Part shown: in pieces, positions 1 to 64,000 of the stretch | Layout of the letters: the number at the start of each line of letters is the position of its first letter | How positions within the stretch are numbered: the first letter of the stretch is position 1 | NCBI RefSeq assembly: GCF_900102195.1 | Contig: NZ_FNBE01000007.1 | Location: 141,271 to 205,270 of the forward strand | Length of the DNA stretch: 64,000 nt | Direction of reading: 5' to 3' | From: Pseudonocardia oroxyli | GTDB taxonomy: Bacteria > Actinomycetota > Actinomycetes > Mycobacteriales > Pseudonocardiaceae | Notes under the pieces: model-generated | What the model was told of the DNA's origin: nothing | What the model saw: only the letters and a program-made list of their open reading frames with translations | Database searches by the model: none | Program-made: the position numbers and the translations under genes

Positions 1-271
1 GGGCGACCAGGCCGCGGGCGTTGTCCAGCAGGGCCGGGTCGCCGACCATCGTGATGGTCGCCTCCAGGACCTCCCGCGCGTCCCCGGACGCCGCGTCGGC
101 CCGGGCCTGCAGTCGCGCGGCGACGAGCGACATGGCGGGTCCGATTCGGTCCGCTTCGGTGTCCGGATCGGTGGGAACGGGCCCGAGCGGCGGCTCACCC
201 GGGGCGTCGGCCACCCGAACGACGCGGCCCCCGGCCCGGCCGGGGCTGGCGGGAATGCCCTGTAGCTGCAT
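1..271 (-). CDS. ptsI: PTS enzyme I (PEP-protein phosphotransferase), N-terminal part
   Basis: Enzyme I takes phosphate from PEP and passes it to HPr, feeding all PTS sugar uptake; it is cytoplasmic. Only the first 90 residues are inside the window; the gene runs off the left edge. The start MQLQGIPASPGRAGGRVVRV is the typical enzyme I beginning, and the stretch ending LEATITMVGDPALLDNARGL matches the helical HPr-binding part. The active-site histidine would lie outside the window. The ATG at 269-271 is preceded by GAGGAGA on the minus strand. It is divergent from the fru operon, which carries HPr, so the general and sugar-specific PTS parts sit together. Identification is firm; completeness cannot be judged. 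Confidence 0.88.
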   Translation of the reverse strand, partial: MQLQGIPASPGRAGGRVVRVADAPGEPPLGPVPTDPDTEADRIGPAMSLVAARLQARADAASGDAREVLEATITMVGDPALLDNARGLVA

Positions 272-303
272 GAGATCTCCTCGGATGACTTCGCCGTGAC
301 CCG

Positions 304-332
304 TTGACGAACACCAGTAGAACCCACATACT
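304..332 (+). promoter_or_regulatory. Likely sigma-70-type promoter of the fru operon
   Basis: TTGACG (304-309), a 17-base spacer and CATACT (327-332) give a good -35/-10 pair with the start codon of the DeoR regulator 47 bases further on. It lies in the 108-base divergent gap between ptsI and fruR, where FruR should also bind; I could not pick out a clear operator repeat. Inferred from motif spacing only. Confidence 0.45.
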
Positions 333-379
333 CGGACTCAAGCAAGCGCAATCGGGCAACAATCCGGGAGCATACGAAG

Positions 380-1141
380 ATGTACGCAGCGGAGCGGCAG
401 CACTGGCTCCTGACCCGTACCCGTGAGGACGGGCGGGTCGACGTGGCGTCGGTGGCCCAGGAGCTGGACGTCACACCGGAGACGATCCGGCGCGATCTCG
501 GCACCCTGGAGCGACAGGGCCTCGTCCGCCGGGTCCACGGCGGCGCGATCCCCGCCGACCGGCTGGACTTCGAGCCCGCCCTGGGCCAGCGGGACACCCT
601 GGCCAGCCAGGAGAAGGAGCGCATCGCGAAGGCGGCGCTCGCCGAGCTGGAGGGCTGCCTCACCGTGCTGCTCGACGCGGGCACCACCACCGCCCGGCTC
701 GCCCAGACGCTGCCGACGGACCGCGAGATCACCGTGGTCACCAACTCACTGTCCATCGCGTCGATCCTCGCGACCCGGCCGAACGTCATCGTCCGGCTGC
801 TCGGCGGGCGCGTGCGCGGCACCACGATGGCGACCGTCGACGACTGGATGACCGACACCCTGGCCACCCTCACCGTGGACGTCGCGTTCGTCGGGACCAA
901 CGGGTTCTCCCCGGAGCGCGGGCTGACCACGCCGGACCCGGCCGAGGCCGCCGCCAAGCGGGCGATGATCGCCGCCGCCCGCCGGACCGTGGTGCTGGCC
1001 GACGCCGCGAAGTACGGCACCGACCAGTTCACCCGGTTCGCCCGCCTCGACCAGGTGGACGCGCTGGTCACCGACACCGACCTGGACGACGACGCCGCCG
1101 CGGCCATCGAGGCCGCCGGACCGAGAGTGGTACGCGCATGA
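380..1141 (+). CDS. fruR: DeoR-family transcriptional regulator of fructose PTS
   Basis: DNA-binding regulator of the fru operon, 253 residues, the usual DeoR length. The N-terminal winged helix-turn-helix spans about residues 5-58 (VTPETIRRDLGTLERQGLVR at 31-50), followed by the DeoRC sugar-phosphate sensor domain with the phosphate-binding motif DAGTTT at 99-104. Members of this family next to fruK usually respond to fructose-1-phosphate or fructose-1,6-bisphosphate; that effector is inferred from family. It is the first gene of the operon and its TGA overlaps the ATG of fruK by four bases, so it is probably made with the enzymes and may regulate itself and the divergent ptsI. Confidence 0.9.
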   Translation: MYAAERQHWLLTRTREDGRVDVASVAQELDVTPETIRRDLGTLERQGLVRRVHGGAIPADRLDFEPALGQRDTLASQEKERIAKAALAELEGCLTVLLDAGTTTARLAQTLPTDREITVVTNSLSIASILATRPNVIVRLLGGRVRGTTMATVDDWMTDTLATLTVDVAFVGTNGFSPERGLTTPDPAEAAAKRAMIAAARRTVVLADAAKYGTDQFTRFARLDQVDALVTDTDLDDDAAAAIEAAGPRVVRA

Positions 1142-2073
1142 TCGTCACCGTCACACCGAACCCGAGCCTGGACCGCACGGTCGAGGTCCTCCAGCTCCGC
1201 CGGGGCGAGGTGCACCGCGCGCAGTCCGGGCGGCTCGACCCGGGCGGCAAGGGCGTCAACGTCTCCCGCGCGCTCACCCGCGCGGGCGTGCCCACCCTCG
1301 CCGTGCTGCCCTCGGGCCGGGCGCCGGGCGGGCGCCTGCAGGGCCTGCTCGACGTGCTCGGCGTCCCCGCGGTCACCGTCCCCATCCACGGGGCGACCCG
1401 CTCCAACATCACCATCGTCGAGCCGGACGGGACCACGACCAAGCTCAACGAGGCCGGTCCGGTCCTCACCGAGGACGAGATCGCCGAGATCGCCGAACAG
1501 GCCGTCGCCCGGTCGCGGGAGGCGTCCTGGCTGGTCAGCTGCGGTTCGTTGCCCGAGGGCATGCCGGTGGACTTCCACGCGACGCTCGTCGCGCGGTCCG
1601 CCACCCGGACCGCGGTCGACACCAGCGGCGAGCCGCTCGCCGCCGCCGTCAAGGCGGGCCCCAGGCTGATCAAACCCAACCACGAGGAGCTGGCCGAGCT
1701 CGTCGGCCGTTCCCTCGACAGCCTCGGCGACGTGCTCGCCGCGGCCCGTGAGCTCCGCGCCGGAGGCGTCGGCGCGGTCCTCGTCAGCCTGGGTGCCGGT
1801 GGCGCCCTGCTGGTCGAGGAGACCGGGGAGTGGCACGCCGCCACCCCACCCGTCGCCGTCCGCAGCACGGTCGGCGCAGGCGACGCGACCCTGGCGGGCT
1901 TCCTCGCCGCCGGGGGCACCGGACCGGACGCCCTGGCCCGCGCCGTCGCCTACGGCGCTGCCGCCTGCCGCCTGCCGGGCAGTGAGATGCCCGCACCGCA
2001 CGAGATCCCCCTCGCCGACGTCCGCGTCGGCACCCCCCAGACCGAGCTCGCACTCACCGGAGACGCCGCATGA
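1138..2073 (+). CDS. fruK: 1-phosphofructokinase
   Basis: Phosphorylates fructose-1-phosphate, the product of fructose PTS uptake, to fructose-1,6-bisphosphate. PfkB-family fold of 311 residues. Visible signatures are the substrate-side motif GGKGVNVSRAL at 36-46 and the C-terminal anion-hole motif STVGAGDATLAGF around residues 242-256, whose Asp is the catalytic base. The ATG overlaps the fruR stop and its own TGA overlaps the start of the EIIA gene, so translation is probably coupled through the operon. The position between fruR and the EII genes makes fructose-1-phosphate the likely substrate rather than tagatose-6-phosphate. Confidence 0.93.
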   Translation: MIVTVTPNPSLDRTVEVLQLRRGEVHRAQSGRLDPGGKGVNVSRALTRAGVPTLAVLPSGRAPGGRLQGLLDVLGVPAVTVPIHGATRSNITIVEPDGTTTKLNEAGPVLTEDEIAEIAEQAVARSREASWLVSCGSLPEGMPVDFHATLVARSATRTAVDTSGEPLAAAVKAGPRLIKPNHEELAELVGRSLDSLGDVLAAARELRAGGVGAVLVSLGAGGALLVEETGEWHAATPPVAVRSTVGAGDATLAGFLAAGGTGPDALARAVAYGAAACRLPGSEMPAPHEIPLADVRVGTPQTELALTGDAA

Positions 2074-2522
2074 CCGACCAGCTGATCACCGCCGATCTCG
2101 TCGACCTCGACCTGCCGTCGACCAGCCGTCAGGCCGCGGTCACCGCGCTGGCCGAGCGCCTGGCGAAGGCGGGCCGGGTCACCGACCTCGCGCAGTTCCT
2201 CGCCGACATCGAGGCCCGCGAGCAGCAGATGGCGACCGGGCTCGAGGGCGGGATCGGGATCCCGCACTGCCGCTCCGCGGCCGTCACCGTGCCGAGCCTG
2301 GCGTTCGGCCGCAGCGCCACCGGCGTCGACTTCGGCGCCGAGGACGGGCCGGCCACGCTCGTCTTCATGATCGCCGCCCCCGAGGGCGGGAACACCGACC
2401 ACATGACGGTCCTGGCCGCCCTGGCCCGCCGCCTGGTCCGCAAGGCCTTCAAGCAGGAACTGCACGACGCGACCGACGCCGCAGCCGTCGCCGACTACAT
2501 CCAGAAGGAGGTCGGAGCATGA
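2070..2522 (+). CDS. PTS fructose-specific EIIA component
   Basis: Cytoplasmic phosphocarrier that accepts phosphate from HPr and hands it to EIIB. It is a separate 150-residue PTS EIIA type-2 (fructose/mannitol) domain. The motif GIGIPHCRSA at 61-70 contains the phosphorylated His66. ATGA overlaps with fruK upstream and with EIIBC downstream show translational coupling. In many bacteria EIIA is fused to EIIB-EIIC or to HPr; here all functions except IIBC are split into single genes. Confidence 0.93.
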   Translation: MTDQLITADLVDLDLPSTSRQAAVTALAERLAKAGRVTDLAQFLADIEAREQQMATGLEGGIGIPHCRSAAVTVPSLAFGRSATGVDFGAEDGPATLVFMIAAPEGGNTDHMTVLAALARRLVRKAFKQELHDATDAAAVADYIQKEVGA

Positions 2523-3973
2523 AGCTTCTGGCCGTCACCGCGTGCCCGACGGGGATCGCGCACACCTACATGGCCGCCGAGGCCCTCGAGGTCGCCGCCG
2601 AGGAGGCGGGCCACGAGATCGTCGTCGAGACCCAGGGGTCCGCGGGCTCCACGCCGTTCACCCCGGAGCAGCTCGCCGAGGCGGACGCCATCATCCTGGC
2701 GGCAGACGTCGAGGTCCGCGACAAGGACCGCTTCGCCCACCTCCCGACCGTCACGAGCGGGGTCAAGAAGGCGATCTCCGGGGCCGACCAGCTGGTCGAG
2801 CAGGCCGTCGCCGCCGCGACGGCCGCGCCCGCCGACCGGTCCGCCGAGCCGGTGCTCGCGGTCAAGCAGTCCGGCCCCGGCGCGGCGTCGAAGGTCCGCG
2901 GCTGGCTGATGACGGGCGTCTCGTACGTCATCCCGTTCGTCGCCGCGGGCGGCCTGCTGATCGCCCTCGGGTTCGCCCTCGGCGGCTACCAGATCACCGA
3001 GGCCCCGAAGGTCACCGAGGGCTTCGACTGGACCTCGCACCTGTCCTGGGCGGCGCTGCTGTTCCAGCTCGGCGCGCTGGCGTTCGGCCTGCTGGTCCCG
3101 GTGCTCTCCGGGTTCATCGCCTACGCGATCGCCGACCGGCCCGCCCTCGTCCCCGGCTTCGTCGGCGGACTGGTCGCGGTCCAGACGAGCGCCGGGTTCC
3201 TCGGCGGTCTGGTCTCGGGCCTGTTGGCCGGTGGGCTGATCTTCTGGATGAAGAAGTGGAAGGCGCCCAGGGCGATCGCCGGGATCATGCCGGTGCTGGT
3301 GCTGCCGCTGATCGGCACCGCGATCGTCGGCGGGATCATGTTCGTGGTCGTCGGGCAGCCGCTGGCCGCCGCCACCGCGGGCCTGACCAACTGGCTCAAC
3401 GGTCTCTCCGGCTCCAACGCGATCCTGCTCGGCGCCCTGCTGGGCCTGATGATGGCCTTCGACATGGGCGGCCCGGTCAACAAGGCCGCGTACGCCTTCG
3501 CCGTCGCCGGGCTGTCCACGCAGTCGCAGACCGCGCTCCTCATCATGGCCGCGGTCATGGCGGCCGGCATGACGCCGCCGCTGGCCCTGGCGCTGGCCAC
3601 CACGGTCCGCAAGAAGCTGTTCAGCGAGGTCGAGCGGGAGAACGGCCGCGCCGCCTGGCTGCTGGGCGCCTCGTTCATCACCGAGGGCGCGATCCCGTTC
3701 GCCGCGGGCGACCCGCTGCGCGTCATCCCGTCGATCATGGCCGGGTCCGCGGTCACCGGCGCGCTGTCCATGGCCTTCGGGTCCACCCTGCGGGCTCCGC
3801 ACGGCGGTATCTTCGTGATCCCGCTGATCGGGAACCCGTTCGGCTACCTCGTCGCCATCGTCGCCGGGACGCTCGTCTCCGCCGCGCTGGTGATCGCCCT
3901 GAAGTCCGTCGGCCAGAAGCAGAAGGCCGCCGCCGAGACCGTCCCCGCGCCGCGCAGTGCGGCCACCGTCTGA
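2519..3973 (+). CDS. fruA: PTS fructose transporter, EIIBC components
   Basis: Membrane permease that imports fructose and phosphorylates it at C1. 484 residues. The N-terminal EIIB domain starts MKLLAVTACPTGIAHTYMAA with the phosphorylated Cys9 in the CPTGIAHT motif; after a linker near residue 115 comes the EIIC domain with about eight to ten membrane segments and typical conserved blocks (GVSYVIPFVAAGGLLIALGF, FDMGGPVNKAAYAFA, APHGGIFV). The ATG at 2519 overlaps the EIIA stop; the reading frame is open further upstream, but that part is only a shadow of fruK and the EIIA gene. The gene sits between its own EIIA and HPr genes. Confidence 0.94.
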   Translation: MKLLAVTACPTGIAHTYMAAEALEVAAEEAGHEIVVETQGSAGSTPFTPEQLAEADAIILAADVEVRDKDRFAHLPTVTSGVKKAISGADQLVEQAVAAATAAPADRSAEPVLAVKQSGPGAASKVRGWLMTGVSYVIPFVAAGGLLIALGFALGGYQITEAPKVTEGFDWTSHLSWAALLFQLGALAFGLLVPVLSGFIAYAIADRPALVPGFVGGLVAVQTSAGFLGGLVSGLLAGGLIFWMKKWKAPRAIAGIMPVLVLPLIGTAIVGGIMFVVVGQPLAAATAGLTNWLNGLSGSNAILLGALLGLMMAFDMGGPVNKAAYAFAVAGLSTQSQTALLIMAAVMAAGMTPPLALALATTVRKKLFSEVERENGRAAWLLGASFITEGAIPFAAGDPLRVIPSIMAGSAVTGALSMAFGSTLRAPHGGIFVIPLIGNPFGYLVAIVAGTLVSAALVIALKSVGQKQKAAAETVPAPRSAATV

Positions 3974-3987
3974 GAGGCAGAGACGCC

Positions 3988-4260
3988 ATGGCCGAGCGCC
4001 ACGTGAAGGTCGGATCGTCCGTGGGGCTGCACGCCCGCCCCGCCAACCTGTTCTGCAAGGCCGCCGGGCAGCAGCCCGCCAAGGTCACCATCGCCGCGGG
4101 CGACCGCGGCCCGGTCGACGCCCGCAGCATCCTCTCGGTGCTGGGGCTGGGCGTGGCCTCCGGTGAGGAGGTCGTGCTCGAGGCCGAGGACGGCCCCGGC
4201 GCCGAGGAGTCGCTCGACGCCCTGGCCGACCTGCTCGCCCAGGACCTGGACGCCTCCTGA
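3988..4260 (+). CDS. ptsH: Phosphocarrier protein HPr
   Basis: Small cytoplasmic phosphocarrier linking enzyme I to EIIA. 90 residues, normal for HPr. His15 in SVGLHARPAN is the phosphorylation site, and Ser47 in the DARSILSVLGLG block matches the regulatory-serine region of the family, although HPr kinase is generally absent from actinobacteria. It begins 14 bases after the EIIBC stop and is the last gene before a strong hairpin at 4277-4312. Its place in the fru operon suggests that fructose controls the level of this general PTS protein. Confidence 0.94.
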   Translation: MAERHVKVGSSVGLHARPANLFCKAAGQQPAKVTIAAGDRGPVDARSILSVLGLGVASGEEVVLEAEDGPGAEESLDALADLLAQDLDAS

Positions 4261-4276
4261 GCGACCCGATCGACCT

Positions 4277-4325
4277 GCCCGGAGGGCACCCCGCGTGGGG
4301 TGCCCTCCGGGCCGCCTTGTTTCGT
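4277..4325 (+). terminator. Strong intrinsic terminator of the fru-ptsH operon
   Basis: A perfect 16-base-pair stem (GCCCGGAGGGCACCCC at 4277-4292, complement at 4297-4312) with a GCGT loop starts 16 bases after the HPr stop and is followed by the T-containing stretch CCTTGTTTCGT. This is the most classical rho-independent terminator in the window. Confidence 0.85.
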
Positions 4326-4447
4326 GCCCGTAACGGGGCGGACCCAGCAATGGCCCCGCCCGTGCGGACGGGGGAGGATCCGCTCCGGAAGTGCCGAAGC
4401 CGTTCCCAGCGACGCGAGCGGACCCGACCGACGGACGGAGCCCCACG

Positions 4448-7198
<2,751 letters not shown>

Positions 7199-7208
7199 CG
7201 CCCTGTGC

Positions 7209-7240
7209 GTGGTAAGTGGTGCCAGAGCACCACTTACCAC
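7209..7240. repeat. Palindromic repeat family A, copy 1
   Basis: Perfect 14-base arms (GTGGTAAGTGGTGC at 7209-7222, complement at 7227-7240) around the loop CAGA, ten bases after the ppc stop. The same hairpin, longer, recurs at 36754-36795 and 53908-53949. There is no T-tract. It probably ends ppc transcription, but its exact copying at distant sites marks it as a dispersed repeat. Confidence 0.85.
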
Positions 7241-7274
7241 TCACGACCGCAGGGCGGCTACGCTCCGTCGAGTG

Positions 7275-8360
7275 ATGCCTACCAGCGGTGACGACGGGAT
7301 CTACGGCAAGCGCCTGCTCGTCGACGTCTCGCACGCCATGGAGCGCTTCGCCCTCGCCGCGCCGCCACCGTCGGTCGTGATCGCGATGTTCCAGAAGTAC
7401 TCGTACTTCGAGCGCGAGGTCGAGATGTACCGCGCGATCGCGGCGACCGGCGCGGTCGTCGTGGTCGGGCTCGCCGAGGACCTCCCGCCCCGGCTCCCGC
7501 CCGGGGTCCGGCACGCCCTCGTCGGCGCCGACGACCCGCTCGCCCGCGAGTGGAGCATCACCGTGCTGGGCCCCCACGGCGGCGCGACGCTGGTGGCCAC
7601 CGACCTCGAGCAGGTCGCGGCCGGGTCGGTGTCGTTGGAGTCCGGCCGCCAGTTCCGCGGTCGCTGGTCCTACCGCCGCGACGACGCCTACCGCGAGATC
7701 CTGCGGCTGCGCTCGGCGCTGCCGATGAGCGCCGACACGGTCGCGGCGATCGACGACGTGCTCGCTGAGGTCGTCGCCGTCCCGGAGCCCCAGGCGCAGG
7801 GCCGCTGGGACGCGCCGCTGCGGTTCCTCACCGACCGCGCCGACCGTGCCGACCGCCGCCGCATCGCCGCCGAGGCACAGCTCACCGCCCTCCGGGAGAG
7901 CGACCGCGACCCGCGGACGGGCCTGCACACCGTCCGGTTCCTCGAGCGCTGGACCCGCGGGCTGGGCGAGGGCACGCTGCCGATCGGCCTGGTGCTGCTG
8001 CGCGTCCTCGGTGTGTCCCAGGTCCGCGCCCAGCACGGGCTGCGCGCCGAGCTGGCCGCGCTGCAGGGGGTGGCGAGCTCGGTCGGGAGCATGCTCGGGG
8101 ACGTCGACACCGTGGTGCGGATGGGCCGGGACGACTTCCTCGCCGTCCTGCCCTCCTGGACCCGGGACGACGTCGCGCGCTTCGGCGAGGAGGCCTGCGC
8201 CCGGATGGGCGAGCTCGCCCACCACTACCCGTTCGTCGAGCTGCCCGGCGTGGCGGCGGCGACCGTCACCCGCCGCCGTCCCCTCCCGATCCCGCAGCTC
8301 GCCCACCAGGTCGCCGGCGCCTCCCGCACCCGCCAACCCCTCCGCGTCCTGGCGGGCTGA
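7275..8360 (+). CDS. DICT-domain sensory protein with degenerate GGDEF-like domain
   Basis: Soluble protein of about 361 residues. Residues about 10-150 (KRLLVDVSHAMERFAL, then FQKYSYFEREVEMYRAI) resemble the DICT sensory domain found with diguanylate cyclases in actinobacteria and cyanobacteria. The C-terminal half has the layout of a GGDEF domain (DPRTGLHTVRFLERW early, MGRDDFLAVLP late), but the catalytic GG(D/E)EF motif reads GRDDF, so it is probably not an active diguanylate cyclase and may bind nucleotide or only dimerise. Start ATG 7275 is preceded by an equally possible GTG at 7272. It faces a membrane adenylate cyclase gene 15 bases away, which hints at shared nucleotide signalling; this is inference. 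Confidence 0.7.
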   Translation: MPTSGDDGIYGKRLLVDVSHAMERFALAAPPPSVVIAMFQKYSYFEREVEMYRAIAATGAVVVVGLAEDLPPRLPPGVRHALVGADDPLAREWSITVLGPHGGATLVATDLEQVAAGSVSLESGRQFRGRWSYRRDDAYREILRLRSALPMSADTVAAIDDVLAEVVAVPEPQAQGRWDAPLRFLTDRADRADRRRIAAEAQLTALRESDRDPRTGLHTVRFLERWTRGLGEGTLPIGLVLLRVLGVSQVRAQHGLRAELAALQGVASSVGSMLGDVDTVVRMGRDDFLAVLPSWTRDDVARFGEEACARMGELAHHYPFVELPGVAAATVTRRRPLPIPQLAHQVAGASRTRQPLRVLAG

Positions 8361-8365
8361 CGGCC

Positions 8366-8420
8366 GAGTTGAACCTCAGGGCTGTTCGATCATGCCCGGG
8401 ACGTGCCTGAGGTTCAGCTC
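8366..8420. terminator. Bidirectional hairpin between convergent genes
   Basis: Fifteen-base arms (GAGTTGAACCTCAGG at 8366-8380 and CCTGAGGTTCAGCTC at 8406-8420, one wobble pair) with a 25-base loop. It overlaps the last codons of the cyclase gene and starts just after the DICT gene stop. It is unrelated to repeat families A-D. Confidence 0.55.
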
Positions 8421-9923
8421 GGCGCGGGGGGTGGCGATCTCGGTGGGTGCGTTGCGGCCGCGGAGCACGACCGGCTCGCCGCGGACCCAGCGCTGCGACT
8501 CGGCCTCGTCGGCGAGATCCAGTGCCGCGCCGGAGGCGACCACGCCGCCGCGCGACTTGGCCAGGTCGGTGAGCCGCGCCGCCTCGTTCACCGGGTCGCC
8601 GATCACCGTGTACTCGTAGCGCCGCGGGTCGCCGACGTTTCCCGCGACGGCGTCCCCCGCGGACACGCCGATCCCCGCGGCCGTCTCCGGCATCCGGGCC
8701 GCGAGCTGGTCGGCCAGCTCACGGGCCGCGGCCAGGGCGCACCCCGCGGGGTCCCGGACGGGCGTGGGCGCGCCGAACACCGCCAACGCGGCGTCCCCCT
8801 CGAACTTGTTGATCCAGCCGCCGTGCCGCTCCACGGACTCGACGACGATCGCGAAGAACCGGTTGAGGACGTCCACCACCTCGGCGGGCGGGCGCTCGGC
8901 GGCCATCGCCGTGGACCCGACGAGGTCGACGAAGAGCACCGCGACCCGGCGCACCTCGCCACCCAGCTCGCTCCCGTCCGCGGCCGCGGCCGCCCGCGCG
9001 ACGTCCTCCCCGACGTGGCGGCCGAACAGGTCGCGGATCCGCTCCCGCTCGCGCAGCCCCTCGACCATCGTGTTGAACCCGGCCTGCAGCCGCCCCAGCT
9101 CCGTGTGGTCGTAGACCGGGACCGAGACCTCCAGGTCACCCTGCTCCACGCGCTGCATCGCCCGCCGCACCGCGATCACGGGGTCGGCGGCGGCGCGGGC
9201 GGCGCCGATCGTCGTCAGGATGCCGGCGAAGAGCGCGGCGGTGCCGATCGCGAGGATCATCACCGCCAGCCGGTCGACGGTGACGTCCTGGAACACGAGG
9301 GCGGACACCCCGCCGAGCAGCAGCCCGATCACGGGGACCGCGGTGCCGAGCGCCCAGAACAGGACCGGCCGCAGCAGCACGCCGGGCAGCGCGCGGCTGC
9401 GCGGCGGCTGCCCGGCGAGGATCACCGACGCGGGGCCGCGCAGGATCCGCTCACTGAGCAAGTAGGACAACGCGACCGTGGCGATCCCACCGACGGTGAT
9501 CGTCTCCGCGACCGAGAGCGCGAGCCGCCAGGAGAACCGCAGGTTGACCAGTCCGAACAGGACGACCGCTCCGCCCCACAGGACGGCGAGCATCACGACG
9601 AGCCGCAGCGGGCCGTAGAGGACGATGCGCCGCGCCCGCCGCCCGGGGTCCCGGCGTGCGGCCCGCCCCCGGAGCCGGAAGATCCGGCGCCCCAGCAGGA
9701 TCCCGACCGGGGTGGCGAGCAGCAGGTACCCGATGACCAGCGCGGTGTTCAGCAGTCGGACGGCGGTGACGTCCGCGACCTGCCCCTGCGGGACGACCCA
9801 CGCCGACAGCGCGAACACGATCGCCGCCCCGCCGAAGTTCGCCACGACGACGGACACGGCGAGCAGCAGCCGCACCGACAGCCCCAGCACGTACCCGCCG
9901 GGCCGCAACGCTGGGTCCGTCAT
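8376..9923 (-). CDS. Membrane-bound class III adenylate cyclase with HAMP domain
   Basis: Makes cyclic AMP from ATP at the membrane. 515 residues: about six hydrophobic segments in residues 10-230, a HAMP linker near 235-290 (AVRRAMQRVEQGDLEVSVPV), then a class III cyclase domain from about 325. Metal-binding aspartates are seen in VAVLFVDLVGSTAM and the following INKFEGDAALAVFG, whose Lys is the usual adenine-selecting residue; VIGDPVNEAARL is the transition-state segment. The layout equals the mycobacterial Rv1318c-Rv1320c cyclases. All main catalytic residues look intact. The facing DICT/GGDEF-like gene makes this a two-gene nucleotide-signalling locus. Confidence 0.9.
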   Translation of the reverse strand: MTDPALRPGGYVLGLSVRLLLAVSVVVANFGGAAIVFALSAWVVPQGQVADVTAVRLLNTALVIGYLLLATPVGILLGRRIFRLRGRAARRDPGRRARRIVLYGPLRLVVMLAVLWGGAVVLFGLVNLRFSWRLALSVAETITVGGIATVALSYLLSERILRGPASVILAGQPPRSRALPGVLLRPVLFWALGTAVPVIGLLLGGVSALVFQDVTVDRLAVMILAIGTAALFAGILTTIGAARAAADPVIAVRRAMQRVEQGDLEVSVPVYDHTELGRLQAGFNTMVEGLRERERIRDLFGRHVGEDVARAAAAADGSELGGEVRRVAVLFVDLVGSTAMAAERPPAEVVDVLNRFFAIVVESVERHGGWINKFEGDAALAVFGAPTPVRDPAGCALAAARELADQLAARMPETAAGIGVSAGDAVAGNVGDPRRYEYTVIGDPVNEAARLTDLAKSRGGVVASGAALDLADEAESQRWVRGEPVVLRGRNAPTEIATPRAELNLRHVPGMIEQP

Positions 9924-9986
9924 GCGCGGAGTGTAGGCCGAACGGGCGACAGGCCCGCGCCGACGGTCGGCGCGGGCCCGGGTGGA

Positions 9987-10592
9987 TCAGGAGGAGGGGG
10001 TGCAGGCGTTCATCTTGTCCAGGTCGGAGCCCGCGCGCTGGAGGCACTCGCTGTAGGAGGTCAGCTGGTCCGAGGTCTGCTGGAGGTGGTCCGACAGCTC
10101 GCTCACCGCCGTGAAGAACACGATCGCGCCCCAGACCGCCAGCGCCAGCGCCAGGACGCCCGCCGCCAGCCCGGACCAGGTCAGCCCCTTGGACGCCGCA
10201 CCCCGCTTCGCCCGGCCCAGCGAGGCCAGCGCGAGCGGGACGGCCACCACGGCGAGCACCCCCGCGACCCAGAACGTGAGCGGGATGAACCCGAACAGGA
10301 TCCCGACGATCCCGCAGATCAGGGCCGCGAGCGCGAGCCCGTTGCGCACGACGGGCGCCGGAGCCTGCGGCGCGTACCGTGGCTGGGCGAACTGCGGCGG
10401 CGCGTACTGCGGCGGGATCTGCTGGTATCCCTGCGGCGCCTGGTTCCACCCGGGCTGGGGCGGCGGAGCCCACTGCGGCTGCTGCGGGGTCTGCTGCGGG
10501 GTCTGCTGACCCTGCGGCCCACCCTGGAAGCCGAACGGCGCCGAGGACTGCGGGGAGCCGTGCTGCGGCCGCGGGCCGTTCTGCATCGTCAT
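9987..10592 (-). CDS. DUF4190-type membrane protein with Pro/Gln-rich N-terminus
   Basis: 201 residues, function unknown. The first 85 residues are low-complexity, rich in Gln, Pro, Gly and Tyr (QQTPQQTPQQPQWAPPPQPG), probably disordered and cytoplasmic. Two membrane helices follow (about 88-125 and 136-160), with a conserved DUF4190 pattern between them, ending in an approximately 40-residue outside tail with two cysteines (SECLQR and NACTPSS) that could form a disulfide. It has its own ATG and stands apart from the cyclase by 63 bases; a shared transcript is possible. Confidence 0.75.
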   Translation of the reverse strand: MTMQNGPRPQHGSPQSSAPFGFQGGPQGQQTPQQTPQQPQWAPPPQPGWNQAPQGYQQIPPQYAPPQFAQPRYAPQAPAPVVRNGLALAALICGIVGILFGFIPLTFWVAGVLAVVAVPLALASLGRAKRGAASKGLTWSGLAAGVLALALAVWGAIVFFTAVSELSDHLQQTSDQLTSYSECLQRAGSDLDKMNACTPSS

Positions 10593-10597
10593 GCTGC

Positions 10598-10864
10598 GTA
10601 CGTCGAGCCGATCTCGAACGCCATTACGCCGCGGCCGCGGTCCGCGAGAGGGAGAGCGGCTGGCGCACCGCCCTCGACCCGCGCGCCTTCGGCGTCGGCG
10701 ACCCGGAGGTGTCCGCCCTGCTCGCCGCGGCGCGGGGCCCGGTCCGCCTCGCCCGGGGCGAGCACGACCCGATGGTCACCACCGCGCACCCGACGGTCCT
10801 GGACGGCCTGGGCCACAACGCCCACGTCGAGCAGCCCGCAGCCGTGGCGGCCCTGCTCGGCTGA
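10598..10864 (+). pseudogene. C-terminal remnant of an alpha/beta hydrolase
   Basis: The frame ending at the TGA 10862-10864 reads like the last 88 residues of an alpha/beta hydrolase: a helix-rich part, then VRLARGEHDPMVTTAH with the acid-residue motif GEHDP, and LDGLGHNAHVEQP with the catalytic histidine. There is no start codon in this stretch, and upstream lies the start of the oppositely directed DUF4190 gene, so the nucleophile half is missing. It is best read as a truncated gene left by a deletion. Codon use is the same as in its neighbours, so the loss may be recent. Confidence 0.6.
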
Positions 10865-10881
10865 CCGGTCAGCGCCCACGA

Positions 10882-10927
10882 CCCGTGAGTGGCGATAGTC
10901 GCTATGGCGACTATCGCCACTCACGGG
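10882..10927. repeat. Palindromic repeat family B, copy 1
   Basis: Perfect 21-base arms (CCCGTGAGTGGCGATAGTCG at 10882-10901, extended by one base; complement at 10907-10927) around TATG. It lies between the hydrolase remnant and the stop of the leftward dehydratase gene at 10944. Copies 2 and 3 at 46376 and 49401 differ by compensating base changes in both arms, so the stem is kept. Confidence 0.85.
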
Positions 10928-10943
10928 TTCGGTGGGGTGGCGG

Positions 10944-11750
10944 TCAGCGCACCGAACCCGCCAGGTGCACGCCGGCGCGGCTGCGGACGGCGAGGTCCCA
11001 GCCCCCGTCCACCCGCTCGGTCACCAGCTCCGGGCGCGAGGGCAGGAGCAGCGGCTTGCGGAACAGGACCGTGTAGGTGAGGGCCTCCGGCAGCCTGCCC
11101 TGCAGCGCGGCCAGGGCGTGGGCGGCGGTCCACATGCCGTGGGCGATGGTGCGCGGGAACCCGAAAGCCTTGGCGGTCAACGGGTTCAGGTGGATGGGAT
11201 TGACGTCCCCGCTGACCGCCGCGTACCGCCTGCCGAGGTCCGCGCCGAGCGCCCAGGACGCCGCGGCGGGGCCCTCCGGGGTCGCCACCTCCGGCAGCTC
11301 GCCGGCCACACCGGTCGGTGCGTGGGCGCCGCGGGCGAGGTAGGTCGAGCGGCCCTCCCACACCACGGTGTCGCCCGCGGAGACCGCCGAGACGAGATCG
11401 ACCTGCGCGCCCCGCGCGTGGGCGGCGAACCGCTCGGCGTGCACCCGCACGTCGAGCTCCTCGCCGAGACCGATCGCGCGGTGCAGGGTGATCGCGTTCG
11501 CGACGTGCACCAGGCCGGGCAGGGCGAGCGGGAAGGACCGCGCCGCCATCAGCTCCATCTGCAACCCGAACGCCAGGACGTGCGGGAACGTGGCGGGCAG
11601 GACGTCGGACAGCGGGAACCCGCAGACCGCCGCGTAGTCCGCGACCCGCCCCACCGTGGGCCGCACCGTCCGCGTGCGCACGGTGTCCGGCAGCGACGAG
11701 GGCCGGGGCAGGACCGCCCCGGCGGCCGCCTTGGCGTACAAGCCGATCAT
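10944..11750 (-). CDS. MaoC-type hot-dog dehydratase (HtdX-like)
   Basis: Probably (R)-3-hydroxyacyl thioester dehydratase, 268 residues, double hot-dog fold as in mycobacterial HtdX. The hydratase-2 signature is visible at VSGDVNPIHLNPLTAKAFG followed by RTIAHGMW, containing the Asp/His catalytic pair. It starts on the A of the reductase stop codon (TGATG), so it is translationally coupled to the FabG4-type gene, and the thiolase is first in the same leftward operon. The gene order matches the mycobacterial htdX-fabG4-fadA2 group, whose proteins handle fatty acyl chains; the exact substrate is not known. Confidence 0.85.
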   Translation of the reverse strand: MIGLYAKAAAGAVLPRPSSLPDTVRTRTVRPTVGRVADYAAVCGFPLSDVLPATFPHVLAFGLQMELMAARSFPLALPGLVHVANAITLHRAIGLGEELDVRVHAERFAAHARGAQVDLVSAVSAGDTVVWEGRSTYLARGAHAPTGVAGELPEVATPEGPAAASWALGADLGRRYAAVSGDVNPIHLNPLTAKAFGFPRTIAHGMWTAAHALAALQGRLPEALTYTVLFRKPLLLPSRPELVTERVDGGWDLAVRSRAGVHLAGSVR

Positions 11751-13090
11751 CAGGCCCCGATCATCGACTGGCCGCACACGCGGACGACCTGACCGTTCAC
11801 CCCGCCGGACGCGGCCTGGCCGAGCCAGCCGATCGTCTCCGCGACGTCGACCGGCAGGCCGCCCTGGCGCAGCGAGTTGATCCGGCGGCCGCCCTCGCGC
11901 GTGGCGACGGGCATCGTCGCGGTCATCGCGGTCTCGATGAACCCGGGCGCCACGGCGTTCACCGTGATCCCCCGCGGGGCCACGACCGGCGCCAACGCGC
12001 GCACCATGCCGATGATCCCGGCCTTGGACGCGACGTAGTTGGCCTGGCCGCGGTTGCCCGCGATCCCGCTCTGCGAGGACACGCTCACGATGCGCGCGCC
12101 GTCGCCGAGCAGGGCGGAGTCCAGCAGCGCCTCGGTGATCCGCAGCTGGGCGCGCAGGTTCACGTTCAGCACGGAGTCCCAGCGCTCGGCGTCCATGTTG
12201 GCCAGCAGCTTGTCGCGGGTGATGCCGGCGTTGTGCACCAGCAGGTCCAGCCTGCCGAACCGTTCGGTGAGGAAGGCGACCAGCCGGGCGGGCGCGTCCT
12301 CGGCGGTGATGTCCAGCTGCAGCGCCGTGCCCCCGGTGCGGTTCGCGACCGCCACCAGGCTCTCCCCGGCCGCCGGGATGTCGACGGCGACCACGCGCGC
12401 CCCGTCGCGGGCGAGGGTGTCCGCGATGGCCGCGCCGATGCCCCGCGCGGCGCCGGTGACCACGGCGACGCGGCCGTCGAGCCGCTTCTCGGTGGGCGAG
12501 TCCAGCGCGGGCGGGTCCTGCGGCGATCCGACCGGGACGCCGACATGGACGACCTGGCCGTCCACATAGGCCGACCGCGCGGAGAGGAAGAACCGCACGG
12601 AGCTGTCGACGGCGGCGGGGGTGGCCTCGGCGTCGACGACCAGCAGGTTCGCGGTCGCCCCGGCCCGGGCCTCCTTGGCGATCGTGCGGACCAGCCCGTC
12701 GAGGGCCTGCGCGACCGCCGCCGCCTCGACGCCCGACGCCTCGGACGGCGACGGGCCGAGCAGCAGCACCCGCCCCGACGGGGCGAGCGCCCGGACCGCG
12801 GGCTGCAGGACCGCACGGGCGGCGGCGAGGTCGTCCAGCGTGGTCGCGTCGGTCAGGTCGACGACGACGGCGGCGACCCGGCCCTCCCCCACCTCGTCGA
12901 CGACCGTGCCCCCCTCCTCGGTGACGAGCGCGGCGACGGACTTCGCGAACCGTCCCGAGCCCGCGACGAGCGCGGGCCCGTCGAGCAGCGGCTGCCCCGG
13001 CGCGTACCGGCGCAGCACCGGGATCCGCGGCACCCCGAGGCGCTTGGCGATCCCGCCGTTGGAGAAGTCCCGGAACCTGTCGTTGCTCAT
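11750..13090 (-). CDS. fabG4: Long-form 3-oxoacyl-ACP/CoA reductase (FabG4-like)
   Basis: NADH-type short-chain reductase that reduces 3-oxoacyl thioesters. 446 residues, about 200 longer than ordinary FabG, like mycobacterial FabG4 (about 454). The N-terminal 200 residues form a degenerate flavodoxin-like domain. The SDR domain begins near 205 with VAVVTGAARGIGAAIADTL, the NAG motif HNAGITRD, catalytic Ser in VSVSSQSGIAGNRG, and YVASKAG with the YxxxK pair. Its ATG overlaps the thiolase stop (ATGA) and its stop overlaps the dehydratase start, so thiolase, reductase and dehydratase form one coupled operon covering three steps of a fatty-acid cycle. Confidence 0.92.
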   Translation of the reverse strand: MSNDRFRDFSNGGIAKRLGVPRIPVLRRYAPGQPLLDGPALVAGSGRFAKSVAALVTEEGGTVVDEVGEGRVAAVVVDLTDATTLDDLAAARAVLQPAVRALAPSGRVLLLGPSPSEASGVEAAAVAQALDGLVRTIAKEARAGATANLLVVDAEATPAAVDSSVRFFLSARSAYVDGQVVHVGVPVGSPQDPPALDSPTEKRLDGRVAVVTGAARGIGAAIADTLARDGARVVAVDIPAAGESLVAVANRTGGTALQLDITAEDAPARLVAFLTERFGRLDLLVHNAGITRDKLLANMDAERWDSVLNVNLRAQLRITEALLDSALLGDGARIVSVSSQSGIAGNRGQANYVASKAGIIGMVRALAPVVAPRGITVNAVAPGFIETAMTATMPVATREGGRRINSLRQGGLPVDVAETIGWLGQAASGGVNGQVVRVCGQSMIGA

Positions 13091-14361
13091 GCGGCCGCCT
13101 CCAGGATCGCCACGACACCCTGCCCGCCCGCGGCGCAGATCGAGATCAGGCCGCGCCCGGAACCCTTCTCGTGCAACAGCTTCGCCAGCGTGGACACGAT
13201 CCGACCGCCGGTGGCGGCGAACGGGTGGCCCGCCGCCAGCGAGGACCCCGCGACGTTGAGCCGGGAGCGGTCGATCGAGCCCAGCGGCGCGTCGAGGCCC
13301 AGCCGCTCCTTGGCGAAGCCCGGGTCCTCCCACGCGGCGAGGGTGGCGAGCACCGTGGAGGCGAAGGCCTCGTGGATCTCGTAGAAGTCGAAGTCCTGCA
13401 AGGTGAGCCCGTTGCGCTCCAGCAGCCGCGGCACGGCGTAGACCGGCGCGGTGAGCAGCCCGTCGCGGCCGTGCACGTAGTCGACGGCCGCGGTCTCGGC
13501 GTCGACGAACCGCGCGAGCACCGGGAGGTTGTGCGCGGCCGCCCACTCGTCGGAGCCCAGCAGCGTCAGGGCCGCGCCGTCCGTCAGCGGCGTCGAGTTG
13601 CCCGCCGTCATCGTCGCGCCGTCGCCCTTGCCGAACACCGGCGTCAACCGCGCCAGCTTCTCGACGGTGGAGTCGGGCCGCAGGTTGTCGTCCCGGGTCA
13701 GACCCAGGTACGGGGTGACGAGATCGTCGAAGAAGCCGCGGTCGTAGGCGGCGGCGAGGTGCTGGTGGGACAGGGCGGCGAGCTCGTCCTGCGCCTCGCG
13801 GGACACCCCCCACTCGCGGGCCGTGATCGCCGCGTGCTCCCCCATGGACAGGCCGGTGCGGGGCTCGGAGTTCTGCGGGATCTCCGGCACGATCTGGCCG
13901 GGGCGCAGCTTGCCCAGCAGCTTCAGCCGCTGCTGGAGCGTGCGTGCGCCGTTGAGTGCCACGAGGACCTTGCGCAGGTCCTCGTTGACGGCGATGGGCG
14001 CGTCGGACGCCGTGTCCACGCCGCCCGCGACGCCGCTCTCGATCTGCCCGAGCGCGATCTTGTTGGCCACCGCGATGGTCGCCTCGAGGCCGGTGCCGCA
14101 CGCCTGCTGGATGTCATAGGCGGGCGTCGACGGGGCGAGCCGCGACCCCAGCACCGCCTCGCGGGTGAGGTTGAAGTCCCGGGAGTGCTTGAGCACCGCC
14201 CCGGCGACCACCTCGCCCAGCCGCTCGTCCGCCAGCCCGAAGCGGGCCACCAGACCGTCCAGCGTGGTCGTCAGCATGTCCAGGTTGGACGCCCGCGCGT
14301 ACTTGCCGTTCGCGCGTGCGAAGGGGATCCGGTTGCCCCCGATCACCGCAGCCTTGCGCAT
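13087..14361 (-). CDS. fadA2: Acetyl-CoA C-acyltransferase (thiolase, FadA2-like)
   Basis: Cleaves 3-oxoacyl-CoA with CoA, or in reverse condenses acyl-CoA. 424 residues. Active-site Cys88 is in YDIQQACGTGLEA, His379 in GHPFAATGGR, and Cys409 in CAAGGQGV, so the triad is complete. The start ATG follows GAGGAGGACTCC, a strong ribosome site. First gene of the leftward operon; the TetR gene starts 66 bases away on the other strand with a palindromic operator between them. The pairing with FabG4 and an acyl-CoA oxidase-like enzyme supports a role in fatty-acid breakdown, but a synthetic role cannot be excluded. Confidence 0.93.
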   Translation of the reverse strand: MRKAAVIGGNRIPFARANGKYARASNLDMLTTTLDGLVARFGLADERLGEVVAGAVLKHSRDFNLTREAVLGSRLAPSTPAYDIQQACGTGLEATIAVANKIALGQIESGVAGGVDTASDAPIAVNEDLRKVLVALNGARTLQQRLKLLGKLRPGQIVPEIPQNSEPRTGLSMGEHAAITAREWGVSREAQDELAALSHQHLAAAYDRGFFDDLVTPYLGLTRDDNLRPDSTVEKLARLTPVFGKGDGATMTAGNSTPLTDGAALTLLGSDEWAAAHNLPVLARFVDAETAAVDYVHGRDGLLTAPVYAVPRLLERNGLTLQDFDFYEIHEAFASTVLATLAAWEDPGFAKERLGLDAPLGSIDRSRLNVAGSSLAAGHPFAATGGRIVSTLAKLLHEKGSGRGLISICAAGGQGVVAILEAAA

Positions 14362-14378
14362 GGAGTCCTCCTCGATGG

Positions 14379-14396
14379 GGTTACCTGCAGGTAGCC
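14379..14396. promoter_or_regulatory. Likely TetR operator between thiolase and regulator genes
   Basis: GGTTACCTGCAGGTAGCC is an 18-base palindrome with one mismatch whose core TACCTGCAGGTA (14382-14393) is perfect. It sits 17 bases in front of the thiolase start and 32 bases before the TetR start. A second perfect palindrome, ACGGTACCGT, lies at 14411-14420. Position and size fit a TetR dimer site controlling both directions. Confidence 0.6.
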
Positions 14397-14427
14397 AGTA
14401 CCCACGGTACACGGTACCGTCGGTGCC

Positions 14428-15042
14428 GTGAGTGTGACGCGGGATCGTCGTGACTCGCGGTGGGACGCCCATCGCGAGCAACGCCGCACGGAGCTGGTGG
14501 CCACCACCGTGGAGGCCATCCGCACGCACGGCGCGGGCGTCGGCATGGAGGAGGTCGCGGTCGCGGCGGGCACCAGCAAGACCGCGGTCTACCGGCACTT
14601 CCGCGACCGGACCGGCCTCTACGTCGCCGTCTGCGAGTCCGTCGCACGGGTACTGACCGACCAGATCCGCCGCGCGACGGACCGGGCCCTGGCCGACGGC
14701 GCCGGACCGCGCGCCGCCGTCATCGCAGGTATAGACGCATATCTGCGGCTGATCGAGTCGGACGTCGAGGTGTACCGGTTCGTGGTACACCGCCCGCTGC
14801 TCGACGGCGCGGACCCCGTCGCGGACCTCGTCACCGTGATCGGCGACCACGTCGCGTCCGTGATCACCGCCTACCTGCCCGCCGCCGCGGCCCCGCGGAT
14901 CTGGGGGCACGCCGTCGTCGGGATGGTCCGCGGCGCCGCGGACGACTGGCTGGCCCGCCCCGACGGCACCACCCGGGCGGAGCTCGCCGCCCGCCTGACC
15001 GACCTCGCGTGGACCGGACTCTCCGGACTAGGGAGCGCCTGA
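14428..15042 (+). CDS. TetR/AcrR-family regulator of the lipid cluster
   Basis: 204-residue repressor. The N-terminal helix-turn-helix spans about residues 20-66 (GMEEVAVAAGTSKTAVYRHF contains the recognition helix); the rest is a helical ligand domain. It starts with GTG 14428 and its stop overlaps the ATG of the acyl-CoA oxidase-like gene by one base, so it is co-translated with that gene, and it diverges from the thiolase operon. Binding to the palindrome at 14379-14396 would let it regulate both arms; an acyl-CoA effector is likely by family but not shown. Confidence 0.9.
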   Translation: MSVTRDRRDSRWDAHREQRRTELVATTVEAIRTHGAGVGMEEVAVAAGTSKTAVYRHFRDRTGLYVAVCESVARVLTDQIRRATDRALADGAGPRAAVIAGIDAYLRLIESDVEVYRFVVHRPLLDGADPVADLVTVIGDHVASVITAYLPAAAAPRIWGHAVVGMVRGAADDWLARPDGTTRAELAARLTDLAWTGLSGLGSA

Positions 15043-16952
15043 TGAATGTCGACCTGTTGCAGAAGAGCCTCGACGGCCGCTGGGCGGACGTCCGGACGAA
15101 CGTCCGGGAGCAGATGTCCCGGTTCAGCCCGGCGGACCCGGACCTGAGCCGCGAGGACTACCGCGCCCGCGTCCTCGAGCTGACCCACGAGCTCGCGCGG
15201 ACCGGGCAGCCGCACACCGGCTTCTCGCCGGACCACGGCGGCAAGGGAGACGTCGGCGGGGTCGTCACCGCCTTCCAGGTGCTCGGGTACGGCGACCTGT
15301 CCCTGCTGGTCAAGGCGGGTGTGCAGTGGGGTCTGTTCGGCGGGGCGGTGCAGGTCCTCGGCACTTCTCGTCACCATGACAAGTACCTGCGCAGGATCAT
15401 GGACGGGGAGCTGCTCGGCTGCTTCGCGATGACCGAGACGGGCCACGGGTCAGACGTCCAGCACCTGCGGACGACCGCGACCTACGATCCGGCCACGCAG
15501 GAGTTCGTGATCGACACCCCGGAGCCCGGGGCACGGAAGGACTACATCGGCAACGCCGCCCGGGACGGGGAGATGGCCGTCGTCTTCGCCCAGCTCGTGA
15601 CGGGCGGGCAGACGCACGGCGTGCACGCCTTCCTCGTCCCGATCCGGGTGGACGGGCAGCCCGCCCCCGGCGTCGAGATCTCCGACTGCGGGCACAAGGC
15701 CGGGCTCAACGGCGTCGACAACGGCAGGCTGGTCTTCTCCGGAGTGCGCGTGCCGCGGGAGGCGCTGCTGAACCGGTTCGCGGACGTGGCCGAGGACGGC
15801 ACCTACTCCAGCTCGATCGAGAACGAGGGCCGCCGCTTCTTCACCATGCTCGGCACGCTGGTGCGGGGCCGGATCTCGGTGGCGGGCGGCGCGGGGAGCG
15901 CGGCGCAGAAGGCACTGACCCTGGCCGTCCGCTACGGCGAGCGCCGCCGCCAGTTCGCCGACCCGGGCACCGGCCGGGAGACGGCGATCCTCGACTACCG
16001 CGCCCACCAGCGGAAGCTGCTCCCGCTGCTGGCGACCTCCTACGCGCTGGCCTACGCCCAGGACGACCTCGTCGCCGAGATGCACCGGCTGCAGAAGCCC
16101 GGCGCCGACCACGACGAGAAGGCGCAGCGCGAGCTGGAGAGCCGCGCCGCCGGACTCAAGGCCATCGGGACCTGGCACGCCACGCACACCATCCAGACCT
16201 GCCGCGAGGCCTGCGGCGGGGCCGGGTACCTGTCGGAGAACCATCTGCCGACCCTGAAGGCGGACACGGACGTCTTCACCACGTTCGAGGGCGACAACAC
16301 CGTCCTGCTGCAGCTGCTGGCCAAGAACCTGCTGGGCGACTACGGCAAGTCCGTCGCGGGGCTGTCGACGGTGGGCCTCGCGCGGTTCGTCGGGGAGCAG
16401 GCGCTGGGAGACGTCACCGAGCGCACGGGCCTCAACCGCCTCCGGGTCCGCAGGCTCGACCCCCGCTCCCGCGCGGCGCAGCGCGCACTGATCGCCGAGC
16501 GTTCCGAACACCTGCTGGGTGGCGTCGCGCGGCGGCTGCGGCCTGCGTTGAAGAAGGGCGCCGACCAGTTCGGGATCTTCAACGCGGCGCAGGACCACCT
16601 GCTCGAGGCGGCCCGCGCCCACGTCGACACCCTGGTGTTCGACGCCTTCGCCGCCGGGATCAAGCGCTCGGCGCCCGAGGTCCGGCCGCTGCTGGAGAAG
16701 GTCCTCGACCTGCACGCGTTGTCCGTGATCGAGCGCAGCCGCGCCTGGTACCTCGAGCACGGCAGGCTGAACGCGGGCGAGAGCCGGGCGGTCACCGCGG
16801 CGGTCAACGACCTCTGCGCCGAGCTGCGCCCCCACGCCCGCCTGCTGGTCGACGCCTTCGGCATCCCGGAGCCCTGGCTCGCCTGCCCGCTGCTCGAGGA
16901 CCCGGCCGCGGAGACCACGGTCGCGAACCCCGCCCCCGCCATGGTCGGCTGA
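15042..16952 (+). CDS. Acyl-CoA oxidase-like acyl-CoA dehydrogenase
   Basis: FAD enzyme that introduces the alpha-beta double bond into acyl-CoA. 636 residues, longer than typical FadE (about 400) and laid out like acyl-CoA oxidases: FAMTETGHGSDVQHLRTTAT flavin loop, then PGVEISDCGHKAGLNGVDNG, an FTTFEGDNTVLLQLLAK block near residue 410-425 containing the likely catalytic Glu, and an extra C-terminal helical domain of about 170 residues. The start ATG overlaps the TetR stop, with GGGAG ahead of it. Whether it uses oxygen or an electron-transfer flavoprotein cannot be told from sequence. It would feed the thiolase/reductase/dehydratase operon on the other strand. Confidence 0.9.
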   Translation: MNVDLLQKSLDGRWADVRTNVREQMSRFSPADPDLSREDYRARVLELTHELARTGQPHTGFSPDHGGKGDVGGVVTAFQVLGYGDLSLLVKAGVQWGLFGGAVQVLGTSRHHDKYLRRIMDGELLGCFAMTETGHGSDVQHLRTTATYDPATQEFVIDTPEPGARKDYIGNAARDGEMAVVFAQLVTGGQTHGVHAFLVPIRVDGQPAPGVEISDCGHKAGLNGVDNGRLVFSGVRVPREALLNRFADVAEDGTYSSSIENEGRRFFTMLGTLVRGRISVAGGAGSAAQKALTLAVRYGERRRQFADPGTGRETAILDYRAHQRKLLPLLATSYALAYAQDDLVAEMHRLQKPGADHDEKAQRELESRAAGLKAIGTWHATHTIQTCREACGGAGYLSENHLPTLKADTDVFTTFEGDNTVLLQLLAKNLLGDYGKSVAGLSTVGLARFVGEQALGDVTERTGLNRLRVRRLDPRSRAAQRALIAERSEHLLGGVARRLRPALKKGADQFGIFNAAQDHLLEAARAHVDTLVFDAFAAGIKRSAPEVRPLLEKVLDLHALSVIERSRAWYLEHGRLNAGESRAVTAAVNDLCAELRPHARLLVDAFGIPEPWLACPLLEDPAAETTVANPAPAMVG

Positions 16953-16996
16953 CGTCCGACTCGCGTGTCCGAGGTGGGGGACTCGCGAGTCGGACG
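16953..16996. repeat. Repeat family C, copy 1 (two 22-bp units)
   Basis: Arms CGTCCGACTCGCG (16953-16965) and its complement (16984-16996) form a hairpin between the convergent oxidase-like and TPR genes. The segment GACTCGCG begins at 16958 and again at 16980, a 22-base period that also appears in the coding copies at 30204 and 52219. Likely a two-way terminator here. Confidence 0.75.
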
Positions 16997-17003
16997 GGAA
17001 CGG

Positions 17004-17351
17004 TCAGGCGATGCGGGCCGCGCAGCTGTCGCGGTCGCCCGCGTACTCCGGGTTCTGAGCGGCGGCCAGCTTCAGGTGCGGCAGGGCCTCGGCGTGCCTG
17101 CTCTGCCGCTGCAGCGTGCGACCCAGCAGGTAGCGGGCGTAGGAGTCCGTCGGCCCGAGCTCGACGGCCCGGCGCAGCACCTCCTCGGCCTTGCCCAGCT
17201 GGGCGGTCTTGAAGTAGGCCCGGCCCAGCAGCATCGCGCCCGCCGCGCTCTCCAGGAGCTCGGTGCGGCGGTGCTCCAGCATCGACAGGGCCTCCAAGGG
17301 ACGCCCGCCGTCGAGCCAACCCTCGGCCATGCGGTAGGTCATGTCGTCCAT
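17004..17351 (-). CDS. Small tetratricopeptide-repeat protein
   Basis: 115 residues made of about three TPR units (AEGWLDGGRPLEALSMLEHR; LGRAYFKTAQLGKAEEVLRR; LGRTLQRQSRHAEALPHLKL), with the usual small-large residue pattern at the helix contacts. No signal peptide, membrane segment or other domain, so it is a soluble scaffold for an unknown partner. It stands alone, divergent from the HAD phosphatase 53 bases away. Confidence 0.8.
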   Translation of the reverse strand: MDDMTYRMAEGWLDGGRPLEALSMLEHRRTELLESAAGAMLLGRAYFKTAQLGKAEEVLRRAVELGPTDSYARYLLGRTLQRQSRHAEALPHLKLAAAQNPEYAGDRDSCAARIA

Positions 17352-17404
17352 GCCTCGCCCAACCTGATACCCCCCGCCCGTATTCCGGGTCCTACGGTGA
17401 CCCC

Positions 17405-18052
17405 ATGGACCTCGACGACCTCCGCGCCGTGCTGTTCGACATGGACGGCACGCTCGTCGACTCGGACGCCGCGGTCGAGCGGGCGTGGCACACCTGGGCG
17501 CGGGAGTACGGCGTGGACGCCGCCGCGGTGCTCGCGACCGCCCACGGGCGCCCGTCGGACCCCACGGTGCGCGAGGCCCGCCCCGATCTCGACGAGCGCC
17601 AGGTCGCCGTCGCGGCCGCCCGCCAGCTCGAGCTCCAGTACACCGACCTCGACGACGTCCGCGAGGTCCCCGGCGCCCGCGACCTGCTCCGCCTCCTCGA
17701 CGTCCTGGGTCTGCCCTGGGCGATCGTGACCAGCGCCGACCGTCGCCTGACGACGGTCCGCCTGGCGGCGGCCGGACTCCCCACCCCCGACACGCTGGTG
17801 ACCAGCGAGGACATCACGGAGGGCAAGCCGAGCCCCGAGGGCTGTCTCAAGGCCGCCGCGGCGCTGGGCGTCGACCCGGCCACCTGCCTGGTCGTGGAGG
17901 ACAGCGCGCCCGGGCTCGCGGCGGGCTACGGAGCGGGCATGCAGACCGCGGCGCTCAAGGGCCTGCGCGGCGACCTGACCCTCTCCGGCCTGCGCGATCT
18001 CGCCGACCTGCTCAGCGAGTGGACGCCACCACCTCCGGCACCCGGGCGTTGA
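17405..18052 (+). CDS. HAD-family sugar phosphatase-like hydrolase
   Basis: 215-residue HAD subfamily IA hydrolase. Motif I FDMDGTLVDSD supplies the nucleophile Asp12 and the acid Asp14; motif II is the Ser in AIVTSADRR, motif III is the Lys in GKPSPEG, motif IV is VVEDSAPGL. The cap domain (residues about 17-85) resembles beta-phosphoglucomutase or 2-deoxyglucose-6-phosphatase types, so a small sugar phosphate is the probable substrate. Its last 41 bases overlap the 3' end of the HxlR gene on the other strand. Confidence 0.88.
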   Translation: MDLDDLRAVLFDMDGTLVDSDAAVERAWHTWAREYGVDAAAVLATAHGRPSDPTVREARPDLDERQVAVAAARQLELQYTDLDDVREVPGARDLLRLLDVLGLPWAIVTSADRRLTTVRLAAAGLPTPDTLVTSEDITEGKPSPEGCLKAAAALGVDPATCLVVEDSAPGLAAGYGAGMQTAALKGLRGDLTLSGLRDLADLLSEWTPPPPAPGR

Positions 18053-18386
18053 TCCAGCCGATCAGCCCGGACAGGTGCACGGTGAGGTCGAGCCCCAGCT
18101 CGGTGAGGGAGTAGGAGACCTGCGGGGGCGTGGTCGGCAGCACGGTGCGGACCACGAACCCGTCCGCCTCCAGGGTCCGCAGCGTCTGGGCCAGCATCTT
18201 CTCGCTGACCCCGCCCACCCGGCGCCGCAACGCGCTGAACCGGGTCTCCCCGTCCTCGCGGAGCGCGACGAGGACGAGTACCGCCCACTTCGAGGTGATG
18301 TGGTCGAGAACGACCCGGGCGGGGCAGTCACTGTCGAACGCGTCACCCGGACCGGGCCACGACAACTCCGAGACCTGCGTGCTCAC
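18012..18386 (-). CDS. HxlR-family transcriptional regulator
   Basis: 124 residues, typical HxlR/YodB size. The winged helix is recognised from CPARVVLDHITSKWAVLVLV, then ETRFSALRRRVGGVSEKMLA and TLEADGFVVRTV. Cys21 lies in the same place as the redox-sensing Cys of quinone sensors in this family. The divergent gene is an NmrA/QorB-like NAD(P)-binding protein, a frequent partner of such sensors, so control by quinones or electrophiles is a fair inference. The 93-base divergent gap carries two palindromes. Confidence 0.88.
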   Translation of the reverse strand: MSTQVSELSWPGPGDAFDSDCPARVVLDHITSKWAVLVLVALREDGETRFSALRRRVGGVSEKMLAQTLRTLEADGFVVRTVLPTTPPQVSYSLTELGLDLTVHLSGLIGWINARVPEVVASTR

Positions 18387-18402
18387 ACGTCACTCCTGTC
18401 CT

Positions 18403-18436
18403 TACCCCGGGGTACGTACTTACGGAGAGAAAGTAC
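18403..18436. promoter_or_regulatory. Likely HxlR operator region
   Basis: Contains the perfect 12-base palindrome TACCCCGGGGTA (18403-18414) and an inverted repeat GTACTT (18416-18421) / AAGTAC (18431-18436). HxlR proteins commonly bind GTAC-type half-sites. Located midway between the HxlR and oxidoreductase starts. Confidence 0.5.
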
Positions 18437-18479
18437 ATCACCGTAGGTTGGCAGCACCACCGAACGAAGGAGCACGACC

Positions 18480-19280
18480 ATGATCGCAGTGACCGGAGTG
18501 ACCGGGAAGTTGGGCCGCGTGGTCCTCGACGACCTGCTCGCCCGCGGTGCGGACGTCGTCGGGGTCGCCCGCACGCCCGAGAAGCTGAGCGGGGTCGACG
18601 TCGACGTCCGCCAGGGCGACTACGAGGACCCGGCGAGCCTGGAGAAGGCGTTCGCGGGCGCGGACACGGTGCTGATCGTGTCGAGCCCGGACGTGACGCC
18701 CGGCGTGCGGCCGCGCCAGCACGGCAACGCGATCTCCGCCGCGAAGGCCGCGGGCGTCGGCCGCATCGTCTACACCAGCGCGATCTCCGCGGACACCGGG
18801 CCCGGCTTCCTCGCCGACCATGCCACCACCGAGGGGCTGCTGCGCGAGTCCGGCGTGCCGTTCACCGTGCTGCGCAACAGCTTCTACACCGACATCTTCG
18901 TCAACCCCGCGGTGATCGAGGCCGCCACCTCCACCGGCCGGATCGCCGCGGCGACCGGCGGCAAGCCGCTCAACACCGCGACGATCGCGGACTTCGGCGC
19001 CGCCGCGGCGCAGGCCCTGGTCGGCGACGGCCACGCGAACCGGGTCTACGAGCTGCGCGGTCCGCTGTGGACCTACGACGAGCTGGCCGCGGCCATCACC
19101 GAGGCGACCGGCACCACCGTCGTCCACGAGGAGATCCCTCTCACCGACGAGGACTTCATCGGCGCCCTCGTCAGCAGCGGCTTCTTCGCCGAGCCCGGCG
19201 ACGACCTGGCGACCCTGCTCGGCCGCCCCGCCACCGGGATCCGCGAGGTCATCGATACCGCTCGAGGATCCGCCTCTTGA
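18480..19280 (+). CDS. NAD(P)-binding NmrA/QorB-like oxidoreductase
   Basis: 266-residue atypical short-chain dehydrogenase with the N-terminal nucleotide motif MIAVTGVTGKLGRVVLDDLL and the pattern VGRIVYTSAISAD after it. It lacks the YxxxK catalytic pair of classical SDRs and resembles NAD(P)H:quinone oxidoreductase 2 (QorB) and NmrA sensors. Divergent from an HxlR regulator, so probably induced by it. The last 32 bases overlap the 3' end of the acyl-CoA synthetase gene on the opposite strand. Confidence 0.85.
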   Translation: MIAVTGVTGKLGRVVLDDLLARGADVVGVARTPEKLSGVDVDVRQGDYEDPASLEKAFAGADTVLIVSSPDVTPGVRPRQHGNAISAAKAAGVGRIVYTSAISADTGPGFLADHATTEGLLRESGVPFTVLRNSFYTDIFVNPAVIEAATSTGRIAAATGGKPLNTATIADFGAAAAQALVGDGHANRVYELRGPLWTYDELAAAITEATGTTVVHEEIPLTDEDFIGALVSSGFFAEPGDDLATLLGRPATGIREVIDTARGSAS

Positions 19281-20787
19281 CCAGCTTCCCGGTGGGCGTG
19301 CGCGGCAGCTCGGCGACGAAGTCGACCGTGCGCGGGCACTTGTAGTGCGCGATCCGGCCCCGGACGAACTCGAGGATCTCCTGCTCGAGCTCCGGCCCGG
19401 GCGTCGCCCCCTCGGCGGTCTCGACGACGGCCTTGACCTGTTCCCCCATCTCCTCGTCCGGGACACCGATCACCCCGACGTCCTGCACGGCGGGGTGCAG
19501 GGCCAACGCGTCCTCGATCTCCTGCGGGTAGATGTTCACCCCGCCAGAGATGATCATGAAGGCCTGGCGGTCGGTGAGATGGAGCCAGCCGTCCTCGTCG
19601 ACGTAGCCGAGGTCGCCCGTGGTGGCCCAGTCCGGATGGCCCGGATGGCGCGAGTCGGCCGTCTTGGCCACGTCGTTGTGGTAGATGAACAACGGGTTCG
19701 GGCTCTCGAAGTACACCGTGCCGACCTCGTTCGGGCCGAGCTCCGTGCCGTCCTCGCCGCAGACGTGCAGGATCCCGACGGTCGCCCGCCCCACCGAACC
19801 GGGGTGGGCGAGCCACTCCTCGGAGGTGATCCGGGTCTGCCCCGGGGACTCGGTGGAGCTGTAGTACTCCTGCAGCACCGGACCCCACCAGTCGATCATC
19901 CGACGCTTGACCTCGACGGGGCACGGCGCGGCGGCGTGCACGGCGACCTTCAGCGAGGAGAGGTCGTACCGCGACCGCACCTCCGGATCCAGCTTCAGCA
20001 GCCGGACGAACATCGTCGGCACCCACTGGCTGTGCGTGACCCGGTGGCGCTCGATATCCGCCAGCGCCTGCTCCGGTCGGAACCGCTCCGCGACGACCAG
20101 CGTGCCGCCCGTGGCGTGGGTCATCGCCCCGAACCGCAGCGGAGCCGAGTGGTACTGCGGGGCGGGCGAGTAGTAGACCGTGTCGGAGTCCCAGCCGTAG
20201 ACGGGCGCGAAGACCTCCAGCATCGCGTCGCCGGGCTCGTGGACCTTCCGCTGGGGCAGGTCGCGGGTGATCCCCTTCGGACGCCCGGTGGTGCCGGACG
20301 AGTAGAGCATGTCCATGCCGGCGGGCTCGTCCGGCAGCGGATCGGCCGACACCGCGGCCAGCGCCGCCTCGTAGTCCTCGTGTCCGGGGATCTCCCCGCC
20401 CACGGCGAGCCTGCGCCGCACCCCGGGGGTGTCCGCGACGATGCCCTCGCCGATCCCGGGCAGGTTCGCCGAGACCACGAGCACCCGCGCCGCGCAGTCG
20501 TCGACGATGTAGGCGACCTCGGCCGGGGTGAGGTGGCTGTTCACCGCCGTGACGACCAGTCCCGACCGCACCGCCGCCCAGTAGGCCTCGAAGACCTCCG
20601 GACGGTTCTCCAGCACGACGGCCACGTGGTCGCCCGGCCCCAACCCGGTCTCCGCGAAGACCCGGGCGAGCCGGATGGACCGCTCGTCCAGCTCGCCGTA
20701 GGTCTGGACCCGGCCGTCCAACGGACCGCCGCTCATGATCGTCGCCGGATGGTCCGGCCGCGTCCTCGCCCAGGTTCCCGGATACAC
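19249..20787 (-). CDS. fadD: AMP-forming acyl-CoA synthetase
   Basis: Activates a carboxylic acid as acyl-AMP and then acyl-CoA. 512 residues. ANL-family motifs: P-loop MLYSSGTTGRPKGI near 170, QEYYSSTES (A5), TGDLGYVDEDGWLHLTDR (A7-A8) and the catalytic Lys in PRTPTGKLVKRR (A10) near the end. Begins with GTG 20787, only 34 bases after the stop of a second synthetase, so the two form an operon. The residues PQYHSAPLRFG at the binding pocket suggest a medium or ring acid rather than acetate, but the substrate cannot be assigned. Confidence 0.88.
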   Translation of the reverse strand: MYPGTWARTRPDHPATIMSGGPLDGRVQTYGELDERSIRLARVFAETGLGPGDHVAVVLENRPEVFEAYWAAVRSGLVVTAVNSHLTPAEVAYIVDDCAARVLVVSANLPGIGEGIVADTPGVRRRLAVGGEIPGHEDYEAALAAVSADPLPDEPAGMDMLYSSGTTGRPKGITRDLPQRKVHEPGDAMLEVFAPVYGWDSDTVYYSPAPQYHSAPLRFGAMTHATGGTLVVAERFRPEQALADIERHRVTHSQWVPTMFVRLLKLDPEVRSRYDLSSLKVAVHAAAPCPVEVKRRMIDWWGPVLQEYYSSTESPGQTRITSEEWLAHPGSVGRATVGILHVCGEDGTELGPNEVGTVYFESPNPLFIYHNDVAKTADSRHPGHPDWATTGDLGYVDEDGWLHLTDRQAFMIISGGVNIYPQEIEDALALHPAVQDVGVIGVPDEEMGEQVKAVVETAEGATPGPELEQEILEFVRGRIAHYKCPRTVDFVAELPRTPTGKLVKRRILERYR

Positions 20788-20821
20788 GTCAGATTCCCGC
20801 CGCGCTGCGCATGCCTCTGTT

Positions 20822-22438
20822 CTAGCGCGCTGAACGATCGTTCGCTAGCTCCGCGTGTTGCACCCGCAGGTCCTTCTTCAGGATCTTGCCGCTGGGGTTC
20901 TTCGGCAGGGAGTCGGCCAGCACCACGTACTTGGGCCGCTTGTAGCCGGCGAGCCGCTCCCGCGCGTGGGCGTCGATCTGCTCGCGGGTCAGCTCCACGC
21001 CCTGCTTGGGCACGACGACCGCGGTCACGGCCTCGATCCAGTGCGGGTGGCTGATCCCGAACACGGCGACCTCGGCCACCCCGTCGAGCAGGTAGAGGGC
21101 CTCCTCGACCTCCCGGGAGGCGACGTTCTCCCCGCCGGTCTTGATCATGTCCTTCTTGCGGTCGACGACGGCCAGGTAGCCGTTCTCGTCGATGACCCCC
21201 AGGTCCCCGGAGTGGAACCAGCCGTTCCGGAACGAGGCGGCGGTCTTCTCCTCGTCGTTGTAGTAGCCCAGCGCGGCGTGCGGGGAGCGGTGCACGATCT
21301 CCCCCACCTCGCCCGTGGGGACCGGGTTGTCGTCGTCGTCGACCACGCGGGTCTCGACGTTGAGCGAGGCGCGGCCCGCGCTGCCCGCCATGGGCAGCTG
21401 CTCGTCGGGGCTCAGGATCGTGGCCAGCGGGGACATCTCGGTCTGGCCGTAGAAGTTCCACAGCCGCACGTCCGGCAACCGGCGCTGGATCTCGCGGAGC
21501 ACCTCGACCGGCATCGCCGCGGCGCCGTAGTAGCCCTTGCGCAGACTGGACAGGTCCCGGCTGTCGAAGTCCGGGTGCCGCAGCAGCGAGATCCACACCG
21601 TGGGCGGGCAGAACAGCTTCGTGGCCCGCTCCCGCTCGATCGTGGCGAGGATGGTGCCCGCGTCCGCGCCCGGGAGGATCACACTCGTCGCGCCGAGGTA
21701 GACGTCGACGGAGAAGAAGCAGTCCAGCTGCGCGCAGTGGTACATCGGCAGCGAGTGGACCTCGACGTCCTCGCTCGTCATGCCGCCGTCGACGATGCAG
21801 GACACGTACTGGCTGATCAACGACTTGGACGAGAGCATCACGCCCTTGGGGCGGGACTCGGTGCCGGAGGTGTACATCAGGCGCAGCGGGTCGTCGTCGC
21901 CGACCGGGACGTCGACGGGTTCGGGTGAGCCCTCGGCGATCCAGGAGCCCACGTCCTCCCAGTCCCCGGTGGGTGCCGCGCCGGAGAGGGCGACCCAGCC
22001 GCGCACCCCGCCGGTCAGCCCGGCCGTGGCGATCGCCTTCTCCGCGGTCGGGGCGAGGGCGTCCTCGGCGACCAGGCCCGAGGCGCCGGAGTGGGACAGG
22101 ATGTAGGCGATCTCGTCCGCGTTGAGCATGAAGTTCACCGGCACGAGCACCACGCCGAGCCGCGCGGTGGCGAAGGCCAGCACCGCGAACTCCCACGAGT
22201 TGTGGCTCAGCAGGGCGAGCCGGTCCCCCTTGGCGAGGCCCCGCGCGGCCAGGGAGTTCGCGCAGCGGTTCACCGCGTCGTCGAACTCGGCGAAGGTGGC
22301 CCGGCGCTCGCCCGCCACCACGGCGAGCTTGGTCGGGTACCGCTTCGCCGTGCGGTGCAGCAGGTCACCGAGCGCGTGCCGGCGGGCCCGCGCGATGGCG
22401 GCGGTGGTCTCGGGCGTGAAGGCTGCGACGTCGGACAC
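20822..22438 (-). CDS. fadD: AMP-forming acyl-CoA synthetase, second paralogue
   Basis: 538 residues, ANL superfamily. The P-loop is RLMYTSGTESRPKGVMLS, where TES replaces the common TTG, a variant seen in many actinobacterial FadD proteins. Also seen: WNFYGQTEMSPL (A5), FHSGDLGVIDENGYLAVVDR (A7-A8), and SLPKNPSGKILKKDL with the A10 Lys. It precedes the first synthetase in the same leftward operon. Sequence identity between the two looks low, so they probably activate different acids. The methionine aminopeptidase gene ends 45 bases upstream on the same strand. Confidence 0.88.
   Translation of the reverse strand: MSDVAAFTPETTAAIARARRHALGDLLHRTAKRYPTKLAVVAGERRATFAEFDDAVNRCANSLAARGLAKGDRLALLSHNSWEFAVLAFATARLGVVLVPVNFMLNADEIAYILSHSGASGLVAEDALAPTAEKAIATAGLTGGVRGWVALSGAAPTGDWEDVGSWIAEGSPEPVDVPVGDDDPLRLMYTSGTESRPKGVMLSSKSLISQYVSCIVDGGMTSEDVEVHSLPMYHCAQLDCFFSVDVYLGATSVILPGADAGTILATIERERATKLFCPPTVWISLLRHPDFDSRDLSSLRKGYYGAAAMPVEVLREIQRRLPDVRLWNFYGQTEMSPLATILSPDEQLPMAGSAGRASLNVETRVVDDDDNPVPTGEVGEIVHRSPHAALGYYNDEEKTAASFRNGWFHSGDLGVIDENGYLAVVDRKKDMIKTGGENVASREVEEALYLLDGVAEVAVFGISHPHWIEAVTAVVVPKQGVELTREQIDAHARERLAGYKRPKYVVLADSLPKNPSGKILKKDLRVQHAELANDRSAR
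20832..20843. promoter_or_regulatory. Palindrome GAACGATCGTTC at the junction of two fadD genes
   Basis: A perfect 12-base palindrome within the last codons of the upstream synthetase, flanked by CTAGCG (20823-20828) and CGCTAG (20843-20848). It lies 45 bases before the start of the next fadD. It resembles TetR half-site arrangements, but could be a stem that attenuates read-through. Confidence 0.35.
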
Positions 22439-22452
22439 GCCTGGATCCTGCC

Positions 22453-22470
22453 CGAGCGGCCGGCCGTTCG
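22453..22470. terminator. GC palindrome after methionine aminopeptidase
   Basis: CGAGCGGCCGGCCGTTCG is an 18-base palindrome with one wobble pair in the 45-base gap between map and the following synthetase. It may weaken read-through or be an operator for fadD; no T-tract is present. Confidence 0.3.
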
Positions 22471-22483
22471 ACAGTCCTCGACC

Positions 22484-23251
22484 TCAGGGAACGGTGAGGA
22501 TCCGCGGGCCCTGCTCGGTGATCGCGATGGTGTGCTCGGCGTGGGCGGCGCGGCTGCCGTCCGCGGTGCGCAGGGTCCAGCCGTCCTTGTCGTGGCGGTA
22601 GGCGTCCGTGCCGCCCGCGATCAGCATCGGCTCGATGGCGATGACCAGGCCGGGCCGCAGGCGCAGGCCGCGGCGGGGCTTGGCCTCGTTCGGGACGTGC
22701 GGCTCCTCGTGCATCGACCGCCCGACGCCGTGGCCCCCGTGGTCGGCCAGCATGCCGTAGCCCGCGGCGCGGGCGACCTGTGCGATCGCGTGCCCGACGT
22801 CCCCCATCTGCGCGCCCGGCTGCGCGGCGGCGATGCCCGCGGCCAGGGACGCCTCCGTGGTGGCGATCAGCTCCTTGTCCGCGACACCGCCCTCGCCGAC
22901 CACCGTGCTGAACGCCGCGTCGGCGCACCAGCCGTCCAAATGCACGGCGAAGTCCACCGAGAGGAGGTCCCCCGGGCGGAGCTTCGTGCGGGCCGGGATG
23001 CCGTGGACGACGGCGTCGTTCACGCTGACGCAGAGCACGCCCGGGTACGGGCCCGGCGCCCAGCGCGGGTGGTAGCCCTTGAAGCTCGAGACCGCGCCCG
23101 CCTCGGCGATCAGCTCGGCGGCGAGCGCGTCCAGCTCGGTCGGCCGGACACCGGGGGCGGCCCGTTCGCGCACGGCGGCGAGGATGCGGGCCACCACGGA
23201 CCCGGCGGCGGCGATCGCGTCGACCTCGCCGGGCGTCTTCAACTCGATCAC
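22484..23251 (-). CDS. map: Type I methionine aminopeptidase
   Basis: Removes the N-terminal methionine from new proteins in the cytoplasm. 255 residues. All metal ligands are in place: Asp100 (LLSVDFAV), Asp111 (GWCADAAF), His174 (HGGHGVG), Glu207 (AIEPML) and Glu239 (AEHTI), with His83 in AVVHGIP. No SH3-like N-terminal extension, so it is the short form. It is not next to secY/adk as many map genes are, so it is probably one of several paralogues. Its promoter region is shared with an XRE regulator gene whose palindrome lies just upstream. Confidence 0.94.
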   Translation of the reverse strand: MIELKTPGEVDAIAAAGSVVARILAAVRERAAPGVRPTELDALAAELIAEAGAVSSFKGYHPRWAPGPYPGVLCVSVNDAVVHGIPARTKLRPGDLLSVDFAVHLDGWCADAAFSTVVGEGGVADKELIATTEASLAAGIAAAQPGAQMGDVGHAIAQVARAAGYGMLADHGGHGVGRSMHEEPHVPNEAKPRRGLRLRPGLVIAIEPMLIAGGTDAYRHDKDGWTLRTADGSRAAHAEHTIAITEQGPRILTVP

Positions 23252-23260
23252 GGGGATAAG

Positions 23261-23272
23261 AATACCGGTATT
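23261..23272. promoter_or_regulatory. Palindrome AATACCGGTATT between map and XRE gene
   Basis: A perfect 12-base palindrome fills half of the 24-base gap between the two divergent start codons. It ends three bases before the XRE ATG, so the XRE mRNA is probably leaderless or nearly so. A dimer of the XRE protein bound here would block both genes. Confidence 0.5.
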
Positions 23273-23275
23273 AGT

Positions 23276-23554
23276 ATGACGACCATGGTGCGCGTCCCCT
23301 TGACCCCCGAGGACCGCGAGCGCGGCGAGCGGCTGGGTGCGCTGCTGCGTGCGGCCCGCGGTGACCGGAGCATCGGGGCCGTCGCGGCGGCCGCCCAGAT
23401 CTCCCCCGAGACGCTGCGGAAGATCGAGACCGGCCGGATCCCGACCCCCGCGTTCTTCACCGTGGCCGCGCTGGCGGCGGAGCTGGGCATCGAGCTGGAG
23501 GCCCTGGCCGGGTGCGGGCGCACGGCCGGGACGGAACCCGCGGGCGCGGCGTGA
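23276..23554 (+). CDS. XRE-family helix-turn-helix regulator
   Basis: 92 residues, essentially a single Cro/C1-type DNA-binding domain: ERLGALLRAARGDRSIGAVA, then AAQISPETLRKIETGRIP with the recognition helix, and FFTVAALAAELGIELEALAG. ATG 23276 is the first of two close starts (another at 23285). Divergent from map over a 24-base gap containing a palindrome; its stop overlaps the GTG of a membrane protein gene (GTGA), so the two are co-translated. Autoregulation is likely. Confidence 0.82.
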   Translation: MTTMVRVPLTPEDRERGERLGALLRAARGDRSIGAVAAAAQISPETLRKIETGRIPTPAFFTVAALAAELGIELEALAGCGRTAGTEPAGAA

Positions 23555-23982
23555 GCGCCGCCGATCCCGCCGCCTTCGCCGCCTCGGTGCGCAGGGCGGC
23601 GAAGGCGGGCCCGTACGTCGTCGAACGGACCGAGGGCGGGTTCACGATGACCGCCGAGGTCACCGGCCCGCCACAGGCCCGCGGGCGGCGGGACCGCGAG
23701 CGCCTCACCCACGTCGTCGTGCTCGATCCGGCCGCCGGGACCTACGCGGTCACCGACCGCCGCGAGCGGCTCGGCGAGGCCGAGTCCGCGGGCTCGCTCC
23801 TGCGCCTGGACAGGAAGGTCCCGGTCGACCCCGGCGTCGAGGCGCACCGGATGCTGGCGAGCGCCGCCGCCGAGCTGGGCTGGACGCCCGCCCGGAAGCC
23901 GATCAGCCCCGCCCTGGTGGCCGGGATCACCGCCGCGGTCCTCGCCGCCGTCCTCGTCGTGGCGCTGCTGCTCATCCTCTGA
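23551..23982 (+). CDS. Hypothetical single-pass membrane protein
   Basis: 143 residues, family not recognised. The N-terminal 115 residues are soluble with a beta-rich middle (THVVVLDPAAGTYAVTDRRE) and the C-terminus is one hydrophobic helix (PALVAGITAAVLAAVLVVAL) with only a few residues after it, so it looks like a tail-anchored protein facing the cytoplasm. GTG 23551 overlaps the XRE stop. The pairing suggests a regulator-plus-membrane-partner unit, though the link could be only transcriptional. Confidence 0.72.
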   Translation: MSAADPAAFAASVRRAAKAGPYVVERTEGGFTMTAEVTGPPQARGRRDRERLTHVVVLDPAAGTYAVTDRRERLGEAESAGSLLRLDRKVPVDPGVEAHRMLASAAAELGWTPARKPISPALVAGITAAVLAAVLVVALLLIL

Positions 23983-23984
23983 CG

Positions 23985-24008
23985 CCGCATTGTGGATCCA
24001 CGATGCGG
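23985..24008. repeat. Palindromic repeat family D, copy 1
   Basis: CCGCAT and ATGCGG enclose the near-palindrome TTGTGGATCCACG, giving an approximately 11-base-pair stem with one wobble, immediately after the stop at 23982. Related hairpins follow at 27278-27312 and 55471-55534. Confidence 0.65.
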
Positions 24009-24036
24009 GCGCGCGGGCGGCGCCTAGACTTGATCC

Positions 24037-26325
<2,289 letters not shown>

Positions 26326-26403
26326 TCGAGCGGCGTAGGCGTTGGTCGGGCGACCCCGCCTCCCCCGCGTGACCCGGTGCGGGGCGCCGCCTAGGGTGGC
26401 GAT

Positions 26404-27279
26404 ATGTCCGTTTCAAACGTTGCGCGCGGCATGGCCATCGGCGCGGTCGAGGTCGTCCCCGGCGTCAGCGGGGGCACGATCGCGCTGGTCGTCGGGGTGT
26501 ACGAGAAGCTGATCGCGGCGGCCGGGCACCTGGTCTCGGCCCTGCGCGGCCTGCCAGAGGGACTGCGGCGGCAGGGTTTCGCCCGCACCCGCGCCGCCCT
26601 GGCGGAGGTGGACTGGAGGCTGGTCCTGGCCGTCGGCGTCGGGATGGTGGCGGCGGTCCTCGTGGCCGCCCAGCTGCTCCCGCCGATCATCGACGGGCAC
26701 CCGGTCGGCACCCGCGCCCTGTTCTTCGGCATGGTCGCGGCCACCCTGACCGTGCCGTTCCTCGCCCTCGGCGGGCGGCTCCGTCCGGTCGAGTGGGCGC
26801 TGTTCGGGGGCATCACCGTGCTGACCGCGGTGCTCACCGGGCTCCCGCCCGCCGACCTGTCCGATCCACCGCTGTGGATCGTCGTGCCGGCGGCGGCCGC
26901 GGCGGTGTGCGCGCTCGTGCTGCCGGGACTGTCCGGCTCGTTCCTGCTGCTCGCCCTGGGCCTCTACGAGCCGACCCTGCGGGCGGTGGCGGACCGGGAC
27001 GCCGCGTACCTCGGCGCGTTCCTGCTGGGCGCACTGCTGGGGCTGGGTGCTTTCGTGAAGCTGCTCCAGCACCTGCTGGAGCACCACCGCAGGCTGGTCA
27101 TGGCCGCGATGGCGGGGTTCCTGCTCGGCGCGCTGCGCGCGCTGTGGCCGTGGCAGACCGAGGACCGCGGGCTGCTGGTCCCCGACGCGGCGTGGGGGGC
27201 CATGGTCCCGGTCGCCCTGGCGGGCGCGGTCGTGGTGGCGGCCCTCTCCGTCTACCAACACCGCCGAGACCACACCTGA
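26404..27279 (+). CDS. popT: DUF368 membrane protein, probable undecaprenyl-phosphate translocase
   Basis: 291 residues with about eight to nine membrane helices. The DUF368 signature MAIGAVEVVPGVSGGTIALV occurs at residues 10-29, with a second inverted copy ALVLPGLSGSFLLLALGLYE near 178, as expected for a duplicated re-entrant fold. DUF368 proteins (PopT) have been shown to return undecaprenyl phosphate across the membrane for reuse in wall synthesis; I assign this by family. Monocistronic, 78 bases after the molybdoenzyme and facing an aminotransferase, with a family D hairpin between. Confidence 0.85.
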   Translation: MSVSNVARGMAIGAVEVVPGVSGGTIALVVGVYEKLIAAAGHLVSALRGLPEGLRRQGFARTRAALAEVDWRLVLAVGVGMVAAVLVAAQLLPPIIDGHPVGTRALFFGMVAATLTVPFLALGGRLRPVEWALFGGITVLTAVLTGLPPADLSDPPLWIVVPAAAAAVCALVLPGLSGSFLLLALGLYEPTLRAVADRDAAYLGAFLLGALLGLGAFVKLLQHLLEHHRRLVMAAMAGFLLGALRALWPWQTEDRGLLVPDAAWGAMVPVALAGAVVVAALSVYQHRRDHT

Positions 27280-27312
27280 CCAGGCGGCATCGTGGCTCCA
27301 CACTGCGTGGTC
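27278..27312. repeat. Palindromic repeat family D, copy 2
   Basis: GACCA (27278-27282) pairs with TGGTC (27308-27312), and inside them GCATCGTGG faces CCACACTGC with two mismatches. It sits exactly between the stop codons of convergent genes and includes the last bases of both. Confidence 0.6.
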
Positions 27313-28435
27313 AGAGGCGGGAGAGTGCCTGTTCCAGGACCTCGGTGCGTTTGCAGAAGGCGAAGCGGAGCAGGGTCGGGGCGAGATCCGGGTCGTCGCA
27401 GAAGACGCTGACCGGGACGGCCGCGACGCCGACCTTCTCCGGCATGGCCCGGGCGTACTCGGCCGCGTCCGTCACACCCAGCGGCGCCAGGTCGGCGACG
27501 ACGAAGTAGGTGCCGCGCGGCTCGAAGACCCGCATCCCCGCCGCGCGCAGCCCGCTCACCATCAGGTCGCGCTTGGGGCGCAGGCCCGCGGAGATCGCGG
27601 CGTAGTCGGCGGTGGCCAGCGCCGCGGCGACGGCGGGCTGGAACGGGGCGCCGCTGGCGAACGTCAGGAACTGCTTGACCGCCCGGACCGCCGCGACCAG
27701 CCCGGCCGGGCCGTGCACCCAGCCGATCTTCCAGCCGGTGACCGAGAAGGTCTTGCCCGCGCTGGAGATCGTCAGCGTGCGCTCCGCCATGCCGGGCAGC
27801 GTGGCCATCGGGACGTGCTCGGCGTCGAAGGTCATGTGTTCGTAGACCTCGTCGGTGAGGACGACGGCGTCGTGGGCGATCGCGAGGTCGGCGACGGCCC
27901 GCAGGGTGTCCGGGCCGAAGACCGCGCCGGTCGGGTTGTGCGGGGTGTTGACCAGGACGGCCTTCGTGCGCGGCCCGAACGCGGCCCGCAGCTCGGCGGG
28001 ATCGGGCTGGAAGTCCGGCGCGCGCAGCGGCACCGTCCGCCGGGTCGCGCCCGCCATCGCGATCACGGCCGGGTAGGAGTCGTAGTACGGCTCGAAGACG
28101 ACGACCTCGTCCCCCGGCCCGCACAGCGCGAGCACCGCGGCGGCGATCGCCTCGGTGGCCCCGGTCGTGACGAGCACGTCCTGCGCGTCCAGGTCGTAGA
28201 AGCGTCGCTGGTGCGCGGCCACGGCCTCGCGCAGGGCGGGCAGCCCGGGCGCGGGCGGGTACTGGTTGGCGCCCGTCGCGATCGCCTGCTGCGCATCCGC
28301 CAGCAGAGCAGCGGGGCCGTCCTCGTCCGGGAAGCCCTGGCCGAGGTTGATCGCGCCGGTGCGGACCGCGAGCTGGGTGATCTCGGCGAAGATCGTGGAG
28401 GTGAAGGGGCGCAGCCGCGGGACCAGCGGGGTCAT
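27311..28435 (-). CDS. Class I/II PLP-dependent aminotransferase (kynurenine/DapC-type)
   Basis: 374 residues, fold type I. Schiff-base Lys228 is in SSAGKTFSVTGWKIGW; Asn167 (NTPHNPTG) and Asp195 (VVLTDEVYEH) hold the cofactor, and the C-terminal FAFCKR gives the carboxylate-binding Arg. The N-terminal INLGQGFPD is typical of the kynurenine/glutamine transaminase K and succinyl-DAP aminotransferase group. The ATG overlaps the stop of the D-threonine aldolase-like gene, which lies upstream in the same operon. The two together suggest amino-acid salvage, but no specific route is evident. Confidence 0.88.
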   Translation of the reverse strand: MTPLVPRLRPFTSTIFAEITQLAVRTGAINLGQGFPDEDGPAALLADAQQAIATGANQYPPAPGLPALREAVAAHQRRFYDLDAQDVLVTTGATEAIAAAVLALCGPGDEVVVFEPYYDSYPAVIAMAGATRRTVPLRAPDFQPDPAELRAAFGPRTKAVLVNTPHNPTGAVFGPDTLRAVADLAIAHDAVVLTDEVYEHMTFDAEHVPMATLPGMAERTLTISSAGKTFSVTGWKIGWVHGPAGLVAAVRAVKQFLTFASGAPFQPAVAAALATADYAAISAGLRPKRDLMVSGLRAAGMRVFEPRGTYFVVADLAPLGVTDAAEYARAMPEKVGVAAVPVSVFCDDPDLAPTLLRFAFCKRTEVLEQALSRL

Positions 28436-29430
28436 CACCACCCCCGCATGTCGACGGCCCACCGCTCGGCCACCTGCTCGCCGTCGACCAGCCACATCGC
28501 CTCGTGGTAGGCGACGGTCGGGTCGACGTGTGCGGGCACGACCCGGATCCGGTCCCCCACCCGCAGCTTGAGCGCGCCGGGGGCGAAGGTCGTGTGCTCG
28601 TCGGAGCAGAACCAGACCTGGGCACCGGGGATCGTCGGGTTGCCGTGGTCCATGCCCAGCGCCTTCAGCCCGACGTCGACGACGGCGTGGTCCGCCGAGA
28701 CCGAGATGACCGTGCCGAGCACGAACAGGGCCTGCTCGAAGGGGTGCCCGAGCTCGGCGTAGGCGGAGTCCATCAGCGCGTACGAACCCGCCTGAATCTC
28801 CGTTGCCCACTCGTTGAGCCGGTAGGTGCCGGTGCCGCCCGCGGAGACGAGCTCGCCGCCGACCTCCCGCGCCGCGGCGACCAGCTTCTCCATCGACTCC
28901 CGGACCATCCGGCGCTGGTCCTCCTCGGGGCGCACCATCATGAGGTGGCCCTCGTAGCCCATCACGCCGCGGACCTCGAGCCCGTTGCGGCGGGCGAGCT
29001 CGGCCAGCTCGCCCGCCTTCTCCGGTGGGCAGCCGCACCGCGGGAGCCCGACGTTGACGTCGATCACCACCTCGAGGACGTTGCCGCGCAGGGCCGCCGC
29101 GATCGTCTCCCGGGAGTCGACGGCGAGGGTGATCCGCGCGCCGTTGCGGACCAGTGCGCCCAGCCTGCTCGCGTCGACGACCTCGTTGGCCAGCAGCAGA
29201 TCGCCGCCGAGGCCGTGCTCGACCATGACCTCGCACTCGCGGATCGTGGCGCAGGTGAAGCCGGGATGGCCGTTGTCGCGCTGCCAGCGGGCGAGCGAGG
29301 TGCACTTGTGCGCCTTGACGTGGGGGCGCAGCCGGGTGCCCGGCAGTGCGGCGCTCATGGTGTCCAGGTTGCGGCGCAGCGCCCCGCGCTCGACGAGCAG
29401 CGCGGGCGTCACCAGGTCGTCGACGTGCAC
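28435..29430 (-). CDS. D-threonine aldolase / D-serine dehydratase-like protein
   Basis: 331 residues of the alanine racemase-like fold type III PLP family (DSD1/D-threonine aldolase). The PLP lysine is Lys39 in RPHVKAHKCTSLA. The C-terminal metal site expected in this family is seen in VWFCSDEHTTFA and RVVPAHVDPTVAYHE, where His and Cys/Asp bind a divalent metal. The product is therefore likely a D-3-hydroxyamino-acid aldolase or dehydratase. GTG-like overlaps join it to the aminotransferase. The SDR-hydrolase fusion ends only nine bases downstream of... upstream on the same strand, so all three may share a transcript. Confidence 0.85.
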   Translation of the reverse strand: MHVDDLVTPALLVERGALRRNLDTMSAALPGTRLRPHVKAHKCTSLARWQRDNGHPGFTCATIRECEVMVEHGLGGDLLLANEVVDASRLGALVRNGARITLAVDSRETIAAALRGNVLEVVIDVNVGLPRCGCPPEKAGELAELARRNGLEVRGVMGYEGHLMMVRPEEDQRRMVRESMEKLVAAAREVGGELVSAGGTGTYRLNEWATEIQAGSYALMDSAYAELGHPFEQALFVLGTVISVSADHAVVDVGLKALGMDHGNPTIPGAQVWFCSDEHTTFAPGALKLRVGDRIRVVPAHVDPTVAYHEAMWLVDGEQVAERWAVDMRGW

Positions 29431-29439
29431 GTCCGGACG

Positions 29440-31110
29440 CTACAGGTTCGGCACCGGCAGCCGGGCCACGCGGCGGAGCACCGCGGGCGGCAGCACGCGG
29501 GCGATGCGGGACTCCACGGTCAGCAGCTGCACCGGCCGGTTCCTCTCGACGGCGGTGATCACCGCGTCGGCGACCTTCTCCAGCCGGTAGGGCCTGCGCT
29601 TGAGCAGCCGGTCGACGCGGCGCTGCTCGGCGGCCGCGTCGTCCACACCGACGAACCGGGCGGACGCGCCGATGTTCGTGGGGAGGAAGCCGGGGCACAG
29701 CGCGGTGACCCCGATGTCGTGTGCCGCCAGCTCGGCGCGCAGGCACTCCGACAGCATCAGCACCGCGGACTTCGTGGTGCAGTAGGCCGGGAGGAAGGAC
29801 GTCGGGGTGAACGCGGCCGCCGAGGCGACGTTCACGAGGTGCCCACCCTCGCCCCGTTCGACCATGCGCGCGGCGAACAGCCGGCAGCCGTGCACCACGC
29901 CCATCAGGTTGACGTCCACGATGTCCTGCCAGTCCTGCGCCGAGTGCGCCAGGAACGGGCCGGAGACGGCGATGCCCGCGTTGTTGACGACCACGTCCGG
30001 CACGCCGACCCGGGCGCAGACGTCGTCGGCGAGCTTCTCCATGGCCGCGGCGTCGGACACGTCGACCTGGAAGTCGCACCCGGGGGCCCGGTCCACCCCG
30101 ACCACCGTGGCCCCGCGCGCCGTGAAGCCCTCCGCCACCGCCTTGCCGATCCCGCTCGCCGCGCCGGTGACCAGGACGATCTTCCCGGACCACCGCGACG
30201 TCCGACTCGCGTGTCCGGAACGGGGGACTCGCGTGTCCGCGGTGGGGGACTCGCGTGTCGGGAGTGGGGGACTCGCGGGGGTGGGATCCGCGAGCCCCGC
30301 GAGTCCCTGGTTCCGGACACGCGGGTCCCCCACCTCGGCGATCAGTTCGCGGACGCAGCGCGCCACCACGTCGGGGCGTTCGCGCGGCAGCCAGTGGCCG
30401 CCCGCGACCTCCCGCAACCGCACGCCCGGGGCGCTGGCCAGCAGTTCCGTCGTGAGGTAGCGGTCCCGCGTCGGGGCCAGGACCTGCGTCGGGACCGTGG
30501 TGCGGCCGTCCCCGTGGCTGCCGCCGATGTTGGCGCGGTAGAGCTCCAGCCCGTTGATGCCGTCCCGTGTCGAGGGCACGGGGACGCCCTCCCGGCGGGC
30601 GATCGCGCCGCCCGCGACCCCGGAACGCCAGGCCAGCTCCGGCAGCCGCGGGAGCTGGAAGAAGCCGATGTACCAGGACTTCGCGAGCTGCCGCAGCCTG
30701 CCCTTGCCGCGGAACCGGGCGAGGTGGGCCAGGTGCGGGCCGGAGATCGAGGTGAACGACGCGAACCGGTCGGGGTGCTCGGAGACGGCCTGCCAGGCCT
30801 GCACCGACCCCCAGTCGTGGGCGAGCAGGTGCACCGGGCCGCCGCCCGAGTCCGCGGTCACCGCGTCCGCGACCGCGAGGAGGTCCGCCACCAGCCGGTC
30901 GATCCGGTAGCCCCCGGGGTCGGTGGGCTCGCCCGAGCGGCCTGCGCCGCGGACGTCGTAGGTGACGACCCGGTAGTCGTCCGCGAGCAGCGGGACGACC
31001 TGCGACCACACCGTGTGATCGTCCGGGTAGCCGTGCACCGCGAGGACGACGGGGGCGTCCTGCGGTCCGTCGGTGTACAGGGCCAGGTCCACGCCGTCGG
31101 GGCTGCGCAT
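29440..31110 (-). CDS. ephD: Alpha/beta hydrolase - short-chain dehydrogenase fusion (EphD-like)
   Basis: 556 residues joining two enzymes, as in mycobacterial EphD. Residues 1-260: hydrolase with oxyanion motif HGYPDD, nucleophile Asp99 in LLAHDWGSVQAW and His in VAGGHWLPRE, a haloalkane dehalogenase/epoxide hydrolase type. Residues about 309-556: classical SDR with VLVTGAASGIGKAV, NNAGIAV, Ser in NVASAAAFT and the YCTTK catalytic pair. The linker (about 260-302) is odd: it is encoded by a block of 22-base family C repeats and their inverse, rich in Pro/Arg/Ser. Such fusions act on fatty epoxides or related lipids; the substrate is not known. Start ATG 31110. Confidence 0.85.
   Translation of the reverse strand: MRSPDGVDLALYTDGPQDAPVVLAVHGYPDDHTVWSQVVPLLADDYRVVTYDVRGAGRSGEPTDPGGYRIDRLVADLLAVADAVTADSGGGPVHLLAHDWGSVQAWQAVSEHPDRFASFTSISGPHLAHLARFRGKGRLRQLAKSWYIGFFQLPRLPELAWRSGVAGGAIARREGVPVPSTRDGINGLELYRANIGGSHGDGRTTVPTQVLAPTRDRYLTTELLASAPGVRLREVAGGHWLPRERPDVVARCVRELIAEVGDPRVRNQGLAGLADPTPASPPLPTRESPTADTRVPRSGHASRTSRWSGKIVLVTGAASGIGKAVAEGFTARGATVVGVDRAPGCDFQVDVSDAAAMEKLADDVCARVGVPDVVVNNAGIAVSGPFLAHSAQDWQDIVDVNLMGVVHGCRLFAARMVERGEGGHLVNVASAAAFTPTSFLPAYCTTKSAVLMLSECLRAELAAHDIGVTALCPGFLPTNIGASARFVGVDDAAAEQRRVDRLLKRRPYRLEKVADAVITAVERNRPVQLLTVESRIARVLPPAVLRRVARLPVPNL
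30204..30335. repeat. Repeat family C, copy 2: four tandem 22-bp units plus inverted copies, inside a CDS
   Basis: GACTCGCG starts at 30204, 30226, 30248 and 30270, exactly 22 bases apart, with the unit pattern GACTCGCGTGTCCG-N4-GGGG. Then come inverted copies (CGCGAGTCCC, CCGGACACGCGGGTCCCCCA) up to about 30335. The block encodes the interdomain linker of the hydrolase-SDR fusion and keeps it in frame. Confidence 0.8.
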
Positions 31111-31165
31111 GTCGCCGATCGTAGCTACCGACGAGTAAGTGATGCAGACCACATCCGTTCGGGAA

Positions 31166-31210
31166 CCGGAACACCCTCCGGTCCGTCTCGACTTGAACCG
31201 TCCGGAACAC
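31166..31210. promoter_or_regulatory. Direct repeat CCGGAACAC in the exporter leader
   Basis: CCGGAACAC occurs at 31166-31174 and 31202-31210, 36 bases apart, within the 178-base gap between the divergent fusion and exporter genes. It may be a regulator site; nothing else in the gap looks like a gene. Confidence 0.3.
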
Positions 31211-31288
31211 ACCGACGGGGACGAACCGCGACTGGGCGACGATGCCGGGCGATCCGGACCCGAACGCTGCAAGGGGAAGGTCCCGTCG

Positions 31289-32548
31289 TTGAGCACCACC
31301 GCAGTCCCCAGCCGCACGCGGCTCGCCCTCCTGCTGGGCGGCCTGATCGCGCTGGGCCCGCTCACCATCGACATGTATCTGCCCGCGCTCCCGGGGATCG
31401 CGGGTGAGTTCGCCGCCTCGGCCTCCACGATCCAGCTGACGCTGACCGGCACGCTGGTCGGCCTGGCCGCGGGCCAGCTGTTCATCGGCCCGCTGGCGGA
31501 CGCCGTCGGCCGTCGCACGCCCCTGCTGATCGGCACGACCCTGCACATCGTGTCGTCGTTGCTGATCATGGTCGCGCCGAACATCGCCGTCTTCGGCGCC
31601 CTGCGCGTGCTGCAGGGCGTGGGCGGCGCCGCGGGCGCCGTGGTCGCGATGGCCGTGGTCCGCGACCTGTTCACCGGCCGTCCCGCCGCCACCCTGCTCT
31701 CCCGCCTGATGCTGGTCATGGGGGCCGCGCCGGTGCTCGCGCCCACGCTGGGCGGCGAGCTGCTGCGCTTCGCCGACTGGCGCGGCGTCTTCGCCTTCCT
31801 CGCCCTCTACGGCGCGGCGATCCTCGCCCTGCTCGCCTTCGCCCTGCCGGAGACGCTGCCGGCCGAGCGGCGCCGCCCGGCCCGGATCGGCGCCACCCTG
31901 GTCAGCTACGGCACCCTGTTCAAGGACCGCACGTTCGTCGGGCTGATCCTGATGGCGGGCTTCGCCATGGCCGGCATGTTCGGCTACGTCTCCGGCTCCA
32001 GCTTCGTCTTCCAGGAGCAGTTCGGCCTGGACGCCCAGCAGTTCGGCCTGCTGTTCGGGGCGGGCGCGATCTTCCTGATCGGCGCCACCCAGGGCAACGC
32101 GGCGCTGCTGCGCTACTTCGAGCCCAAGCAGATCCTGCTGGTCGCGAGCATCGCGGGCACCGTGTCGGGCGCCGTCCTGGCCGCGCTCGCCGCGACCGGG
32201 GTCGGTGGGCTGGTCGGAGTGGTCGCGCCGCTCTGGGCGGTGCTCGCCGCCGTCGGGTTCATGCTGCCGAACGCCCCCGCGCTCGCGCTGTCGCGCCACG
32301 GCGAGCGGGCCGGCACGGCGGCCGCCCTGCTGGGTGCGGTGCAGTTCGGCGTCGGCGCGCTGACCTCGCCGGTCGTCGGCCTGCTGGGCAACGACGCGCT
32401 GGCCATGGGCCTGACGATCGCCGGGGCGCAGGTGCTCGCCCTCGCCGTCCTGGTCGTCGTCGTCCGGCCGTGGACGCTGGCCGATCTCGAGGAGCCGACG
32501 CCCGTTCCCGGGAAGGCCGCCGCGGAGGCGGTCGTCGAGGCCGCCTGA
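31289..32548 (+). CDS. Bcr/CflA-family drug exporter (MFS)
   Basis: 419-residue 12-helix proton-drug antiporter of the plasma membrane. Bcr/CflA hallmarks are LGPLTIDMYLPALP in the first helix, GQLFIGPLADAVGRRTPLLI (MFS motif A) in loop 2-3, and RVLQGVGGAAGAVVAMAVVR in helices 4-5. I chose TTG 31289 as the start because AAGGGGAAGG lies eight bases before it; an in-frame ATG at 31139 would add a 50-residue polar tail unlike the family. It probably exports chloramphenicol- or bicyclomycin-like compounds, but substrate range cannot be read from sequence. Confidence 0.88.
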   Translation: MSTTAVPSRTRLALLLGGLIALGPLTIDMYLPALPGIAGEFAASASTIQLTLTGTLVGLAAGQLFIGPLADAVGRRTPLLIGTTLHIVSSLLIMVAPNIAVFGALRVLQGVGGAAGAVVAMAVVRDLFTGRPAATLLSRLMLVMGAAPVLAPTLGGELLRFADWRGVFAFLALYGAAILALLAFALPETLPAERRRPARIGATLVSYGTLFKDRTFVGLILMAGFAMAGMFGYVSGSSFVFQEQFGLDAQQFGLLFGAGAIFLIGATQGNAALLRYFEPKQILLVASIAGTVSGAVLAALAATGVGGLVGVVAPLWAVLAAVGFMLPNAPALALSRHGERAGTAAALLGAVQFGVGALTSPVVGLLGNDALAMGLTIAGAQVLALAVLVVVVRPWTLADLEEPTPVPGKAAAEAVVEAA

Positions 32549-32559
32549 CACACCCGCAC

Positions 32560-32594
32560 CGAACGGCGCCGTGGGACTCCCACGGCGCCGTTCG
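32560..32594. terminator. Bidirectional terminator hairpin
   Basis: Arms CGAACGGCGCCGTGGGA (32560-32576) and its exact complement (32578-32594) form a near-perfect palindrome between the convergent exporter and PadR genes, 11 bases after the exporter stop and 5 bases before the PadR stop. Not related to families A-D. Confidence 0.75.
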
Positions 32595-32599
32595 CGCGT

Positions 32600-33142
32600 T
32601 CAGCTCGGGCGTGCGGAGGTCTCGCGCTCGAGCCGCTCGATGGCCCAGCGCGCCCAGTCCCGCACCGCCTCGTACTGGCGGAGCCCGTACTCCGCGGCGA
32701 GCTGCCCGAAGCCCTCGGCGCCGGTCATCGGCCCCTCCGGGTCGACCTCCCTGACCTTGCGCAGCTCGGTCGCGGAGGCGTCGGTGTTCTCGGCGATGGT
32801 CCGCAGCACGACGAGCGCGTCGGCGGGTTCGAGTGCGGAGAGCAGGAACATCCGCAGGACCGGCTCGTTGCGCACCCTGGTCTGCCGCGGCGGGGAGAGC
32901 AGCCAGTTCCGCAGCTCGCTGCGGCCCGCCTCGGTGACCGCGTAGGTCCGGGAGCCGCGGGCACCCTCGTGCGAGACCTCCACCAGGCCGGACTCGGCGA
33001 GCCGGTTCAGCTCGGGGTAGATGCTGGTGTGGCCCGCCTGCCAGGCGTAGCGGCCGAGGTCCTGCTCGAAGACCTTGGTCAGCTCGTACCCGCTGCGCGG
33101 TTGGACGGCGAGCAGCCCGAGCAGGGCGTGGGGCAACGACAT
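32600..33142 (-). CDS. PadR-family transcriptional regulator
   Basis: 180 residues: PadR winged helix in 1-85 (LLGLLAVQPRSGYELTKVFE, then SIYPELNRLAESGLVEVSHE) and a C-terminal helical Vir/PadR dimerisation domain (DALVVLRTIAENTDA onward). It is divergent from the carotenoid oxygenase gene. The 59-base gap holds an ATGT-N8-ACAT PadR box, so it very likely represses both itself and the oxygenase; the inducer could be a phenolic or a carotenoid breakdown product. Confidence 0.9.
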   Translation of the reverse strand: MSLPHALLGLLAVQPRSGYELTKVFEQDLGRYAWQAGHTSIYPELNRLAESGLVEVSHEGARGSRTYAVTEAGRSELRNWLLSPPRQTRVRNEPVLRMFLLSALEPADALVVLRTIAENTDASATELRKVREVDPEGPMTGAEGFGQLAAEYGLRQYEAVRDWARWAIERLERETSARPS

Positions 33143-33151
33143 GTGCCCACC

Positions 33152-33175
33152 TTACATGTAACTGTTGACATGTCA
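33152..33175. promoter_or_regulatory. PadR operator (ATGT-N8-ACAT)
   Basis: ATGT (33156-33159), eight bases, ACAT (33168-33171) is the canonical PadR box. Each half lies in its own perfect palindrome, TTACATGTAA (33152-33161) and TGACATGTCA (33166-33175), which are 14 bases apart centre to centre. TTGACA at 33165-33170 and a second TTGACA at 33179-33184 may be -35 elements of the oxygenase promoter. Confidence 0.75.
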
Positions 33176-33201
33176 GTATTGACAGGTGCAGGCTCTCCCG
33201 C

Positions 33202-34545
33202 ATGACGACGACGGAGAAGCCGCTCTACCTGCAGGGCCACCTGGCGCCGGTGCCGGACGAGATCGAGGCGTTCGACCTGCCCGTCGAAGGCCTCCTGCCG
33301 CCCGAGCTGACCGGTCGCTACCTGCGCAACGGCCCGAACCCGCTGCCCGGCCAGGACCCGGGGCACTGGTTCGCCGGGCACGGGATGCTGCACGGCGTGC
33401 GCCTCCGCGAGGGCCGCGCCGAGTGGTACCGCAACCGGTGGGTGCGCACCGCGGCGCTGGAGGGCAAGCCCTTCCTGACCCCGGACGGCCGGTTCGACCG
33501 CACGGCCGTCCACGCCAACACCCACATCGTCGAGCACGCCGGGCGGCTGCTCGCACTCGTCGAGAACGGGTTCCCGTACGAGGTCGACCGCGAGCTCGGC
33601 ACGCTCGGGCCGCGGGACTTCGACGGGCGGCTCACCACCGCGATGACCGCGCACCCCAAGACCGACCCGGTCACCGGCGACCTGCACTGCTTCGGCTACG
33701 GCGCACTGCCGCCGTTCCTGACCTACCACCGGGTCTCGGCCGCGGGCGAGCTCGTGACCAGCGCCGAGATCGCCGTCCCGGGCCCCACGATGATGCACGA
33801 CTTCGCCGTCACCGACCGGCACGCGATCTTCCTCGACCTGCCGATGACCTTCTCCCCGCGGCCCGGGCTGCCCTACGGCTGGGACGACTCCTACGGGGCC
33901 CGGCTCGGGATCATGCCGCTGGACCGGCCCGGCGAGGTGCGGTGGGTCGAGGTGGACCCCTGCTACGTCTTCCACGTCGGGAACGCCTGGTCGGTGGACG
34001 GCGACACGGTCACCCTGGACGTCGCCCGCTACTCCCCGGCGGACATCCGGAGCATCTGGGACTCGATCGGCCCGCACCCGGCCGCCGAGGCCTCCGCCGC
34101 CGGGGTCGCCCGCCTGCACCGCTGGACCGTCACCGGCGCCGGCACCGTCGTCGAGACCCCGCTGTCCGACTTCGACCTGGAGTTCCCCACCCTCGACGAC
34201 CGGCTGGTCGGCCGCCCGAACCGGGTGCTCTACGCCGTGTCCGACGACCGCGGGATCCTCAAGTACACCGACGGGAGCGAGCGGGTCCACGACCTCGGCC
34301 CGGACGTCGTCGCGGGCGAGGCCGTGTTCGTCCCGGCCGCGGACGCCACCGGGGAGGACGAGGGGTGGCTGCTCTCGATCACCACCACCCGGGACGGGCG
34401 GGCCTCCGAGCTGCTGGTACTCGACGCCACCGATCTGAGCACCACCGCCCGGGTCACCCTGCCGCGCGGCGTGCCCGCCGGATTCCACGGTTCCTGGAAC
34501 GCGGACGCGGCCGGCGACGAGTCCACCGGGGAAGGCCGACCGTGA
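33202..34545 (+). CDS. Carotenoid oxygenase family protein
   Basis: 447-residue nonheme iron dioxygenase with a seven-bladed propeller fold (RPE65/apocarotenoid oxygenase/lignostilbene dioxygenase family). The four iron-binding histidines are visible in MTAHPKTD, MMHDFAVT, CYVFHVGNAW and GFHGSW; the entry motif LRNGPNPLPG and VHANTHIVEH are typical. It splits a carbon-carbon double bond of a carotenoid or stilbene. Regulation by an adjacent PadR, a family that often senses phenolics, makes a lignostilbene-like substrate plausible, but the length and motifs fit carotenoids equally. GTGA overlap couples it to a membrane protein gene. Confidence 0.9.
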   Translation: MTTTEKPLYLQGHLAPVPDEIEAFDLPVEGLLPPELTGRYLRNGPNPLPGQDPGHWFAGHGMLHGVRLREGRAEWYRNRWVRTAALEGKPFLTPDGRFDRTAVHANTHIVEHAGRLLALVENGFPYEVDRELGTLGPRDFDGRLTTAMTAHPKTDPVTGDLHCFGYGALPPFLTYHRVSAAGELVTSAEIAVPGPTMMHDFAVTDRHAIFLDLPMTFSPRPGLPYGWDDSYGARLGIMPLDRPGEVRWVEVDPCYVFHVGNAWSVDGDTVTLDVARYSPADIRSIWDSIGPHPAAEASAAGVARLHRWTVTGAGTVVETPLSDFDLEFPTLDDRLVGRPNRVLYAVSDDRGILKYTDGSERVHDLGPDVVAGEAVFVPAADATGEDEGWLLSITTTRDGRASELLVLDATDLSTTARVTLPRGVPAGFHGSWNADAAGDESTGEGRP

Positions 34546-35252
34546 CCGTCAGGGAGCACACCGTGTCCGAGAGCACCGCCGCGAGCGTGCCCAGCCCGTC
34601 CCTGATGCTGCGCGGCCTGGTCCTGGACGTCGGGCTGCCGGTGCTCGCCTACTACGGGCTGCACCTGCTCGGCGCCTCCGACTTCACCGCCCTGCTGGTC
34701 GCCTCCGCCGTGGCGGCGCTGCGGGTCGCCTGGACCGCCGTGCGCCGGCGCACGCTGAACGCCTTCGCCACCGTGATGCTGCTGGTCTACGGCGTCGGGC
34801 TGGTGCTGGCCCTGGTCACCGAGGATGCACGGACCCTGCTGCTGCGAGACTCCTTCGTCACCGCGTCGGTCGGGCTCGTCTTCCTGGTCACCGCGTGGAT
34901 CGGCCGCCGCCCGCTGACCCTGGCCGCGTCGGAGAGCTTCGCGCCCGGCAAGGCGGCGGAGATCGCGCAGGAGTACGCGACGAACCCGCACGTGCGACGG
35001 GGGCACCGACTCTCCTCGACCGTCTGGGGCGCGGGCCTGGTCGCCGAGGCGCTGATCCGGGTGCCGGTGGTCTACCTGCTGCCGGTCTCGGTGGCGGTCG
35101 GCCTGTCCGAGGCGCTGCTGGTGGTCACGCTCGTCGGCCTGGCGGTGTGGAACGGGTGGTACGTGCGGCGGGCCCAGGCACGCGGCCGGGGGACGGCAGG
35201 AGACGGAGCCGACGGGGCGGGTAGGCGACGACAGGAAGGAACAGCTGAGTGA
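34542..35252 (+). CDS. Integral membrane protein, VC0807-like
   Basis: 236 residues with about six membrane helices (for example GLVLDVGLPVLAYYGLHLLG and ASVGLVFLVTAWIGRRPLTL) and a conserved block RRGHRLSSTVWGAGLVAEA. Such proteins are known only as VC0807/DUF3159-like; function unknown. GTG 34542 overlaps the oxygenase stop; a GTG at 34563 with AGGGAG ahead is an alternative start. The last 128 bases overlap the 3' end of the YczE-type gene on the other strand, and the polar C-terminal tail is probably not conserved. It may help deliver or remove the oxygenase's hydrophobic substrate; that is speculation. Confidence 0.72.
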   Translation: MTVREHTVSESTAASVPSPSLMLRGLVLDVGLPVLAYYGLHLLGASDFTALLVASAVAALRVAWTAVRRRTLNAFATVMLLVYGVGLVLALVTEDARTLLLRDSFVTASVGLVFLVTAWIGRRPLTLAASESFAPGKAAEIAQEYATNPHVRRGHRLSSTVWGAGLVAEALIRVPVVYLLPVSVAVGLSEALLVVTLVGLAVWNGWYVRRAQARGRGTAGDGADGAGRRRQEGTAE

Positions 35253-35820
35253 GCGGGCCGATCGCCACGGCGTAGAGCACCGTGCCGATCCCGACGGTCC
35301 CGCCCAGCAGCCAGCCCGTCCCCAGCACGACGACCTCGATGGCGGTCCGCACCAGCCGGATCGACCGCCCGGTGCGCGCCGCGAGGCCCGTCATCAACCC
35401 GTCGCGCGGCCCCGGCCCGAGGCGCGCGCCGACGTAGAGGGCGGCGGCCAGCCCGTTCAGCACGACGCCGCCCAGCAGCAGGGCCACCCGCGCGGGCAGG
35501 CCGGACGCGGCGGGGATCAGCGCCAACGCGACGTCGACCGACACGGCGATCACGACGACGTTCGCCACCGTGCCGATCCCCGGACGCTGGCGCAGGGGGA
35601 TCCACAGCAGCAGCACCACGGCCCCGGTGATCGCGGTGATCAGCCCGAAGCTCAGGGGCAGCCGGGTCGCCAGGCCCTGGTGCAGGACGTCCCACGGGTT
35701 GAGGCCGAGGCCGCCGCGGATCTGCATCGCCATCGACGTGCCGTACAGCCACAGACCCCCGACGAGCTGGGGGAACCGGCGGAGGGGGGCGTGTCGGACG
35801 GGCAACGGGCTCAGATCCAC
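35125..35820 (-). CDS. YczE/YitT-type membrane protein
   Basis: 231 residues, five to six helices, with the YczE-family block LWLYGTSMAMQIRGGLGLNPWDVLHQG and GPRDGLMTGLAARTGRSIRL. The function of the family is unknown; in Bacillus YczE is tied to surfactin production. I chose GTG 35820; the frame is open to 35898, but that would run into the folD start. The C-terminal tail of roughly 30 residues lies antisense to the previous gene and looks unstructured (PSPGRVPGPAARTT), so the stop may have drifted. Confidence 0.75.
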   Translation of the reverse strand: MDLSPLPVRHAPLRRFPQLVGGLWLYGTSMAMQIRGGLGLNPWDVLHQGLATRLPLSFGLITAITGAVVLLLWIPLRQRPGIGTVANVVVIAVSVDVALALIPAASGLPARVALLLGGVVLNGLAAALYVGARLGPGPRDGLMTGLAARTGRSIRLVRTAIEVVVLGTGWLLGGTVGIGTVLYAVAIGPLTQLFLPVVAYPPRRLRLLPSPGRVPGPAARTTRSTPPGRRA

Positions 35821-35888
35821 CTCTGCACTGTGCGCCGAGGTGGCCCGCTGCGAAAGGGCCACTTTGGCGAGAGTGGCAGACTGACCGG

Positions 35889-36746
35889 GTGACCGCACGA
35901 ATGCTGCCCGGCAAGCCCGTCGCCGAGCGAGTCCTGGCCGACGTCACCGCACGGGCGGACGCGCTGCGCGCCCGGGGGATCACCCCGAGCCTGGCCACCG
36001 TCCTGGTCGGGGACGACGACGCCTCGGCGGGCTACATCCGGATCAAGCAGAAGCAGGCCGCGGAGCTGGGGATCGAGTCCCCGCACTCGCACCTGCCCGC
36101 CACGACGACGCAGGAGCAGCTGGTCGAGGTGATCCGCGGGTACAACGCGGACCCGGCGGTGCACGGCCTGCTGATCCAGTACCCCATCCCCGGCCACCTG
36201 GACTACGACGCCGCGCTGGCCGAGCTGGACCCGGACATGGACGTCGACGGCATGCACCCGATGAACATGGGCCGCCTCGCCGTCGGGCTGCCGGGGCCGC
36301 TGCCCTGCACCCCCGCGGGCATCGAGGAGCTGCTGGCCTTCTACGAGATCCCCGTCGCGGGGCGCGAGGTCGTGATCCTCGGCCGCGGCGCCACGCTCGG
36401 CCGCCCGCTGGCGATGCTGCTGGCCCAGAAGCGGCCCACCGCCAACGCCGCCGTCACCGTGGTGCACACCGGGGTGCCGGACTGGGACCGCTACACCCGG
36501 CGCGCGGAGATCCTGATCGCCGCCGCGGGCGTGCCGGGGATCATCCAGCCCGAGCACGTCAAGCCCGGCGCCACGGTGATCGGCGGCGGCGTCCGCTACG
36601 AGGGTCGGCGCCTGCTCCCGGACGTCGACGAGTCCTGCGAGGAGGTCGCGGGCGCGATCACCCCGCGGGTCGGCGGCGTCGGCCCCACCACCGTCGCCAT
36701 GCTCTTCCGCAACGTGATCACGGCGGCCGAGAAGGCCCGCGGCTGA
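35889..36746 (+). CDS. folD: Methylenetetrahydrofolate dehydrogenase / cyclohydrolase
   Basis: Bifunctional cytoplasmic enzyme converting 5,10-methylene-THF to 10-formyl-THF with NADP. 285 residues. Tyr49 and Lys53 in GYIRIKQKQAAELGI are the active-site pair; PDMDVDGMHPMNMG contains the folate-binding Asp; VVILGRGATLGRPLAMLLA is the dinucleotide loop and is close to the family pattern GRSxxVGxP but with Ala-Thr instead of Ser-Asn, and PGATVIGGGVRYEG replaces the common GAVVIDVGI. It starts with GTG 35889 and is followed by a family A hairpin, so it is monocistronic. Confidence 0.92.
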   Translation: MTARMLPGKPVAERVLADVTARADALRARGITPSLATVLVGDDDASAGYIRIKQKQAAELGIESPHSHLPATTTQEQLVEVIRGYNADPAVHGLLIQYPIPGHLDYDAALAELDPDMDVDGMHPMNMGRLAVGLPGPLPCTPAGIEELLAFYEIPVAGREVVILGRGATLGRPLAMLLAQKRPTANAAVTVVHTGVPDWDRYTRRAEILIAAAGVPGIIQPEHVKPGATVIGGGVRYEGRRLLPDVDESCEEVAGAITPRVGGVGPTTVAMLFRNVITAAEKARG

Positions 36747-36753
36747 CGCCGCC

Positions 36754-36795
36754 CGTGCGTGGTAAGTGGTGCCAGAGCACCACTTACCACGCACG
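36754..36795. repeat. Palindromic repeat family A, copy 2
   Basis: Nineteen-base perfect arms (CGTGCGTGGTAAGTGGTGC at 36754-36772, complement at 36777-36795) around CAGA, eight bases after the folD stop. It contains the whole of copy 1 with five extra pairs at the base. Confidence 0.88.
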
Positions 36796-36851
36796 AGCGC
36801 CGGAGGCGCGGGCTTGACCTCGAGTCGGGTTCAGCTCCTAGCGTCGCCGCC

Positions 36852-38708
36852 ATGGACGTGAGCACCTGGTCGGCCCTGCAGACGGCGTCACGCGAGCGAT
36901 CGGCCGCGCACGCACCGGTGCGGGAGACGCTGCGGCGCATCATCGGGTTCGCCCGGCCCCACCGCCGGCGGATCGCGGTGTTCGTGCTGCTCAGCACGGT
37001 GGGTTCGGTGCTGACCGTGCTCACCCCGCTGCTCGCAGGCCGAGTGGTGGACGCGATCGACGCCCGCGCGGGTCTGTCGGTCGTCGCCTGGCTCGCCGGG
37101 GCGATCGCCGTCGTCGCGGTGGCGGAGGCCGCGCTCGGCCTGCTGACCCGGTGGTTCTCGGCCACGATCGGCGAGGGCCTGATCCTGCGGCTGCGGACGG
37201 CCGTGTTCGACCACGTGCAGCGGATGCCGGTCGCGTTCTTCACCCGGACCCGGACGGGTGCGCTGGTCAGCCGCCTGAACAACGACGTCCTGGGCGCCCA
37301 GCGGGCCTTCTCCGACACCCTCTCCGGGGTGGTCGGGAACCTGGTCACGCTGGCGCTCACCCTCGTCGTGATGCTGACGATCTCCTGGCGGGTCACGTTG
37401 CTCGCGCTGGTCCTGCTGCCGCTGTTCGTGGTCCCCGCGCGCCGGATGGGGAGCAGGCTGGCCCGGCTGCAACGCGAGGGCGCCGCGCACAACGCCGCGA
37501 TGAGCAGCCAGATGACCGAGCGGTTCTCCGCACCCGGCGCCACGCTGGTCAAGCTGTTCGGGCGGCCCGCCGAGGAGTCCGCGGAGTTCGCGGCGCGGGC
37601 CGCGCGCGTGCGGGACATCGGGGTGCGGTCGGCGATGGTCCAGTGGGTCTTCGTGACGGCGTTGACGCTGGTCTCGGCCCTGGCGCTCGCCCTGGTGTAC
37701 GGCGTGGGCGGTGCTCTCGCGCTGGGCGGGGCGCTCGCGCCGGGCGCCGTCGTGTCGCTGGCCATGCTGCTGACCAGGCTCTACGCACCTCTGACCGCCT
37801 TGGCCGGGGCGCGGGTGGAGGCGATGACGGCGGTCGTCAGCTTCGAGCGGGTGTTCGAGGTGCTCGACCTGGAGCCGATGATCGACGAGCCGACCGCGCC
37901 GCGCACGCTTCCCGCAGGCCCGCTGGACGTCCGGTTCGAGGCGGTCGACTTCGGCTACCCCGCCGCCTCCGCGGTGTCCCTCGCCTCGCTGGAGGAGGTC
38001 GCCACCCTGGACACCCGCGGCGGCGACACCGTGCTCCACGACGTGAGCTTCACGGTGCCCGCCGGGACGATGACCGCGCTCGTCGGGAGCTCCGGCGCGG
38101 GCAAGTCGACGATCGCCCAGCTGCTCGCCCGGCTCTACGACGTGTCCTCCGGGTCGGTGCGCCTCGGCGGCGTCGACGTCCGCGATCTGCGGGCGGCGGA
38201 CCTCCACGGTGACGTCGGCTTCGTGACGCAGGACGGGCACCTGTTCCACGACACGATCCGCGCGAACCTCCGGTTGGCCGCGCCCGCGGCCACGGACGCC
38301 GAGCTCTGGGACGCGCTGCGCCGGGCCCGGCTGGCGGGCCTCGTCGCGAGCCTGGCGGACGGGCTGGACACGGTCGTCGGCGAGCGCGGGTACCGGCTCA
38401 GCGGCGGCGAGCGCCAGCGCCTGACCATCGCCCGGCTGCTGCTGGCCAAGCCCCGGGTCGTCGTGCTGGACGAGGCGACGGCGAGTCTCGACTCGACGTC
38501 GGAGGCCGCGGTCCAGGCCGCGCTGGCGGAGGCCCTGGCGGGTCGCACCGCCCTGGTCATCGCCCACCGCCTGTCCACGATCCGGGACGCCGACCAGATC
38601 CTGGTGCTGGAGCAGGGCCGGATCGTCGAGCGGGGCACCCACGGCGCCCTCCTCGGCCGCGACGGGCGCTACGCCGACCTCCACCGCACCCAGTTCGCCG
38701 CCGCCTGA
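36852..38708 (+). CDS. ABC exporter, fused permease and ATPase
   Basis: 618-residue half-transporter for export across the plasma membrane, acting as a dimer. Six helices in residues about 50-330 (ABC membrane type 1), then the ATPase with Walker A LVGSSGAGKSTI near 415, LSGGERQRLT near 517 and Walker B VVVLDEATASLD near 537; D-loop and H-loop (IAHRLSTI) are present. Between the permease and ATPase the sequence VSLASLEEVATLDTRGGDTV is an unusual insertion of about 20 residues before the first ATPase strand. ATG 36852 is the natural start. The next gene is a convergent GntR-TetR regulator; substrate unknown, probably drug or lipid. Confidence 0.9.
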   Translation: MDVSTWSALQTASRERSAAHAPVRETLRRIIGFARPHRRRIAVFVLLSTVGSVLTVLTPLLAGRVVDAIDARAGLSVVAWLAGAIAVVAVAEAALGLLTRWFSATIGEGLILRLRTAVFDHVQRMPVAFFTRTRTGALVSRLNNDVLGAQRAFSDTLSGVVGNLVTLALTLVVMLTISWRVTLLALVLLPLFVVPARRMGSRLARLQREGAAHNAAMSSQMTERFSAPGATLVKLFGRPAEESAEFAARAARVRDIGVRSAMVQWVFVTALTLVSALALALVYGVGGALALGGALAPGAVVSLAMLLTRLYAPLTALAGARVEAMTAVVSFERVFEVLDLEPMIDEPTAPRTLPAGPLDVRFEAVDFGYPAASAVSLASLEEVATLDTRGGDTVLHDVSFTVPAGTMTALVGSSGAGKSTIAQLLARLYDVSSGSVRLGGVDVRDLRAADLHGDVGFVTQDGHLFHDTIRANLRLAAPAATDAELWDALRRARLAGLVASLADGLDTVVGERGYRLSGGERQRLTIARLLLAKPRVVVLDEATASLDSTSEAAVQAALAEALAGRTALVIAHRLSTIRDADQILVLEQGRIVERGTHGALLGRDGRYADLHRTQFAAA

Positions 38709-38719
38709 TCCCGCGGGAC

Positions 38720-39592
38720 TCAGCCGGAGGTGATCCGGGCCCGGACCCCGTCGAGCACGGCCGCCAGGCCGGTCTCGAAGATCTCGTCGAGGTCGAAGGC
38801 CACGTCCGCGTGCAGGAACACCCGGACGCTGTGCGGGAAGCGGCCGGACTCGAGGACCGAGCGGGTCTGGGACTCCCGCGCCTCCACCCACTGCCAGAAG
38901 GTGACGCCGGTGTCCGCCTCGGCGCGCGACTCGCTCTCCAGGCTCGCGGCCGATCCGTGCACGTAGCCGAACAACGCCAGGTGCAGGCGGAGGACCGTCG
39001 GCTCGTCGAGGCCGAGCCCGGTCAGCGCGCGGAGGTTCCACTCCGAGTACTCCAGCTGGTTCGGCCCGGCGTACGGCCTGGTCAGCGACGTCGTGCGGGC
39101 CAGCCAGGGATGGCGGCGGTACAGCGCCCAGAGGGTCCGCATGGACACCTCCAGCTGCCGCCGCCAGCCCGCGGGCGGCACGGCGGGCAGCGGGAACTCG
39201 CCGAACACCGCGTCCCGCATCAGCAGCAGGAGATCGTCCTTGCCGGGGACGTGGCGGTACAGCGACATCGCCGCGGTGCCGAGCTCGGAGGCGACCCGGC
39301 GCATCGTCACCGCGTCGACGCCCTCCGCGTCGGCGACGCGGATCGCCGCGCGCAGGATCCGGCCGCGGCCGAGCTCGGGCTCCGGCTCCCGTCCGACGAC
39401 GATCGTCCCCACCCCGGGCTGCACCCGCACGAGGCCCTCGCGCCGCAGCTCGGCGATCACCTTCGACGCCGTGGCCATCGCGACGCCGAACTCCGCGACG
39501 ATCCGGCGGGTCGACGGGATCCGGTCCCCCGGCGCGAGCTCGCCCGCCGCGATCCGTCCGCGGAGCACCGCGACGACGTCCGTGTACCCCAT
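38720..39592 (-). CDS. Two-headed GntR-TetR transcriptional regulator
   Basis: 290 residues with two DNA-binding heads. Residues 1-70: GntR winged helix (GELAPGDRIPSTRRIVAEFG, then TASKVIAELRREGLVRVQPG). Residues about 78-125: TetR helix-turn-helix (ILRAAIRVADAEGVDAVTMR, then AMSLYRHVPGKDDLLLLMRD), followed by a TetR C-terminal ligand domain (SLTRPYAGPNQLEYSEWNLR). Start ATG 39592 with GGGAGG ahead. It is divergent from a flavin monooxygenase, which is its likely target. The ligand pocket resembles TetR_C of tetracycline-type regulators, so a polycyclic inducer is conceivable. Confidence 0.88.
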   Translation of the reverse strand: MGYTDVVAVLRGRIAAGELAPGDRIPSTRRIVAEFGVAMATASKVIAELRREGLVRVQPGVGTIVVGREPEPELGRGRILRAAIRVADAEGVDAVTMRRVASELGTAAMSLYRHVPGKDDLLLLMRDAVFGEFPLPAVPPAGWRRQLEVSMRTLWALYRRHPWLARTTSLTRPYAGPNQLEYSEWNLRALTGLGLDEPTVLRLHLALFGYVHGSAASLESESRAEADTGVTFWQWVEARESQTRSVLESGRFPHSVRVFLHADVAFDLDEIFETGLAAVLDGVRARITSG

Positions 39593-39605
39593 GCCACCTC
39601 CCGTA

Positions 39606-39641
39606 CTAGTGCACCGGCGGCGCACCTCCGAGCCGCACTAG
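39606..39641. promoter_or_regulatory. Inverted repeat in the regulator-monooxygenase gap
   Basis: CTAGTGC (39606-39612) and GCACTAG (39635-39641) are exact inverted repeats, 22 bases apart. TGCACCG also occurs twice, at 39610 and 39649. Candidate binding sites for the GntR-TetR protein, which could use both heads. Confidence 0.45.
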
Positions 39642-39716
39642 AGCGCGTTGCACCGTGAGACTGAATGAACTGGCGAACACCTGCGTACACCGTACTCGAC
39701 GTGCCATCCTCCGGTC

Positions 39717-40910
39717 ATGAAGCGCACCGCACTCGTCTCCGGGGCCGGCATCGCGGGCCCCGCGCTCGCCTACTGGCTGCACCGACAGGGGTTCGCCGTC
39801 ACGGTCGTCGAGGCCGCGCCCGGGCCCCGGCCGGGCGGACAGACCGTCGACCTGCGCGGCGCCGGACGGACCGTGATCGAGCGGATGGGCCTGCTGCCCG
39901 CGGTCCGCGCGGCGTGCCTGGACCAGGAGGGCATCGCCTACGTCGACGCCGCAGGCAGGCACCGCGCCGAGATGCGCGTCGAGGACCTCGGCGGGGACGG
40001 GATCGTCTCGGAGTTCGAGATCCTGCGCGGCGACCTCGCGCGGATCCTGCTCGAGGCGACGCCGGAGGCCGAGTACCTCTACGGCCGCACCGTCACCGCG
40101 CTCGACGACCGCCTGGTCACCCTCTCCGACGGGCAGCAGCGGGAGGTCGACGTGATCGTCGGCGCGGACGGCCCGCACTCCGGGGTCCGGCGTCTGGCGT
40201 TCGGGCCGGAGGAGCGGTTCGTCCATCCCCTCGGCGGGTACACGGCCTGGTTCACCGCCCCCGATCCCGTGGGTCTCGCGGGCTGGTACGCGATGTACAA
40301 CGAGCCCGGGCGCGTCGCGTCGATCCGCCCGGACTCGACGCCCGGGCAGGCGAAGGCGGGCCTGTCGTTCCTCTCCGACCCGTTGCCGCGCATGACCCAG
40401 GAGGCCGCGCGCGAGCTCGTCGCACAGAAGATGGCGGGCATGGGCTGGGTCGTGCCGCGGCTGGTGGAGTCGATGCGGACCGCGCCGGACTTCCTGCTCG
40501 ACCTCGTGGGGCAGGTCCGGATGGACGGCTGGACGTCCGGGCGGGTCGCCCTGGTCGGGGACGCCGGCTACGGCCCCAGCCCGCTGACCGGCCTGGGGAC
40601 GAGCCTCGCGCTGGTCGGGGCGTACGTGCTGGCGGGCGAGCTGGGCGCGCACGGCGACGTGGCGGACGCCTTCGCCGCCTACGAGCGCCGAATGCGGCCG
40701 TACGTCACGCTCGGGCAGACGCTGCCGCCCGGCGGGATCACCGGCTACCTGCCGCGCACGGACGCCGCGATCCGCAACCGCATGTGGACGATGCGGCTGA
40801 TGGTCTCGCGCCCCCTGCGCGGTCTCTCCCGGCGGCTGTTCTTCAGCCGCGCCGAGACGATCGACCTCCCGGCGTACCCGGAGCTGGTCAGCGGAAGTCG
40901 TCCGGGCTGA
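39717..40910 (+). CDS. FAD-dependent aromatic monooxygenase
   Basis: 397-residue class A flavoprotein hydroxylase. The FAD-binding GxGxxG is VSGAGIAGPALAYWLHRQGF; the DG motif is VDVIVGADGPHSGVRR near 142-157; the second FAD motif is GRVALVGDAGYGPSPLTGLG near 277. In place of the usual DAAH it reads DAGYGPSP, as in the tetracycline/geranylgeranyl-type subgroup. It probably hydroxylates or epoxidises an aromatic or polyketide-like compound using NADPH and oxygen. Divergent from the GntR-TetR regulator; the last 23 bases overlap the bifunctional nuclease gene. Confidence 0.9.
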   Translation: MKRTALVSGAGIAGPALAYWLHRQGFAVTVVEAAPGPRPGGQTVDLRGAGRTVIERMGLLPAVRAACLDQEGIAYVDAAGRHRAEMRVEDLGGDGIVSEFEILRGDLARILLEATPEAEYLYGRTVTALDDRLVTLSDGQQREVDVIVGADGPHSGVRRLAFGPEERFVHPLGGYTAWFTAPDPVGLAGWYAMYNEPGRVASIRPDSTPGQAKAGLSFLSDPLPRMTQEAARELVAQKMAGMGWVVPRLVESMRTAPDFLLDLVGQVRMDGWTSGRVALVGDAGYGPSPLTGLGTSLALVGAYVLAGELGAHGDVADAFAAYERRMRPYVTLGQTLPPGGITGYLPRTDAAIRNRMWTMRLMVSRPLRGLSRRLFFSRAETIDLPAYPELVSGSRPG

Positions 40911-41385
40911 CCTCGTCGAGGAACTCGCGGAAGTCCTTGAGCTGCTCGGCGGGGGGCGCGTCGGCGCCGTCGGGGAACAGGTCGCTGACGGGTTGCCCGA
41001 CCTCGTCGAGGATCGCGTCCGCGACGCTGATGCCCAAGCCCTCGCGCACCGCGACGGCCAACGCGTCGCTCGGGCGGACACCCACCCGGACCTCGGCGTC
41101 CTCGACGTCGCGCAGGACCAGCTCGGCCTCGTAGACGCCGTCGACCAGCGCGGTCAGCTCGGCCGCCACGATCCGCGCCCCGAGCGCCCCGACCACCGGG
41201 ACCAGGACGTCCTGGACCTGGCCCTGGTCGTCGGCCGCCGCACGGGGCCCGACCGCGATCACCTCGGCCTGCTGGGGGCGGAGGAAGACGGGCAGGCAGC
41301 GGTCGCCGTCGACCTCGCCGAGGACCAACACCGGCTGTCTGCTGCGGGCGTGGACGATGAGCCGGAGCATTCGCATCGCAGCCAT
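40888..41385 (-). CDS. Bifunctional nuclease family protein (DUF151)
   Basis: 165 residues with one DUF151/BFN domain (MLRLIVHARSRQPVLVLGEV, FLRPQQAEVIAVG, RPSDALAVAVREGLGISVAD) and an acidic C-terminal tail (DFREFLDEVSPDDF) typical of actinobacterial members. The family was named for DNase/RNase activity in plants; the bacterial role is unclear. I prefer ATG 41385; in-frame GTG codons at 41391, 41406 and 41412 are also possible and would add up to nine residues. It overlaps the monooxygenase tail to tail by 23 bases. Confidence 0.82.
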   Translation of the reverse strand: MAAMRMLRLIVHARSRQPVLVLGEVDGDRCLPVFLRPQQAEVIAVGPRAAADDQGQVQDVLVPVVGALGARIVAAELTALVDGVYEAELVLRDVEDAEVRVGVRPSDALAVAVREGLGISVADAILDEVGQPVSDLFPDGADAPPAEQLKDFREFLDEVSPDDFR

Positions 41386-41471
41386 CGGCACAGTGTGCTG
41401 GCTCACATGCACGGCCGGTGTCTCAGATCGAGACCGCTAACGGCGCCCGGCCCGGCCCCGAGTCCGTCGGC

Positions 41472-42578
41472 ATGAGCACCGTGGCGGATGAGGCCCGCGC
41501 GATCGCGGACGCCTGGTCGGCACCGGGGTCCCCACCGAGCTGGTGGCTCACGGCGGCACTGCTCTCCGCGGTCGCCGAGGACGAGGTGCTGCAGGACATC
41601 GGCGCCGCGATCCCGCCCGACCGCAGGCCCGCGCTGCTGCTGTCCGCCGCGCTCACCGCCGTGTCGACGGCGGGGGCGGACCCGGTCCGCCGCTACTTCC
41701 CCGTCCCCGGCGGCACCCAGCCGCCCGACGACGGCGGGTTCCGGCCCGCCCTGGCGGCCCTGGTCCGCGACCGGCGGGAGCGGATCGCGGAGCTCTGCGC
41801 CCGGCACCGCTACCAGATGAACGAGGTCACCCGCAGCATCGACGTGCTGCCCGTGCTCGGCGCGGTCGCCGCGGAGACCGGCCGCCCGCTCGCGCTCGTC
41901 GACCTCGGGACCGGGGCGGGTTTCGGCCTGCGGCCCGACCGCTACGGCTACGAGTACACGCTGCCGGACGGCACCGTCCGCGCCGTGGGCTCGGGCCCGC
42001 TGACGGTCCGCTGCACCGTCCGCGGCACCGCCGTCCCTCCCCTTCCGGACGGGCTGTCGGTCACCGCCCGGGTCGGCGTGGACGTCGAGCCCTCCGACCT
42101 GACCGATCCGGCCACCGCGGCCTGGCTCGCGGCCTGCGTGCCGCCCGAGGTGGGGGCGGTCACCCGGTTCGCCGCCGCGGTGGACCTGGCCCGCGCCGAG
42201 CCCGCGGAGATCGTGCGCGGGGACCTGCTGGAGGTCCTGCCCGCCGTCGTCTCGCGGCTCCCCGCGGACACCGCGATCTGCCTGGTCGACACGTATGTGC
42301 ACGTCTTCCTGGGTCCCGAACGGCTGGCCCGGTTCCGCGAGCTGGTCACCGGGCTGGGCCGCGACCTGGACTGGATCTCCGTCGACCCGCTCGTCCCGCT
42401 CGGCCCGGAGGCGACCACCACGGTCCAGGGCCTCGACGTGCCCCCGCACTGGCTCGCCGAGAACCGCGACGGCGGGGTCTTCGGGGTGATCGGCCGGGTC
42501 TCGGTCCGGGGCGGCGTGGCCTCGGCGCAGCTGCTCGGCCGCGCGCATCCGGGCGGTTCCTGGCTCGAATGGGGTTAG
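41472..42578 (+). CDS. DUF2332 family protein
   Basis: 368 residues; matches the actinobacterial DUF2332 family of unknown function. The middle part has LALVDLGTGAGFGLRPDRYG, which looks like a methyltransferase SAM-binding loop, and a later ICLVDTYVHVFLGPERLARF, so a Rossmann-type fold is likely, though the N-terminal 110 residues are helical and unlike known methyltransferases. ATG 41472 is chosen; the frame stays open to an ATG at 41418. It is 22 bases ahead of the MFS gene and may share its transcript. Confidence 0.78.
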   Translation: MSTVADEARAIADAWSAPGSPPSWWLTAALLSAVAEDEVLQDIGAAIPPDRRPALLLSAALTAVSTAGADPVRRYFPVPGGTQPPDDGGFRPALAALVRDRRERIAELCARHRYQMNEVTRSIDVLPVLGAVAAETGRPLALVDLGTGAGFGLRPDRYGYEYTLPDGTVRAVGSGPLTVRCTVRGTAVPPLPDGLSVTARVGVDVEPSDLTDPATAAWLAACVPPEVGAVTRFAAAVDLARAEPAEIVRGDLLEVLPAVVSRLPADTAICLVDTYVHVFLGPERLARFRELVTGLGRDLDWISVDPLVPLGPEATTTVQGLDVPPHWLAENRDGGVFGVIGRVSVRGGVASAQLLGRAHPGGSWLEWG

Positions 42579-42600
42579 TGCCCCGTCTACTCTCGCAGGC

Positions 42601-43785
42601 GTGCGACACGGTGGTCGGGCGCTCTGGTTCGTGATCTTCGCGGTCGCGTTCGGCACCAACGTGCCCACACCGTTGCTGTTGCTCTACCGCGCCGAGCTGG
42701 GCCTCTCCCCCACCGCGCTGACCGGTGCCTTCGGTGTCTACGCCGCCGGGCTCGTCCCCGCACTGCTGCTCGCGGGCCCGCTCTCGGACCGGGTCGGCCG
42801 GGCGAGGGTGGTAGCGCCGTTCGTGGTCCTCGCGGCGGTGACCTCGCTGCTGTTCCTCGCCGTGCCGTCCGCGGTGTGGGTGCTCTTCGCGGCCCGCTTC
42901 CTGCAGGGCGCGGTGTCCGGCGTGGTCTTCAGCGTGGGCACGGCGTGGCTCGCCGAGTCCCGCCCGGACGCCGCGCAGGCCACCGCCGTCGCGCTCGGGG
43001 GCGGGTGGGCGTTCGGCCCGCTGGTCGCCGGGCTGCTCGGGCAGTGGGGACCGGCGCCCGCGATCCTGCCGTACCTCGTGCACGTCGCCCTGCTCGCGCC
43101 CGCGGTGGTGCTCGTCTGGCGCATCCCCGAGACCCTGGCGCACCCGCGCCACGGCCCCCTGGTCGACCTCGGTGTGCCGCCCGGTGCGGGGCGGGCGTTC
43201 GTGCTGGTCGTGGCGCCGATCGCGATCGGGGTGTTCGCCTACGCCGCGACCGCCGTGAACGTCCTGCCGCTGGAGCTGGAGCCGGTCATGCCGGGCGTCG
43301 GGGTGGCCGTGACCGGGGTGGTCGCGGGGATCACGATGGGCGCGGGCGTGGCCGTCCAACCCCTCGTCCGACGGCTGGGGGTCGGGTACGCGGGCGCGGT
43401 CGCCCTCGGCCTGGGCGCGGCGGGCACGGCGATCGGCCTGCTCGCGGACACCAGCGGCCGCTGGCAGCTCGTCCTGCCGGTGTCCGCGCTGCTCGGCCTG
43501 GCCTACGGGATCTGCCTCGCCACCGGGCTCACCCTCGTCGCCAGGCTGGCCGACCCGACCGCCCGCGGCGCCCTGACCGGGACCTTCTACGCCTGCTCCT
43601 ACCTGGGCTTCTTCGTCCCGCTGCTGCTCGCGACGGTCGGCGGCGGCGAGTTCGCACCCGGGCTCGCCGGGCTCGCCGTGGTCTCGGCGGTGGCCGCGCT
43701 CTGGTTGGCGTCGCCCGCCGCCCGGGCGCTCGTCAGGCCGCCCGCCGCCGTGCCGCCGACGGTGGCTCCCCCACCACCCGGGTGA
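42601..43785 (+). CDS. MFS transporter
   Basis: 394 residues, 12 predicted helices, GTG start. Motif A AGPLSDRVGRARVV lies in loop 2-3, and RFLQGAVSGVVFSVGTAWLA in helices 4-5. The first helix has FGTNVPTPLLLLYRAELGLS, shared with a group of uncharacterised actinobacterial exporters. Substrate unknown. The last 53 bases overlap the AraC gene on the other strand, where the tail is Pro-rich (PPAAVPPTVAPPPPG). Confidence 0.85.
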   Translation: MRHGGRALWFVIFAVAFGTNVPTPLLLLYRAELGLSPTALTGAFGVYAAGLVPALLLAGPLSDRVGRARVVAPFVVLAAVTSLLFLAVPSAVWVLFAARFLQGAVSGVVFSVGTAWLAESRPDAAQATAVALGGGWAFGPLVAGLLGQWGPAPAILPYLVHVALLAPAVVLVWRIPETLAHPRHGPLVDLGVPPGAGRAFVLVVAPIAIGVFAYAATAVNVLPLELEPVMPGVGVAVTGVVAGITMGAGVAVQPLVRRLGVGYAGAVALGLGAAGTAIGLLADTSGRWQLVLPVSALLGLAYGICLATGLTLVARLADPTARGALTGTFYACSYLGFFVPLLLATVGGGEFAPGLAGLAVVSAVAALWLASPAARALVRPPAAVPPTVAPPPPG

Positions 43786-44671
43786 ACGCCCGACTGAAGG
43801 CCGCCTCCGACCGGTAGCCGAGCTCGGCGGCGATCCGGGCGACCGTCGCGCCCTCGCCGAGCCGGTCCAGGGCGAGGTTCATCCGCCAGCGCGTCACGTA
43901 CGCCATCGCGGACTCGCCGACGATCTCGGTGAAGCGGGCCGCGAAGGCCGAGCGGGACATCGCCGCCTCCGCGGCCAGGGAGGCGACCGTCCAGTCCTTC
44001 GCCGGGTCCCGGTGCAGCTGGGCGAGGGCCCGGCCGATCTGCGGATCGGCGAGCGCGCCGATCCACCCCGTGCGCGGCGCCGTCTCCAGCCAGGCGCGGA
44101 TGGCCTGGATGACCAGCACGTCCGCCAGCCGGGTCAGCACCGCCTCGCCGCCGGGCCGCATCTCCTCCGCCTCCGCCGCGATCAGCCGCACGGTGTCCTG
44201 CAGCCGACCGGACAGCGGGGAGACCGGGATGTGGATCAGCTCCGGCAGCAGCCCGACGAGCGTGCGGGCGGCCGGGTGTGCGAACTTGACGGCGCCGCAG
44301 ACCAGCACCGTCTGCGCGCCGCCGCCGCCGTACCGGAGCAGCGCGTAGTTGTCGCCGGACAGCTCGTGCGCGATCGCGAGCACCGACGGGGCCGAGACGT
44401 CGGGCTCGCTGCGCATCACGTGCCCGCCGCCCGGCGGGATGAGCACGATGTCCCCCGGGCCCAGCTCCAGCAGGTCGTCACCCACCTCGAGCAGGCAGCG
44501 CCCCTCGGTGACGACGTGGAACCAGAGGCAGCCCGGCATCGCGGGCATGGTGGCGCCCCACGGCGCGGTGAGCTCGGAGCGGCAGTAGAACGCCCCGCTC
44601 ATCCGCAGGACGTGCAGGGCTTCACCGACCGCGTCCGACGGCGTCCAGGGCGGCTGCGACGGAGGAGGCAT
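43733..44671 (-). CDS. AraC-family regulator with cupin sensor
   Basis: 312 residues. N-terminal cupin sensor (about 35-190: WFHVVTEGRCLLEVGDDLLE and GDIVLIPPGGGHVMRS) and two C-terminal helix-turn-helix units in 205-305 (TVASLAAEAAMSRSAFAARF and TVARIAAELGYRSEAAFSRA). The layout is that of the AraC group that controls NmrA/DUF1772 type oxidative genes. It is divergent from the NAD(P)-binding gene at 44782, and CTGGACG repeats lie between them, so it probably activates that operon. Confidence 0.9.
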   Translation of the reverse strand: MPPPSQPPWTPSDAVGEALHVLRMSGAFYCRSELTAPWGATMPAMPGCLWFHVVTEGRCLLEVGDDLLELGPGDIVLIPPGGGHVMRSEPDVSAPSVLAIAHELSGDNYALLRYGGGGAQTVLVCGAVKFAHPAARTLVGLLPELIHIPVSPLSGRLQDTVRLIAAEAEEMRPGGEAVLTRLADVLVIQAIRAWLETAPRTGWIGALADPQIGRALAQLHRDPAKDWTVASLAAEAAMSRSAFAARFTEIVGESAMAYVTRWRMNLALDRLGEGATVARIAAELGYRSEAAFSRAFTRVVGEPPSAARRRAA

Positions 44672-44689
44672 GCCCGAGACGCTAGCGCT

Positions 44690-44759
44690 CTGGACGAACG
44701 AGCATCAAGAGCGGACTGATGGTCATTCACCGTCCAGCGTCGAGCCGAGATGCTGGACG
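44690..44759. promoter_or_regulatory. CTGGACG half-sites upstream of the NmrA operon
   Basis: CTGGACG occurs at 44690-44696 and 44753-44759, and inverted as CGTCCAG at 44731-44737. Three copies of a seven-base word in a 110-base divergent gap fit AraC half-sites. Confidence 0.45.
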
Positions 44760-44781
44760 CACGCCGACGAAGGGGAACGAC

Positions 44782-45582
44782 ATGATCACCGTTCTGGGAG
44801 CCACGGGGAACACCGGCGGACGGGTCGCGCAGCGGCTCGCCGAGGCGGGTGTCGAGGTCCGCGGGGTCTCGCGGCGGGGGCCCGTGCAGGCCGACGCCAC
44901 CGACCGCGAGGCCATGGCCCGCGCGTTCGACGGCGCCGAGGCCGCGTACGTCCTGCTGCCGCTCAGCTTGTTCGAGGTCGGCTACCACGCCCACCAGGAC
45001 CGGATGGGCGAGGCGATCACCGAGGGCCTGCGCGCCGCGGGCGTGCCGTACGTCGTCGCGCTGAGCTCGCTGGGCGCCGAGCTGCCCTCCGGCACCGGGT
45101 TCCTGACGAGCCTGCACCGCCAGGAGCAGCGGCTCGCCACGCTCGACGCGGACCTGCTGTTCCTGCGGCCGGGCCTGTTCTTCGAGTCCTTCCTGCCCGG
45201 TCTCGAGGGCATCCGGGCGACCGGCGTCCACCACGACACCATCGATCCCGAGGTCCGGCTGCCGATGGTCGCCACCCGGGACATCGGGGACGTCGCGGCG
45301 GCCGCGCTGCGGGGTGGACGGGACACCGGCGTCCGCGAGGTGATCGGCCAGGAGATCACGATCCCGCAGGCGGTGGCGGCCCTCGGCGCCACCTACCAGC
45401 GGATTCCCGACGCGGCCCTGCAGGCCGCATTCCTGCAGGCCGGGCTGCCCGCAGACGTCACCGAACTGCATCTGGAGATGAACGCGTTCTTCAACTCGGA
45501 CCGGATCGCGTGGCGCGGGACGGACCCCCGGACCCCGACGACCGTGGAGCAGTGGGCGCAGGCGCTCGGTGCGCCGGTGTGA
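44782..45582 (+). CDS. NmrA-like NAD(P)-binding protein
   Basis: 266 residues, atypical SDR. The nucleotide loop is ITVLGATGNTGGRVAQRLAE; PYVVALSSLGAELPSGTG and LLFLRPGLFFESFLPG are the NmrA-type blocks. It lacks YxxxK, so it may be a redox sensor or an NAD(P)H-dependent reductase acting on a small ketone. ATG 44782 follows AAGGGGAA; longer frames from 44719 are less likely. GTG of the next gene overlaps its stop. Confidence 0.85.
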   Translation: MITVLGATGNTGGRVAQRLAEAGVEVRGVSRRGPVQADATDREAMARAFDGAEAAYVLLPLSLFEVGYHAHQDRMGEAITEGLRAAGVPYVVALSSLGAELPSGTGFLTSLHRQEQRLATLDADLLFLRPGLFFESFLPGLEGIRATGVHHDTIDPEVRLPMVATRDIGDVAAAALRGGRDTGVREVIGQEITIPQAVAALGATYQRIPDAALQAAFLQAGLPADVTELHLEMNAFFNSDRIAWRGTDPRTPTTVEQWAQALGAPV

Positions 45583-45998
45583 ACGCGCTGGTCATCGGGA
45601 CCGCGATCGGCGCGGGCCTGCTCGCGGGGATCTACCTCGCCTTCTCCGTGGCGGTCATGCCGGGCCTGCACCGCAGGCCCGACGGCGAGGCGGCCGCCGC
45701 CATGCGGGCGATCAACCGAGCGATCGTGAACCCCCTGTTCGGCGTGCTGTTCACGGGCACCGGCCTCGCGGGCGCGGTCCTCGCCGTCTGGGCGGCCCTG
45801 GACGGGTCCTGGCGGCTCGCGGCCGGTGCGGCACTCGTCGTGACCGGCGGACACCTGATCACGATCGGCGTGAACATCCCGCTCAACACGGCGCTGGACC
45901 GGGGTGGGAGCTGGGACGGCTTCGCGCGGCCGTGGAACCGGGCGCACACCCTGCGCACGCTGCTCCTCGTGGTCGGGTTCGCACTCCTCGTGGTGTGA
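45579..45998 (+). CDS. DUF1772 (anthrone oxygenase-like) membrane protein
   Basis: 139 residues and four membrane helices. Conserved features are LLAGIYLAFSVAVMPGLHR, where the membrane-embedded pattern is shared with fungal anthrone oxygenases, and GVNIPLNTALDRGGSWDGFA with the NxPLN motif. Function in bacteria unknown. It is co-translated with the NmrA-like gene (overlapping stop/start TGTGA), and the AraC gene is divergent, giving a compact three-gene redox module. Confidence 0.83.
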   Translation: MNALVIGTAIGAGLLAGIYLAFSVAVMPGLHRRPDGEAAAAMRAINRAIVNPLFGVLFTGTGLAGAVLAVWAALDGSWRLAAGAALVVTGGHLITIGVNIPLNTALDRGGSWDGFARPWNRAHTLRTLLLVVGFALLVV

Positions 45999-46094
45999 CC
46001 GGACAGGGGCTTGGTTCGGGGCGGGCGGACGGGCATCGTGGTGGGCCGGTCCGCTTCCCCCGGATCCCCGTCGTCCACGACCCTCGGGGGAGAA

Positions 46095-46373
46095 GTGCAC
46101 CCGTACGAACGCCGCCGCCAGACCGCCCTGCGCGCGGACCAGCAGCTGATCACCCGCGCGGCGGCCTGGCTGCGCCACGACGCCGTCCAGGCCCACTACG
46201 CCGGCGCGCTGCCCAACCCGGAGTACGCGTTCGGCCTCGCGTCCATCCTCGATCTCCTGGCCCGCCGCGCCGAGGAGGACGACGCCCTGCGGGACCACGC
46301 CGTGCGCGTCTGCCGCACGATGCTCGGCGACCGCATGGACATGCCCGCCACCCGCCGCACCCGCCGCCGATGA
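46095..46373 (+). CDS. Small hypothetical protein
   Basis: 92 residues, not recognised. It is basic and helical (YERRRQTALRADQQLITRAA, then YAFGLASILDLLARRAEEDD), ending in an Arg-rich tail (PATRRTRRR). No membrane segment. GTG 46095 follows GGGGGAG very closely; the frame is open to 46011, so the start is uncertain. It ends just before a family B hairpin. Codon bias is typical of real genes here. Confidence 0.55.
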   Translation: MHPYERRRQTALRADQQLITRAAAWLRHDAVQAHYAGALPNPEYAFGLASILDLLARRAEEDDALRDHAVRVCRTMLGDRMDMPATRRTRRR

Positions 46374-46375
46374 GC

Positions 46376-46417
46376 CGTGAGCGGCGATGGTCGCCAGAGC
46401 GACCATCGCCGCTCACG
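46376..46417. repeat. Palindromic repeat family B, copy 2
   Basis: Nineteen-base perfect arms (CGTGAGCGGCGATGGTCGC at 46376-46394, complement at 46399-46417) around CAGA. It lies between convergent genes, two bases after the stop at 46373. The CAGA loop is the same as in family A. Confidence 0.87.
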
Positions 46418-46456
46418 AGGGGTTGTCCACAGGGTCATCCACAGCTGTGGATCGAA

Positions 46457-47443
46457 CTAGTGTTCGAGATCGGCCGGGCCCTCCTGGACCTGCAGGCCCA
46501 GCTGGTCGGCCACCGCGGCCATGATGTCCTGCACGGCCACCGTGTCGGCGAGGGGCATGACCCGGGACTCCACCCGCCCGGCCAGGATGCACGAGGTGAC
46601 CTCGGCGAGCTCGTGCGAGTAGCCCGCGCCGACCGGCGGCAGCGACAGCTCCTCGGTGCCGGCACCGTGGCGCGTCACGACCAGGCGGGACGGGTGGTGG
46701 AAGCGCGGCGGCACCTCGATCCAGCCGTCGGTGCCCACCACCCGGGCCATGCCCGGGGACTGGCAGCGCAGGCTCGTGAACAGCGTCGCCGATCGGCCGC
46801 CGGGGTAGCCGAGCAGCACCGACTCCTCCACGTCGACGCCCTCGACCAGCCCGTGGGCGTGCACCGACGCCGGCGTGCCGAGGATCATCTGCGCGAACGA
46901 GATCGGGTACACGGTGAGGTCGAACAACGCGCCGCCGCCGAGCGCCGGGTTGAAGAACCGGTCCTCGGGGGCGGCGTTCTGCTTGGCGCCGAGATCGGCC
47001 TGCACCGCGCTGACCTCGCCGATGGCGCCGTCGGCCACGAGCTCGCGCAGCCGCACGATCGCGGGCTGGAAGCGCGTCCACATCGCCTCCATCACGAACA
47101 CGCCGTGCTCGGCGGCCGCGGCGGCGATCTCGCGCGTGGCCTCGGGCGTGACCGTGAAGGCCTTCTCGACCAGCAGGTGCTTGCCCGCGCGGATCGCGGC
47201 CAGCGCCATGGCCCGGTGCTGGGGGTGCGGCGTCGCCAGGTAGAGGACGTCGACGTCCGGGTCCTCCAGGATCGTGCGGTAGTCGTGCACGGAGGTGATC
47301 CCGAACTCGGCGGCGAAGGCCTGCGCCCGCTCCTTCGAGCGGGAGGCCACCGCCGTCAACTCCGCGTCCGGGACGTGCACGAAGTCCGCGGCCACGTTCC
47401 GGGCGATCCGCCCCGGCCCCACGACACCCCAACGGACCGTCAC
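46457..47443 (-). CDS. Gfo/Idh/MocA-family oxidoreductase
   Basis: 328 residues. N-terminal Rossmann domain (VRWGVVGPGRIARNVAADF) and the Gfo/Idh catalytic Lys94 in HLLVEKAFTV; the C-terminal alpha/beta domain begins near 130 (GEVSAVQADLGAK). This subgroup resembles trans-1,2-dihydrobenzene-1,2-diol dehydrogenases and sugar dehydrogenases. Its ATG overlaps (47440-47443) the end of the broken peptide-transporter frame, so in the intact ancestor the two genes were probably an operon with ATGA coupling. Confidence 0.88.
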   Translation of the reverse strand: MTVRWGVVGPGRIARNVAADFVHVPDAELTAVASRSKERAQAFAAEFGITSVHDYRTILEDPDVDVLYLATPHPQHRAMALAAIRAGKHLLVEKAFTVTPEATREIAAAAAEHGVFVMEAMWTRFQPAIVRLRELVADGAIGEVSAVQADLGAKQNAAPEDRFFNPALGGGALFDLTVYPISFAQMILGTPASVHAHGLVEGVDVEESVLLGYPGGRSATLFTSLRCQSPGMARVVGTDGWIEVPPRFHHPSRLVVTRHGAGTEELSLPPVGAGYSHELAEVTSCILAGRVESRVMPLADTVAVQDIMAAVADQLGLQVQEGPADLEH

Positions 47444-47560
47444 TTGACCCCCTCCATCAGCCGCCTGAGCAGCGGCGTCGACACCATGACCAGCAGCCCG
47501 ACCACGATGGCGACCGCTCCGAGGACCCCGAAGTACGCGCTCTCGGAGTCCTCGCTTAGA
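47440..47560 (-). pseudogene. Displaced C-terminus of the peptide transporter
   Basis: After the premature stop at 47556 the next frame reads SEDSESAYFGVLGAVAIVVG and then VSTPLLRRLMEGVK, which is the normal last helix and tail of POT transporters. One extra base (TTC TAC AGC in place of TTC TAA GC) would join it perfectly to the upstream frame. Confidence 0.8.
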
Positions 47561-48902
47561 AGCCTGCCAGGGTCCCGGAGAGCACGCTGCCGAGGGCCAC
47601 GGACAGGAAGAACAGCCCGACCATCTGGGCCCGGTAGGCCTGCGGTGCGAGCTTCGTGGACACCGACAGGCCCACCGGGGAGATCATCAGCTCGGCCACG
47701 GTGAACACCAGCAGGATCCCGACGAAGGGCAGCAGCGCCACGCTGTTCGGCCCGCCGCCGGACAGCGGCAGGAACAGCAGGAACGCCACGCCCATGATCG
47801 CCGCGCCGAGCCCGAACTTCACCGGCGTGGCGGGCTGGCGGTCGCCGAGCCTCGTCCACAGCGCCGCGAACACCCCGGACAGCACGACGATGAACACCGG
47901 GTTGATCGACTGCACCCAGCCGACGGGGAACTCCCAGCCGAACAGGTTCCGGTCCAGCCGCTGGTCCGAGTAGAGGGTGATCACGGTGAACTGCTGCTGG
48001 TAGAGCGACCAGAAGGCCGCGCTGGCGATCCACAGCGGGATGAACGCGAGCACCCGGCGCCGCTCGACGCGGCTGACCTTGGGGCTGGTCAGCAGGAGGG
48101 CGAAGTAGCCGATGGTCGCCGCGACCGTCACGACGATGACGGCGAGGTCGAGCGTCCCCGCGCTCAGCACGCCGGTCAGCGCCAGCACCACGATCACCAC
48201 CACGGCCGCGGCGACCAGCACGATCATGCGGGTGCGCTCGCTCGCGGTGAGCGGCGACGGCACCTCGTGCGACGCGTCCGGCAGGCCCTTCCGGAAGATC
48301 GAGTACTGGATCAGCCCGAGGGCCATCCCGACCGCCGCGACCCCGAAGCCGACGTGGAACCCGCCGACGTCCGCCAGCCAGGCCGTGAGCAGCGGGCCGA
48401 CCAGGCCGCCGAGGTTGATGCCCAGGTAGAACAGGGAGAACCCGGCGTCCCGCCGCTCGTCGCCGGGGGCGTAGAGGGTGCCGACGAGCGCCGTCGCGTT
48501 GCCCTTGACCCCGCCGGAGCCGAGCGCGATCAGCACCAGCCCCACGCCGACGCCGAGCAGACCCGGCAGCACGGACAGCGCGATGTGGCCGAGCATCACC
48601 ACGAACGCGGCGTAGAAGAGCGTGCGCTCGGCCCCGAGCACGCGGTCCGCCAGCCAGGTGCCGACGATCGTCGAGAGGTAGACGAGCCCGCCGTAGGCCC
48701 CGACGATCCCGGTCGCGGTGGCCTCGGAGATCCCGAGCCCGCCCTGCGCCGTGGAGTAGTAGAGGTAGATCAGCAGGATGCCCTGCATCCCGTAGAAGGA
48801 GAACCGCTCCCACAGCTCCACCCCGAACAGGGTCGAGAGCAGGAGCGGCTGCCCGAAGAACCTGCGGTCCCGGCGGGCCCCGGACTGCTCGGCGGTCGTC
48901 AT
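47556..48902 (-). CDS. POT-family proton-peptide symporter, 3'-frameshifted
   Basis: Imports di- and tripeptides with protons. The frame gives 448 residues with about 12 helices: RRFFGQPLLLSTLFGVELWE, ERFSFYGMQGILLIYLYYST (PTR2 signature, ExxERFxYYG-like) and KVSRVERRRVLAFIPLWIAS are typical. It stops early at SGTLAGF, whereas family members continue with Y and one further helix, found here in the neighbouring frame (47440-47560). The loss of one base within about 47557-47560 explains it. It is either a sequencing error or a real recent mutation; the protein without its last helix may not work. Start ATG 48902. Confidence 0.85.
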   Translation of the reverse strand: MTTAEQSGARRDRRFFGQPLLLSTLFGVELWERFSFYGMQGILLIYLYYSTAQGGLGISEATATGIVGAYGGLVYLSTIVGTWLADRVLGAERTLFYAAFVVMLGHIALSVLPGLLGVGVGLVLIALGSGGVKGNATALVGTLYAPGDERRDAGFSLFYLGINLGGLVGPLLTAWLADVGGFHVGFGVAAVGMALGLIQYSIFRKGLPDASHEVPSPLTASERTRMIVLVAAAVVVIVVLALTGVLSAGTLDLAVIVVTVAATIGYFALLLTSPKVSRVERRRVLAFIPLWIASAAFWSLYQQQFTVITLYSDQRLDRNLFGWEFPVGWVQSINPVFIVVLSGVFAALWTRLGDRQPATPVKFGLGAAIMGVAFLLFLPLSGGGPNSVALLPFVGILLVFTVAELMISPVGLSVSTKLAPQAYRAQMVGLFFLSVALGSVLSGTLAGF

Positions 48903-48997
48903 GCGGGACAGCCTGGCAGCCCGACCGATGAGTTCCGAGCACGACCGCCGTCTACCCGAGGACGACACCGACACATCGGACAGAACGGACCCGCATC

Positions 48998-49396
48998 ATG
49001 GCCACCACGAACATCTTCGTGAACCTGCAGATCTCCGACATCGCCGCGACCCGCGCCTTCTGGACGGCGCTGGGCTACACCTTCAACGAGGACTTCTGCT
49101 CCGACCAGTCCGTCGCCCTGGAGCTCGGCCCGGGCATCTCCGCGATGCTGCTCACCCCGGACCACTTCGGCGGCTTCGCCGTCCGGCCGGTGACCACGGA
49201 CTCGACCGAGGTGATCGTCGCGCTCGGCGTCGAGAGCCGCGAGGAGGTCGACCGGATCGCGGACGCCGCGCTGGCCCACGGCGGGGCGAAGGCGAAGGAC
49301 CCGATGGACGAGGGCTGGATGTACGGCCGCTCGTTCCTCGACAACGACGGACACCACTGGGAGGTCGCCTACATGGACGTCTCGGCCCTGTCCTGA
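48998..49396 (+). CDS. VOC (glyoxalase/bleomycin-resistance) family protein
   Basis: 132 residues, two beta-alpha-beta-beta-beta modules. It begins NIFVNLQISDIAATRAFWTA and ends YGRSFLDNDGHHWEVAYMD, the usual VOC ends; the Glu in WEVAYMD is the probable metal-facing residue. The group is close to PhnB/YaeR-like extradiol-type proteins of unknown substrate. Divergent from the peptide transporter; followed by a family B hairpin. Confidence 0.83.
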   Translation: MATTNIFVNLQISDIAATRAFWTALGYTFNEDFCSDQSVALELGPGISAMLLTPDHFGGFAVRPVTTDSTEVIVALGVESREEVDRIADAALAHGGAKAKDPMDEGWMYGRSFLDNDGHHWEVAYMDVSALS

Positions 49397-49400
49397 ACCC

Positions 49401-49442
49401 CGTGAGCGGCGATGGTCGCCATGGCGACCATCGCCGCTCACG
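49401..49442. repeat. Palindromic repeat family B, copy 3
   Basis: A perfect 42-base palindrome: CGTGAGCGGCGATGGTCGC (49401-49419), the self-complementary CATG, then the complement (49424-49442). It fills the 50-base gap between the convergent VOC and MarR genes, starting five bases after the VOC stop and ending five bases before the MarR stop. Confidence 0.9.
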
Positions 49443-49446
49443 ACCC

Positions 49447-49890
49447 TCAGAGGCGCCGGTAGCCGGGATGTACCCCCGGCGTCAGCCCCTGCTGCTCCGC
49501 GATGCGTTCCAGCAGGTCGCGCAGGACCTTCCGTTCGCCCGGGTCGAGCGCCGCGGTGATCGCCTCGTCGTGCTCCCTCCCGACGGCGGCGATCCGGGCG
49601 AGCAGCTCCCCTCCCGCCTCCGTGAGGTGCAGGGCGTGCAGCCTGCGGTCCTCCGGATTGCGCCTGCGCTCGACGATCCCACGCTCGTCCAGCCCGTCGA
49701 CCAGCGCGACGAGCCTGCTCGCCGGCATGCCCAGCCGGGCCGCGATCGCCTGCTGCGGCAACCCGGGCTCGGCGGCGACCAGCCTGATCAGCCCCGTCTG
49801 CGGCGGCGTCAGGTCCAGCGCGGCGATCCGCTCGCCGAACGCCGCGGCCGCGTGGACACCCAACTGGGACAGGAGGAACGCTGCCGTCAC
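49447..49890 (-). CDS. MarR-family transcriptional regulator
   Basis: 147 residues, a typical MarR dimer protein with winged helix (LPQQAIAARLGMPASRLVAL recognition region; GIVERRRNPEDRRLHALHLT wing). Starts with GTG 49890. It is divergent from the LLM oxidoreductase gene with a 75-base gap holding an inverted repeat, so it probably represses that gene in response to a small phenolic or oxidant. The N-terminal helix VTAAFLLSQLGVHAAAAFGE is a dimer helix. Confidence 0.88.
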   Translation of the reverse strand: MTAAFLLSQLGVHAAAAFGERIAALDLTPPQTGLIRLVAAEPGLPQQAIAARLGMPASRLVALVDGLDERGIVERRRNPEDRRLHALHLTEAGGELLARIAAVGREHDEAITAALDPGERKVLRDLLERIAEQQGLTPGVHPGYRRL

Positions 49891-49903
49891 CGCGGAACCG
49901 TAT

Positions 49904-49929
49904 CCCTTGACAAATCGTATCCGCAAGGG
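49904..49929. promoter_or_regulatory. Likely MarR operator and -35 element
   Basis: CCCTTG (49904-49909) and CAAGGG (49924-49929) are inverted repeats 14 bases apart, and CGTATCC is repeated directly at 49899 and 49916. TTGACA at 49908-49913 inside the repeat may be the -35 box of the rightward gene, so the regulator would block the polymerase. Confidence 0.5.
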
Positions 49930-49965
49930 AATCGTTCTGGTTTGTAACGACTTCAAGGGGGAACG

Positions 49966-50766
49966 ATGAGCGCAGCCTTCCGCTTCGGTGTGGTCGCGGC
50001 GCCGCAGGGGCCCGGTCCGGCCTGGCTCGACCGGGCCCGGCGGATCACCGACCTCGGCTACTCGACCCTGTTGACCCCGGACAACCTGCACCTGCACGAG
50101 CCGATGCTCAGCCTCGCGGCGGCCGCCGTCGCCGCGCCGACGCTGCGGATCTGCCCGTTCGTGCTGGCCGGGCCCCTGCGTCCGGCCGGCGTCACCGCCC
50201 GCGAGGCGCACACCCTGTCGGCGCTGACCGGCGGCCGCTTCGAGCTGGGCATCGGCACCGGCCGTCCGGACGCGCGCGGGGAGGCCGAGGCACTCGGTCT
50301 GCCGTGGGGCACCGCGGCCGAGCGGCTGGACGGGGTCCGCGCGGCGATCCACGCGCTCCGCGAGCTCGACGGCGAGGTGCGGACCCCCGTCCTGATGGCG
50401 GCGGCGGGCCCGAAGGCGCTGGCGCTGGCCGCCGAGGAGGCCGACATCGTGATGCTCGCGGCCCAGCCGGCCACACCCCGCGAGGAGGTGGCCCGGATGG
50501 CCCGCGGCATCGAGCACCTCGAGCTGGGGATGAACGTGTTCGTGGTCGGCGACGAGATCCCGGACTGGGCGGTCCGCTGGGCGGGCCCGGGTGCCGCGGA
50601 GGCCATGCGGTCGGCGGACACCCTGGCCGTCCTGCGCGGCTCGACGGACGAGATGGTCGCCGAGCTGGAGCGCCGCCGCGAGACCCTGGGCGTGAGCTAC
50701 TTCGCCGTGAGCGAAGGATTCGCCGAGGCCCTGGCCCCGGTGGTGGAGCGCCTCACGGGCCGCTGA
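49966..50766 (+). CDS. LLM-class flavin/F420-dependent oxidoreductase
   Basis: 266 residues of the luciferase-like monooxygenase TIM-barrel family, shorter than usual (about 300) with the F420-type blocks TAREAHTLSALTGGRFELGI and GTGRPDARGEAEALGLPWGT, then PVLMAAAGPKALALAAEEAD. Cofactor F420 or FMN cannot be distinguished. It has AAGGGGGAACG before ATG 49966 and is divergent from MarR. The last 14 bases overlap the RNA ligase-like gene. Confidence 0.87.
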   Translation: MSAAFRFGVVAAPQGPGPAWLDRARRITDLGYSTLLTPDNLHLHEPMLSLAAAAVAAPTLRICPFVLAGPLRPAGVTAREAHTLSALTGGRFELGIGTGRPDARGEAEALGLPWGTAAERLDGVRAAIHALRELDGEVRTPVLMAAAGPKALALAAEEADIVMLAAQPATPREEVARMARGIEHLELGMNVFVVGDEIPDWAVRWAGPGAAEAMRSADTLAVLRGSTDEMVAELERRRETLGVSYFAVSEGFAEALAPVVERLTGR

Positions 50767-51217
50767 GCGCCCAGGACCCGAGCGGGGAGTACACCCCGCG
50801 CTCGCTTCGGAACAGGACGATCTCGCGGACCGTCCACGGCGGGGTGCGCAGCTCCCGCAGGGCCGTGACCAGCGGCGACAGGCCGGAGCCGAAGCCCAGC
50901 GTGAGGTGCGGCCGGTAGTCGGCCGCGCCCAGGGCCGCGGCGAGCGCGTGCAGGCGGTCGGTCTCCCCGGCGAGCGCCGCCCAGAGGACCCGGTCGTCGA
51001 ACCGGCCCGCCCCGCGCACCGCCAGGGTGAAGGGCGCGGTCCCCTGGGCGATCGCGGCGAGGTCGGGCGGGTCGGCCTGCCCGAGGAAGCGCAGGGTCAC
51101 GTGCCACTGCGCGGGCGCGGTCCACCGCACCTGCGGGGCCGACGGCAGGAGGGCCCGGATCGCCGCGCGGACCTCCGGCGGGGGGACCAGGGCGACGAAC
51201 CGACTCACGAGGGGCAT
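50753..51217 (-). CDS. thpR: 2'-5' RNA ligase / cyclic phosphodiesterase family protein
   Basis: 154 residues, 2H phosphoesterase fold. Both HxTx motifs are present: H39VTL in AQWHVTLRFLG and H104LTL in YRPHLTLGFG. The family (ThpR/LigT) hydrolyses or ligates 2',3'-cyclic phosphate RNA ends. It is slightly short (usual about 175-190) because loops are trimmed. It is convergent with the LLM gene and divergent from the MOSC gene by only 22 bases. Confidence 0.9.
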   Translation of the reverse strand: MPLVSRFVALVPPPEVRAAIRALLPSAPQVRWTAPAQWHVTLRFLGQADPPDLAAIAQGTAPFTLAVRGAGRFDDRVLWAALAGETDRLHALAAALGAADYRPHLTLGFGSGLSPLVTALRELRTPPWTVREIVLFRSERGVYSPLGSWALSGP

Positions 51218-51239
51218 CCTGCTCTCCTACGATGGCGCG

Positions 51240-52058
51240 GTGTCCCTCGTCGTGAGCTCACTGGCCCGCTACCCGGTGAAGTCCTGCCGGGGGGAGCAGC
51301 TGCGCGAGGCCGTCGTGGAGCCGTGGGGGCCTGCGGGCGACCGCCGCTGGATGATCACCGACCCGGAGGGCGTGTTCGCCACCGCGCGCACGCTGCCCCG
51401 GCTGGTGCTGATCCACCCCGTGCTCGACGAGGGCGGGGTCACGCTGCACGCCCCGGGCGCCGAGCCGCTCCGGGTGCCGTTCCCCGAGGGGGAGGGGCTC
51501 GAGGGCGTCGTGGTCTGGCGGAGCAGCCTCAAGGCCACGTCCGCCGGGGAGGCCGCCGCGGCCTGGCTCACCGAGGTCATGGGCACCGAGCTGCGGCTGG
51601 TGCACCTGGACGACCCCACCCGGCGCCCGGTCGATCCCGAGTTCGGCGAGCCCGGCGACCGTGTCTCGTTCGCGGACGGGTACCCGCTGCTGCTCACCAC
51701 CGACGCGAGCCTGGACGCCCTGAACGACTGGATCGCCGAGGGCGTCGACGCCGCCGAGGGCCCGGTCCCGATGACCCGCTTCCGGCCGAACGTCGTGGTC
51801 TCCGGCTCGGCCGCCTGGGCGGAGGACGACTGGTCGGTCCTGCGGATCGGCGGCGCCCGGTTCCGCGCGGTGAAGCCCTGCGGGCGCTGCGTGCTCACGA
51901 CCGTCGACCCGGACACCGGGGAGAAGGGCCGGGAGCCGCTCGCCACGCTCGCCCGGCACCGGCGGATGGGCAAGGCCATCGTGTTCGGCACGAACCTCAT
52001 CCCGGACGAACCGGGCGCCGTGCTCCGGGTCGGGGACGCGGTCGAGCCGCTCGCCTGA
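51240..52058 (+). CDS. MOSC-domain molybdenum cofactor-binding protein (YcbX-like)
   Basis: 272 residues. N-terminal MOSC beta-barrel (SSLARYPVKSCRGEQLREA) and MOSC domain with the cofactor-binding Cys in FRAVKPCGRCVLTTVDPDTG near residue 221 (family pattern KPCxRCxxTxxDP). Such proteins reduce N-hydroxylated substrates or carry molybdenum sulfur. GTG 51240 is the start; it follows the divergent RNA ligase gene. The FdhF/YdeP enzyme at 24 kb is the only other Mo enzyme in the window. Confidence 0.9.
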   Translation: MSLVVSSLARYPVKSCRGEQLREAVVEPWGPAGDRRWMITDPEGVFATARTLPRLVLIHPVLDEGGVTLHAPGAEPLRVPFPEGEGLEGVVVWRSSLKATSAGEAAAAWLTEVMGTELRLVHLDDPTRRPVDPEFGEPGDRVSFADGYPLLLTTDASLDALNDWIAEGVDAAEGPVPMTRFRPNVVVSGSAAWAEDDWSVLRIGGARFRAVKPCGRCVLTTVDPDTGEKGREPLATLARHRRMGKAIVFGTNLIPDEPGAVLRVGDAVEPLA

Positions 52059-52141
52059 CGGCGGCGGCCGTTCGCCGCGCCGGGTGAACCCCGCGCGGCC
52101 CCCCGCCGTGTCCCCCGACGACGGCGACACGAGGAGGCCGG

Positions 52142-53893
52142 GTGCAGGACACCGGAGGCGGCGCGGACGACCCGACGCCCGCAGCGGACGTGCGGACGAC
52201 GGCACGGCTCGCGGACCCGACTCGCGTGGCCGATGCCGGAGAGTCGCGCGGCCGGGGTGGAGGACTCGCGGAGAACACCCCGCGAGCCCCCCGGTTCGGC
52301 CACGCGAGTCGGACGGTCTGGTCGGGCCTGCTCACCGCCCTCGCGGCGCTGCTGGTGCTCGGGGCGCTCGTCGTGCCCGGGGAGGTCTCCCAGCTCACGC
52401 CCGAGGCGTTCGTCCGGATCCCGGTCGAGGCCCTCGCGGGCGCGGCGGTGCTGCTGGTCCTGCGCGGCCGGGCCCGCACCGCCGCCGCGCTCGCGGGCGG
52501 GGCGCTGATCGGCGTCCTGCTCGTCCTGCGGATCGCCGACCTGGGTTTCCGCTCCGCGCTCGCCCGGCCGTTCGACCCGGTGCTCGACCTGCCGCTGCTG
52601 GGCAACGCCGCGGACTACGTCGCCGAGTCCGCGGGCCGGGTCGCCGCCGTGGGCGCGATGGTCGGGGCGGGGCTGCTCACCCTCGCGATCCCGGTCCTCA
52701 CGGCGCTCGCGGTCCGGCGCCTGGCGGGCAGGCTGCCCGGGACCCGGGTGCTCGGCGGGGTGGCCGTGGTCTGGCTGGTCTGCGCGGTCACCGGCGCCAC
52801 CCTGGCGCCGCCCGTGCCCCTGGCGAGCCGGAGCGCCGCCTCACTGGCGTGGAGCGTGGGCAGCCAGATCCCGGTCAGCCTGCACGACGAGCAGGAGTTC
52901 GCGAAGGTCGCCGCGAACGACGCCTTCCGCGACACCCCGCCCGACCGGCTCCTCACCGCGCTGCGCGGCAAGGACGTGGTGATCGCGTACGTGGAGAGCT
53001 ACGGGCGCAGCGCCGTCGAGGACCCGCAGTACGCCACCCGGGTCGACGCCACGCTCGACGCCGGGACCAGCACGCTGGCCGCCGACGGGTTCGGCGCCCG
53101 CAGCGGGTGGCTGACCTCGCCGATCGCGGGCGGCGGCAGCTGGCTCGCGCACGCGACGCTGTCGTCCGGGCTGTGGATCGACAACCAGCAGCGCTACCGC
53201 AGCCTCACCACCAGCGACCGGCTGACGCTCAGCAAGGCGCTGCAGCGGACCGGCCGCCAGACCGTCGGGATCATGCCCGGCACCACCGAGCCGTGGCCGG
53301 AGAGCCGCTTCTACGGCGTCGACAGCTACTACGACGCCCACGGCCTCGGCTACCGGGGGCCCGGTTTCGGCTGGTCACCGATGCCGGACCAGTACGCGCT
53401 CGCCCAGTACGACGCGAAGACGAAGGACCTCCCCGGCCCGCTGGGGGCGGAGATCACCCTGACCTCCAGCCACACCCCGTGGATCGCGGTGCCGGCTCTG
53501 CGGCCGTGGGACGAGATCGGGGACGGCTCGACCTACGCGACGGACGTCGCGGGGCTCGACCCGCCGGACGTCATCTGGCAGGACGAGGACCGGGTCCGCA
53601 CCAACTACCGCGAGTCCATCGAGTACTCACTGAACTCGCTGGTCAGCTGGGTGCAGCACAGCGGGGACGACGATCTGGTGCTGATCGTGCTGGGCGACCA
53701 CCAGCCGGTGCCGATGATCACCCACGACAGCCCGAGCCGGGACGTCCCGATCTCGGTGGTCACGAGGGACCAGCAGGTCCTCGACACCGTCTCGCAGGCC
53801 TGGCAGTGGCAGCCGGGCCTGCGTCCCGGCCCCGACGCCCCGGTGTGGCGCATGGACGCCTTCCGCGACCGTTTCCTGTCCACCTTCCGGTGA
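52142..53893 (+). CDS. Membrane-anchored sulfatase / LtaS-like phosphoglycerol transferase
   Basis: 583 residues. N-terminal 57 residues are disordered and partly encoded by family C repeats; then about four to five membrane helices (59-235: TVWSGLLTALAALLVLGALV and following) and an outside sulfatase/AlkP domain from about 270. Metal-binding features: VVIAYVESYGRSAVED near 280, with Glu and a Ser-rich nucleophile region, TLTSSHTPWIAV and LIVLGDHQPVPM near 512, which give His, Asp and His. The fold suits transfer of phosphoglycerol or cleavage of sulfate esters on cell-surface polymers. GTG 52142 has GAGGAGG ahead. Next to a methyltransferase and a CDP-alcohol phosphatidyltransferase. Confidence 0.85.
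   Translation: MQDTGGGADDPTPAADVRTTARLADPTRVADAGESRGRGGGLAENTPRAPRFGHASRTVWSGLLTALAALLVLGALVVPGEVSQLTPEAFVRIPVEALAGAAVLLVLRGRARTAAALAGGALIGVLLVLRIADLGFRSALARPFDPVLDLPLLGNAADYVAESAGRVAAVGAMVGAGLLTLAIPVLTALAVRRLAGRLPGTRVLGGVAVVWLVCAVTGATLAPPVPLASRSAASLAWSVGSQIPVSLHDEQEFAKVAANDAFRDTPPDRLLTALRGKDVVIAYVESYGRSAVEDPQYATRVDATLDAGTSTLAADGFGARSGWLTSPIAGGGSWLAHATLSSGLWIDNQQRYRSLTTSDRLTLSKALQRTGRQTVGIMPGTTEPWPESRFYGVDSYYDAHGLGYRGPGFGWSPMPDQYALAQYDAKTKDLPGPLGAEITLTSSHTPWIAVPALRPWDEIGDGSTYATDVAGLDPPDVIWQDEDRVRTNYRESIEYSLNSLVSWVQHSGDDDLVLIVLGDHQPVPMITHDSPSRDVPISVVTRDQQVLDTVSQAWQWQPGLRPGPDAPVWRMDAFRDRFLSTFR
52217..52312. repeat. Repeat family C, copy 3: tandem 22-bp units inside the sulfatase CDS
   Basis: Units start at 52219, 52241 and 52263 (22-base period; GACTCGCGTGGCC, GAGTCGCGCGGCC, GACTCGCGGAG), then inverted sequence ending in TCGGCCACGCGAGTCGG (52296-52312), the exact complement of 52217-52233. 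It codes for residues about 26-57 of the sulfatase. Confidence 0.78.
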
Positions 53894-53907
53894 GCGGCTC
53901 CGCCGCC

Positions 53908-53949
53908 CGTGCGTGGTGAGTGGTGCCAGAGCACCACTTACCACGCACG
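53908..53949. repeat. Palindromic repeat family A, copy 3
   Basis: Nineteen-base arms (53908-53926 and 53931-53949) around CAGA with a single wobble (GGTGAG facing CTTACC). It starts 15 bases after the sulfatase stop and runs into the last codons of the convergent methyltransferase gene, which ends at 53938. Confidence 0.85.
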
Positions 53950-54702
53950 AGCGCCGGGGGCGCAGAGGTCCAGGTGCGGGACGGTCGCACGCAGGTCGGG
54001 ATCGGCGAGGCGCCGGCGCAGGTAGGGACCGGCCTCGGCGGCCAGCGCCGGGTCCTGCGCGACGGCCGCGGAGATCCACCCCCGCAACCACTCCTCCAGC
54101 AGCGGCCCCTGGGTGAGCCGCCACGGGGACTCGCGGGTCTGCACCCGGGCGCCCCGGGCGCGGAGGGCGGCGGCCGCGTACGCGCCCGCGTCCGGGCCGA
54201 GGAGGCCCGATCGGCGCTGGTGGGCGTCGAAGGCGGCGGCGAACCGCGCGTCGAGCGGCTCGGCGGGGTACAGGGTCGCGCCGCCGGTCACCGACAGGGT
54301 GAACAGGACCGCGGCACCCGCCTCGACGCACAGGTCCACCAGCCGGTCCACCTCGGGCGCGGTCAGCAGGTCCAGCAGCGCGGAGCAGGTGACGAGATCG
54401 GCGTCGAGCGCGGTCGCGGACGTCAGGTCGCCGACGACGGGGATGCCGCCGTCTCGCGCCGCGATCTCCAGCAGCACCGGGTCCCGGTCGTGGAGGTACC
54501 AGGTGCCGGTGCGCAGCAGCGGCCGCAGCCAGCGGCCCATCGAGCCCGACCCGCACCCGAGGTCGCGCACCACCGCGGGCTCGGGGAGCAGCCCCACCAG
54601 CTCGGTCGAGCGGGCGGCGGCGTCCGCGGGCTCCCGGAGCGCGAGCCAGTCCGGCACGCACACCGGGTCGCCGGGGGTGCTGAGGCGAGCGTCGGTCTCC
54701 AT
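53938..54702 (-). CDS. Class I SAM-dependent methyltransferase
   Basis: 254 residues. SAM-binding motif I is VVRDLGCGSGSMGRWLRPLL near 50, followed by WYLHDRDPVLLEIAARDG (motif II acidic residue) and LVTCSALLDLLTAPEVDRLV. The order suits a small-molecule methyltransferase. Its last residues (GARAW) and stop lie inside a family A repeat, so the repeat supplied the end of the gene. Divergent from the CDP-alcohol phosphatidyltransferase by 60 bases; the substrate may be a lipid head group or polyol intermediate in the same pathway, which is inference. Confidence 0.86.
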   Translation of the reverse strand: METDARLSTPGDPVCVPDWLALREPADAAARSTELVGLLPEPAVVRDLGCGSGSMGRWLRPLLRTGTWYLHDRDPVLLEIAARDGGIPVVGDLTSATALDADLVTCSALLDLLTAPEVDRLVDLCVEAGAAVLFTLSVTGGATLYPAEPLDARFAAAFDAHQRRSGLLGPDAGAYAAAALRARGARVQTRESPWRLTQGPLLEEWLRGWISAAVAQDPALAAEAGPYLRRRLADPDLRATVPHLDLCAPGARAW

Positions 54703-54762
54703 GTCGTCGACCGTAGGCCTGCGACCGCGAAGCGGACTGAACCGGGAGCCGTCGGGATCCGT

Positions 54763-55584
54763 GTGGGGAGTGTGTACCTCTCGTCCCCGGCCCCGACCCG
54801 AATCGGCACGCTCGCCGACCGCCAGCAGGCGGGCGCCGCGCTGCTGCAGCTCACCGTGCTGGTCGCGATCGACCCCGGCCCCGCGGGCTGGCTCGCCGGT
54901 CTGGTCTACGCGTTCGGGCTGCAGGTCCTGCTGGCGGGCGCCGTCCGCCGGGCGGACGCGACGACGTTGGGGCCCGCGGACCTCGTCACCCTCGGCCGGG
55001 CGCTGCTCGTCGGCGGCGTGACCGCGGTGGTCGCCGACGGGTGGTGGTCGGGTGATCCGCGCGTCGAGGTGCTCGTGCCGCTCGCCGCCGTGGCCCTGGC
55101 GCTGGACTTCGTCGACGGCAAGGTCGCGCGGCACACCGGCACGGTCAGCGAGCTGGGCGCCCGCTTCGACATGGAGACGGACGCGTTCCTGATCCTGGTG
55201 CTGAGCGTCGCCGCGGCGGCGGTGCTCGGGCCGTGGGTGCTGGTGATCGGCGGCCTGCGCTACGCCTTCGTGGCGGTGGGCTGGCTGCTGCCGTGGCTGA
55301 CCGGGACGCTCCCGCCGTCGTTCTCGGCGAAGGCGATCGCCGCCGCGCAGGGCGTCGTGCTGGTGACCGCCGTCAGCGGCCTCCTGTCCCTGCTGCTCAC
55401 CACGCTCCTGGTCGCCGCGGCCCTGACCGCGCTGGTCTGGTCGTTCGCCCGCAGCGTCCTCACCCTGTATCGCACTGTGGAGCCACCACTGCCGTTGACA
55501 GGCCTCGAAACGACAGTCGTGGCTCCACAATGCGGGTCAGGTGACGGTGCGCACGCCTGCGGCGGCCAGGGCGGGGACCGCTGA
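54763..55584 (+). CDS. CDP-alcohol phosphatidyltransferase family protein
   Basis: 273-residue membrane enzyme with about five helices that moves a phosphoalcohol from a CDP-lipid. The complete CDP-AP motif is present: DFVDGKVAR then HTGTVSEL-G-ARF-D-MET-D, giving Asp115, Asp118, Asp136 and Asp140. It differs from standard PgsA in lacking the first helix signature, so it may use a non-glycerol alcohol. GTG 54763 is my choice. The C-terminus after about residue 240 is coded through a family D hairpin and beyond the start of the next gene's stop (48-base overlap), so it is probably an unneeded extension. Forms a divergent pair with the methyltransferase. Confidence 0.84.
   Translation: MGSVYLSSPAPTRIGTLADRQQAGAALLQLTVLVAIDPGPAGWLAGLVYAFGLQVLLAGAVRRADATTLGPADLVTLGRALLVGGVTAVVADGWWSGDPRVEVLVPLAAVALALDFVDGKVARHTGTVSELGARFDMETDAFLILVLSVAAAAVLGPWVLVIGGLRYAFVAVGWLLPWLTGTLPPSFSAKAIAAAQGVVLVTAVSGLLSLLLTTLLVAAALTALVWSFARSVLTLYRTVEPPLPLTGLETTVVAPQCGSGDGAHACGGQGGDR
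55471..55534. repeat. Palindromic repeat family D, copy 3 (long form)
   Basis: Arms 55471-55496 and 55509-55534 pair over 26 positions with about four mismatches; the outer 16 (CGCACTGTGGAGCCAC and GTGGCTCCACAATGCG) have one. It lies inside the tail of the CDP-alcohol transferase frame, three bases before the stop of the convergent kinase-like gene. Confidence 0.75.
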
Positions 55585-56544
55585 ACCCACGGTCTCGAAG
55601 CCCTCGCCGACCGTCTGGCCCGCGACGAACCGCGCGTGGATGCCCTCCGCGATCACCGCGATCTTGAAGTAGGCCAGCGCGAGGTAGAACTCCCAGTTCA
55701 CGATCTCGCGGCCCGCGGCCTTCGTGTACCGGGCCACGAGGTCGTCCGCCCCCGGCAGCCGCGGCGAGGTGGCGGCCGCGCCGCCCGCCAGCACCGGGTC
55801 GAACGCCGGGTCCGAGTAGACGACGTGCAGCGCCAGGTCGGACAGCGGGTCGCCCAGGGTGGACATCTCCCAGTCCACCAGCGCCCGGACGTCCGAGGCG
55901 TCCGTCTCGCCGACGATCGCGTTGTCGATCCGGAAGTCCCCGTGCACGATCGACGCCCCGGACTCCTCCGGCGTGTGCTCGGCCAGCCACCCGTGCAGCG
56001 CCTCGACGTCCGGCAGCGGGCGGGTCGAGACCCGGGTCCACTGGTCGTACCAGCGGCGGACCTGGCGGCCCAGGTACCCGGCAGGCTTGCCGAACGCCCC
56101 CAGTCCGACGGCCGCGGGGTCGACGCCGTGCAGCGCGGCCAGCGCGTCGACCAGGGCGTACGCGCAGTCGTGCACCTCGGTGTCGGACAGGGCGGCGAGC
56201 TGGTCGCGGGTGGCGATGGTGCGCCCGGGCACGAACTCGACGACCGCGAACGGCGCCCCGATGATCTCGGGGTCCTCGCTCTGCAGGACGGGCTTCGCGA
56301 CCGGCACCCCGTGCCCGTGCAGCGCCGCGACCACGGTGTACTCGCGCTTCATGTCGTGGGCCGACGGCGTGAGCCCGCCCAGCGGCGGGCGCCGCAGCAC
56401 CCACGTCGAGGTGCCGTCGGTGAGCCGGTAGGTGAGGTTGGAGCGGCCGCCGTGCAGCAGCTCCGCGGTGAGTGTGCCGGTGCCCGGCACGTGCTCGTCG
56501 ACGTACGCCTGGAGCTTGGGCAGGTCGAGTCCCTGGACGGCCAC
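55537..56544 (-). CDS. APH-family phosphotransferase (acyl-CoA dehydrogenase-associated type)
   Basis: 335 residues of the aminoglycoside phosphotransferase/choline kinase fold. Catalytic Asp203 in SIVHGDFRIDNAI and metal-binding Asp224 in ALVDWEMSTLGDPLSDLA; the nucleotide loop is LHGGRSNLTYRLTD with WVLRRPP Lys/Arg region. This is the subgroup that includes mycobacterial FadE36-type proteins and the kinase part of human ACAD10/11, which phosphorylates 4-hydroxyacyl-CoA; it is therefore likely a lipid enzyme rather than a drug-resistance one. Divergent TetR with matching operators suggests fatty-acid regulation. Confidence 0.88.
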   Translation of the reverse strand: MAVQGLDLPKLQAYVDEHVPGTGTLTAELLHGGRSNLTYRLTDGTSTWVLRRPPLGGLTPSAHDMKREYTVVAALHGHGVPVAKPVLQSEDPEIIGAPFAVVEFVPGRTIATRDQLAALSDTEVHDCAYALVDALAALHGVDPAAVGLGAFGKPAGYLGRQVRRWYDQWTRVSTRPLPDVEALHGWLAEHTPEESGASIVHGDFRIDNAIVGETDASDVRALVDWEMSTLGDPLSDLALHVVYSDPAFDPVLAGGAAATSPRLPGADDLVARYTKAAGREIVNWEFYLALAYFKIAVIAEGIHARFVAGQTVGEGFETVGSAVPALAAAGVRTVT

Positions 56545-56559
56545 GGCGCCTCCTCGTTC

Positions 56560-56623
56560 GGCTAATGCTCGCTAGCCATCCGACCACATCACCGGTGCCC
56601 GTGGTGGCTAATTGTTGTTAGCC
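56560..56623. promoter_or_regulatory. Two TetR operators GGCTAN8TAGCC
   Basis: GGCTAATGCTCGCTAGCC (56560-56577) and GGCTAATTGTTGTTAGCC (56606-56623) are 18-base inverted repeats of the same design, centres 46 bases apart, one near each gene start. They almost certainly bind the TetR encoded at 56631 and control both directions. Confidence 0.75.
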
Positions 56624-56630
56624 TCACCCC

Positions 56631-57188
56631 ATGGCAACGCGCGAGGCGATCGGGGAGGCCGCGCTGCGCCTGTTCGCCGAACACGGGTACCAGGGCACGA
56701 CGATGGCGGACATCGGGACCGCGGTCGGCATCCGGGGTCCCAGCCTCTACAAGCACGTCTCCTCCAAGCAAGAGCTGCTCGTGGCGCTGCTGACGTCCAC
56801 GATGGATGCCCTGATCGAGGCGCACACGGCGGCGTTGGCCGGCACGAGCGACCCCGTCGAACGGCTGCGGCGCGCGGTCGACGCCCACGTCCGCTTCCAC
56901 GCCCGACACCGCCTGGAGGCGTTCGTCGGCGCGAGCGAGATGCGGAGCCTCGAGGAGCCGCACCGCGGCACCGTGCTGGCGAAGCGCGCGGAGTACGAGC
57001 GCGGCTTCCGCACCCTGATCGAGCAGGGCCCCTTCGACGTCGCCTCGGTCCGGCTCGCCTCCTACGCCGTCCTCGACCTGGGCATGGGCCTCGCCACCTG
57101 GTACCGCGAGGAGGGCGCCCTCTCCGAGGACGAGGTGGTCGCCCAGCAGGTCGAGTTCGCGCTGCGCCTCGTCGGCGCCGTGCTATAA
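56631..57188 (+). CDS. TetR-family regulator of the APH-like gene
   Basis: 185 residues. Helix-turn-helix 7-50 ([40 protein letters not shown]). ATG 56631 lies eight bases after the second operator, so the operator covers the translation start and represses itself. Its TAA stop is the centre of another palindrome (57183-57200) in front of the nitronate monooxygenase gene, 32 bases downstream; that gene is in the same direction and may be partly read through. Confidence 0.9.
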
Positions 57189-57200
57189 CGCTTGTTATAG
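57183..57200. promoter_or_regulatory. Palindrome CTATAAC-N4-GTTATAG
   Basis: Perfect seven-base arms (57183-57189, 57194-57200) with GCTT between. It is unusually AT-rich for this genome and covers the TetR stop codon, 20 bases before the TTG start of the nitronate monooxygenase. Likely operator for the second TetR (58189-58755) in this operon. Confidence 0.65.
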
Positions 57201-57220
57201 GCCCGACGAAGGGAAGCCCG

Positions 57221-58192
57221 TTGAGCGACACCCTCCCGCCCGTGTTCGACCGGCTCCGGCTGCCGGTGATCGGTGCGCCCCTGTTCATCATCAGCAACCC
57301 GCGCCTGGTCATCGAGCAGTGCAAGGCCGGCGTCGTCGGGTCGTTCCCGGCGCTGAACGCGCGGCCGGCGAGCCTGCTGCGGGACTGGCTCGCGGAGATC
57401 ACCGAGGAGCTCGCGGCGTACGACGCGAAGCACCCCGAGCGCCCGTCCGCGCCCTTCGCGGTCAACCAGATCGTCCACCGGTCCAACACCCGGCTGGAGG
57501 AGGACCTCGCCACCTGCGTCGAGTTCCGGGTGCCGATCATGATCACCTCGCTCGGCGCCCGCCAGGACGTCAACGAGGCGGCCCACAGCGTGGGTTCCGT
57601 CGTCCTGCACGACGTGATCGACGACCGGTTCGCGCGCAAGGCCGTCTCCAAGGGCGCCGACGGGCTGATCGCCGTGGCCGCGGGCGCGGGCGGGCACGCC
57701 GGCGTGCGCAGCCCCTTCGCGCTGGTCCAGGAGATCCGCCAGTGGTTCGACGGACCGCTCGCACTGTCCGGATCCATCGCGACCGGCGCCGGAGTGCTCG
57801 CGGCCCGGGCCATGGGCGCGGACTTCGCCTACCTCGGCTCGGCGTTCATCGCCACCGACGAGGCCGCCGCCAAGGACGAGTACAAGCAGGCCATCGTGGA
57901 CGGCTCCTCGGCCGACATCGTCTACAGCGACCTGTTCACCGGCGTGCACGGCAACTACCTCGCCCCCTCCATCCGCGCGGCGGGCCTCGACCCGGCGAAC
58001 CTCCCGGCCGGGGACGTCACCACGATGGACTTCGGGTCCGGCGGCACGAGCGACGCCAAGGCCTGGAAGGACATCTGGGGCAGCGGCCAGGGCATCGGCG
58101 CGGTCGACGCCGTCGTGCCCGTGCGGGATCTCGTCGCGCGGCTGTCGGACGAGTACGCCGCCGCCCGCGACCGCCTGGCGCTCTCGGCGTGA
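57221..58192 (+). CDS. Nitronate monooxygenase / 2-nitropropane dioxygenase family
   Basis: 323-residue FMN TIM-barrel enzyme. Family marks: PVIGAPLFIISNPRLVIEQC, the phosphate-binding AVAAGAGGHAGVRSPFALVQ and PLALSGSIATGAGVLAARAM, and AYLGSAFIATDEAAA. It would oxidise nitronates (for example propionate-3-nitronate) to protect the cell, though some members are acyl reductases. The start is TTG 57221 with AAGGGAAG ahead; no ATG/GTG exists near the conserved N-terminus. GTGA overlap joins it to a TetR gene, so it is probably self-regulated through the palindrome at 57183. Confidence 0.88.
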   Translation: MSDTLPPVFDRLRLPVIGAPLFIISNPRLVIEQCKAGVVGSFPALNARPASLLRDWLAEITEELAAYDAKHPERPSAPFAVNQIVHRSNTRLEEDLATCVEFRVPIMITSLGARQDVNEAAHSVGSVVLHDVIDDRFARKAVSKGADGLIAVAAGAGGHAGVRSPFALVQEIRQWFDGPLALSGSIATGAGVLAARAMGADFAYLGSAFIATDEAAAKDEYKQAIVDGSSADIVYSDLFTGVHGNYLAPSIRAAGLDPANLPAGDVTTMDFGSGGTSDAKAWKDIWGSGQGIGAVDAVVPVRDLVARLSDEYAAARDRLALSA

Positions 58193-58755
58193 GCGCCCCG
58201 GGGGACGTCCGGACCGCCACCTTGGACGCCGCCGCCCACCTCCTCGCCACCGAGGGACCCCGCGGATTCACCGTCCGCGGGGTCGCCGCGGCGGCGGGCG
58301 GCTCCACGATCGCCGTCTACCACTACTTCAGCGACAAACAGGGCCTGATCGACGCCGTGTACGTCGAGGGCCACCGGCGCCTGCGGTCCGCGCAGGAGGC
58401 CCAGCGGTTCTCCGACGACCCGGAGCGCGACGTCCGCGCCGCCTGCCTCGCCTACCGCGAGATCGCCCTGGCCTACCCGGACTACTTCCTGGTGATGTTC
58501 GGCCACGGCCTGGACCGCTTCACCACCGACGTGCGGGCCACCGGCCGGGACAACTACGGCGGGTTCATCGAGGTGATGCGCCGGTGGAACGCCCGCGCCC
58601 CCCTGCGCGTCGACCCCGAGTCCGCGGCCTACACGCTGTGGTCCGCGGGCCACGGCATGGTGATGCTGGAGCTCACCGACAACGGCCCGCACGAGGACCG
58701 CTCCGCCCAGTACGACACGCTGATCGACACCCTGATGCGCGGCCTGACCGCGTGA
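58189..58755 (+). CDS. TetR-family regulator, nitronate monooxygenase operon
   Basis: 188 residues, GTG start overlapping the previous stop. Helix-turn-helix in 14-55 (LDAAAHLLATEGPRGFTVRG, GSTIAVYHYFSDKQGLIDAV), C-terminal ligand domain (AYPDYFLVMFGHGLDRFTTD). It is an operon partner of the nitronate monooxygenase, a common layout for self-regulating detoxification units. Confidence 0.88.
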   Translation: MSAPGDVRTATLDAAAHLLATEGPRGFTVRGVAAAAGGSTIAVYHYFSDKQGLIDAVYVEGHRRLRSAQEAQRFSDDPERDVRAACLAYREIALAYPDYFLVMFGHGLDRFTTDVRATGRDNYGGFIEVMRRWNARAPLRVDPESAAYTLWSAGHGMVMLELTDNGPHEDRSAQYDTLIDTLMRGLTA

Positions 58756-58786
58756 ACGGAGATCGCGGGCCCGCGCATACTGGGTC

Positions 58787-59458
58787 ATGGCCCGCGCGCA
58801 GATCATCGTCCACGAGACCGACCCCGTCCGGCAGCGGCGGGTGCCCGGCACGCTCCTGCCCGCGCTGGAGGAGCTCGGGTTCTCCGTGGGGATCGGGACC
58901 TTCCTCGACGGGGGCGACGTGGCTCCCGGGGCCGACGTCGTCGTCGTGATGGGGTCGCGGCACGCCGCCTACGACGACACCCTGCCGTGGCTCGCGCCGG
59001 AGCTGGAGTTCCTGCACCACACCGACTCCCCGGTCTTCGGGGTGTGCTTCGGCGGGCAGGCGCTGTCCCGGGCGCTCGGCGGGACCGTGACCCTGGCGCC
59101 GCAGCCGGAGCGGGGGTTCGTCGACCTCGACGGCGACCTCCCGGCGCGTCGGTGGATGGAGTTCCACTACGACGCGTTCACCCTGCCGCCCGGCGCGGAG
59201 CTGGTGTCCCGCAACGAGACCGGCGTGCAGGCCTTCCGCAGCGGCCGCAGCATGGGTCTGCAGTTCCACCCGGAGATCACGCCGGACGTCTTCGAGACCT
59301 GGGCCGAGTCCTGGTCCCCGGAGTTCCTGGCGTCGGTGGAGGCGGAGGTGGACCTCGAGGCCGTCCGCAAGGAGATCGCCGGACGCCAGGACGAGCTCGC
59401 GGCCCAGTGCCGGGCCCTGCTCGGCCGCTTCCTGGACGCGGCGAAGCCTGCTACCTGA
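58787..59458 (+). CDS. Class I glutamine amidotransferase-like protein
   Basis: 223 residues. The Cys-His-Glu triad is complete: Cys87 (FGVCFGGQALSRALGG), His161 and Glu163 (GLQFHPEITPDV). No synthetase domain, so it would need a partner or act as a gamma-glutamyl hydrolase-like enzyme (PuuD/YvdE types). An approximately 45-residue C-terminal helical extension (DLEAVRKEIAGRQDELAAQC) is unusual and might be a docking element. Overlaps the P450 gene tail to tail by eight bases. Confidence 0.86.
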   Translation: MARAQIIVHETDPVRQRRVPGTLLPALEELGFSVGIGTFLDGGDVAPGADVVVVMGSRHAAYDDTLPWLAPELEFLHHTDSPVFGVCFGGQALSRALGGTVTLAPQPERGFVDLDGDLPARRWMEFHYDAFTLPPGAELVSRNETGVQAFRSGRSMGLQFHPEITPDVFETWAESWSPEFLASVEAEVDLEAVRKEIAGRQDELAAQCRALLGRFLDAAKPAT

Positions 59459-60689
59459 CGTGCACCGGGAGCCGGTCGACGCCGTAGACGATGCTGGCGT
59501 CCCGGTACTCCAGCTCGTCCGCCGGGACCGCGAGGTGCATCCGCGGGAAGCGGTTGAGCAGGGCGGGGTAGGCCGCGCGCAGCTCCATGCGGGCCAGCTC
59601 GGCGCCGATGCACCGGTGGATGCCGTGGCCGAAGGCGTAGTGCGGGCCGGGGACGCGGTGCGGGTCGAACGTCTCCCCGCCTTCGCGGTCCGCGGCGAGC
59701 AGCGAGCAGATCACGCCGTCGCCCGCCTTGATCAGGGTGTCGCCGACAGCCACGTCCCGTGTCGCGAACCGGGGGAAGGCCACCTGCACCACCGTCAGGT
59801 AGCGCAGCAGCTCCTCGACGACCGGGCCCGCGTCCTCCTCCCGGACGATCCGGGCCGCCTCGGGGTCCTCCATCAGCGCGATCGCCCCGAGCGCCAGCAT
59901 CGACGCGGTGGTCTCGAACCCGCCGGTCAGGACGCCGTCGGCGAGGCCGGCGAGCTCCTCGTCGTCCACCCGGTCGCCGTGGTCACGGATGATCATGCCG
60001 AGCAGGCCGTCGGTGGGGTGGTCGCGCTGCCTGCGGACCTGCTCGCGCAGGAAGACCAGCGAGTCCGAGATCGCCCCGAGTGAGGCGCTGGCGCCGCCGA
60101 GCAGGTCGAACCGCGCGGTCGCGACCTCCTGGAAGGCCTCGCGCTCCGAGTACGGCACCCCCAGCAGCTCGCAGATGACCAGCGAGGGGATCGGCAGCGC
60201 GAAGTGCTCGACGAGGTCGACGGGTCCGTCCGCGGCGTCCATCGTGTCGAGGCACTCCGCGACGATCTCCTCGATCCGCGGGGTGAGGCGCGCGAGGCGG
60301 CGCATCGTGAACTCGGGGGTGAGCACCTTGCGCAGCCGGCTGTGGACGGGCGGATCGGAGAAGCCCAGGCCACCGGGGTTTTCGGTCTCCGCCATGCCGA
60401 GGGTGCGGGCGAGGTGGTTGAAGTCCGACGAGTAGTCCTCCACCGAGGACAGGACCGACCGGACCTCGTCGCGGCCGGTGACCAGCCAGACGTCCAGCTT
60501 CAGGGGGAGGTCGAGCTTCGAGACCGGGGCGGCCGCGGCGAGCTCCGGCACCGGGTCGAGGCCCTCACGGCGCAGCGGCATGAGGGCGGAGTCGGGGAGC
60601 AGGGAGCCGAGGTCCAGGCCCTTGGCGTTCATGCGGGCCAGTTGGCGGCGGACGAACCAGGACGCGATGCGCGCGCGCAACGTGGGCAC
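59451..60689 (-). CDS. Cytochrome P450
   Basis: 412 residues, soluble bacterial class I P450. Heme Cys360 in YAFGHGIHRCIGAELARMEL; the oxygen-binding I-helix motif is LTGGFETTASMLALGAIALM with Glu-Thr-Thr; the ExxR pair is VVEELLRYLTVV. Start ATG 60689. It belongs to the large actinobacterial biosynthesis/lipid-oxidation P450 group (CYP105/107-like by motif shape), but neither redox partner nor pathway gene lies near, so its substrate is unknown. The N-terminus FVRRQLARMNAKGLDLGSLL is longer than average by about 25 residues. Confidence 0.92.
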   Translation of the reverse strand: MPTLRARIASWFVRRQLARMNAKGLDLGSLLPDSALMPLRREGLDPVPELAAAAPVSKLDLPLKLDVWLVTGRDEVRSVLSSVEDYSSDFNHLARTLGMAETENPGGLGFSDPPVHSRLRKVLTPEFTMRRLARLTPRIEEIVAECLDTMDAADGPVDLVEHFALPIPSLVICELLGVPYSEREAFQEVATARFDLLGGASASLGAISDSLVFLREQVRRQRDHPTDGLLGMIIRDHGDRVDDEELAGLADGVLTGGFETTASMLALGAIALMEDPEAARIVREEDAGPVVEELLRYLTVVQVAFPRFATRDVAVGDTLIKAGDGVICSLLAADREGGETFDPHRVPGPHYAFGHGIHRCIGAELARMELRAAYPALLNRFPRMHLAVPADELEYRDASIVYGVDRLPVHVR

Positions 60690-60728
60690 GGCCCGAGCCT
60701 ACCGACGCCCACCGACTCGGTTCCGGGA

Positions 60729-60756
60729 GCGGCCCCGGCACGGGTGCCGGGGCCGC
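60729..60756. terminator. GC-rich terminator hairpin of the 5-oxoprolinase operon
   Basis: Perfect 13-base arms GCGGCCCCGGCAC (60729-60741) and complement (60744-60756) with a two-base loop. It lies 118 bases downstream (leftward) of the PxpBC stop and 40 bases upstream of the P450 start. The rest of the 184-base gap holds no evident gene. Confidence 0.6.
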
Positions 60757-60873
60757 ACGACCGTGCGATGGCGTCGTACCGACCCCCCGGCGGATACGCC
60801 CACCGGTACGGCGCCTCACCAGCACGGCTGGTGCCCAACCTACCCGCCCTTGTTTGTGGGTCAAACCCATACA

Positions 60874-62385
60874 TCAGGGGATCAAGCGCACGCTCTGCCC
60901 GGGCCGGATCTGGGCGGCGCGATCGACGTCGGCGTCGGCCACGACGGCGACCACCGGGTAGCCGCCGGTCACGGGATGGTCGGCCAGGAAGATCACCGGC
61001 TCGCCGCCCGGCGGCAGCTGCACCGCGCCGCGGGTCAGGCCCTGGCTCGGCAGCGAGCCGACGCCGTCCGCCATCTCCAGCGTGCCGCCGGCCAGCCGCA
61101 TCCCCACCCGGTCGGTCTCCCCCGACGCCTCCCACCACGTGTCCGCCAGGTCGCCGCGGGCCAGGTCGGCGTGCGGACCGGGCCGGATCCGCAGGGTGAC
61201 CGGACCGGCGGGCGGGACCGGGACCGGGGCGACGTCGACCAGCGGGAAGGCCCGCGGCTCGGGTCCGACGGACAGCGATGCGCCCGGCTCCAGCGGCGCC
61301 GGGCCGATGCCCGACAGGGTGTCGGTCGACCGCGAGCCCAGCACCGGCTCGGCTTCGATCCCGCCGCGGACGCACACGTAGGTCCGCAGGCCCGACGGCG
61401 GCGGACCCAGCCGGAGCTCCTGCCCCGCTCGGACGCCGACCAGCGCGTGGTGGCCCACCGGACGTCCGTCGACGGTCGCGGGGGCCGGGGCGCCGGTGAG
61501 CGCGACCGTCAGGTCCCGGCGGGCGAGGACCGCGAGCCCGCCGAGCAGCACCTCGATCGCCGCGGCGCCCTCGTCGTCGTTGGCCACGAGGCGGTTGCCG
61601 AGCCGCAGCGCGGCGCGGTCCGCGGCCCCCGACCGCCCGACGCCCAGGGCGGCGTACCCGGGGCGACCGAGGTCCTGGGCCAGCGCCAGGGGGCCGGTCT
61701 CGCGGATGTCCAGGGCCGGGTCCCGGGTGTCCGGGCGCGCCCGGGGGCGCGGCTCGCCGACGCGGTCGGCCCGGCCGGCCACGAACCGCACCTCCGCTCC
61801 GGGCCGCAGCAGGGCGGGCGGGTCCCGGTCGAGGTCCCACAGCACGGCGTCCGTGCGGCCGATCAGCTGCCAGCCGCCGGGGGAGGACCGCGGGTACACC
61901 CCGCTGTACCCCCCCGCCAGCCCCACCGACCCGGCGGGCACCGTGGTCCGGGACTTCTCGCGGCGCGGCACGGTCAGCCGCGCGTCCCCGCCGGTCAGGT
62001 ACGCGAAGCCGGGGGCGAACCCGCCGAACGCGACCCGCCACGGCGTGCCGGTGTGCGCCGCGACCACCTCGTCGGCGGTCAGCCCGGTGGCCTCGGCGAC
62101 GTCGGCGAGGTCCGGCCCGTCGTAGACGACGGGGATCTCCACGGCGTCGACGTCGAGCGCGTCGACCGGCTGCGGGTCCAGCGCGGAGACGGCCGCCCGC
62201 AGGCCGCCGAGGTCGGTTCCGGGTTCGGCGACGAGCAGGACCGTCCGGGCGGCGGGCACGACGTCCCGCACGCCGGGCAGGTCGGCCGCCCGGCACGCCT
62301 GCGCCAGGGCGATCACCCGGTCCCCGTCCTCGTCCGCGTCGACCTCGACCAGGAGCGCCGCGTCGCCGTACGGCGTCGCCCTCAC
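60874..62385 (-). CDS. pxpBC: 5-oxoprolinase subunits B and C, fused (PxpBC/KipI-KipA)
   Basis: 503 residues combining two proteins usually separate. Residues 1-210: PxpB (KipI type; [20 protein letters not shown] and [20 protein letters not shown]). Residues about 225-503: PxpC (KipA type; [20 protein letters not shown] and [20 protein letters not shown]). Together with PxpA they open 5-oxoproline (pyroglutamate) to glutamate with ATP. GTG 62385 overlaps the stop of pxpA. The fused order B-C is also found in fungal allophanate hydrolase-like proteins. Confidence 0.9.
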
Positions 62386-63137
62386 ACGAACCCCCGCAGG
62401 TCGACGCCCGCCCGCTCCAGCCCGGCGCGCACGGCGGTCGCCATCGCCACCGCGCCCGGGGAGTCCCCGTGCACGCAGGCCGACTCGGCCTGCACGGCCA
62501 CGTCGGAGCCGTCGACCGCCCGGACCACCCCGTCGGCGAGCATCCGCAGGAGCCGCTCGGTCGCCTCGTCGGGGTCGTGGAGCAGGGCCCCGGCCTCGGC
62601 GCGCGGGACGAGCGCGCCCTCGGGGGTGTACCCGCGGTCGACGAAGAACTCCGGCACCGCCCGCAGCCCCCGCGCCTCGGCGACGCGCAGCAGCGCGGAG
62701 CCCGGGAGCCCGAGGACGGGGAGCGCGGCGTCGTACTCGGCGACCGCGTCGACCACGGCCGCGGCCTGCTCCTCGTGGTGCACGGTCGCGTTGTAGAGCG
62801 CGCCGTGCGGCTTGACGTACCGCACCGCGGTGCCGGACACCCGACACATCGCCTCGAGCCCGCCGAGCTGGAACAGCACGTCCGCGGTGAGGTCCGCGCG
62901 CGGCACGTCGATGAACCGGCGCCCGAACCCGGCGAGGTCGCGGTAGGCGACCTGCGCCCCGACGACGACGCCGTTCCCGGCGGCCGCCGCCACGGTGCGG
63001 CGCAGGGTCGACGGGTCCCCGGCGTGGAACCCGCACGCGACGTTCGCGCTGGTCACCAGGCCGAGCATCGCGTCGTCGTCGCCGAGGGTCCAGCGGCCGA
63101 AGGACTCCCCGAGATCGGAGTTCAGGTCGAGCCTCAT
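62382..63137 (-). CDS. pxpA: 5-oxoprolinase subunit A (LamB/YcsF family)
   Basis: 251 residues. LamB/YcsF fold with [35 protein letters not shown] (metal-binding His), [20 protein letters not shown] and VFPE-like end [16 protein letters not shown]. It is the metal-bearing subunit that handles 5-oxoproline. ATG 63137 is the best start, with MRLDLN typical of the family; a longer frame exists to 63182. First gene of the pxpA-pxpBC operon, divergent from the TSUP permease gene. Confidence 0.93.
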
Positions 63138-63290
63138 GCGCACAGGGTCCCCACCGCGGAGACCGGCGACCACTCGGGGCACCCGCCGCGACGGATCTCA
63201 CGCCTGCCTCGCGGCCGGCGTGCGCGAGGCTGGAGGCATGCCTCGTGCACTCCTCCCGGGCCCGGGCCGGCCGTCCGATCCCCCGCTCCC

Positions 63291-64000
63291 GTGACCGGCT
63301 GGCAGCTGGCGTTCCTGTTCGTCGCCGGGATCGGCGGCGGCCTGACGGGCTCGATCGCGGGGCTCGCGTCCCTCGTGTCCTATCCGGCGCTGCTCGCCGT
63401 CGGGCTGCCGCCCGTCGTGGCGAACGTGACGAACACCGTCGCGATGATCGGGACCACGGCCGGGTCGGTGGCCGGCTCGCGCCCCGAGCTGCGCGGTCAG
63501 GGCCCGGTGCTGCTGCGGCTGTGCGCCCTGACGGCCGTCGGCGGGGCGGCGGGCGGGGCGTTGCTGCTGGTCACCCCGTCGGACGCGTTCGAGGCGATCG
63601 TCCCGTGGCTCATCGCGCTGGCCTCGGTGCTGCTCGTGGTCGCGCCGCGGCTGCGGGCGTGGGCCACCCGGCACGCGGCCGAGACCGCACCAGCGACGAG
63701 GCTCGGCCCGCTCACCCTGGTGGCGGCGTTCGGCGTCGCCCTCTACGGCGGCTACTTCGGCGCGGCGGCGGGGGTGATGATGCTGGCGCTGCTGTCGGTG
63801 TCCTGGTCGCAGAGCCTGGCCCGGTCGAACGCGGCGAAGAACGTGGCGTCCGGCGCGGCGAACATCGTCGCCGCCGTCGTGTTCGCGATCGTGGCGCCGG
63901 TGCACTGGGCGGCCGTGGGCGCGCTGGCCGCAGGCCTGCTGATCGGCTCCCGGGTCGGCCCCGCCCTCGTCCGCCGGGTCCCCGCGACGCCGCTGCGCCT
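63291..64000 (+). CDS. TauE/SafE (TSUP) permease, 5' part
   Basis: At least 236 residues before the right edge; incomplete. Membrane protein of the sulfite-exporter/TSUP family. Two repeated blocks of the family are visible: [20 protein letters not shown] at 14-33 and [19 protein letters not shown] near 150, each with the Gly-rich re-entrant motif. [20 protein letters not shown] and [19 protein letters not shown] are the paired substrate segments. Starts with GTG 63291. Divergent from pxpA; carries sulfonate, sulfite or organic acids, substrate unclear. Confidence 0.88.

Follow-up and report, generated by a model that had tools for sequence, protein, structure and literature searches.

The systems closest to the locus analysed here are lipoteichoic acid synthase LtaS, the primase LtaP and the phosphoglycerol transferase GacH; the housekeeping CDP-alcohol phosphatidyltransferases (CDP-APs) PgsA, PssA and PIP synthase; SCO6650 and SCO6655 of Streptomyces coelicolor; and the riboflavin/F420-type opening of GTP by GTP cyclohydrolase (GCH) II or III, an ArfB/BrbF deformylase and RibD-C. 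The nucleophile of LtaS is a threonine, and that of formylglycine sulfatases lies in the motif C/S-x-P/A-x-R. SCO6650 (PDB 3d7j) is a homologue of 6-pyruvoyl-tetrahydropterin synthase (PTPS) and SCO6655 a GTP cyclohydrolase II paralogue; the latter reportedly forms FAPy and has Met at the position of E. coli Tyr105. Excerpts of published work give Cys and HGH as zinc/nucleophile motifs of PTPS and QueD (PMC5041015), assign deformylation of the formylated intermediate of GTP opening in Sinorhizobium to BrbF, of the creatininase family (PMC9478397), and record a lipoteichoic acid of Streptomyces while actinobacterial genomes are reported to lack clear orthologues of LtaS (PMC3196553). A search of the open-access literature for the function or product of the gene cluster treated below found neither described.

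The window, a stretch of 64,000 nucleotides from Pseudonocardia oroxyli, contains three intact genes, confirmed to be correctly placed at 52142-55584 and designated SULF, MT and CAP. These and the associated elements are:

52142..53893, plus strand: SULF, predicted LtaS-like membrane phosphotransferase, 583 aa, intact ORF; N-terminal hydrophobic segments followed by an extracytoplasmic alkaline-phosphatase-superfamily domain (residues ~271-583)
53894..53963: inverted repeat between the convergent SULF and MT, 33-nt arms, 85% complementary
53938..54702, minus strand: MT, class I SAM-dependent methyltransferase, 254 aa, intact ORF, motif DLGCGSGSMGRW
54703..54771: divergent MT-CAP intergenic region, 69 bp
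54772..55584, plus strand: CAP, CDP-alcohol phosphatidyltransferase, 270 aa, intact ORF, full four-Asp motif
55464..55541: hairpin at the CAP end, 33-nt arms, 82% complementary, overlapping the end of the convergent APH gene

The genes do lie side by side, as a preliminary description had it, but MT runs on the strand opposite to SULF and CAP, convergent to the former and divergent from the latter, so the trio is not one operon. The inverted repeat between SULF and MT is probably a two-way terminator; within it lies a degenerate sequence related (66%) to a palindrome that is dispersed through the genome. Promoters presumably reside in the MT-CAP spacer; a sigma-70 scan of 51200-56700 returned no sites, and in word counts over divergent spacers most top words fell in coding ends. 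The word TCGGTTC occurred in 27 of 93 divergent-spacer sequences, against about one in shuffles.

Searches of Pfam and NCBIfam with SULF returned nothing at E<=0.01; its predicted model (mean pLDDT 81) matches LtaS, LtaP, GacH and EptA. With Z values no more than 1 apart counted as ties, the model aligns with LtaS (2w5q; Z 21.8, rmsd 4.6 over 281), LtaP (4uop; Z 21.6, rmsd 3.3 over 255) and GacH (5u9z; Z 20.7, rmsd 3.5 over 260), LtaS, GacH and EptA ranking at Z ~20-22 and sulfatases next at Z 17-19; a SULF profile also retrieved LtaP from the PDB (E=4e-5). Hydrophobic stretches upstream of the catalytic domain, at residues 59-221 by simple hydropathy rather than a topology predictor, supply the N-terminal membrane segments and, with the fold, bear out the suggestion of an LtaS-like enzyme working outside. 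The candidate active site comprises E285, S333, H337, H444, D519 and H520, and four of these (E285, H444, D519 and H520) are invariant in 22 aligned rows and align with the corresponding LtaP residues. SULF thus shares with LtaS, LtaP and GacH the outside-domain fold, the membrane segments and the Glu, Asp-His and His residues, but it is only 11-16% identical to them in these matches, has an invariant Ser at a helix start, and is partnered by a CDP-AP (sometimes in a fused protein) and by GTP-linked enzymes. The stretch aligned to the LtaS nucleophile region offers either S333, invariant in 22/22 rows, or a Thr/Ile-variable position that is Ile in the window; of these candidates for the nucleophile, the invariant Ser is the more probable. 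A classical formylglycine sulfatase is ruled out, as every one of the 22 rows reads S-W-[LM]-A-H, the formylglycine motif is absent and there is no Pfam match. That SULF is a hydrolase or remodelling enzyme, a phosphodiesterase stripping head groups off the CAP product, and no transferase, we regard as improbable: the superfamily contains hydrolases and the invariant Ser departs from the Thr of LtaS, but the top structural matches are transferases, and the Glu, His and Asp-His residues align with those of LtaP.

CAP matches PF01066 at 43 bits (cut-off 22), and its motif D-x2-DG-x2-AR-x8-G-x3-D-x3-D is complete; the four aspartates, already noted in the preliminary description, are invariant across 19 aligned rows. 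Three relatives (L136, L138 and L140) have the identical MYL start, which supports the start assigned here; the C-terminal tail is unconserved. The genome encodes four further CDP-APs, by our reading in housekeeping contexts, and CAP is therefore extra to these. While CAP shares PF01066 and the complete catalytic motif with PgsA, PssA and PIP synthase, it lies outside the contexts of the other four and falls far under the cut-offs of the three NCBIfam equivalogs that it matches (20.8-21.1 bits against 107-240), and on these grounds a housekeeping phospholipid synthase was rejected. For MT, queried without its first 34 residues, every Pfam match was under cut-off (best 23.2 bits against 27), yet the fold matches are clear: a Rossmann fold with Gly-rich motif I, aligned to 3mgg at Z 18.6 and rmsd 3.0 over 227, identifies a class I SAM methyltransferase. 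The small-molecule substrate once proposed for it is compatible with the matches of the modelled fold.

Association of the trio was assessed in 200 genomes of the order; as these are related to one another, a p-value for the association should not be read at face value. CAP occurs in 61 of them, after exclusion from 65 of four genomes (G065, G103, G136 and G191) whose sole match was weak (E 1e-4 to 9e-4). SULF was found in 59 genomes, all with CAP and never alone, and MT in 46, likewise all CAP-bearing, leaving 15 of the 61 in which MT was not found. The starts of CAP and SULF are <=5 kb apart in 43 of the 59 genomes and farther apart in the other 16, some of these being cut by contig ends. 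A test of 16 cluster genomes detected no SULF in two. Gene calls place CAP and SULF in a fused gene at seven loci, and the fusion occurs in several lineages; separately, a common open frame was seen in 8/59 genomes. The association is far above chance, and the grouping that drew attention to this locus recurs widely, contrary to what would have refuted the preliminary description. That the three are chance neighbours of no common function, an idea that could appeal to their lack of a common direction, is contradicted by the co-occurrence and the fusions; we reject it as having almost no probability.

SULF, MT and CAP make up half of a bigger gene cluster that is conserved in actinobacteria and comprises CAP, SULF, an MDR dehydrogenase (ADH), an SCO6650-type PTPS homologue, a GT4 glycosyltransferase (GT), MT and an LPG-synthase-TM protein (LPG-TM), joined according to lineage by GTP cyclohydrolase II (GCH2), a RibD-C reductase (RED), and creatininase or IMPase. 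The preliminary description missed the other half, with its glycosyltransferase, flippase-like membrane protein and relatives of pterin/riboflavin-pathway enzymes, which lies elsewhere in this genome: RibD-C, dehydrogenase, PTPS, GT4 and LPG-TM stand at ~185-189 kb on contig 11. Under our working definition of an SCO6650-type cluster (CAP, ADH, PTPS, GT4 and LPG-TM in one genome), the window's genome qualifies, with these genes split over contigs 27 and 11. The same split is seen in three same-genus relatives: G224 and G230 keep both halves, and so does G228 to the extent that its short contigs reveal.

In most relatives retrieved the cluster is contiguous. From the locus set, L158, L172 and L202 were dropped for identical PTPS ends, and seven of the remaining 117 loci, among which other near-duplicates are possible, lack the cluster PTPS. 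GT adjoins PTPS in 110/110 loci, and ADH adjoins CAP in 93 of the 99 having both. In public prokaryote genomes, a scan picked up at least 581 candidates related to the cluster PTPS; the best 80 of these are all actinobacterial by title, many from Streptomyces, Micromonospora and Actinoplanes, and nearly all of these 80 carry most of the gene set.

These data bear on a rival in which CAP and SULF work on their own as a lipoteichoic-acid-like system, with poly-glycerolphosphate or something similar as product, and only happen to lie next to a separate soluble-cofactor pathway of GCH2, PTPS, RED and ADH. No other pair is as tightly coupled across genomes as these two, which can be fused; the SULF fold is nearest LtaS and GacH; and the Streptomyces lipoteichoic acid, set beside the reported lack of clear actinobacterial LtaS orthologues, would accord with such a system. 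Against it, PTPS and CAP are jointly present in 38 of 60 relatives and discordant in only two; CAP is kept in the cluster with no SULF nearby in many loci, Streptomyces included; and gene calls show LPG-TM fused to GCH2 in three loci, a link between GTP opening and the membrane part. We consider this separation rather unlikely. Other fusions called were GCH2 with RED in four loci and GT with MT in one, the single case of which could be a sequencing error.

On the GTP side, a profile of the cluster PTPS hits SCO6650 across the entire length (E=6e-75). The residues at the PTPS active site are nevertheless absent, and an active PTPS or QueD is rejected: the cluster proteins read A-Q-x-x-H-G-A in place of the Cys and HGH of 2g64, and most rows show x-Tyr instead of its Asp-His, with exceptions such as N-His in L141 and D-Arg in L072. 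The cluster GCH2 is of two types, distinguished at the Tyr105 position. With Tyr there (34 loci), creatininase is never present; with Met or His (49 loci), it is present in 48 (Fisher p 1.6e-22), a correlation with few independent events behind it, since on the cluster tree the GCH2 type changes once and creatininase twice, and one that accordingly serves only as supporting logic. Gene presence here was taken from tblastn, which found creatininase in 49 loci against 16/110 by gene calls, the gene caller having missed genes. Such pairing is expected if the Met/His type stops at the formylated intermediate. One cluster GCH2 type thus shares with SCO6655 the Met at the Tyr105 position; the window's genome differs in having a split cluster, no cluster GCH2, and SULF and MT beside CAP. 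A search of this genome for the cluster GCH2 turned up nothing beyond RibBA and another RibBA-like gene, whose GCH2 part is truncated. Two creatininase-family genes lie elsewhere in it, 37-38% identical to the cluster type over the aligned part. The cluster resembles riboflavin/F420-type GTP opening in its compatible combinations of GCH II, creatininase-family and RibD-C proteins, but here it is with enzymes of membrane lipid and glycosyl chemistry, and not with lumazine or deazaflavin synthesis, that these proteins are linked.

From the observed gene set, co-occurrence, fusions, folds and conserved active sites we infer the substrates, order, direction and product of a single pathway spanning both halves, to which we give about an even chance: a GTP-derived head group would be built, linked to lipid via CAP, and transferred or polymerised outside via SULF. 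The cluster GTP cyclohydrolase II, with a creatininase-type deformylase added where it is of the Met/His type, would convert GTP to 2,5-diamino-6-ribosylamino-pyrimidinone phosphate, a riboflavin-pathway intermediate; in this genome the housekeeping RibBA would open GTP. RibD-C, the PTPS homologue and the dehydrogenase may then yield a pyrimidinone- or pterin-like polyol, to be glycosylated by GT4 and methylated by MT. CAP would join the head group to lipid by a phosphodiester link, drawing on a CDP-activated lipid or alcohol; LPG-TM may aid movement across the membrane; and SULF would transfer the phospho-head-group to an acceptor or polymerise it, as LtaS and GacH do with phosphoglycerol. 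SULF, MT and CAP are on this best reading the membrane-facing half. Counting against the pathway are the distance between SULF and CAP in 16 of 59 genomes, the two cluster genomes in which no SULF was detected, the few changes behind the pairing of GCH2 type with creatininase, the missing cluster GCH2 of the window's genome, and the PTPS homologue's want of PTPS catalytic residues.

A diffusible secondary metabolite or cofactor, with the membrane enzymes only anchoring or exporting it and no transfer outside, would suit the patchy distribution of PTPS (9 of 296 genomes drawn across the phylum) and the variation of accessory genes between lineages. Against it, CAP is carried by 70 of the 75 loci whose flanks are complete and SULF by 59/61 CAP genomes of the order sample, and we think it quite improbable. 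With the pathway of surface transfer preferred, the earlier idea of surface head-group building holds in outline, its chemistry being conjectural: a phospho-polyol or unusual phospholipid head group fits, while the 15 CAP genomes without a detected MT fit it less well.

We tentatively propose, as a possibility, that actinobacteria bear an unrecognised class of surface lipid, or of polymer akin to lipoteichoic acid. Its unit, repeating or terminal, would be a pyrimidinone/pterin polyol phosphate that is derived from GTP, glycosylated and methylated, and it would be the work of a CDP-AP/LtaS-like pair, in some cases fused into a single enzyme. Through the cluster, a GTP cyclohydrolase II paralogue and a PTPS homologue, the latter with a solved structure but without the active site of PTPS, become connected to the cell surface; and for a phylum reported to lack clear orthologues of LtaS, SULF is a candidate LtaS-like enzyme. 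The gene set is widespread in soil actinobacteria, and if the proposal is true, a polymer or lipid with a pyrimidinone or pterin unit would give their envelopes a redox-active or fluorescent component.

The preliminary description had placed three ORFs side by side and proposed that they form a neighborhood for a surface phospho-polyol or unusual phospholipid head group. Their positions are borne out in the window's genome (Pseudonocardia oroxyli; 6.1 Mb, 52 contigs; window at 141271-205270 of contig 27):

52142-53893, + strand, ORF encoding SULF, an LtaS-like phosphotransferase candidate
53938-54702, - strand, ORF encoding MT, a class I SAM methyltransferase
54772-55584, + strand, ORF encoding CAP, a CDP-alcohol phosphatidyltransferase (CDP-AP)

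The convergent SULF and MT genes meet at an inverted repeat, a 69-bp spacer separates the divergent MT and CAP genes, and the trio is flanked by a gene for a MOSC protein upstream and by genes for an APH-family protein and a TetR regulator downstream. Counted over related genomes, which are not independent trials, CAP occurs in 61 of 200 genomes of the order (four with weak matches alone were left out), SULF in 59 and MT in 46; CAP and SULF occur together in 59, SULF without CAP and MT without CAP in none, and CAP without MT in 15. Starts lie at most 5 kb apart for CAP and MT in 37 of 46 cases and for SULF and MT in 15 of 45, and the close trio as such is therefore not general.

The word TCGGTTC is present in 27 of 93 divergent CAP spacers, a set that includes the window's MT/CAP spacer, versus about one in shuffled sequences; it may belong to a promoter or operator. 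A 40-nt dispersed palindrome, GTGAGYGGCGATRGTCGC-N4-GCGACYATCGCCRCTCAC, has 89 copies in the genome (reversed control, 0), three of them in the window:

10885-10924, palindrome copy
46377-46416, palindrome copy
49402-49441, palindrome copy

Two copies near the trio sit at convergent gene ends, and stem variants among the copies listed mostly pair up; the element is REP-like, or a two-way terminator.

SULF gave no match in Pfam or NCBIfam at E<=0.01. Searched against the PDB, a 22-sequence profile yielded LtaP, a lipoteichoic acid primase (4uop, E=4e-5), as its single match at E<=0.1, with ESYG/ESFQ, SSHxPW/SSHMPF and GDHQ/GDHH paired in the alignment. The AlphaFold2 model (mean pLDDT 81), also run through Foldseek, resembles LtaS, LtaP, GacH, EptC and MCR-1/2 at Z of about 19-22, and remaining superfamily members, including sulfatases, at Z 17-19. 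Classical sulfatases carry a formylglycine motif; this is absent, ruling out that assignment. E285, H444, D519 and H520 are invariant, as are S333 and H337 (22/22) within S-W-[LM]-A-H, and the position seemingly aligned with the LtaP Thr is variable, being Ile in the window. The alkaline-phosphatase-superfamily nucleophile stands at a helix start; in the predicted structure S333 opens helix 333-342 and is the likely candidate nucleophile. Two SULF homologues were seen in one Actinoplanes-group genome (G235, locus L155) and three in another (G236, L160). In one account (PMC3196553), Streptomyces lipoteichoic acid is described, and sequenced actinobacteria reportedly lack clear LtaS orthologues; SULF is a candidate to fill the LtaS-type role there.

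CAP matches PF01066 (43 bits), and the four Asp, DG, AR and G of its CDP-AP motif are all invariant in 19 rows; its profile matches serine- and choline-type enzymes in PDB weakly (best five, E 4e-5 to 1e-4). The genome encodes four further CDP-APs, whose contexts we read as two PgsA-like genes, a PssA adjoining a Psd-like gene and a PIP synthase in a PIM-like operon. Since these fit housekeeping contexts, CAP would be additional to the housekeeping set. MT is a class I methyltransferase; its top structural match is 3mgg (Z 18.6), an entry without stated function, above a wide plateau at Z 14-16 of mainly small-molecule methyltransferases and a few others.

Relatives carry these genes in a larger cluster, surveyed in 40 stretches (one from the window's genome) and 80 named loci, the best 80 from a PTPS-profile scan yielding at least 581 relatives among at least 596 pattern matches. 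The recurrent order is CAP, then a dehydrogenase (ADH), an SCO6650-type PTPS homologue, a GT4 glycosyltransferase (GT), MT and an LPG-synthase-TM protein (LPGTM), with GTP cyclohydrolase II (GCH2), a RibD-C reductase (RED) and a creatininase as variable members; SULF adjoins CAP in many lineages. With three loci of identical PTPS and seven others lacking cluster PTPS left out, tblastn counts in 110 loci, and in the 75 with >8 kb either side, were GT 110 and 75, ADH 109 and 75, LPGTM 105 and 74, CAP 99 and 70, MT 96 and 69, GCH2 87 and 65, RED 62 and 38, creatininase 49 and 40, SULF 41 and 21, and an inositol-monophosphatase-family gene (IMPase) 10 and 7. Whole-genome searches of 16 cluster genomes found SULF in 14, and not in Streptomonospora mangrovi or Streptomyces endophytica. 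Among 60 relatives CAP and PTPS each occur in 39 and together in 38; across the phylum, 9 of 296 genomes drawn had a PTPS hit, so the cluster is concentrated in certain families. The IMPase added in certain lineages (L056, L059, L060, L068, L157, L168, L215, L223, L225, L227) is a candidate phosphatase for a pyrimidinone phosphate.

The window holds one half of a divided cluster. RED, ADH, PTPS, GT and LPGTM lie in that order on contig 11 at about 184.9-189.0 kb (L134). The three genomes whose CAPs are nearest, G228 (73% identity), G224 (71%) and G230 (69%), are divided likewise; G224 and G230 have SULF-MT-CAP flanked by the same MOSC and APH genes, and in G228, both pieces of which end at contig edges, neither SULF nor LPGTM was seen. 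A Pseudonocardia MAG (L218) has ADH, PTPS, GT and LPGTM with no CAP within 10 kb. Both halves are retained despite lost adjacency.

Fusions join members across the set: CAP to SULF (L071, L073, L075, L141, L142, L144, L188), LPGTM to GCH2 (L141, L142, L143; three genomes of one genus), GCH2 to RED (L061, L146, L147, L171) and GT to MT (L233). CAP-SULF is a single open frame in 8 of the 59 genomes of the order that have both (G003, G017, G049, G080, G085, G134, G159, G165), three of which coincide with L073, L075 and L071. This fusion points to lipid-phosphate transfer on the inside and LtaS-like chemistry on the outside as successive or coupled steps, and LPGTM-GCH2 suggests that the GTP-opening enzyme shares a pathway with the membrane enzymes. 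Because MT adjoins GT in 89 of 96 loci with both and is once fused to it, MT probably modifies the GT product or the same intermediate. The natural GCH2-RED and LPGTM-GCH2 fusions are ready-made test enzymes.

With the PTPS profile, SCO6650 of S. coelicolor (3d7j) is hit at E=6e-75 and the putative PTPS 2g64 weakly, at E=1e-4; in the cluster proteins, Ala replaces the Cys and second His of the C..HGH of 2g64, and the Asp-His pair of 2g64 is not retained. These losses agree with the SCO6650 structure, which reportedly lacks zinc and the catalytic triad and keeps a pterin-like site. Cluster GCH2s carry either Tyr or Met/His at what we take to be Tyr105 of E. coli RibA, a position whose residue decides whether GCH2 stops at the formylated intermediate. 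Tyr-type loci (34) have RED in 32 and creatininase in none; Met/His-type loci (49) have creatininase in 48 and RED in 11; four of unreadable type all have RED. Among 23 loci without GCH2, several ending at contig edges, 15 have RED, and creatininase occurs in 0 of those 15. In Sinorhizobium, BrbF, of the creatininase family, deformylates the formylated intermediate (PMC9478397). The pattern fits a common intermediate, diamino-ribosylamino-pyrimidinone phosphate, but on a tree of 101 loci it comes down to a single switch of GCH2 type and two changes for creatininase. No cluster GCH2 was found in the window's genome, which keeps RED and has two creatininase-family genes elsewhere, a RibBA that carries Tyr and another RibBA-like gene (L235, 1246-2364, contig 34) whose GCH2 half is truncated or degenerate; with RED, RibBA and no cluster GCH2, it would tap the riboflavin pathway.

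What we observe is which genes make up the set, how they are linked and fused, their folds and the conservation of their active sites; from these we infer substrates, step order, transfer direction and product. The most economical reading, which we prefer, is a single pathway that would start from GTP and yield a phospho-head-group that is glycosylated, methylated and linked to lipid, on which SULF would act outside the cell. No description of a product of this gene set was found in the open-access literature searched; the conservation of the GTP-linked genes argues for something other than plain poly-glycerolphosphate.
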